Of a stretch of 25,013 nt of DNA, positions 1-25,013 are shown one piece after another (the first letter of the stretch is position 1; each line of letters starts with the position of its first letter). The translations under genes were made by a program, and so were the position numbers. Source of the DNA: a virus. The notes beneath the pieces were generated by a model. It was not told where the DNA came from. It saw nothing but the letters and a program-made list of their open reading frames with translations, and made no database searches. The stretch is taken from positions 1-25,013 of the IMG/VR virus record IMGVR_UViG_3300042507_000745; one strand, 5' to 3'.

Positions 1-1141
1 GCAAGCGTGTGGCATCCATAGCAACCATAGGGGCAGTGGTCAAAGCGAGTGAATCCAAGTGAGCCCGAGTCTGAGCATCAATAGCTTTCTGCATATTGAA
101 GGCTTTTTCCACTGTACCTCGCCCCAATAAACGATTAGGCACTGTATCGTCTTGATAAGACATTACAGGTCTATCTTTCATCATGTAAGGGTTTTCTTCA
201 GCCTTGAGCAACAAACCATCATTAGCAATTACGACAATGGCTTCAACCATATCGCTGTAGTCTTCTGCCGCTGAATTCTCAGGGAACAACTCAACAATGT
301 CTTTGTTTTCTTCCATGTTGTTGAGGTATTCACGGGGAACTAATCCGTAGTACGTCAACAAAAGAACCTTCTCATCTTGGTACTGGCTAACCTCTTGGGT
401 AGGCTCTAAGTCAGTATCTTCATAGGTGGGCGTGATGTCTACCTTGCGGTAGATGCCTTTTTCAATACCAGCTACAACCTTGTGGATTGAGACGTATTTC
501 TCAATAGCCACGCCCATGCAGTCATCAATAGATGTTCCATTAGGGTCAAACAAAAAGTTCTTGGGGTTGATAGGCATTATCTTCACGCCAATCCTGTCTC
601 TCTCAATCACGCCAATAGCGGCTTGACCCTGTTGATTAGGGATAAGTTGAGTAGAGGGGATATATTCTTTTTCAGTCTTGACAATGATCTCGCCAATGCC
701 TGTTCCATAGATTTCAGCCATCAATTCGATCTGGTCGATAGATTTCCTGATCTTGTCTTTCTTGAAATCTTCCATCATTTGAGACTTAATCATCTCAACA
801 TCTATAGGGTTTCCACCTATATCTTGGATGTTGTCTTCAATGTCAAAAAAGTCGCCTTGACCAAAGATAGCTTCCATGATCTCAGCATGGCGAGTCTCTA
901 CAGCTTGTTGGGTAGCAGGAGTTACGATTCGGCTACGCTCAGACTCACGGGTCTTATCTTCAGAAGCCCATTGACCACGGAAGATGCGCTCGTATTCCAG
1001 CCAATCAGGAAGAAAGTTGGTATCTCTGTAATCCCGCCATTTGGTGCAATGGTCAGTAACAAATGATGTAAGTTCTTTGTCAGCCTCGGTAGGCTGATAA
1101 AACTCGTTTTGTTCTAACTTGACTTCTTTGTCTGTTGCCAT
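1..1141 (-). CDS. Phage portal protein, N-terminal part (cut by window edge)
   Basis: The reading frame is open from an ATG at 1141 to the left edge, giving 380 codons with no stop. Portal proteins form the dodecameric ring at the head vertex through which DNA is packaged and ejected. The N-terminus is charged and helical (starts MATDKEVKLEQNEFY). Later come a stretch with RDRIGVKIMPINPKNFLFDP and, near the edge, RPVMSYQDDTVPNRLLGRGT followed by EKAFNMQKAIDAQTR, which match the central part of podovirus portal proteins. The start has an AAGG ribosome site and lies 4 bases after the stop of the 183-aa gene. Position after terS, terL and two small genes fits a portal. Family assignment is from recalled motif style; whether it is P22-like or another podovirus type is uncertain. 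Confidence 0.8.
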   Translation of the reverse strand, partial: MATDKEVKLEQNEFYQPTEADKELTSFVTDHCTKWRDYRDTNFLPDWLEYERIFRGQWASEDKTRESERSRIVTPATQQAVETRHAEIMEAIFGQGDFFDIEDNIQDIGGNPIDVEMIKSQMMEDFKKDKIRKSIDQIELMAEIYGTGIGEIIVKTEKEYIPSTQLIPNQQGQAAIGVIERDRIGVKIMPINPKNFLFDPNGTSIDDCMGVAIEKYVSIHKVVAGIEKGIYRKVDITPTYEDTDLEPTQEVSQYQDEKVLLLTYYGLVPREYLNNMEENKDIVELFPENSAAEDYSDMVEAIVVIANDGLLLKAEENPYMMKDRPVMSYQDDTVPNRLLGRGTVEKAFNMQKAIDAQTRAHLDSLALTTAPMVAMDATRL

Positions 1142-1145
1142 AGTG

Positions 1146-1697
1146 TTACCTTATTGATGAACCGATTGTATTTCCAAAGGGGTCTGAGTATGTGGGTGCG
1201 CCCAATACATCAGAAAATAACCCATAGATTAAACTTCTTGGTGCTGGTTGCATTTGATTTGTATTAGGCGCAGGGTTCAAACCCTGTGGCAGTGGGTAAC
1301 GTAACTCTTGTGTTGTAGCAAATGGGTCTAGTCCACGGGATAATCTATCTAAAGCAAACTGCTGTGCTTTTTGATTTATCTCAGGAGTAGCCTCACCTGT
1401 TAAGCGCAATAAGTTTAATTCATCAGCCGTTAAGGTAGGAACTACCAAAGGATACTGAACAGTCCTACCACCAACTTCAAATGCAGATGAAAACTCTGTC
1501 ATCATGCTATCGTTATTGGTTGGGATTTCACCAAAGTATCCCTTACGCTTAACTGTACCTTGGGATATGTCTTGACCTTCTTCTAAGTACCTTACAGGAG
1601 CAAGTCCCGACCTATCACGATCAGTAGATAACCCATACATGATGTCACGCCCTACTGGGTTAGCACCAAATATATCAAAGCTATCTTCTGTTGCCAT
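1146..1697 (-). CDS. Unknown phage protein between terminase and portal (183 aa)
   Basis: I do not recognise a named family. The central part (about residues 50-135) has the pattern KGYFGEIP, then TEFSSAFEVGGRTVQYPLVVPTL, then EINQKAQQFALDRLSRGLDPF. Similar short modules (a G+F/Y strand, a VPSLVPTL-like strand, then a helix) recur in hypothetical proteins of phage head regions; this is recall, not a search. The C-terminus is Pro/Asn/Gln-rich and ends in a small polar tail. It has no signal peptide or membrane segment. The start carries the leader GGGGATATAAATGG, nearly identical to that of the next upstream gene at 2591. It is probably a minor virion or head-assembly protein because of its place, but no function is shown. 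Confidence 0.72.
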   Translation of the reverse strand: MATEDSFDIFGANPVGRDIMYGLSTDRDRSGLAPVRYLEEGQDISQGTVKRKGYFGEIPTNNDSMMTEFSSAFEVGGRTVQYPLVVPTLTADELNLLRLTGEATPEINQKAQQFALDRLSRGLDPFATTQELRYPLPQGLNPAPNTNQMQPAPRSLIYGLFSDVLGAPTYSDPFGNTIGSSIR

Positions 1698-1724
1698 TTA
1701 TATCCCCACAATTTTTTTATGTCT

Positions 1725-2591
1725 TCAATAAGAAAAATTATTTTTATTCATTGATTGAATTGCTCCAAATAAACCGCCATTATTTTGATTTTGATTTGGC
1801 AATGTATTTCCGAAACCGCCAGATGCTGGATACATTGATTGCTGTGGCGGCTGTTGTGGCTGTTGAAGTTGATAAGTTGATTGAGGAAGCATAGGTTGTT
1901 GTTGATAACCCTGCATAGGTTGTTGCATAGGGTTCATTTGGTTATATGATGTTGATGGTTGACCCATGTAACCTCTTGATGCAGGATAACCAACATCTCC
2001 TCTATATTGAGTCATCCCATTTGATGGCTGACCAAAACTACCTCTTGATGCAGAATAACCAATACCATTTTCACCATATTGAGTCATTCCATCTGGTGAA
2101 CTTGATGGTGGCATAAATGGTTGATTTGTGTCTGGAAATCTAGTAATAGGTAGCTGGTTTGCAAAACCACTATTAGGCATTTGTTGATTTGGGTATTGTG
2201 GCTGACGATTACCAAATAATGCGTTAGCATCTAAACCATATCTTCCTGCAAGGTCTTGAAGCATTTCATACGATAGTCCACCATCAAAACCTTTCATGGG
2301 TATTTGAGGTGGATTAGATATTTCAGGGAAATCAGCTGGAGAAGGTTGAAAAGGAAGAACAAATTCATTTCTAAAATTGTTCACAGGGAATTGAGGTGGA
2401 GCAACTTGAGGAGGAACGCTAACTCTTGGAGGAACGCTAACTCTTGGGAGAGGAGCAGGTCGAGGAGGAGCAACAACTCTTGGAGGAGCAGTAACTCTTG
2501 GAGGAGCAACAACTCTTGGAGCAACAACTGGCTTTTTGATTACAGTTGCTGGTTTCGTCTTCATTGATTTAATTGCTTTTGCCAGTGCCAT
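1725..2591 (-). CDS. Pro/Gln-rich low-complexity repeat protein (288 aa)
   Basis: A short basic N-terminus (MALAKAIKSMKTKPATVIKK) leads into about 40 residues of tandem PPRV units (APPRVVAPPRVTAPPRV and similar). A second repeat follows, of about 23 residues (GMTQY...GY.ASRG..GQPS) present twice. The C-terminus is Gln/Pro/Met/Asn-rich. It starts exactly where terL stops (2591/2592) and has the leader GGGGATATAAATGG. Such disordered proteins next to terminase and portal genes are seen in many phages without assigned roles; scaffold, ejected basic protein or decoration are all possible. The reading frame keeps intact across repeats and the nucleotide repeat follows codon boundaries, which argues for real translation. 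Function unknown. Confidence 0.72.
   Translation of the reverse strand: MALAKAIKSMKTKPATVIKKPVVAPRVVAPPRVTAPPRVVAPPRPAPLPRVSVPPRVSVPPQVAPPQFPVNNFRNEFVLPFQPSPADFPEISNPPQIPMKGFDGGLSYEMLQDLAGRYGLDANALFGNRQPQYPNQQMPNSGFANQLPITRFPDTNQPFMPPSSSPDGMTQYGENGIGYSASRGSFGQPSNGMTQYRGDVGYPASRGYMGQPSTSYNQMNPMQQPMQGYQQQPMLPQSTYQLQQPQQPPQQSMYPASGGFGNTLPNQNQNNGGLFGAIQSMNKNNFSY
1954..2090 (-). repeat. Two-copy direct repeat, period about 69 bp, inside the Pro/Gln-rich gene
   Basis: The stretch from about 1954 and that from about 2023 share the core CCTCTTGATGCAG(G/A)ATAACCAA and TATTGAGTCAT(C/T)CCAT. The 69-bp period is 23 codons, so the repeat is in frame and encodes GMTQY...ASRG..GQPS twice. It probably arose by tandem duplication. 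Confidence 0.75.
2396..2528 (-). repeat. 18-bp tandem repeat array encoding PPRV units
   Basis: Units of the form GGAGGARCNNYAACTCTT (plus strand) repeat five or so times with some degeneracy and one interruption by AGAGGAGCAGGTCGA. On the coding strand this gives the (A/S)PPRV(V/T/S) array near the N-terminus of the 288-aa protein. The 18-bp period is six codons, so copy number can change without frameshift. Confidence 0.75.
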
Positions 2592-3851
2592 TTATATCCC
2601 CGAAATAATATCTAGAGGCTCCCACTCATCTTCTTGGTCATCAACAAAGTATGAGGTTACAGCCAGTTGGTCAATGTAGGAGAGAGCATCAGGTAAGTCA
2701 TCGTGAACACCTTGGGCTGGGAACATCAAGAGTTGATCTTTGAATTCATCCCAATCTTCCTCAGAGTTCAGCACAATACGCCCATGCTCAAACCTTCCTT
2801 GGAGACTCCAGATAATTCTGTCAGTCTTTTTCCTGTTGCCATGCGTTAAGTCAACTATATGGGAATATACATTATTTTTCCTCATTAGGTCACTCAAATA
2901 AGGCAAAACAGCGTTTTTTAACGCACCTCGCTCAATTCCAACACTCAAAGGGCGGTATTCCCGCATCTTCAGCAGAATCGTAGCAGCAGTCTCCCGAATG
3001 TCCCAACGCCCAAAAACAATCTCTTTGACAAACCATTTGCCATCATCAGTCACCTTAACAACAGCAATAGCAGTCTGGTCTAGCCTTTTCTTAGAGTTAG
3101 CCGCCTGTCTAGCTACTTCCTCAAATCCAGCCAAGTCAACAGCCACAAAGTAAGAACCATACTCAGGTTCTTCTCCGTACTTAATCCATTCTTCTTTGAA
3201 CACATCAGAGCCAGCATTGTCGAAAGATGCCATATACTCTTGCTTGAAGGCGAACGAACTTAGGGTCTTCTTCGCACTCTCGATTTCACTAGGGTCGATT
3301 AAAGGGTTATCTTTGGTTGTGAAATGCCAACTTTTCCAGTCTTTGTCTTCTTCCGACTGCCCTAAGTTATACAGGTCGTATAACCAATTTCGTCCCTTTG
3401 GTGTCGATATGAACAGGGCTTTACCCTTTTTGTCACTCAAACTTGCCCTAATTACCTGTTCCCAAGTCTCAGGCTTAATGTCAGCTACCTCATCCAGTAC
3501 CGCATAGGTCAGACTGATACCCCGCAAGGTATCAGGTCTGTCACTCCCCCTCACATATATCTTTGCGCCGTTAATCAAGGTAACTTCCATGTTGTTTACA
3601 TGGCTGCTCTGAATAATCTCTCGACCAACATCGAGCAGTACATCCCACACAATCTGTCTAGCCTGTCCTTGGGTTGGGGCGACATAAAGAACTGCAGACC
3701 CTGCAGGGCAACTCAACCCCTCAATCAGCAACGTAGTAACCGCTAACCTTGACTTACCGCACCGCCGACCAGCCACGACAACCTTGAACCTCGTCTTGTC
3801 GGCATAGACCTCCTGCTGCCAAGGCAGTAGCGCAAAGTTAAGGTCAGCCAT
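2592..3851 (-). CDS. terL: Terminase large subunit (ATPase and nuclease)
   Basis: The enzyme powers DNA translocation into the prohead and cuts the concatemer. At 419 aa it is close to the usual size. The ATPase half has Walker A at about residues 27-35 (AGRRCGKSR), Walker B with catalytic Glu at 116-121 (YAVLDE), and the coupling motif FISTPKG at 147-153. The RNase H-like nuclease half has VAVDLAG (Asp 239), VGIERGA (Glu 306) and HDDLPDAL (Asp 383/384 and 387), the expected acidic triad. The start overlaps the terS stop by 8 bases (ATGGCTGA), a typical translational coupling. All catalytic residues appear present, so it should be active. Confidence 0.96.
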   Translation of the reverse strand: MADLNFALLPWQQEVYADKTRFKVVVAGRRCGKSRLAVTTLLIEGLSCPAGSAVLYVAPTQGQARQIVWDVLLDVGREIIQSSHVNNMEVTLINGAKIYVRGSDRPDTLRGISLTYAVLDEVADIKPETWEQVIRASLSDKKGKALFISTPKGRNWLYDLYNLGQSEEDKDWKSWHFTTKDNPLIDPSEIESAKKTLSSFAFKQEYMASFDNAGSDVFKEEWIKYGEEPEYGSYFVAVDLAGFEEVARQAANSKKRLDQTAIAVVKVTDDGKWFVKEIVFGRWDIRETAATILLKMREYRPLSVGIERGALKNAVLPYLSDLMRKNNVYSHIVDLTHGNRKKTDRIIWSLQGRFEHGRIVLNSEEDWDEFKDQLLMFPAQGVHDDLPDALSYIDQLAVTSYFVDDQEDEWEPLDIISGI

Positions 3852-4266
3852 CTTTAGCCTCTATGTCTTCTATGTCTTTGGGTTCTTCTTCAACTGTCGT
3901 TGCCACTGGTGCGCCTATGCCCGTGATATTAATGGTGACTGCACTCCTCTGGCTCTTATCCTTCTCAAACATGGAGACAGGCAAGGTGCGGTCTACACAC
4001 ATCTTGATAGCCGCCATTTGAGCAGGGTGATTGTCATTCAACGCAATGGAAATCATCTTCTCGACAACATCCTTACCGCTTGACCTGATAAGCATATCCT
4101 TCAGGTCTTTAATTCTTTGATTATCGGTTTTGGGTAGGGCTAGTTCAGGATTCCTTGCGTACTCCTGTATCTGACGCTTTAAGCCAAATACACCCTTGGG
4201 TCTGCCAGCCTTCTTTTTGGTTGGCTCTGCTTCATCTTGGATGCTGTCCATCTGTTCTATCTTCAC
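3844..4266 (-). CDS. terS: Terminase small subunit (probable)
   Basis: This 140-aa protein lies directly upstream of terL and overlaps it by 8 bases, the normal place for the DNA-recognition subunit that selects the packaging site. It is basic and helical in the middle (KKKAGRPKGVFGLKRQIQEYAR, then KDLKDMLIRSSGKDVVEKMISIAL) with an acidic tail (EEEPKDIEDIEAKDG), as usual for TerS. The KKAGRPKG segment resembles an AT-hook-like DNA contact. It starts with GTG at 4266, with AAGGACAATC just upstream as ribosome site. The call rests on context more than motif. Confidence 0.8.
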   Translation of the reverse strand: MKIEQMDSIQDEAEPTKKKAGRPKGVFGLKRQIQEYARNPELALPKTDNQRIKDLKDMLIRSSGKDVVEKMISIALNDNHPAQMAAIKMCVDRTLPVSMFEKDKSQRSAVTINITGIGAPVATTVEEEPKDIEDIEAKDG

Positions 4267-4301
4267 GATTGTCCTTGTCGTTGTGGGCGTGATAGGGGGG
4301 G

Positions 4302-4310
4302 ACTATAGCA
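4302..4310 (-). promoter_or_regulatory. Candidate extended -10 promoter for the terminase operon
   Basis: The minus strand reads TGCTATAGT at 4310-4302, a good extended -10 (TGnTATAAT-like). It lies about 36 bases before the GTG start of terS, with no well-placed -35. It could drive the packaging genes from within the non-coding region. Seen in sequence only. Confidence 0.35.
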
Positions 4311-4385
4311 AATTAGAGGTCAATAGTCTTTTTTTTTCGTAGCGGGAAGTGGGGGGTTGGCTTTTTTTCTATTTTCACTTTTTCA

Positions 4386-4429
4386 GGGGGTCGGATGCTC
4401 CCACAACTTTGACCGACCGACCGACCCCC
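4386..4429. repeat. Inverted repeat GGGGGTCGG / CCGACCCCC with GACC tandem repeat
   Basis: GGGGGTCGG at 4386-4394 is the reverse complement of CCGACCCCC at 4421-4429. The loop contains four tandem GACC units (4411-4426). Long C and T runs lie next to it. It sits between terS and the DnaA-box cluster, so it could be part of the origin or a packaging recognition site; neither is shown. Confidence 0.5.
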
Positions 4430-4455
4430 CTCCCCCCCATCAAAAAATCGCCGAG

Positions 4456-4688
4456 TTATCCACAGGCAACTGTGGATACTGTGGATAACTTCTGTAAGTC
4501 ATTGATTTTGCTAGACATTTTTTCTATGCTTACAGATCGCTTACAAAATCGGTTTTATACAACATCCATTATGTTAACTTTAAATATCTGAAAGTGTTAC
4601 ACGCATATGCAAACTGAGACAGGAAATGAAACCAGATGGGCAAATTGTGGATAACTTCCTGTCCGATCTGTGGATAACCTGTGGATAA
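4456..4688. other. Candidate replication origin: six DnaA-box-like 9-mers around an AT-rich core
   Basis: TTATCCACA occurs at 4456-4464 on the plus strand. Minus-oriented copies (TGTGGATAA) lie at 4480-4488, 4646-4654, 4669-4677 and 4680-4688, and a one-mismatch copy (TGTGGATAC) at 4471-4479. Five are exact matches to the bacterial DnaA box consensus. They form two clusters of three, separated by about 160 bases of AT-rich sequence (4500-4620), which could serve as the unwinding element. The region lacks any convincing gene, since the only open frame across it is compositionally odd. This is what a chromosome-like or plasmid-like DnaA-dependent origin looks like. The inference is that host DnaA helps start phage replication. 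Confidence 0.75.
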
Positions 4689-4870
4689 CTTTTATATTTC
4701 GCATTCTGAAAAGGATTTTCTGGGCGGCTGCTGGAGAGGGAGAGAGGCGGGTGGTGCTTTATTGGGGTACATGATAACGATTTTGCATTATCAAATTAGT
4801 TACCAAAGCCACGCTAAAGATCGTCATAACAATGCCACTAGGAAGCCTTAAAACAAGGCTTAAAGCCGTT

Positions 4871-5077
4871 TTATTGGTTATCCTTGTCTACCCCTAAGAA
4901 ATCCCTAAGATCGGCTTTAGGGCGGTATCCTAGTTCCCACAAGATTGCGTAGCAATCCAAGACATTCTTAAACCCATTGCTGATGTTTCCCTTGCCAGCA
5001 CAAAGCAAAATTGTCCTATCGGCATCAGTCAGCTTGCGCCTGAACTGGACTGTGGTTGTAGTCGGGGGTCTAGCCAT
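4871..5077 (-). CDS. Small ribbon-helix-helix-like protein (68 aa)
   Basis: The frame is open further upstream, but the ATG at 5077 is preferred. It gives the 8-base stop/start overlap ATGGCTAG with the upstream gene, like terS/terL. The product starts MARPPTTTTVQFRRKLTDAD and continues GKGNISNGFKNVLDCYAIL. A short polar strand followed by a G-N-(I/L)-S-x-G-(F/I)-+ helix turn resembles ribbon-helix-helix DNA-binding proteins (Arc/MetJ fold). It is the last gene of the leftward replication block and faces the candidate origin, so it may bind there or at the repeat array at 5749-5862. Both fold and target are inference. Confidence 0.68.
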   Translation of the reverse strand: MARPPTTTTVQFRRKLTDADRTILLCAGKGNISNGFKNVLDCYAILWELGYRPKADLRDFLGVDKDNQ

Positions 5078-5726
5078 GACCAATCGGCTTGTACTTAGCC
5101 TCATAAGGCTCACCAGAGAAGATCGCATCTAGGTCTTCTTCCATGTCATCAAACCCTGAACCTTGACCAAACCCTTCTTTGGGCGTGAACTTGGTAACTC
5201 TAGCAGTTGGCGACAGTGCTTTAGCCTTGATGATGGTCTGAACCTGTGGCTCTTGCAGGAATACCTCAAGTTCTTCCAAAGTCCAGATGTTCCCATTGTT
5301 TATGTCTTTGCGATGGGTCTGGAGTTCAACCGCATCGTTCTCAGTCCTGACCACTACCATCGGTACACCTCGGACTGACTTCCACTCAAGGAACTGGATG
5401 GGAGGGTTGGGTTCAATCTCATTTTCTTCAGCCCAAGTCTCCAACGCATCGAAACCTTTACACATTCCATTAACTGCTTTATGCAGCCTATCAATGTCAC
5501 CCATATCCACGGCATCCCAAACTCTACCCATCTGCACCCAAAACTTAGCCCTAAACCCAATGTCAACTAAAGTAATCAATCGGTCAACTCCCCATTTCTC
5601 GTAGTGCTGACTCTTTTTCCTCTCCAGTTCGACCAGCACAGCATTAGACTGAATCTCCCACTGAGTAGCCTGACGCTTTGGTACTTGAACATCTGGAACA
5701 TCTTTTCTCGACCTTGATCTAACCAT
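5070..5726 (-). CDS. Unknown 218-aa protein in the replication block
   Basis: Not recognised. The N-terminus is basic (MVRSRSRKDVPDVQVPKR), the middle is a mixed helical region rich in Trp and charged residues (KFWVQMGRVWDAVDMGDIDR), and the C-terminal part is acidic (FDDMEEDLDAIFSGEP). There is no signal peptide or membrane segment. The start has a strong AAGGAG ribosome site 8 bases upstream (TTAAGGAGTTATTAAAATG). It follows the primase-helicase after a 154-base repeat-rich gap and is coupled to the small RHH-like gene. Its place suggests a replication-associated role, but nothing in the sequence proves it. Confidence 0.72.
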   Translation of the reverse strand: MVRSRSRKDVPDVQVPKRQATQWEIQSNAVLVELERKKSQHYEKWGVDRLITLVDIGFRAKFWVQMGRVWDAVDMGDIDRLHKAVNGMCKGFDALETWAEENEIEPNPPIQFLEWKSVRGVPMVVVRTENDAVELQTHRKDINNGNIWTLEELEVFLQEPQVQTIIKAKALSPTARVTKFTPKEGFGQGSGFDDMEEDLDAIFSGEPYEAKYKPIGHG

Positions 5727-5748
5727 TTTAATAACTCCTTAAATAAAA

Positions 5749-5862
5749 GACAAAGAGACAAAGGGACAGGAGACAAACCCCTTGTTTATAGACAAGGGGT
5801 GGTTTGTCCCCATCTCCTCGGGGGGACATTTGGGACATTTGTCCCCGTTTGTCCCCTTTGTC
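5749..5862. repeat. Array of 11 GACA/TGTC motifs between primase-helicase and the 218-aa gene
   Basis: GACA cores occur at 5749, 5757, 5765, 5772, 5791, 5825 and 5834, and TGTC cores at 5805, 5840, 5850 and 5859, most as (G)GACAAA or TTTGTCCCC. Left copies point mainly one way and right copies the other, so the array is an imperfect large inverted repeat. Spacing within runs is about 7-10 bases. It fills the gap before a gene with a strong ribosome site, so operator or protein-nucleation site are the obvious ideas. Confidence 0.7.
5772..5808 (-). terminator. Hairpin ACCCCTTGT / ACAAGGGGT, possible terminator after the primase gene
   Basis: ACCCCTTGT (5777-5785) pairs with ACAAGGGGT (5792-5800) over a 6-base loop. 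With a short bulge the stem extends through GACAAA (5772-5777) and TTTGTC (5803-5808). On the minus strand the stem is followed by TTTGTC, not a clean T-run, so it may be an operator or attenuator instead. Confidence 0.4.
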
Positions 5863-5880
5863 ACTGTATATCCATACATA

Positions 5881-7893
5881 TCAGAAAGCCTCTGAACTGG
5901 ACTTCAACCACACCCAACCAGAGCCTATGACAATCTTATTCACGGCTACAAGTCTCTCCCTTGCTCGTAGCCATGCTTTCTTAAAGGCTGCTTTATCATC
6001 CTCTGTACAGCCTTTCATGCCCCAAAACTCTGCTCTCCAATCGTCTAAAGCCACTCCATACCTACTAGTACCATCTACTTCACGATATGAGCCTTTAGCT
6101 TTAATTACTTTCATTAGCGAATCCATCTCAATCTTCTGATTTCCACCGCTACCAGCGTTGTTTTTGTTGCCTTGTGAGTTGCTACCCGCTATGTCTTGGT
6201 TATGCCTAATGGCTAGTGAAGTGGTAATTTCAAAGCCAAGAGATGAAGTCCCAATCTCAACCAGTACGACCTCAATGCCTACGACTATGGAGTCAGCACC
6301 ATCCTTTTGCTTAGATACAGTCAGGATTGCATTGCCAATAACTGACGTATCTGCCGAGTTGATGACTGAATCCTGACGCTGTATCTCAAGTTCAGTATCT
6401 ACAGCACCAAGCAGGGAACTGTGACCTCTGAGTCCCTTTATGTGTTTGCCTGAGTGGTGAATGACCATCAAGGCACAGTTGTAGAGTTGCTGCAGCTTTC
6501 CTGTTTGGGAGATAAAGCCGCCCATATCTTCTGAGGAATTCTCGTTGAAGTTGCCGCCACTCATACGCATCAAGGTATCTAAGATGATGATTTCAAGTGG
6601 TTCATCAATTTGCGCCACTAACTCGTTGATTGCGCTGGTTAAGGCATCAAAGTCTTCTTGGCTTGATCTGATGTTGATTTGCGCTCTGATGACGTACAGG
6701 TTTGCGCCATCTGGTGAGTTATTCTGTATTTTGCAAGCCTTGACCCTTGCGCCCATACCGCCATGCCCTTCACCTGATATGAACAATACAGCCCCTTTCT
6801 TGGGTATTTTGTAGCCCATCCATTCACGACCAGTAGCTATTGCCTCTGCCAAGTCCAAGGCTATGAATGACTTCCAACTGGCAGGGGGGGCAAAGAGGGC
6901 AACAAATGCTCGTTTGGGGATGATGGACTCCACCAACCACTCAACTGGTTCATCCTTGATTGAGTCCCAAGACTCGACAAGGAACTTAGACTTTGCGGCT
7001 TCTTCTTGTGAAGTCTCAGGACTCTCCAACAATCTTTGCGGAGTGTGAACCTCGGCTATTGACTCCACAACGGGACAGGCTTTGGCTATTTGCGCCAGCA
7101 AGGTTCTGCTGCCATCGTATCTATTGACCCACTCGTAAGCATCCTCTTTGGGGTTACTTAGGTTCAAGTCCAAGACCCTGACGCTCTTTGCAAATGGTAT
7201 GAGTGCCTCTGTAACCTTCTGAGCGTAATGCCAACCTACTAGGTCATTGTCAGGCACGATTACCACGTTGGCATCTTTAAAGTATTGGTTTAACTCATCG
7301 TTCCAACCACCAGCGCCAGCGTGGGAAGTGGTAACTACCACGCCCAAGCTGCCAAGGGCATCTGCCGCCTTTTCACCTTCAGTTATATAGACAACCCTAC
7401 CAGCGGCTGTTGCCTGTTGCAGATCGGGCAGTTTGTAGGGGACTATTCTGCAATCTCCCAACTTACCTACTCTTGTGCCATCGGGCATGACCCTCAAGGT
7501 CTTATATGTCTTGCCTTTAGAGTCAAAGGTCTTGAATCTTTGCTTGATGAATAGGCTGATGCCATCTTCATCGGTGTAGTGCCATTCATGCTCTAGCACT
7601 GGCGTAGAGATGAGTGGGATTGGTTTCATGGGTTTGATACTGTCGAGGTAGTCTGGTCTATCAGGTAATGCTGGCAGAAGTCCCATCTCTTTGATGGTAG
7701 AGAAAACTGTATGCTGGTCACAGCCGCCATGACACTTGAACAGGGGGTTGCCATCATCTGACATAGTTATGGACAGGCTTGGGTGCTTGTCTCCGTTACC
7801 TTGACCATGACTAGGTACGGGGCAACTAGCAAGGTAACCACCGCCTACTTTCTTTGCGTTACCCAGTATGGACGCTATTTCTTGTGCTGACAT
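5881..7893 (-). CDS. Primase-helicase (zinc finger, TOPRIM, RecA-like ATPase)
   Basis: This 670-aa protein has the order expected for a phage or plasmid primase-helicase. The N-terminal CHC2-like zinc site has Cys24, His29, Cys54 and Cys58 (CPVPSHG and KCHGGCD). The TOPRIM fold at about 167-225 shows VVYITEGEKAADAL with Glu172 and VIVPDND with Asp215 and Asp217. A RepA/DnaB-type RecA core follows, with Walker A APPASWKS (335-342), Walker B EIIILD (434-439) and HH at 479-480. Walker A is unusual in having APPASWKS where G-rich loops are common, but AAA_25/RepA-type proteins use such forms. It should make primers and unwind DNA at the phage fork. No strong ribosome site precedes the ATG at 7893. 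Confidence 0.9.
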   Translation of the reverse strand: MSAQEIASILGNAKKVGGGYLASCPVPSHGQGNGDKHPSLSITMSDDGNPLFKCHGGCDQHTVFSTIKEMGLLPALPDRPDYLDSIKPMKPIPLISTPVLEHEWHYTDEDGISLFIKQRFKTFDSKGKTYKTLRVMPDGTRVGKLGDCRIVPYKLPDLQQATAAGRVVYITEGEKAADALGSLGVVVTTSHAGAGGWNDELNQYFKDANVVIVPDNDLVGWHYAQKVTEALIPFAKSVRVLDLNLSNPKEDAYEWVNRYDGSRTLLAQIAKACPVVESIAEVHTPQRLLESPETSQEEAAKSKFLVESWDSIKDEPVEWLVESIIPKRAFVALFAPPASWKSFIALDLAEAIATGREWMGYKIPKKGAVLFISGEGHGGMGARVKACKIQNNSPDGANLYVIRAQINIRSSQEDFDALTSAINELVAQIDEPLEIIILDTLMRMSGGNFNENSSEDMGGFISQTGKLQQLYNCALMVIHHSGKHIKGLRGHSSLLGAVDTELEIQRQDSVINSADTSVIGNAILTVSKQKDGADSIVVGIEVVLVEIGTSSLGFEITTSLAIRHNQDIAGSNSQGNKNNAGSGGNQKIEMDSLMKVIKAKGSYREVDGTSRYGVALDDWRAEFWGMKGCTEDDKAAFKKAWLRARERLVAVNKIVIGSGWVWLKSSSEAF

Positions 7894-7913
7894 TAGGTAT
7901 CTTTATTCAAGGG

Positions 7914-7947
7914 ACAAAAAAACCAGAGTCTCCCCCGAAACTCTGGT
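7914..7947 (-). terminator. Rho-independent terminator between the SSB-like and primase-helicase genes
   Basis: On the minus strand ACCAGAGT (7947-7940) pairs with ACTCTGGT (7929-7922) across a G-rich loop and is followed at once by a run of six T (7921-7916). It begins 18 bases after the SSB-like stop and ends 20 bases before the primase-helicase start. No clear promoter lies in between, so read-through or antitermination would be needed to express the downstream genes. Confidence 0.75.
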
Positions 7948-7965
7948 GCTGTGGAGTGCTAGGGG

Positions 7966-8556
7966 TTAGCTAAACATCTCATCGTCATCAAGTGATGGTG
8001 CTGGCTTTGATGGTGCTGGTTTGCTAGGTGCGGGTTTAGATGGTGCTGGCGCAGAGAACTCAGGTTCTGCTTGCGATGCACCTTCTTGTAATGCCGCTGG
8101 TCTAGCTACCCAACCTGTGACAGTGAACTCAGGTACACGAGTGCTGCCCTTACCAACCTTTTCGGGGCGTGAGCCTGTATATTCAACCACGGGTAACTTA
8201 CCAGCATTAGCGCCAGCTTGCGCTTGCACTTGCTTGTACAGGAATTCCAAGCCCATGTTAGCCCCTGCACCGTTAGCACTAAATTCTGCGACTCCCATAG
8301 TCTTGTTGTAAAACGTAGCCTTGAAGCCACGCTTGAATTCGGGTGTAGGTTGTGCGCCTTTACGACCAAGAGACTCATCAGGTTGGAATTCAAAGATGCC
8401 AGTTGCAATAAGCATCCATCCAGTTTGCAAGCTCTCGTAGTCAAAGACGAATTTCTCTAAGACAAATTCACCATCTTGGTTTGTCCAAGCGTTTGCTTGG
8501 GGAGAGAAGCGGATGTAGTTTCCAGAGCCGCCAGAGTTTGAGAGGTTTAAATTCAT
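7966..8556 (-). CDS. Probable single-stranded DNA-binding protein (196 aa)
   Basis: The C-terminus is the clearest sign: a Pro/Ala/Ser linker with three PAPSK repeats (about residues 170-188) ends in LDDDEMFS, an acidic tip with a near-terminal Phe like those by which SSB proteins recruit partners. The N-terminal 150 residues have the beta-rich, aromatic look of an OB fold (GNYIRFSPQANAW, FDYESLQTGWMLIATGIFEF, TVTGWV). Size and place between the nuclease and primase-helicase fit phage SSB. A good AGGAAA site lies 6 bases before the ATG. A terminator follows. The family could not be confirmed without a search. Confidence 0.72.
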   Translation of the reverse strand: MNLNLSNSGGSGNYIRFSPQANAWTNQDGEFVLEKFVFDYESLQTGWMLIATGIFEFQPDESLGRKGAQPTPEFKRGFKATFYNKTMGVAEFSANGAGANMGLEFLYKQVQAQAGANAGKLPVVEYTGSRPEKVGKGSTRVPEFTVTGWVARPAALQEGASQAEPEFSAPAPSKPAPSKPAPSKPAPSLDDDEMFS

Positions 8557-8582
8557 TTGAAGTTTCCTGTTTAAAGTTTAAT

Positions 8583-8602
8583 GAAAAGTGGCTTATGCCA
8601 CA
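8583..8602 (-). terminator. Small hairpin with T-run after the nuclease gene
   Basis: On the minus strand GTGGC (8601-8597), loop ATAA and GCCAC (8592-8588) are followed by TTTTC. The 5-bp stem is short, so it is a weak terminator or an mRNA processing/stability element between the nuclease and SSB-like genes. Confidence 0.35.
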
Positions 8603-8626
8603 GGGTTGGGGGATTCGGGGTAGTGA

Positions 8627-9715
8627 TTATTGAGTCAAACCTTTGTCACGTGCAAGCGTTAATCCGCTAGATATGCGGGAAGTTAACGCTTCAAGGTTCG
8701 GCTTTTGGTCTTTTGTTAGCAGTTTCTCAGCTTGTGCAGGGGTGATGATTTCGGTCTTTGTTACTTGGCGAGCGTCAAGCCCCAAGGCTAGGAGTCCAGC
8801 ATAAGCCTCTTTCTCATCAGTCCACGACCTCAACGCTCGTTTAGGTTGCAGTTGCCAACCATCAATGACAGAGCCTGATTCCATGCGTTTTAAGGCGTGA
8901 TCTCGTACCGCCTTGATGTAGCCCTCAACCATGTCAAACTTAGTCAGCAAGACGCTGATTTGACCCTCTGTGAGCATCTCTACAGGCGGTGCAGTGGCAA
9001 CTACTTCAGCAATGTTTGCTTGTGCAGGGCAGATAGTTCTAGCGTTGCAGTATTGGCAAGCAGAGTCCGAGGGTACGGGTTGGAACAGTGGGTTGGTTGC
9101 ATTGTCAATGGCAGGGACAAGAACGTAGTGTTCCCAATCAACTAGTTCTTGCGTTGTCATTGAGTGCTTGCGAGTCTCACCATGATGGGGTTGAATAATC
9201 CATAACTCGACAGTATCAATGTCTTTGTAGAGTTGCTCACCTTCCAGTGCAGCCAATGCGTAAAGACGTAGCTGGTCATTGTCTTCACTGACGTAGCCTC
9301 TACCAGTTTTCAGGTCTGCAATGATTAGCTTGCGCTTCTTCTTACTGATGCCGATTACGTCTGTAGTACCGCCTACCTTGACCTTGTTTGTGTCTTGGTA
9401 AGGCAGGAACTTCTCGACTATCACGCTACCCTTACCCAGTTCATCTTCCATAGCCCAAATAGCTTTCAGATGCTCAAGCGCCATTTCACAGTTTTCCTCA
9501 GTCATGGTGATACCTTCCACGACTGCACCGATTGACTTCATGGGGTCAGAATCCAACTGAAAGCAAGTCTCTGCCAAGGCATGAATGGCAGTCCCGATCT
9601 TTGCCGCCTCGCCGCCTTCCACGTATGGCATGAGTGCTGAGAGTCTGGCAGAGGCGGGACAGGCAATCCATCGGGATGCCGCTGATGCTCTAAGGTTTAA
9701 TTGTTTGATTGCCAT
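8627..9715 (-). CDS. PD-(D/E)XK nuclease of the DUF2800 / RecB-Cas4-like type
   Basis: This 362-aa protein has the RecB-family nuclease signature. GTAIHALAETCF (His45, Glu49) supplies the early motif, GGTTDV gives Asp119, IIADLKTGRG gives Asp134 and Lys136, and NDQLRLYALAAL gives Gln148. Four cysteines suited to an iron-sulfur cluster are present: Cys19 (WIACPAS) and Cys220, 223 and 229 (ACQYCNARTICPA), as in Cas4/AddB-like enzymes and the phage DUF2800 family. It probably trims DNA ends in recombination or replication, working with the SSB-like protein next door. All expected catalytic residues are present. Exonuclease polarity cannot be told from sequence. Confidence 0.88.
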   Translation of the reverse strand: MAIKQLNLRASAASRWIACPASARLSALMPYVEGGEAAKIGTAIHALAETCFQLDSDPMKSIGAVVEGITMTEENCEMALEHLKAIWAMEDELGKGSVIVEKFLPYQDTNKVKVGGTTDVIGISKKKRKLIIADLKTGRGYVSEDNDQLRLYALAALEGEQLYKDIDTVELWIIQPHHGETRKHSMTTQELVDWEHYVLVPAIDNATNPLFQPVPSDSACQYCNARTICPAQANIAEVVATAPPVEMLTEGQISVLLTKFDMVEGYIKAVRDHALKRMESGSVIDGWQLQPKRALRSWTDEKEAYAGLLALGLDARQVTKTEIITPAQAEKLLTKDQKPNLEALTSRISSGLTLARDKGLTQ

Positions 9716-9921
9716 GATGCTCTTTCAATGTGATGGTTTTCAATGAGTAACTGATAGGCTAATTTGCGTATCTCATTTGAGACTGCATGACCCAAGTCAT
9801 CGGGGTCTAGCAGACGCTTAATGAAGACTACAGTCTGCTGGTTCTGCCTACGCTCTTGATCTAGCTGTGAGCCTAGCCAAACGATATGCTCACGCAAGGT
9901 TTGCCGTTCTTTGTCATCCAT
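9697..9921 (-). CDS. Small unknown helical protein (74 aa)
   Basis: Not recognised. The protein is highly charged and helical (MDDKERQTLREHIVWLGSQL, then FIKRLLDPDDLGHAVSNEIR), likely coiled-coil at the N-terminus. It overlaps the RuvC-like gene by 8 bases (ATGGATGA) at its start and the nuclease gene by 19 bases at its end, so it is translated within a tight replication/recombination operon. No catalytic motif is seen. Confidence 0.7.
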   Translation of the reverse strand: MDDKERQTLREHIVWLGSQLDQERRQNQQTVVFIKRLLDPDDLGHAVSNEIRKLAYQLLIENHHIERASWQSNN

Positions 9922-10405
9922 GCCTCAACCCCCAAGCTGCTATCAATGCCGCATCAGCCCTGCCATCGTCTTTGACTCGTTTGAACAGGTCAACATTCCA
10001 AGGGAAGACTTCCATTGCTCTAGCCCTAGCGCCATCCTTGCCCCCTGAGACTCCCATAGCTTTCTGCCAAACTTGTGGAGTAACGAGAGTGGACTTGATT
10101 GATCTAGCCGCTATAACGCCTTCTATAGCCCCTAGAGAGCGCCCAAATGAGAACACGCTTGTTACCCCCTGCCCACTCATTGCAAACACCTTCTCGATGT
10201 ACGCTTCTGTAGGCTTAAACAGATCAAGTATTTCAATCAGTTCAGGGATGCTGATCTGCCTCTTGGCTTTGCCATTGCGATCTAAGGTGACTGTTGGCAT
10301 ATCGACTACACCTGTGAGAGTCTCGCCTTGCATCATCGCAATAGCCCCATTCAAGCCAACGTCAATGCCAATGATTCGGCGTGGTGTAAAGACTGTAGTG
10401 GTCAT
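9914..10405 (-). CDS. RuvC-like Holliday junction resolvase
   Basis: The 163-aa product has the RNase H-like resolvase layout. IIGIDVGLNGAIA carries the first catalytic Asp (Asp15), EAYIEKVFAM the Glu (Glu71), and DDGRADAALIAAWGL the C-terminal acidic residues (Asp147 and Asp151), matching the length and spacing of RuvC-type proteins. A conserved SFGRSLGAIEG helix follows the Glu motif as in RuvC. It should cut four-way junctions made during replication or recombination and help clear concatemer branches before packaging. It overlaps the HTH gene by 4 bases (ATGA). Confidence 0.9.
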   Translation of the reverse strand: MTTTVFTPRRIIGIDVGLNGAIAMMQGETLTGVVDMPTVTLDRNGKAKRQISIPELIEILDLFKPTEAYIEKVFAMSGQGVTSVFSFGRSLGAIEGVIAARSIKSTLVTPQVWQKAMGVSGGKDGARARAMEVFPWNVDLFKRVKDDGRADAALIAAWGLRHG

Positions 10406-10629
10406 TCTGCACCCCCATTTAAAGCCATCAGACGCTGCTGAATTAGGGAATCTACCGATTCCTCTAGCCGTTGTATTGAAGTCACGAGTGGTATGGTTCT
10501 ACCAGTTGCATAGCGACTAACTTGTGATGGGTCAAAGCCAGCATGACGGGCAACATCGGTGATGGTGTAGCCAGCCTTTTCAGCCTTTTCCCTAATGTTT
10601 TCAATGGTTTGCATGGTTGGAGTGTTCAT
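10402..10629 (-). CDS. Cro/CI-type helix-turn-helix regulator (75 aa)
   Basis: The ATG at 10629 is chosen; a TTG two codons upstream is possible. The core NIREKAEKAGYTITDVARHAGFDPSQVSRYATGRTIP is an XRE-family HTH (helices 2 and 3: TITDVARHAG and PSQVSRYA). The rest is a short dimer-type tail. There is no clear ribosome site; a -10-like TAGAAT ends 9 bases before the ATG, so the mRNA could be nearly leaderless, as for lambda cI from PRM. It is first in the leftward block and divergent from the rightward genes, so it likely controls both. Confidence 0.85.
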   Translation of the reverse strand: MNTPTMQTIENIREKAEKAGYTITDVARHAGFDPSQVSRYATGRTIPLVTSIQRLEESVDSLIQQRLMALNGGAE

Positions 10630-10637
10630 AGCCAAGG

Positions 10638-10667
10638 ATTCTAGGGAACATTGGATTAATAAGTCAA
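10638..10667 (-). promoter_or_regulatory. Leftward promoter 2 for the HTH gene (possibly leaderless)
   Basis: Minus strand TTGACT at 10667-10662, 18-base spacer, TAGAAT at 10643-10638. The predicted start site would fall about 2 bases before the ATG at 10629. The -35 lies inside the operator-like dyad at 10651-10667. Confidence 0.45.
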
Positions 10668-10736
10668 GTGCTATCTGATTAAATACCCTACTGAAATGTG
10701 TGGGATTAAATATAGGGGGGTTGATTACTTAGTCAA
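10651..10736. promoter_or_regulatory. Operator-like repeats in the divergent control region
   Basis: GATTAATAAGTCAA (10654-10667) and GATTACTTAGTCAA (10723-10736) are near-identical direct repeats, each embedded in an imperfect dyad (for example TTGATTACTTAGTCAA, 12 of 16 symmetric). A second pair, GATTAAATA, lies at 10677-10685 and 10704-10712. The sites overlap all three -35 elements, as expected for binding by the neighbouring HTH protein. Confidence 0.55.
10709..10736 (-). promoter_or_regulatory. Leftward promoter 1
   Basis: Minus strand TTGACT at 10736-10731, 16-base spacer, TATATT at 10714-10709. This is a good sigma70-type promoter about 80 bases before the HTH gene. Its -35 lies inside the operator-like dyad at 10721-10736. 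Confidence 0.55.
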
Positions 10737-10748
10737 CGAGCGTATGAT
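10721..10748 (+). promoter_or_regulatory. Rightward promoter for the small-gene block
   Basis: Plus strand TTGATT at 10721-10726, 16-base spacer, TATGAT at 10743-10748, one mismatch from the -10 consensus. The transcript would start near 10755 and reach the AGGAG site at 10772 and the ATG at 10784. Its -35 shares the dyad at 10721-10736 with leftward promoter 1. Confidence 0.6.
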
Positions 10749-10783
10749 TGGCAACTGTCAGCAACCCAAACAGGAGAATTGAA

Positions 10784-11050
10784 ATGACAAACGAATATGG
10801 CGAAATTTTTATGAACTTTCTTGGCACTGGTGTACTTGATTCCAAAAGTCGTGAGATTGGATATGTTGTATCGTTTCGTGACAATGGCACAGACTTTCGT
10901 GCATATGTTCAAAACACACGATTGATTAATGGTGAGTGGAAAGAGTTTGGAGTGCAACAACGCAGTAAGTCTTTCCCATCTCAGGCAGTTGCAACCGCAT
11001 GGGCTTATGCCACTGCTAAAGATCGCATTAACAAAGTTCGCTCTATCTAA
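10784..11050 (+). CDS. Unknown early protein, first rightward gene (88 aa)
   Basis: The ATG at 10784 has an ideal AGGAG site (10772-10776), so the longer frame starting upstream is not used. The product (MTNEYGEIFMNFLGTGVLDS..., then GYVVSFRDNGTDFRAYVQNTR, SFPSQAVATAWAYATAKDRI) is mixed beta/alpha and soluble with no known motif that I recognise. As the first gene behind the rightward promoter it holds the Cro position, but it shows no HTH. It is probably an early host- or phage-interaction protein; function unknown. Confidence 0.75.
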   Translation: MTNEYGEIFMNFLGTGVLDSKSREIGYVVSFRDNGTDFRAYVQNTRLINGEWKEFGVQQRSKSFPSQAVATAWAYATAKDRINKVRSI

Positions 11051-11057
11051 ACCCAAC

Positions 11058-11071
11058 GGGGCGCAAGCCCC
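11058..11071 (+). terminator. GNRA-loop hairpin GGGGC-GCAA-GCCCC
   Basis: A 5-bp G/C stem closed by a GCAA tetraloop lies 7 bases after the first rightward stop, followed by ATCTTTC instead of a T-run. It may be a weak terminator or an mRNA stabiliser or processing element before the AAAGGAG site of the next gene. Confidence 0.35.
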
Positions 11072-11099
11072 ATCTTTCAGCCTTAAAGGAGAATTGAAG

Positions 11100-11429
11100 A
11101 TGTTGACTCAAATGCCATTAATTGATTTGCATATCATGTCTGAAAATGATGAATTACCAAATAATGTTGGATTCAAAATTGTTGGTGGGCGTACTATTTA
11201 CAAATACATTGGATGGATGTGGAGACAATCTGATAAACAGATTTATCTAAATAAACACGATTGGTTTGTAGACAATGAAGAACGATCAAGACGCTACTTG
11301 TCTGATGATACTTTGATTGAAATTATCCCATTACAAAACTTAACTCAAACACTTTCATTCAACCACAACGCACCCTACAACGCTGAGTTTTTAGGCGCAC
11401 AACCCGCCCGTGCTGGTCAAGACTATTAA
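11100..11429 (+). CDS. Unknown early protein (109 aa)
   Basis: Start ATG at 11100 follows a strong AAAGGAG (11085-11091). The frame is open upstream, but that stretch overlaps the first gene and lacks a ribosome site. The protein has hydrophobic beta stretches (VGFKIVGGRTIYKYIGWMWR) and charged segments (KHDWFVDNEERSRRYLSDD). It ends HNAPYNAEFLGAQPARAGQDY. No family recognised, no signal peptide. Confidence 0.72.
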   Translation: MLTQMPLIDLHIMSENDELPNNVGFKIVGGRTIYKYIGWMWRQSDKQIYLNKHDWFVDNEERSRRYLSDDTLIEIIPLQNLTQTLSFNHNAPYNAEFLGAQPARAGQDY

Positions 11430-11441
11430 AGGAGCAACAAC

Positions 11442-11528
11442 ATGAAAGAAACAATCCCCGACATTCTCGCCGCCGTTGCTATCGGCATCGGTCTAGCCGT
11501 ACTCTTAGCAGCTTGGTGGTCAACATGA
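11442..11528 (+). CDS. 28-aa single-pass membrane micro-protein
   Basis: ATG at 11442 with AAAGGAG 9 bases upstream. The product starts MKETIPDILAAVAIGIGLAV and ends LLAAWWST, almost entirely one hydrophobic helix with a Trp pair at the end. The stop overlaps the next start (ATGA at 11525). The good ribosome site and coupling argue for a real gene. Small early membrane proteins of phages often act on host membrane processes, but no role is shown. Confidence 0.65.
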   Translation: MKETIPDILAAVAIGIGLAVLLAAWWST

Positions 11529-11707
11529 CTGATGAAGAACAACAAGCCTTTCCTGACGGAATACTTAACCAAGACGGCATGACCTTGCGTGACTACTTTG
11601 CGGCAAAGGCGATGCAAGCATTAATCGACAAAGAGGCTTTCTTTGATGATGTTGCGGAAAGCGCTTACAAAGTAGCAGACCATATGCTGAGAGTGAGGGA
11701 GCAATGA
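11525..11707 (+). CDS. Unknown small protein with MTLRDYFAAKAMQAL motif (60 aa)
   Basis: Starts at the ATGA overlap with the 28-aa gene (MTDEEQQAF). The segment MTLRDYFAAKAMQALI followed by a helix ending AYKVADHMLRVREQ is a module I recall from many small phage and prophage proteins of unknown function. It is acidic and soluble, and coupled by ATGA to the next gene. Confidence 0.75.
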   Translation: MTDEEQQAFPDGILNQDGMTLRDYFAAKAMQALIDKEAFFDDVAESAYKVADHMLRVREQ

Positions 11708-11955
11708 CCGACCTTCAAAACTTCTGCCAAGAGCATCGGTCAATGGAAGACCTTGTAGAGGCTGGCTACAAGCCTAATAGCGTCTATAGCGCCGTTAAAC
11801 GCAAGGAGTTAACCAATACCAAGGCAACTGACGATTGGGGGCGCAAGCTGCATGGCAAGGGTCTGTTCCTGTCTACAGTCACAGTTGAGCCAATCAGTTT
11901 TGCCGCCTTGAAATCGGCATGGTATAGCCCACAACCACAAGGAGAAACAACATGA
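11704..11955 (+). CDS. Small protein with possible helix-turn-helix (83 aa)
   Basis: Starts at an ATGA overlap. MEDLVEAGYKPNSVYSAVKRKEL looks like the two recognition helices of a winged or simple HTH. The rest (KATDDWGRKLHGKGLFLST, AALKSAWYSPQP) is not diagnostic. It could be a small DNA-binding accessory regulator of the early block. Low certainty on function; good certainty that it is coding from coupling on both sides. Confidence 0.7.
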   Translation: MTDLQNFCQEHRSMEDLVEAGYKPNSVYSAVKRKELTNTKATDDWGRKLHGKGLFLSTVTVEPISFAALKSAWYSPQPQGETT

Positions 11956-12218
11956 GCATCGCATCAGAAATCACCGAACTGATAAACCGCATAGCGCCAG
12001 CTAAAGGCATTGCTGGCGGCTTTATGAGCCGTGACGAGATCATTCAACTCATTGACAAGGTTGCCAATGATGCCGTTGCTATCGGCTGGATTCATGGCGA
12101 GGTCATGACCAGAAAGCGTATGGAGAAGAAACTTGAATTGATGGAGCAGGAAATGACCATCATCAAGGAGCAGATGAAGTCCCTTGAACTTGATCTGTTA
12201 GTGGCAGCAAGTAAATGA
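11952..12218 (+). CDS. Small coiled-coil protein (88 aa)
   Basis: Starts at an ATGA overlap with a GGAG site upstream. The C-terminal half (about residues 50-85, RKRMEKKLELMEQEMTIIKE) is a long heptad-like helix. The N-terminal half holds short hydrophobic helices (EITELINRIAP, EIIQLIDKVAND). No enzyme motif. Probably an oligomeric adaptor or inhibitor, function unknown. Confidence 0.7.
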   Translation: MSIASEITELINRIAPAKGIAGGFMSRDEIIQLIDKVANDAVAIGWIHGEVMTRKRMEKKLELMEQEMTIIKEQMKSLELDLLVAASK

Positions 12219-12562
12219 ATACGCTCATCAAGTTTGTCATTGCCGCTGCTTGTGCTGTGGCTCTGATGTACTTTGATTCTCTAGACAACAAACCAAAGGA
12301 GAAAACAAATGTGGGAAACAGCCATTTGGGTAGCCGTAATGGGGCTTACAGGGTTCGCATTGGGAATTTGCGTCTGCATCGGGTTTGTGTTGCACCTACT
12401 AAGCAAGGAACAAGACGAGTAGTGAAGTGTCCAACTTGCAATTGGGTGAGAACACCTGACAACCGCTATATGTGCAAGAAGATTGAAAGAATCATTCTTG
12501 CGACTCAAATCAAGAAAAGGAAAAAGCATGGGATGGAGAGAATTGACAACCAAGTACGTTAA
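12215..12562 (+). CDS. Composite reading frame: membrane-anchored start joined to a Cys-motif tail (115 aa)
   Basis: The frame opens at an ATGA overlap and is unbroken. Residues 1-33 look real (MNTLIKFVIAAACAVALMYF, one membrane helix, then a charged tail). Residues 34-69 are Arg-rich with no structure and lie exactly where another frame encodes a convincing membrane protein (12309-12422). Residues 70-115 (KCPTCNWVRTPDNRYMCKK...) look like a zinc-ribbon-type protein that could start by itself at GTG 12422. Either this is a true fusion or the first gene has lost its stop. The single-ORF reading is the less likely one. Confidence 0.5.
   Translation: MNTLIKFVIAAACAVALMYFDSLDNKPKEKTNVGNSHLGSRNGAYRVRIGNLRLHRVCVAPTKQGTRRVVKCPTCNWVRTPDNRYMCKKIERIILATQIKKRKKHGMERIDNQVR
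12309..12422 (+). CDS. 37-aa membrane micro-protein overprinted in another frame
   Basis: ATG at 12309 follows an AAAGGAG site with good spacing. The product starts MWETAIWVAVMGLTGFALGI and ends HLLSKEQDE: a clean single-pass membrane helix with charged tail. It lies out of frame inside the 115-aa composite frame. Its TAG stop overlaps GTG at 12422 (TAGTG), a coupling point for the Cys-motif protein. Confidence 0.6.
   Translation: MWETAIWVAVMGLTGFALGICVCIGFVLHLLSKEQDE
12422..12562 (+). CDS. Possible separate Cys-motif protein with GTG start (46 aa)
   Basis: If started at GTG 12422, coupled by TAGTG to the upstream micro-gene, the product begins MKCPTCNWVRTPDNRYMCKK and ends in a Lys/Arg-rich tail (QIKKRKKHGMERID). 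Cys3, Cys6 and Cys18 suggest half of a metal site; no clear fourth ligand except perhaps His36. A basic tail suits nucleic-acid binding. This is the alternative to translation as part of the 115-aa frame. Confidence 0.5.
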   Translation: MKCPTCNWVRTPDNRYMCKKIERIILATQIKKRKKHGMERIDNQVR

Positions 12563-12749
12563 GGATTTGCTTAGAGCCAAGACCCCTTTGGAAGTAGCTG
12601 AAAAGGAACTTGTCGAGGCACAACACGCAAAGATGCAGGGTGAGAGTGCTGTTGAATATGCTCAATCAATTGTTGGGTACAACGAGAAACGAATCTTCAG
12701 GTTGAATAACCTGATTGCTGAGTTGAAAGGCGAATACTATGACAGATGA
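12528..12749 (+). CDS. Small coiled-coil protein (73 aa)
   Basis: ATG at 12528 has AAAGGAAA just upstream and overlaps the end of the previous frame by 35 bases. The product (MGWRELTTKYVKDLLRAKTP, then EKELVEAQHAKMQGESAVEY, FRLNNLIAELKGEYYDR) is helical and charged throughout, a likely coiled coil. No family recognised. Confidence 0.7.
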   Translation: MGWRELTTKYVKDLLRAKTPLEVAEKELVEAQHAKMQGESAVEYAQSIVGYNEKRIFRLNNLIAELKGEYYDR

Positions 12750-12939
12750 GGATGAAGCATTCAACGAGATTGAGAAGCAGAGTCTGTGGCGTAAACGTGC
12801 CGTACAAGCTGCTATATCCAAAAATTCATACCGCAATCAAGTCATTGAAGAAGTAGCTTTAGAGGTTGAGAAGCTAACTGGCTTTGGGAAAGACACGATT
12901 GATGGCTTGACTATTTATATCAGGAACATGAAGACATGA
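12739..12939 (+). CDS. Small acidic/basic helical protein (66 aa)
   Basis: ATG at 12739 overlaps the previous gene by 11 bases. It starts MTDEDEAFNEIEKQSLWRKR and continues EEVALEVEKLTGFGKDTIDG. Soluble, helical, no motif recognised. Its stop overlaps the next ATG by 4 bases (ATGA at 12936). Confidence 0.68.
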   Translation: MTDEDEAFNEIEKQSLWRKRAVQAAISKNSYRNQVIEEVALEVEKLTGFGKDTIDGLTIYIRNMKT

Positions 12940-13091
12940 AAGAGAAGACAGAGCAGGGTAGAGCAGTCAATCTGCGCCTCACCCAATCAGAGTATGCAGA
13001 ATATGTTCGTTTGGGCGGTGTGAAGTGGATGCGGATGCTTCTGAGGTTGAGTTCAGGCATTCAAAAGGAGATTAAGGAGATGAAGAAATGA
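12936..13091 (+). CDS. 51-aa ribbon-helix-helix-like micro-protein
   Basis: The ATGA overlap on both sides supports coding. The product starts MKEKTEQGRAVNLRLTQSEY and continues AEYVRLGGVKWMRMLLRLSS. A short strand (VNLRL) followed by two helices is the layout of small RHH DNA-binding proteins or antitoxin N-termini. No partner toxin is recognised, so a phage regulator is more likely than a toxin-antitoxin pair. Confidence 0.62.
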   Translation: MKEKTEQGRAVNLRLTQSEYAEYVRLGGVKWMRMLLRLSSGIQKEIKEMKK

Positions 13092-13309
13092 CACAAGATG
13101 AAATCATTGAGATGTATTTGCAAGTCTCAAAAGAATTATGTAATGACACCGAATGGTGTTGGGCTGGCGTTGGCGAACCTTTGCAGATGTTTGCCAAGCT
13201 GGTAGCCGCCAAAGCCTTGTCAGAACAAGAACGCAACTTCTGTTCAAGATGCGGCAAACGCACAGCAGACTTGACCACGATTCACACTTGCACACCACCA
13301 CAGGATTGA
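13088..13309 (+). CDS. Small protein with C-terminal zinc-ribbon-like motif (73 aa)
   Basis: Starts MTQDEIIEMYLQVSKEL, a beginning I recall from many phage hypotheticals. The C-terminus has CSRCGKRTADLTTIHTC, giving a Cys-x2-Cys and His/Cys pair suited to one zinc. It could bind nucleic acid or protein. Coupled to the previous gene by ATGA. Confidence 0.7.
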   Translation: MTQDEIIEMYLQVSKELCNDTEWCWAGVGEPLQMFAKLVAAKALSEQERNFCSRCGKRTADLTTIHTCTPPQD

Positions 13310-13312
13310 TAC

Positions 13313-13492
13313 ATGAATAAACCTAAGACTGTTTTTGATTGGAAAGATGGCACTCCCTCAATCTGGACAAGAGACAAGGAACTGCGCTTACACGCCCAAG
13401 GCAAAGCATGGGGTCAGGCTGCACAAGCTAAAATTGGACTTGAATCCAAGCAGCAAATTACCATCTATTCAAGGGCTAAACCGAGTAAATGA
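13313..13492 (+). CDS. Unknown basic small protein (59 aa)
   Basis: ATG at 13313 follows the previous stop by 3 bases and ends in an ATGA overlap with the next gene. The product starts MNKPKTVFDWKDGTPSIWTR and is basic and soluble, with a Gln/Ala-rich middle (GKAWGQAAQAKIGLESKQQ). No family recognised. Coding is supported by tight spacing. Confidence 0.6.
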   Translation: MNKPKTVFDWKDGTPSIWTRDKELRLHAQGKAWGQAAQAKIGLESKQQITIYSRAKPSK

Positions 13493-13692
13493 TTCGTAAG
13501 ATCAGAACCTTCTACGGCAAAAGAAATGGTCAACATGGGAGCAAGGTAACCACTGTAGATCATGGCGTAGCATGGTTATGTGAGAAGTGTGGTGAGGTGA
13601 TCTTATATGAACACCTCACCCCTAAACACTTCTGTAGGCGGCTAATTAAGCCTGTAATCCTTGGAGATACTGAGTCTTCCCCGCAACCTTAA
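13489..13692 (+). CDS. Small zinc-ribbon-like protein, last rightward gene (67 aa)
   Basis: Starts at ATGA (MIRKIRTFYGKRNGQHGSK). WLCEKCGEVILYEHLTPKHFC gives Cys-x2-Cys and His/Cys ligands for one zinc. Its last 47 bases overlap the tail of the convergent endolysin gene on the opposite strand. It may therefore end slightly differently in relatives. Confidence 0.62.
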   Translation: MIRKIRTFYGKRNGQHGSKVTTVDHGVAWLCEKCGEVILYEHLTPKHFCRRLIKPVILGDTESSPQP

Positions 13693-14110
13693 CGGCAGTG
13701 AGGGACTGACATTTAAGATTTGATGGGGAAAACGAGCAGTGAACCCACCCCGAATTTGGCTGACCTTGGGTATAGAACTCTAAGATAAGTTGCGTGTACT
13801 TCAGATTACTTTCTATCCAAGCTGCCAGTTCAGGATTAGGAACACCATCAATCTCAAAGTCACAGGCTTGACCCTTACAATGGTCTGAGGTTGCAGAACC
13901 ACCAGTAGCTTGGTTTACGGCTGGCGCTCTGAATCCAGATGAAATCTTGACAGGCTTACCAAAGTGGTCACGCACTGGTTGTAGGATGTTCTCGCACAAC
14001 AAACGCAATGACTCTATTTGTTCTGCATTGGGTGTATTGTCAATGTCTAACCTAGTGGCTGTATCAGACTTGGTTAGTTCCTTCAGGGTAAAGTTTGCGC
14101 TCAAATTCAT
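13646..14110 (-). CDS. Endolysin: peptidase M15-type (D-Ala-D-Ala carboxypeptidase-like)
   Basis: The 154-aa product matches the short M15 (Peptidase_M15_3-type) fold. An FTLKELTKSDTA start is followed by HFGKPVKISSGFRAP and the zinc site: TSDHCKGQACDFE (His77 and Asp84) and GWVHCSF (His124), with LILEFY (Glu111) before it. These enzymes cleave peptidoglycan peptide cross-links; here it is the last gene of the lysis cassette, after the spanins and holin candidate. GAAAGG lies 7 bases before the ATG. No signal peptide is visible, so export would depend on the holin. Catalytic residues are complete. Confidence 0.92.
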   Translation of the reverse strand: MNLSANFTLKELTKSDTATRLDIDNTPNAEQIESLRLLCENILQPVRDHFGKPVKISSGFRAPAVNQATGGSATSDHCKGQACDFEIDGVPNPELAAWIESNLKYTQLILEFYTQGQPNSGWVHCSFSPSNLKCQSLTAVKVAGKTQYLQGLQA

Positions 14111-14303
14111 TTATTTGCCTTTCAAGTTTAATGTCTACATCTACACAAATCACCTCAACTGTATTGCCCTGCTTGGTAATTTCAATTTTCTGTTGAGCAA
14201 TTTCTTGCTCACATTTCTGCTTATCTAAGGTGTAAATCTCTGACTGAAAAAACTTACATTCCAATGCTATGCAAATGTAAAGCAATGGAATGTATATAGT
14301 CAT
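14064..14303 (-). CDS. Small protein with hydrophobic N-terminus between Rz and endolysin (79 aa)
   Basis: Starts at an ATGA overlap with Rz (MTIYIPLLYICIALECKFFQ) and then becomes a charged helix (KQKCEQEIAQQKIEITKQ). The hydrophobic start is a signal-anchor or a lipobox-less export signal; several Cys are present. It overlaps the endolysin start by 47 bases. It could be an extra membrane-anchored lysis protein; function unknown. Confidence 0.65.
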   Translation of the reverse strand: MTIYIPLLYICIALECKFFQSEIYTLDKQKCEQEIAQQKIEITKQGNTVEVICVDVDIKLERQINEFERKLYPEGTNQV

Positions 14304-14773
14304 TTCATGTTCCTTAAGGTTTCGTAGGATTCGATGCAGGAGTTGAGTTTTCTGATGGCGGTGTCTCCTTCACTGGCGATGGCGATAAGAGATTCACTAA
14401 CTTGTCCACTAAGTTCGGCTGATGCTTCTCCGCTGTTATCTCCAGCGGCAGGGGCGGCATCTGAGGCGGCTTGTACGGGGCAGTCGGGGGCTTTGACAGG
14501 AATGAACAGCCGTAGCTTGCCAGACACAACATCATTGCGTAACTTAGCTTCTTTAACCTTTGCAACATCATTTGCCTTTCTTAGTGTTTGTCCATACGTA
14601 TTAGCCACTTTAGCCATTGCTTGCTCAGTGTCCCTAGCCTTGGCATTCAAGGCGGCTATTTCTACTTGCTGGCGGGTATTCTCGTCATGCTGACCTTTGA
14701 AGTACCCACCGCCAGCAGCAGACAATACCGCCATCAAGATACCCAACAGTACCCAAGGATTAAATAGGCTCAT
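14300..14773 (-). CDS. rz: Rz-like inner-membrane spanin (157 aa)
   Basis: An N-terminal membrane anchor (about residues 7-22, WVLLGILMAVLSAAGG) is followed by a long periplasmic helical region (NTRQQVEIAALNAKARDTEQ and onward) with one Cys pair later (DCPVQAA and LNSCIESY). Length is close to lambda Rz. A second frame inside it encodes an Rz1-like lipoprotein. Together they fuse inner and outer membranes in the last step of lysis. It is coupled by ATGA to both neighbours. Confidence 0.88.
   Translation of the reverse strand: MSLFNPWVLLGILMAVLSAAGGGYFKGQHDENTRQQVEIAALNAKARDTEQAMAKVANTYGQTLRKANDVAKVKEAKLRNDVVSGKLRLFIPVKAPDCPVQAASDAAPAAGDNSGEASAELSGQVSESLIAIASEGDTAIRKLNSCIESYETLRNMK
14314..14571 (-). 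CDS. rz1: Rz1-like outer-membrane spanin nested in rz (85 aa)
   Basis: Entirely inside rz in another frame, with an AAAGG site before its ATG at 14571. The signal sequence (MLCLASYGC) ends in a lipobox-like Cys near residue 22, followed by a Pro-rich stretch (SKPPTAPYKPPQMPPLPLE), the hallmark of Rz1 o-spanins. The lipobox SYG-C is not ideal (Tyr before Gly) but acceptable. The nested layout plus Pro-richness makes the call strong. Confidence 0.85.
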   Translation of the reverse strand: MMLQRLKKLSYAMMLCLASYGCSFLSKPPTAPYKPPQMPPLPLEITAEKHQPNLVDKLVNLLSPSPVKETPPSENSTPASNPTKP

Positions 14774-15096
14774 GGCTTGGGCGGCTCATCATTGTCAATG
14801 GCTTCAGCCTTGGCACTTGCATTGGCTATTGCCTTGACTCCAGACCTACCAGCTACACCACCAAGTACACCAGTGATGAAGACCATTATGGTCGAGATCT
14901 GCTGTGTGTATACCTTATCAATTGCCGCCATACTGCCGTTCATTGGCTGCATAACGAATGAAACTGAATAGAGAAACATACCCATAGAAGCCAGCAGAAT
15001 GGTCACCAAGACCACGATAACAAATGCCCATACTCTGACTTCAATCTCGTCAGCAGTTAGGCGGCTGTTAGGTTTATATCCAATGGTTGCCATCAT
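14770..15096 (-). CDS. Candidate holin (108 aa, two membrane segments)
   Basis: The product has a short cytoplasmic start, a first membrane helix at about 23-47 (VWAFVIVVLVTILLASMGMF), a short polar loop, a second helix at about 67-83 (ISTIMVFITGVLGGVAG), and a charged tail (NDEPPKP). Two-helix proteins of this size directly before Rz are commonly class II-type holins. It overlaps the lipoprotein stop and Rz start (ATGA each). A second ATG one codon in (15093) gives two possible starts, a pattern that some holins use for dual holin/antiholin products; here it would differ by only one Met. Confidence 0.68.
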   Translation of the reverse strand: MMATIGYKPNSRLTADEIEVRVWAFVIVVLVTILLASMGMFLYSVSFVMQPMNGSMAAIDKVYTQQISTIMVFITGVLGGVAGRSGVKAIANASAKAEAIDNDEPPKP

Positions 15097-15278
15097 TTCT
15101 TCTCCTGTTCGGTTTTAACTAGCATTTCGGGACAAGTACCAGAAGCGGTACAGATAGGGGGTTTGCATTCAGCATTTTGCCAATTTAATGGGTCTTGGCA
15201 AGGATAGCGGTAGCGGTCATCACAACCCATCAGCAGTACCAATAGGATAGATAAGCCCCAAATACAGTAAATGTTCAT
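15093..15278 (-). CDS. Small Cys-rich lipoprotein (61 aa)
   Basis: Signal MNIYCIWGLSILLVLLMGC ends in a good lipobox (LMG-C, Cys19). The mature part (DDRYRYPCQDPLNWQNAECK, then PPICTASGTCPEML) has four more Cys, likely two disulfides in the periplasm. Asp after the lipid Cys can favour inner-membrane retention in E. coli-like hosts. It lies in the lysis cassette upstream of the holin candidate. It may be a lysis factor or a superinfection-exclusion lipoprotein; neither is shown. Confidence 0.72.
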   Translation of the reverse strand: MNIYCIWGLSILLVLLMGCDDRYRYPCQDPLNWQNAECKPPICTASGTCPEMLVKTEQEKK

Positions 15279-15430
15279 TCCTGCTTCTCCCTTTCAACTT
15301 GTTTAATCAGCTTTTGCACTTTTTCCTGCTGTTGTTTAGCTTCATGCTTTGTCTGTAATACGTCTACGTATAACATACCCAATAAAGGTAGGAGCATAAC
15401 CAAAAGCACACAAGCGGCAATCCAACCCAT
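15275..15430 (-). CDS. Small membrane protein with coiled-coil tail (51 aa)
   Basis: A longer open frame exists upstream (from 15553) but overlaps the previous gene by 124 bases. The ATG at 15430 is better: it has GGGAG 6 bases upstream and a TAATG overlap with the previous stop. The product starts MGWIAACVLLVMLLPLLGML (one membrane helix) and ends in a Lys/Gln/Glu-rich coiled coil (KQQQEKVQKLIKQVEREKQE). It is coupled by ATGA to the lipoprotein. This resembles a short spanin- or holin-partner but is not assignable. Confidence 0.65.
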   Translation of the reverse strand: MGWIAACVLLVMLLPLLGMLYVDVLQTKHEAKQQQEKVQKLIKQVEREKQE

Positions 15431-16119
15431 TACGTTCTCCCAATCTTGCTTACCAGACCTATTACCATCCATAGGTACAGGAGGAACAGGAAAGCTACCA
15501 ACAGGTATGCTTGTTTTTCTGCTAGGAGTCGCTCCCTTTCCTTTCGTAGCCATGATTCTGCATCTCGCTTTTTCCTTGCCTTTTCTTGCTCTGCCGCAAT
15601 AATGTCTCTCATGCTGAACACTTCTGAATACAAAGCACCCATCTCAGGAGGGGACTGATAGACCATGCACTCCCTGATCTGAACTACCAACCTCTCCATT
15701 TCCTGCTGTGCCAAAACCCTATTTAGGGCTTCTTCCATCAAGTTAACATCATCAGCAAAAACTACAGTCCTAGCCTTCTCCTCTGACTCCCTAATGTGTT
15801 CTTCTAACTTCTCTTGTAGCTTAAAAAACTCACTCAGGTTCTTAACTATTTCAGCTTTAACTTGAGTTTCATCAACAGGGACAAAATCCGATTTTTTAGA
15901 CTTTCCAACAGGCTTTGCAACTTGAGGTTTAGGTTTATTGCCAAAGAATCCAAGAAGTGTTTCCCAGATTCCTTTAACTTCTTTGCCAATAGCAACAACT
16001 TCATTAGCAGTGTTCCTGATTTCAACAAAAGACTCTTTAGCTTGCTTATAGAGGTCACAGCCAGCTTGGATGTTTTTGACCAAGCCAGCCGCAAGAAGAC
16101 AAATAGAGATTGGGTCAAT
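15430..16119 (-). CDS. Unknown coiled-coil protein with C-terminal membrane helix, probable ATT start (229 aa)
   Basis: The frame from the first ATG/TTG/GTG-type codon (TTG at 16083) has no ribosome site. Twelve codons further upstream an ATT at 16119 stands 6 bases after AGGAG, and translation from there begins (M)DPISICLLAAGLVKNIQAG, a typical phage-protein start (MDPxxI followed by an Ala/Gly helix). The middle is charged coiled coil (KNLSEFFKLQEKLEEHIRES). A C-terminal membrane helix follows (about 205-220, AYLLVAFLFLLYLWMVIGLV). The gene starts 9 bases after the previous stop. Role unknown; perhaps a late membrane or lysis-timing protein. Confidence 0.65.
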   Translation of the reverse strand: MDPISICLLAAGLVKNIQAGCDLYKQAKESFVEIRNTANEVVAIGKEVKGIWETLLGFFGNKPKPQVAKPVGKSKKSDFVPVDETQVKAEIVKNLSEFFKLQEKLEEHIRESEEKARTVVFADDVNLMEEALNRVLAQQEMERLVVQIRECMVYQSPPEMGALYSEVFSMRDIIAAEQEKARKKRDAESWLRKERERLLAEKQAYLLVAFLFLLYLWMVIGLVSKIGRT

Positions 16120-16128
16120 TTCGTACTC

Positions 16129-17793
16129 CTATTGGGTAAATAAGCCTCTAGCCGTAGGACTTTGCTGCATCTCTCGTATCCTACGCTCACGCAAAATGTC
16201 AATAGCTGGATTTTGGTTAAAGAGCGATGGAGATTGAATAACAGCTTGAGTTCCTAATGCTGGCAAAACTCTTGTTGCAGTACCAGTAACCACAGGCTTA
16301 CTACCAGTTCGCATTTGATTTGCCAACTCCTCAATAGTATTCATTCGGTATTTGGTAGCGCCAGCCTTTGATAGTAATGTTGATGCGGCTATAACAGCAC
16401 CTGTAAACGGGTCATGGTAAGTTATTCCACCAACAGTACCGCCAGTGATGACACCAGTAGGTGCAAATTTACCAAAGAACTTTAAGAGATATTGGGCATT
16501 ATCTCCTTGAGCCGCTTTTCTAATTGCAGCTCTTTCATCTGACGTAAACATTGCCATTCTTTTCTCATTCTTGGCAAGTTGTCTTAATTGAGTTGCCATT
16601 GAATTCTCAGCACCAGATTGAGTAAACTTACTCTTATCCAGTTGTGCTTCTTCAAGCATATCTGTGAAGATTTCAGACTTCTTCATCTTGGAATAAGCAT
16701 CTCTTGCTTCACCCCAAGTCTTACTTATAACCTTTGTATCACCCGTCTCAACTTTTGTTTGATCTACATTCATTAAGTAGTTATCAAACCTATCCAACAG
16801 AATAGAACCTAAACGCTTTTCATCAGGGTCTGTACTTTTTTGAGCGCCACGAATGATTTTCCTTAATGCTTGTAACTCAGTCCAATCTTTTGGTTGAGTT
16901 GAACTTGTTAATTCTTCTATTGCTCCAGCAATTTTTGGATATGCTTTTGGTGTGTATCCTTCAGCCCTTAAATTTTTTGCGACATCGTTCATGTCTTGAA
17001 CAAATTCATAATTTTTAAATTTAAAACCCATCTGATCTAAAGCGTCATATCTTTGTTGAGCAATCTTTCCCATTGCTTCTTCTGATACAGCTTGTTGTGT
17101 TTGAGGTTTCTTTATACCTAGAAGTGAAGTCCCAAGTGTCGTTAAAAAAGACGCAATCGGATTGTTTGTAAGTTCATAAACACCTTGACCAGCCATTGAT
17201 GCTGTTGAACCTACAGCAGCTTGAGTTGCTGGCTCTACAGCCATTTTTGCGGCTAACTCTCTACCGACTTGTGTTCCCGCTGTAGTCGCTAAATTAGTTA
17301 ATGCTGGAAGTTGTGTCCCAACTCCTGTTAATGTTTCTAGTCCAGCACTAGCAACTCTTTCAGTTGGTGTTTGTTCTTCTGGAGGAGCAGTAAGCCCTGC
17401 CTTTGTCATTAAGTTCTGAAGAGCTTGGGAAGTTGGCATTAACCTGTAATCCGTAAATGGAGACATTGCAAGGTTAGCAACACTTCCAACTACATCAGCC
17501 GCTGGAACTAATAAACCACCCGCTATAGCCGCTGGCGCACCACCAAAATAACCACCAGCACTAGCACCAATTGCTGTAGGAGCAACGGCTCTTAAGGCAA
17601 TGTCAGTTCCTCGTTTAAATGCACTCAACATAGGAGATGAGTCTTCTTGTGTGACAGGAGGTGTAGTGGTTGTTTCTCCTGCCTGTTGTAAGGCATATTT
17701 ATATGCTTGTGCTTCTGTCAACTCAGTCTCTGAATCAACTTCATAAGTTCCACGATTAGGAATATTTATCTCATAAGTGAATTTAGCAGCCAT
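16129..17793 (-). CDS. Ejection/internal virion-type protein (554 aa)
   Basis: The N-terminus FTYEINIPNRGTYEVDSETE with TEAQAYKYALQQAG is a module I recall at the start of many phage virion proteins. A Gly/Ala-rich hydrophobic region follows (about 75-110, IGASAGGYFGGAPAAIAGGL), able to insert in membrane, then long helical domains (ELQALRKIIRGAQKSTDPDE, ENSMATQLRQLAKNEKRMAM) and a second Gly-rich hydrophobic stretch (FAPTGVITGGTVGGITY). Size, composition and place with two similar genes fit the DNA-ejection proteins of podoviruses. Function is inferred from context and composition. Confidence 0.72.
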   Translation of the reverse strand: MAAKFTYEINIPNRGTYEVDSETELTEAQAYKYALQQAGETTTTPPVTQEDSSPMLSAFKRGTDIALRAVAPTAIGASAGGYFGGAPAAIAGGLLVPAADVVGSVANLAMSPFTDYRLMPTSQALQNLMTKAGLTAPPEEQTPTERVASAGLETLTGVGTQLPALTNLATTAGTQVGRELAAKMAVEPATQAAVGSTASMAGQGVYELTNNPIASFLTTLGTSLLGIKKPQTQQAVSEEAMGKIAQQRYDALDQMGFKFKNYEFVQDMNDVAKNLRAEGYTPKAYPKIAGAIEELTSSTQPKDWTELQALRKIIRGAQKSTDPDEKRLGSILLDRFDNYLMNVDQTKVETGDTKVISKTWGEARDAYSKMKKSEIFTDMLEEAQLDKSKFTQSGAENSMATQLRQLAKNEKRMAMFTSDERAAIRKAAQGDNAQYLLKFFGKFAPTGVITGGTVGGITYHDPFTGAVIAASTLLSKAGATKYRMNTIEELANQMRTGSKPVVTGTATRVLPALGTQAVIQSPSLFNQNPAIDILRERRIREMQQSPTARGLFTQ

Positions 17794-17813
17794 TGTCTTT
17801 GCCTTTGTCAGTT

Positions 17814-19595
17814 TTATTTTTTACGAACAGTTACACCAACAGGAAGTGCTCCACTGTTTTCAACCTTTTCCAACCAACCAGCCAAACTATTACCTTTCTT
17901 TGACAGGTAAGTTGCTTGTTCACTCAGATAACCAGCAAGTTTTGTTTGTGCAGTTTTCTTGTCTACCAAATATTTTCTAAGGTCTTTAGGTGCTAAATTG
18001 GTTGGCAACGCTGTATCCAAGGCAAGATTCAATTCACCTTCTGACAAAGCACCAAACGTAACAGAGCCAATAACATCAAGACCTAATGTATTCCTTATAT
18101 TTGCAAGTTGTACTGATGCAGCACTTATATTTGGCAACTTGCTTGCAATTACACCCGTATTTGCACCAGCATCAATTGCTTTAATAGCATCATCAATGTT
18201 GCCAATATTCTTCTTGATTTTTCCAACTTCTGCAAAGGCTTGCCCAACTTGTTTAGCACTCAAATCACCAAGACCTCTTCCCTGCGCTCTGTCTTGTTGA
18301 ACAGTTGCGCCAAATTCTTCTGATGCCTTAATTGCATCTGCTCTAGCTTGACCTTTAAGCTCCTCGCCTTGAGGACTAGTAACGCTAGTTTTTCCATTCT
18401 TAAAAACCAAGATAACTGTTCCATCTGGCGTAACTTTGCTAGATTGAACCATTTCTGAGCCTCCAGCATCAGCCTTGGCTTGTGCCGCTAATTGTTTCCT
18501 TAAATTAAGAGATTCCTGTGCAATACCTTGCATTGCATTGTTGGATTGCTCTAAACGAGCATTTGTTTGTGCGAATTGAGCACTGCTTTCTGCTTTACTT
18601 GCAAGTCTTTCAACAAATTTATCAACATCTTCAGGGCTATAAGTTCCCTCGTTAAATGCTGTTTGATACTGCGTTGCCGCCCTTTTAAGATTTGCTGGTA
18701 ACTTAGGGTCGTTGACAAAAACATCAAATGGATTAACTTCTTTAAGACCACCCGCACTTAATTGACGCAAAGGTTTAAGAACTTCAGCTTGTTGAGTAAT
18801 TAAAGCACGACCTTCAGGGGATGAAAGTAATTCTGCTTTAACAGTTTCATCAATAGTTCCATCAGACTTTTTAAGATTGCGAAACAATTCATTAGCTTTG
18901 ACCACACGATCTTTTACAAGCTGTTTTTCTTGTAAAGACTCAACACCTTGCACACCTTCAAGTCTTTGCTTGACAATATTAACCCCAACTTGCCCAAACT
19001 GAGAAATTAGTGTGTTCGCAACATCCTGATTAAATTTGTTGGTTGTTGGGTCAATCAATGGCTTTAGTGCTTGGGTATCAATAACCTCACCTTGCTCATT
19101 CAATATTGACTTACCTCTCAAGCCAGTTTCAGGGTCAATGCCATTAGCTACACTTAATGCTGCCGCTTCCATGCCACGTTGTTTTATATTCAGACCACGA
19201 TCAAGCAAAAACTTCTCACGCTCAAAGCCACGAATCTCTTGTTGTTGAGCCTGTTCCTTTGCCCTCATCATCTCATTACGCAACAAGTAAGCAGTTTGGG
19301 TATCTCCAGTTTGCAACGCCATCTGAATACCTTGAGCATAGGAATCAGGATTCGTTGGGTCAATCATCCCAAGGATTTGTTGACGCTGTGAAATCAGCTT
19401 TAACTGTGGGTCTTCACCACCCAAAGCACCGCCAATAGTATTGGCTAACTGTTGACCAGCACGATAAACCCCATAGTTAGCACGAGCCATTGGGTCAAGT
19501 TGTGCATATCTAGCGGCTTGAGCCTGTTGTGCTTCCTGTTGAGCCTGTTGGTACTGCTCTGGAGTAGTAAACAAACCGAGAATTTCTGATGCCAT
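17814..19595 (-). CDS. Ejection/internal virion-type protein (593 aa)
   Basis: Gln/Ala-rich throughout with a start MASEILGLFTTPEQYQQAQQ and LDPMARANYGVYRAGQQLAN, then long helical segments and a large C-terminal region (SAASVQLANIRNTLGLDVIG, LALDTALPTNLAPKDLRKYL) that is shared by several podovirus internal proteins in my recollection. No membrane segment is obvious. It stands between two other ejection-type proteins; AAGGAATAATC precedes its ATG. Probably part of the channel or core ejected into the host, by context. Confidence 0.7.
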   Translation of the reverse strand: MASEILGLFTTPEQYQQAQQEAQQAQAARYAQLDPMARANYGVYRAGQQLANTIGGALGGEDPQLKLISQRQQILGMIDPTNPDSYAQGIQMALQTGDTQTAYLLRNEMMRAKEQAQQQEIRGFEREKFLLDRGLNIKQRGMEAAALSVANGIDPETGLRGKSILNEQGEVIDTQALKPLIDPTTNKFNQDVANTLISQFGQVGVNIVKQRLEGVQGVESLQEKQLVKDRVVKANELFRNLKKSDGTIDETVKAELLSSPEGRALITQQAEVLKPLRQLSAGGLKEVNPFDVFVNDPKLPANLKRAATQYQTAFNEGTYSPEDVDKFVERLASKAESSAQFAQTNARLEQSNNAMQGIAQESLNLRKQLAAQAKADAGGSEMVQSSKVTPDGTVILVFKNGKTSVTSPQGEELKGQARADAIKASEEFGATVQQDRAQGRGLGDLSAKQVGQAFAEVGKIKKNIGNIDDAIKAIDAGANTGVIASKLPNISAASVQLANIRNTLGLDVIGSVTFGALSEGELNLALDTALPTNLAPKDLRKYLVDKKTAQTKLAGYLSEQATYLSKKGNSLAGWLEKVENSGALPVGVTVRKK

Positions 19596-19604
19596 GATTA
19601 TTCC

Positions 19605-20669
19605 TTAGTAGAATTCGCCCATGATGCGTTGCATTTCTGATCGACTTGCCCCGCTATAATATGGATTTGCAGATTGTGGAAGTGCGCCCTCAATATTTCT
19701 ATTCATTGTGTAATTGTTGTATAAATTCTCAAATCCAGTTTGCAGTCTTGGACTGCTAGCAAGTCCATATAACAAACCAGCTTCAGGGCTAAATCCTGCA
19801 CCAGCTTGTTGAGTTCTAGCCGCCGCTAATCCACCAGTTAACAATGACTGACCAACATTAGCACCAGCAGTAGCGGCTCTACCACCCAACTGTGCGCCAA
19901 TATCCAATGGTTGTTGTCCAAGAGACTCAATAGTTGAACCAGCGCCCAAATAGGCTGTGAATGGGCTTAATGCGCCTACCTGACCCGCTTGATACTGACC
20001 CAACATATTAGCGCCAGTTCCAAACAAGCCAGCACCAAACGCAACATTCTGTTGACCAGCTTGCTGTGCCTGTGCCGCCAACTGAGCATCTTGCTGAGCC
20101 ATTGCGTTGTAGTACGCTTCTAACTCAGGTGTAGTCGCACCCAAACCAGCCGCACCACTTGGTCGCATACCTGTAGCACCTACAGACAACCCACTACGAC
20201 CTTGTTGGAACAATTGGTTTTGCAACTGAGCCATCTGACGCTCACGGCTAGGAGCAAGTAAATCCTGCTGTCTACTCATGTATTGAGCCGCAACATCTTC
20301 AGGGCTTTGTGCAAGATACTGCTGACCCAAACCAAACAAACCTGTAGCCGCCTGAGACAAAGGCTGATACTGTTGTTGAGCCATTTCAGCTTGACCTAAA
20401 GCCCCGCCAGTAAGACCCATCAAACGATCTTGATAGGCTCTTAGTTCAGGACTGACGTTATAGCCAGCGCCAGTTAAGTAGCCTTTTTTATCGAATTTAA
20501 AGTTTGATGTTCCATATCGAGAAGTGATACCTACAGGGCGAAACTTCTGCGCTTCAGCCGCTAATTTTGCCGCTCTAAGTTGAGCCTCCGCAGATATATT
20601 TGCCGCATTCTGCATAGCGCCAGCTTGTTCTTGCGCCCCCAAGTATCCTAATACCGCACTAACTGGCAT
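19605..20669 (-). CDS. Ejection-type Ala/Gln/Gly-rich protein (354 aa)
   Basis: The N-terminal part (MPVSAVLGYLGAQEQAGAMQ, then AEAQLRAAKLAAEAQKF) is a hydrophobic helix followed by a basic coiled segment, as in P22 gp7-like DNA-transfer proteins. The body is made of AQQ and Gly-rich repeats (LGQAEMAQQQYQPLSQAATG, AQQDAQLAAQAQQAGQQN) and ends in a Tyr/Asn-rich tail. It starts 1 base after the cupin stop with AAAGGGGATTGATATG. The call is from composition and place. Confidence 0.7.
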   Translation of the reverse strand: MPVSAVLGYLGAQEQAGAMQNAANISAEAQLRAAKLAAEAQKFRPVGITSRYGTSNFKFDKKGYLTGAGYNVSPELRAYQDRLMGLTGGALGQAEMAQQQYQPLSQAATGLFGLGQQYLAQSPEDVAAQYMSRQQDLLAPSRERQMAQLQNQLFQQGRSGLSVGATGMRPSGAAGLGATTPELEAYYNAMAQQDAQLAAQAQQAGQQNVAFGAGLFGTGANMLGQYQAGQVGALSPFTAYLGAGSTIESLGQQPLDIGAQLGGRAATAGANVGQSLLTGGLAAARTQQAGAGFSPEAGLLYGLASSPRLQTGFENLYNNYTMNRNIEGALPQSANPYYSGASRSEMQRIMGEFY

Positions 20670-20670
20670 A

Positions 20671-20991
20671 TCAATCCCCTTTAATCAAAATTTCATCCAC
20701 TTTAGACGGGTCTTTCTCGTCTGTGGCATGAATACAAAACCAAACACAATCAGTAATGGCTTTTACGCCATGCGTAACACCAGCCTCAATCTCTATGCAA
20801 GCAGGAGCAGAAACAATATCAATCTCAGTACCACGCAATACAGCAACCTTGCCATGAGCCAAAATAGACAAATGACTGAAGTTATGCGTATGCTTCATGA
20901 TTGCCATTCCTGCTGTAAAGAATGACTCCTTGGCATACAACCCATCACTGAAATGATGAGTAATGCGGAATTCAGGGTCTTGCATCATCAT
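20671..20991 (-). CDS. Cupin-fold protein in the virion operon (106 aa)
   Basis: A single-domain cupin with metal-binding pattern: AGMAIMKHTHNFSHLSIL supplies His34, His36 and His40, and IEIEAGVTHGV supplies His74, with G-rich turns (AHGKVAVLRG) between. The usual cupin Glu between the motifs is replaced by His/other residues, so the metal site may be unusual. Cupins in phages are uncommon; possible roles are sugar or small-molecule modification, virion structure, or a metal-binding tail part. It sits between a tail fiber-like and an ejection-type gene; ribosome site is weak (GAG). Confidence 0.78.
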   Translation of the reverse strand: MMMQDPEFRITHHFSDGLYAKESFFTAGMAIMKHTHNFSHLSILAHGKVAVLRGTEIDIVSAPACIEIEAGVTHGVKAITDCVWFCIHATDEKDPSKVDEILIKGD

Positions 20992-20994
20992 TTT

Positions 20995-22572
20995 TTACTC
21001 GTAAAGAATGTTAATTTTGCCAGCAGAAGGAGTTGTATCAAAGGTGTCTGTGCCGTTGACTGTGGTTATGCGAACACGATCTAATGTTGCAGAAAGTGAT
21101 TTACCGCCAGAAACTGAAGATAAAAAGTTAGATGCATATGCGCTACTTGTTCCAAAAATAACCCAAGTATTTGTAGAAGCGTCAAGGAGAGCCAAAGTTA
21201 CCAAAGACTGATAAGTTTGTGAGGCAGTATTTGTCTCATTTAATGGAAACCCTGCGGTTGATAATTCGTAGGGATTGGTTGAAGAACCAGACCTCACTGC
21301 AACGCCAGTGTATCCAGTATTTTCAATACCACCAGAATCACCAAGTTGCACAAGAATTGATGAAGTTCCACTTGTACTTACACCATCCATCATCACAGTA
21401 ATCTTCTTAACCCAACTAGGTATTCCCGTGAAATCAATTGATGTTTGACCAGCGCAAGTAACAGCAGTGCCAGAGGTTATTATTGGAAATTGTTGTGGAA
21501 CAATTGCCCCACCCATTCCTGCAACATTAGATGGTGATGTTGCCCATGCTCCAGCAGTTGCTTGTGTTGATTGAATATATCCAACAATTCTAAATGGCAC
21601 AGAAGTTCTAGCAGTTGTTGAGTAAATTACAGATCCACTGTCTGCTGTGCCAGTTCCACCTTCAGCAGTTGTACTAATCAAACTACGCTCATCTAAAAAA
21701 CCATAAATATCTTCATTGACAACAGCCAACTCAACTGTTCCTGCATTGTCTATAGCCAAGATAGCCAATTTAGATTGCGCCCCACTTGTTGTACCAAGAG
21801 TAGAGCCATTGGAAACAGTCATTGAAATAGCGGCAGTAACTACTCTTGTTGTTGTTGCTCCTGAAGATGCAGTAGATGATCTGAAATCTAACGAACAAGG
21901 ATTCAGTCCAAATGTCAGGATATTTGTTGCAACACTTGCCGTTATTGTTGGAATTTGTTTATAAGGTAGGGTTGAAGATCCCTCAAAAACATAAGACCAA
22001 CTTGCCGCTGTTGTTCCTGTAATTGATACACAAGTGAATTTTGCTGTTGTAAGAGGAGGAACAAGAGTAATTATGTTTGCGCCACTTGACTGAACAGTCA
22101 AAACTCCTGTTGAGTTGTTAACAATCAAGTAACCTAAACCCAATGCAAGAGTGCTTGTAACAGGCAAAACAACAGTTTGAGTTGTTGAACCTGTAAAGTA
22201 TTGTTGATTCTTATTAGTAGATGTAAGTGTGGTTGTTCCAGCCGCAGTCGCAGTAGTTTCATAACCCAACTTAATATTATCAATGACAGGCAATACAGCA
22301 TTGCTAATTGCTGTTGTTCCACTCAATGTAGTCGCACCAGAGGCTGATAATGTTGTGAACGCACCAGTATTGGGCGTTACATTGCCAATAACTGTGTTGT
22401 TAATTGTTGCGCCTGTAATTGTCCCGCTACTAGAATCTAGCTTTGTGGCAATAGCAGTCTGAATGTTGTTGAACTCAGTATCAATCTCAGTGCCTTTGAC
22501 AATTTTCAAAGGATTGCCAGAAGATAAAGCATCCTTAGTGGCAAAGTTGGTTGATTTGGTGTAATCGCTCAT
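20995..22572 (-). CDS. Tail fiber / receptor-binding-like protein (525 aa)
   Basis: The N-terminus (MSDYTKSTNFATKDALSSGN, then VKGTEIDTEFNNIQTAIATK) is a virion-anchoring module common in phage tail fiber or tail proteins. It is followed by Gly/Thr/Ser-rich beta repeats (GNVTPNTGAFTTLSASGATT) typical of trimeric fiber shafts, and a long Ser/Thr/Gly-rich C-terminal domain likely to contact the host. AAGGAATAAT precedes the ATG. The exact partner and receptor are unknown. Confidence 0.8.
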   Translation of the reverse strand: MSDYTKSTNFATKDALSSGNPLKIVKGTEIDTEFNNIQTAIATKLDSSSGTITGATINNTVIGNVTPNTGAFTTLSASGATTLSGTTAISNAVLPVIDNIKLGYETTATAAGTTTLTSTNKNQQYFTGSTTQTVVLPVTSTLALGLGYLIVNNSTGVLTVQSSGANIITLVPPLTTAKFTCVSITGTTAASWSYVFEGSSTLPYKQIPTITASVATNILTFGLNPCSLDFRSSTASSGATTTRVVTAAISMTVSNGSTLGTTSGAQSKLAILAIDNAGTVELAVVNEDIYGFLDERSLISTTAEGGTGTADSGSVIYSTTARTSVPFRIVGYIQSTQATAGAWATSPSNVAGMGGAIVPQQFPIITSGTAVTCAGQTSIDFTGIPSWVKKITVMMDGVSTSGTSSILVQLGDSGGIENTGYTGVAVRSGSSTNPYELSTAGFPLNETNTASQTYQSLVTLALLDASTNTWVIFGTSSAYASNFLSSVSGGKSLSATLDRVRITTVNGTDTFDTTPSAGKINILYE

Positions 22573-22581
22573 ATTATTCCT

Positions 22582-24141
22582 TTAACTTACTTTTCCGTTT
22601 TTAGCTTGAATCTCAATTTTCTGAATAGACAATCCAGCGCCATTGATGTTGGTTTCATATCCCGTTTGAACAACTTTTCCACTTCCTGTCGCTGAAGCAG
22701 TTAAAGTTTGCAATGCAATACCATCAGAGTATTGTGCAATTACAGTTGCATTAGCACCATACTCCGCAATTCCATAATATGACTCGCCTTGCGTTGGAAT
22801 GGAAGTATTTGCAGACAAATAATTTGTCTTAAAGTCAAAACCCCACTTAAAGGTGACATCTTGATTTGTTCCACCAATGACAACAGCAGACAGTTTCTTC
22901 AGAATAGAAATTTGATTCTGATTGCCAAGGTCTGCATGGTTTGTGTAATACAACATACGATATGCAGATTGGTAATCTTGATAGCCACTATACAAGCCAA
23001 TATATCCATTCTTGCCAATGTACAAAGTGCCATCACGCCTAGCCAAGAATGATGTAGGAGTTATCGAATCCCAAGTTGTTACTCTAGCCGAACCATCAGG
23101 CAAATAAGCCTTTGTATCAAAGCAATATACAGCGGAGATAGATGGCGTAGTCAACAAATAGAATGCTTCACGCTCTGAATAAACAGACTTGATATTTGCC
23201 AATGTTTCACCAGCAATTACAGATGTTAAATCATTGCGAATGTTCTTAGACAAGTCTCTCTCAGGAGCAGACTTTTCTTGAATTGTCCTCATCAAAGAGC
23301 GAACACCTGAGTTAGACAAGAACAGAACATCAGTGCTAGTGGTCTGAATGCTATCCCTTGCAATGCAACCAATACCCTCAACTGTGTCGCTCAAAGTCAT
23401 AGTTGATGGTGCAGTAGCCCCTGAATAAACAAGAATCTGACGCTTACCAAAGATAAACAAGAAACCATTGTGAGCCGCTAAACCAGTAATCTGGTCAGCA
23501 CCATTAACCCACACATTGTTTACATTCAAGCTACCAGCAGTTCCTGTAGACCATACATGACCAGCAATCAAATCGCTGAAGTAGACAGTAGAGTTGTTAG
23601 TTGTTGTATTTGCCGCCCACAATCTACCAAACGCTGAGATAACAATATTTGCATCAGGAACAGTAGCGGCATAACCTGTCTTCTCAGACACTCTACGATA
23701 TGTCGTAGTTGATACAGCGGGGTCATAAATAAGGGCGTTATGACCAGACTGAAAGAAATAGGTAATGCCATTCAAAGAAGCGCATTGCCAATTACTTGCA
23801 GTAATCGTTGGAGCAGTACCACCACCCCCATAGGTAAGTTCAGTAACGACATTGCTTGCACCAAGTTTGAAAATCTTGTTGTTTCCCGCAAACAATACAG
23901 TCAAAGTGCCATCAGCTTGAACCAACTCATGCAACACTGCTACATCATTAGCGCCTAAATCACCACTAGAAGAATTAACCCTTGACCAACCCTTGCGTGA
24001 GCCCATACGACCATACTGGTCAATTACGCAATTTGTTGCAACCAAAGCAAATCCAGCCGCAAGATCAAGAGGTGAATCTTGCGTATTCAGACCATAAAGT
24101 GCTGGCGCTGAAATGCTATAAGTCTGTATTTGTTGACTCAT
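22582..24141 (-). CDS. Large tail protein, beta-propeller-like (519 aa)
   Basis: The repeats VAVLHELVQADGTLTVLFAG, GHNALIYDP, FGRLWAANTTTNNSTVYFSD, GLAAHNGFLFIFGKRQILVY and SNSGVRSLMRT have the strand-turn-strand look of a beta-propeller. Proteins of this kind lie just after the adaptor in podovirus-like phages and form the tail tube or knob. ATGA coupling to the adaptor gene supports one operon. T7 gp12-like or P22 gp10-like roles are inferences from place; sequence alone does not decide. Confidence 0.75.
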   Translation of the reverse strand: MSQQIQTYSISAPALYGLNTQDSPLDLAAGFALVATNCVIDQYGRMGSRKGWSRVNSSSGDLGANDVAVLHELVQADGTLTVLFAGNNKIFKLGASNVVTELTYGGGGTAPTITASNWQCASLNGITYFFQSGHNALIYDPAVSTTTYRRVSEKTGYAATVPDANIVISAFGRLWAANTTTNNSTVYFSDLIAGHVWSTGTAGSLNVNNVWVNGADQITGLAAHNGFLFIFGKRQILVYSGATAPSTMTLSDTVEGIGCIARDSIQTTSTDVLFLSNSGVRSLMRTIQEKSAPERDLSKNIRNDLTSVIAGETLANIKSVYSEREAFYLLTTPSISAVYCFDTKAYLPDGSARVTTWDSITPTSFLARRDGTLYIGKNGYIGLYSGYQDYQSAYRMLYYTNHADLGNQNQISILKKLSAVVIGGTNQDVTFKWGFDFKTNYLSANTSIPTQGESYYGIAEYGANATVIAQYSDGIALQTLTASATGSGKVVQTGYETNINGAGLSIQKIEIQAKNGKVS

Positions 24142-24785
24142 GTTGCAACAAACTCCTGATTCTCAGGATAACGAGTGCCTTCCAAGGCAATGTAATCAGA
24201 CAACATAGCTTTATACAACTGGTATGCCTCAGAAGAAGACAAGCCACCATCTTCACCACGCTCTACCAATGCCCTAGCATAAGCATTCTGAACAACTAAA
24301 ACATCAGGAACAGCAACAACAGTCGAGTCTGAAGACAATGTAGCTTGTGGCACTGTTAGGCTAAATGGGATGCTATAAACACCATCAGGGCGAGGATAAA
24401 GAGTTACCTTAGTGTCGTAACTAGCATTTACTCCATCAAAACAAAATTCGTATGGGATACCGCTAACTGGAGTAGAGAAATTCTGCTTGCGATTCATTGA
24501 AGCAAAATCAATATTCTTCATACCAATATTGCTTGTGGCATTGATTACATCAATGACTTGAAACTTCTGTCCAGCACCAGTTAAAGCATAAGAATATGTG
24601 CCAGCAGTAGTAGATAGTGTAATAGTTGTGCCTAGAACATTCCAAGCATAAGCATCTTCAATTTGACGCTTGGCATCATTTACAAACTTGCCAATTAAAG
24701 CAGAATAAGATGTTTCGGAAACAGTAGAAACTGCTGTCTCACGCAACCTTACTAATACATCGTTAACCAGTTCTAAATAGGTCAT
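24138..24785 (-). CDS. Head-tail adaptor-like protein (215 aa)
   Basis: The start MTYLELVNDVLVRLRETAVS, followed by YSALIGKFVNDAKRQIEDAY and WNVLGTTITLSTTAGTYSYA, is a pattern I recall from podovirus connector/tail tubular A-type proteins (gp11/gp4-like): an N-terminal helical bundle and a beta middle. The C-terminal part is helical again (VQNAYARALVERGEDGGLSS). It is coupled by ATGA to both neighbours. It would form the ring below the portal. Confidence 0.8.
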   Translation of the reverse strand: MTYLELVNDVLVRLRETAVSTVSETSYSALIGKFVNDAKRQIEDAYAWNVLGTTITLSTTAGTYSYALTGAGQKFQVIDVINATSNIGMKNIDFASMNRKQNFSTPVSGIPYEFCFDGVNASYDTKVTLYPRPDGVYSIPFSLTVPQATLSSDSTVVAVPDVLVVQNAYARALVERGEDGGLSSSEAYQLYKAMLSDYIALEGTRYPENQEFVAT

Positions 24786-24988
24786 CTGCTTGCCTTCGCT
24801 TTGTTCCTTGCGGATATAGCTTTAGCTTTTGCCTTTGCGTCAGCCTTTGAGGTTGCACCCCATGCCTTGAGCGAAAGAAGCAGTCTTGTTGGTTCACCAT
24901 TCTTGTACTCTGCACCAGCCATGTTGCCCATGCGAGCCAAGAAACTTGCTCTGCGAGGGTTATCCCCCGACTTTACTGGAGGCTTCAG
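24782..24988 (-). CDS. DUF6321-like small virion-operon protein, probable CTG start (68 aa)
   Basis: The frame reads (M)KPPVKSGDNPRRASFLARMG, then GAEYKNGEPTRLLLSLKAWG and a Lys/Ala-rich tail, the SFLARM...PTRLLLSLKAWG signature I recall for the DUF6321 family next to phage head-tail genes. There is an in-frame stop at 25009-25007 and no ATG, GTG or TTG before the conserved motif. The only plausible start is CTG at 24988, which gives a CTGA overlap with the stop of the upstream gene, mirroring the ATGA junctions elsewhere in this operon. Confidence 0.72.
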   Translation of the reverse strand: MKPPVKSGDNPRRASFLARMGNMAGAEYKNGEPTRLLLSLKAWGATSKADAKAKAKAISARNKAKASR

Positions 24989-25013
24989 ATTACACCAGTT
25001 TCTGCATTATAAG
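24985..25013 (-). CDS. C-terminal end of an upstream virion gene, possibly major capsid (partial)
   Basis: One frame is open from the right edge and ends YNAETGVI before TGA at 24987-24985. This short tail resembles C-termini of phage major capsid proteins, and the gene order (before the adaptor) fits. Only 8 full residues are visible, so the identity is a guess. Confidence 0.35.

Follow-up and report, generated by a model that had tools for sequence, protein, structure and literature searches.

Xer recombination sites on plasmids and filamentous phages, and replication origins built around DnaA boxes, are each already known. In P1 oriR, RK2 and pSC101, several TTATCCACA boxes lie by AT-rich DNA and adjoin the replication genes. 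The locus described here, part of an IMG/VR virus record of 25,013 bases that was analyzed as a whole (the window), differs from these origins in that no identified initiator gene lies alongside and a predicted Xer site lies between the boxes. Plasmid Xer sites work with accessory proteins, namely ArgR and PepA at cer and ArcA and PepA at psi (PMC5357621). The XerC arm of dif is usually CGCATAA; the type found in the phages described below is unusual but fits the dif of Rhodoferax, ACTTGATACGA-TGTATA-TTATGTTAAGT (PMC2731167). On balance, and with modest confidence, we favor the reading that the phage locus combines a DnaA-dependent origin with an Xer multimer-resolution site, both of which would be run by host proteins. 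The phages that carry it are uncultured and mostly of freshwater type, and they form a large group.

The original prediction placed here six DnaA-box-like 9-mers, five of them exact, in two clusters flanking AT-rich, gene-free DNA, and all of these features are present (Table 1). Five exact copies of TTATCCACA occur in the 25,013 bases, every one of them inside 4456-4688, together with one single-mismatch box. Base composition predicts 0.26 copies per window and 0.0024 per 233 bases, and the Poisson probability of five copies in 233 bases is ~6e-16; their number is thus far beyond chance, as had been claimed. The boxes fall in the non-coding gap between terS (3844-4266) and a small replication-side ORF (4871-5071), both on the minus strand, which agrees with the predicted position between terS and the replication block. 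AT content is 66-76% in 50-base windows across 4480-4600, and just 14 of 2492 100-base windows rank above 4520-4619 in AT-richness. The spacer between the two clusters is a candidate unwinding region. Strong boxes clustered in gene-free DNA would also suit a decoy that titrates host DnaA and slows host replication (compare datA), or boxes that regulate neighboring genes. We regard either role as very unlikely, since a phage carries only one to six boxes, these keep a fixed register to the Xer site (see below), and a promoter and terminator scan gave signals at chance level. Between the box cluster and terS, the window and its relatives share a conserved C/G-run (4421-4440; minus strand GGGGGGGAGGGGGT, which includes GGGNAGGG), and its motif CCCCTCCCC is present in 8 of 36 element flanks. 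Possible roles for this run are a packaging signal, a KOPS-like element and a G-quadruplex element. A reading of GGGNAGGG in the G-run beside terS as an FtsK KOPS was dropped, as the motif faces away from the Xer site and box-less relatives have it too.

Table 1. Features at and around the box locus (feature, position in the window, strand, remarks; offsets are from the first base of the XerC arm)
TerL, large terminase subunit	2592..3851	-	preceded by TerS
TerS, small terminase subunit	3844..4266	-	assigned by position before TerL
DnaA box TTATCCACA	4456..4464	+	exact; offset -96
Weak DnaA box GTATCCACA	4471..4479	-	one mismatch; offset -81
DnaA box TTATCCACA	4480..4488	-	exact; offset -72
AT-rich stretch separating the box clusters	4489..4645	.	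contains the predicted Xer site and short TGTAAG/CTTACA repeats (alignment of relatives)
Predicted dif/cer-type Xer site	4552..4579	+	best dif-profile match in whole window; predicted from sequence
XerC arm GTTTTATACAA	4552-4562	+	part of Xer site
Xer site center CATCCA	4563-4568	+	six bases between arms
XerD arm TTATGTTAACT	4569-4579	+	part of Xer site
DnaA box TTATCCACA	4646..4654	-	exact; offset +94
DnaA box TTATCCACA	4669..4677	-	exact; offset +117
DnaA box TTATCCACA	4680..4688	-	exact; offset +128
Small conserved protein, ~66 aa	4871..5071	-	ORF called from 5128; between replication genes and boxes
Conserved 218-aa protein	5070..5726	-	adjoins helicase; no Pfam, PHROGs or fold match
Primase/helicase, AAA_25, RepA-type	5881..7893	-	boxes co-occur with helicase module
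Putative ssDNA-binding protein	7966..8556	-	by position only; no family match
DUF2800 / PD-(D/E)XK exonuclease	8627..9715	-	replication block
RuvC-like Holliday junction resolvase	9914..10405	-	replication block

In an alignment of the relatives' regions, a conserved core is visible between the boxes. In the window it sits in the middle of the spacer, between the two box clusters, and had been overlooked in the original prediction. Xer sites are recognized by two 11-base arms that lie 6-8 bases apart and an XerD arm near TTATGTTAA; the core has this arrangement, with a six-base gap. When the window was scored with a profile of 31 proteobacterial dif sites (PMC2731167), the center being ignored, 4552-4579 reached 17.3 bits, compared with 4.2 for the next unrelated match in the window and 14.1 for the best of 60 Markov shuffles; the core of one relative (L158) scored 23.6 bits, inside the range of genuine dif sites. 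The window XerC arm is weaker than that of the best copies, agreeing with Rhodoferax at 7 of 11 positions, whereas in some phage copies 20-21 of the 22 arm positions are identical to those of the Rhodoferax dif. An IMG/VR pattern scan, combined with loci fetched previously, gave 202 copies of the core in 36 clusters with dissimilar flanks. Across the ~200 copies, the XerD arm is nearly always TTATGTTAA plus two bases and the XerC arm follows the pattern [AG][CT]TTNA[TC]AC[AG]A; the arms are conserved and the center is variable. Information content was 1.47 bits for the XerC arm, 1.18 for the center, 1.84 for the XerD arm and 0.17/0.34 for the flanks, values that come from copies selected in part with a pattern whose XerD arm was fixed. 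The scan preset the letters of that arm, whereas the loci chosen by protein did not, and these followed the same trend, with arms kept and centers varying. Even close relatives differ in the center (TGTCCA, CATCCA, TGACCA, CGACCA, CGGGCA), TGTCCA being the commonest. Based on these comparisons, 4552-4579 is a predicted dif/cer-type XerC/XerD site. A few Xer-like copies, however, are without exact DnaA boxes, which counts against the combined reading. Three box-less relatives (L051, L068 and L040) have a site very similar to the Rhodoferax dif, for example ACTTGATGCAA-TAAATA-TTATGTTAAGT, with no exact DnaA boxes nearby.

The boxes keep a register to this core. Measured from the first base of the XerC arm, they recur at +38 (+), +78-80 (+), +93-95 (-), +116-118 (-), +127/128 (-), -96/-95 (+) and -72 (-), and the exact boxes of the window lie at -96, -72, +94, +117 and +128. 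Among 21 box-bearing clusters with dissimilar flanks, which have common ancestry and may have inherited the register in part, 149 box positions are shared, on the same strand and to within 1 base; when each cluster was block-shifted at random (2000 trials), the mean was 11.7 and the maximum 34. Over the 50 bases after the XerD arm, mean identity among the 21 clusters is 37%. A blind count of 9-mers in the flanks, in which DnaA was not assumed, placed TTATCCACA first (20 of 36 clusters; the best unrelated 9-mer was found in 8 of 36), and DnaA boxes were the only dominant flanking motif recognized beside the core. These comparisons show that spacing was preserved during sequence change, rather than independent invention. 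A plain DnaA-dependent origin, whose core is the target of a phage initiator or repressor and merely resembles an Xer site, would account for several of these features: the core is nearly palindromic and lies within the AT-rich stretch, its distance to the boxes is kept as at the initiator sites of iteron plasmids, and in host islands similar cores precede an HTH gene. Nevertheless, the XerC arm ATAC[AG]A, the six-base gap and the XerD arm TTATGTTAA jointly fit the peculiar dif of the probable host family, the center is more variable than the arms, and no gene adjoining the site could be identified as an initiator. We therefore consider such an origin improbable. The origin originally proposed is upheld insofar as the boxes are clustered by AT-rich DNA and conserved; it is not simply oriC-like, as the Xer site is central and the boxes stand in register with it.

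To follow the inheritance of the boxes, we compared two sets of IMG/VR loci. The first comprised 80 loci whose TerL is 86-97% identical, 50 of them with enough DNA upstream of TerL. At least two boxes were present upstream of TerL in 18 of 18 loci with the helicase module and in 0 of 32 without it; in two sampled relatives that lack the module, its place is taken by a RecE-like exonuclease and a Sak-type annealing protein. The second set comprised 80 loci fetched by helicase. It included a group, clade B, in which the helicase is ~49% identical and no homolog of the window TerS/TerL was detectable, but the core is kept along with three boxes, which immediately follow the helicase and 218-aa genes. 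The helicase gene and boxes are both seen in 127 element copies, and in every one the boxes are downstream of that gene, at a median distance of ~1.3 kb. The boxes are thus conserved at this locus in related phages, as a proposed check had asked, in all 18 compared loci that have the helicase module. A coupling of replication start to packaging had also been suggested. Because the boxes track the helicase module, and occur in clade B without a homologous terminase, the adjacency to the terminase is, on this comparison, apparently incidental and the packaging idea fails; phages with a near-identical TerL but another replication module have no boxes. Both clades keep the 218-aa protein next to the helicase. 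It is a candidate helicase loader or initiator; a fold search returned nothing below E 0.001 (predicted model pLDDT 69.7).

We also assessed the relatives for genes that bear on replication and lifestyle. The earlier remark that no phage DNA polymerase is in view held for the relatives tested: DNA_pol_A was not found in 19 related records and DNA_pol_B was not found in 12, among them two of 33.7 and 35.8 kb that have end repeats and look complete. The use of host DnaA is the natural reading of the locus, because the boxes are conserved and non-random, a helicase-primase is present and no DNA polymerase is recognizable. A GC-skew switch, named earlier as a further check, is absent; skew tracks gene orientation (the coding strand), with no turn at the boxes. 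GC-skew switches mark bidirectional chromosome origins, and their absence counts weakly against an origin in a 35-kb phage. No cultured relative closer than ~34% identity was found for the helicase or TerL, and no close plasmid relative was found. A blastn search of the region against phages and plasmids gave short, box-driven matches only, for example to gokushoviruses. One of these (L303, MT135265.1, Gokushovirinae) has five exact TTATCCACA in ~150 non-coding bases, with no dif-like site in the stretch checked. The window also encodes a small XRE/Cro-type regulator (10402-10635), the sole hint of a possible non-lytic state.

The XerC arm of the window is of the same type as the chromosomal dif of one bacterial genome family (that of G231). 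A Rhodoferax-type dif with fixed outer letters was found in 0 of 399 genomes of the phylum; a relaxed dif pattern, which recovered the Rhodoferax-type dif, led to this family. Its chromosomal dif is mostly CTT[CTG]ATACGA-TGTATA-TTATGTTAA, and CTTNATACRA-N6-TTATGTTAA was present within two mismatches in 61 of 151 sampled genomes of the family, with a center that is mostly TGTATA. From the Rhodoferax match, a Comamonadaceae/Burkholderiaceae host would be expected, and we infer that the G231 family is the host family. Among the ordinary host dif sites examined, with TGTATA or a close variant as center, a single site has a box within 300 bases and the others none. Genomes of the G231 family additionally hold a second Xer-like site (center CG[GA]G[CT]G), which precedes an HTH gene and has TTATCCACA boxes close by (L306/L337 and L346 in G438, L309/L338 in G459, L334 and L350-L351 in G472, L335/L352 in G566). 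Scans of the islands that were examined showed a tyrosine integrase in G566 and a Toprim/PriCT-2/DUF927 primase in G438 and G472. The pairing of DnaA boxes with an Xer site thus recurs outside phages, because these host-family islands hold an Xer-like site and boxes.

A host-type Xer arm raises a further alternative, that the core is an attP through which an integrase-less phage integrates at host dif by means of host XerCD, as IMEX such as CTX-phi and VGJ-phi do, and that the boxes are an adjoining origin. Consistent with this, a tyrosine integrase (PF00589) was not found in 24 related records, an XRE-type regulator is present, and the commonest center, TGTCCA, shares its XerC-side TGT with the dif center TGTATA. 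However, centers vary between close relatives, the CATCCA of the window has no matching XerC-side triplet, and chromosomal dif centers are mostly TGTATA. Furthermore, a search for the helicase in 84,980 cellular genomes gave one distant match only and no prophages or integrated copies, and an attP does not need boxes in a fixed register. We thus judge integration at dif unlikely.

Returning to a combined origin and resolution site, we propose the following model. Host DnaA would bind the boxes flanking the AT-rich stretch and open it, whereupon the phage helicase-primase and the host replicase would start theta-type, plasmid-like replication of the circle. Host XerC/XerD, acting at the Xer site, would turn multimers of the circular genome made by recombination into monomers, as at cer and psi. 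Because the boxes hold a fixed distance and orientation from the Xer site, we further propose that DnaA may shape a single nucleoprotein complex with XerCD, much as ArgR and PepA do at cer. That DnaA binds, that the origin fires, that XerCD recombines the site and that DnaA and Xer cooperate are all inferred from sequence. More tentatively, and with considerable doubt, DnaA could be an architectural partner of XerC/XerD at dif-like sites in a widespread group of tailed phages and in islands integrated in their hosts, one complex linking initiation to resolution. Resolution would bring no obvious benefit to a lytic phage that packages concatemers, and ParA (PF13614) was not found in 12 relatives, so that stable maintenance as a plasmid prophage is hypothetical.

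Many uncultured phages have no recognizable polymerase or integrase, and the locus gives a concrete, testable answer as to how such phages might replicate and persist; the family-specific XerC arm also provides a sequence handle for host assignment. The open-access papers searched contained no description of DnaA boxes combined with an Xer site at a fixed spacing, and none of a site of this kind in a tailed phage. If the proposed complex is real, it would be the first indication, within the literature searched, that DnaA and Xer act together in a single complex. Compared with the chromosomal dif of Burkholderiales (Rhodoferax type), the phage site shares both 11-base arm types and the six-base gap, but its center is different and variable, and nearly all chromosomal dif sites examined are without boxes within 300 bases. 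The attP sites of IMEX phages (CTX-phi, VGJ-phi, XacF1) are likewise dif-like sites on phages without an integrase; however, those phages are filamentous and integrated at dif, whereas the carriers here are tailed, their centers are unlike host dif and no prophages were found. As in cer of ColE1 and psi of pSC101, the non-coding DNA of an extrachromosomal replicon contains a short XerC/XerD core, which resembles dif in its XerD arm but not in its center and adjoins sites for another host DNA-binding protein. In contrast to cer and psi, the adjoining sites here are DnaA boxes, which lie on both sides of the core, and the carrier is a tailed phage.
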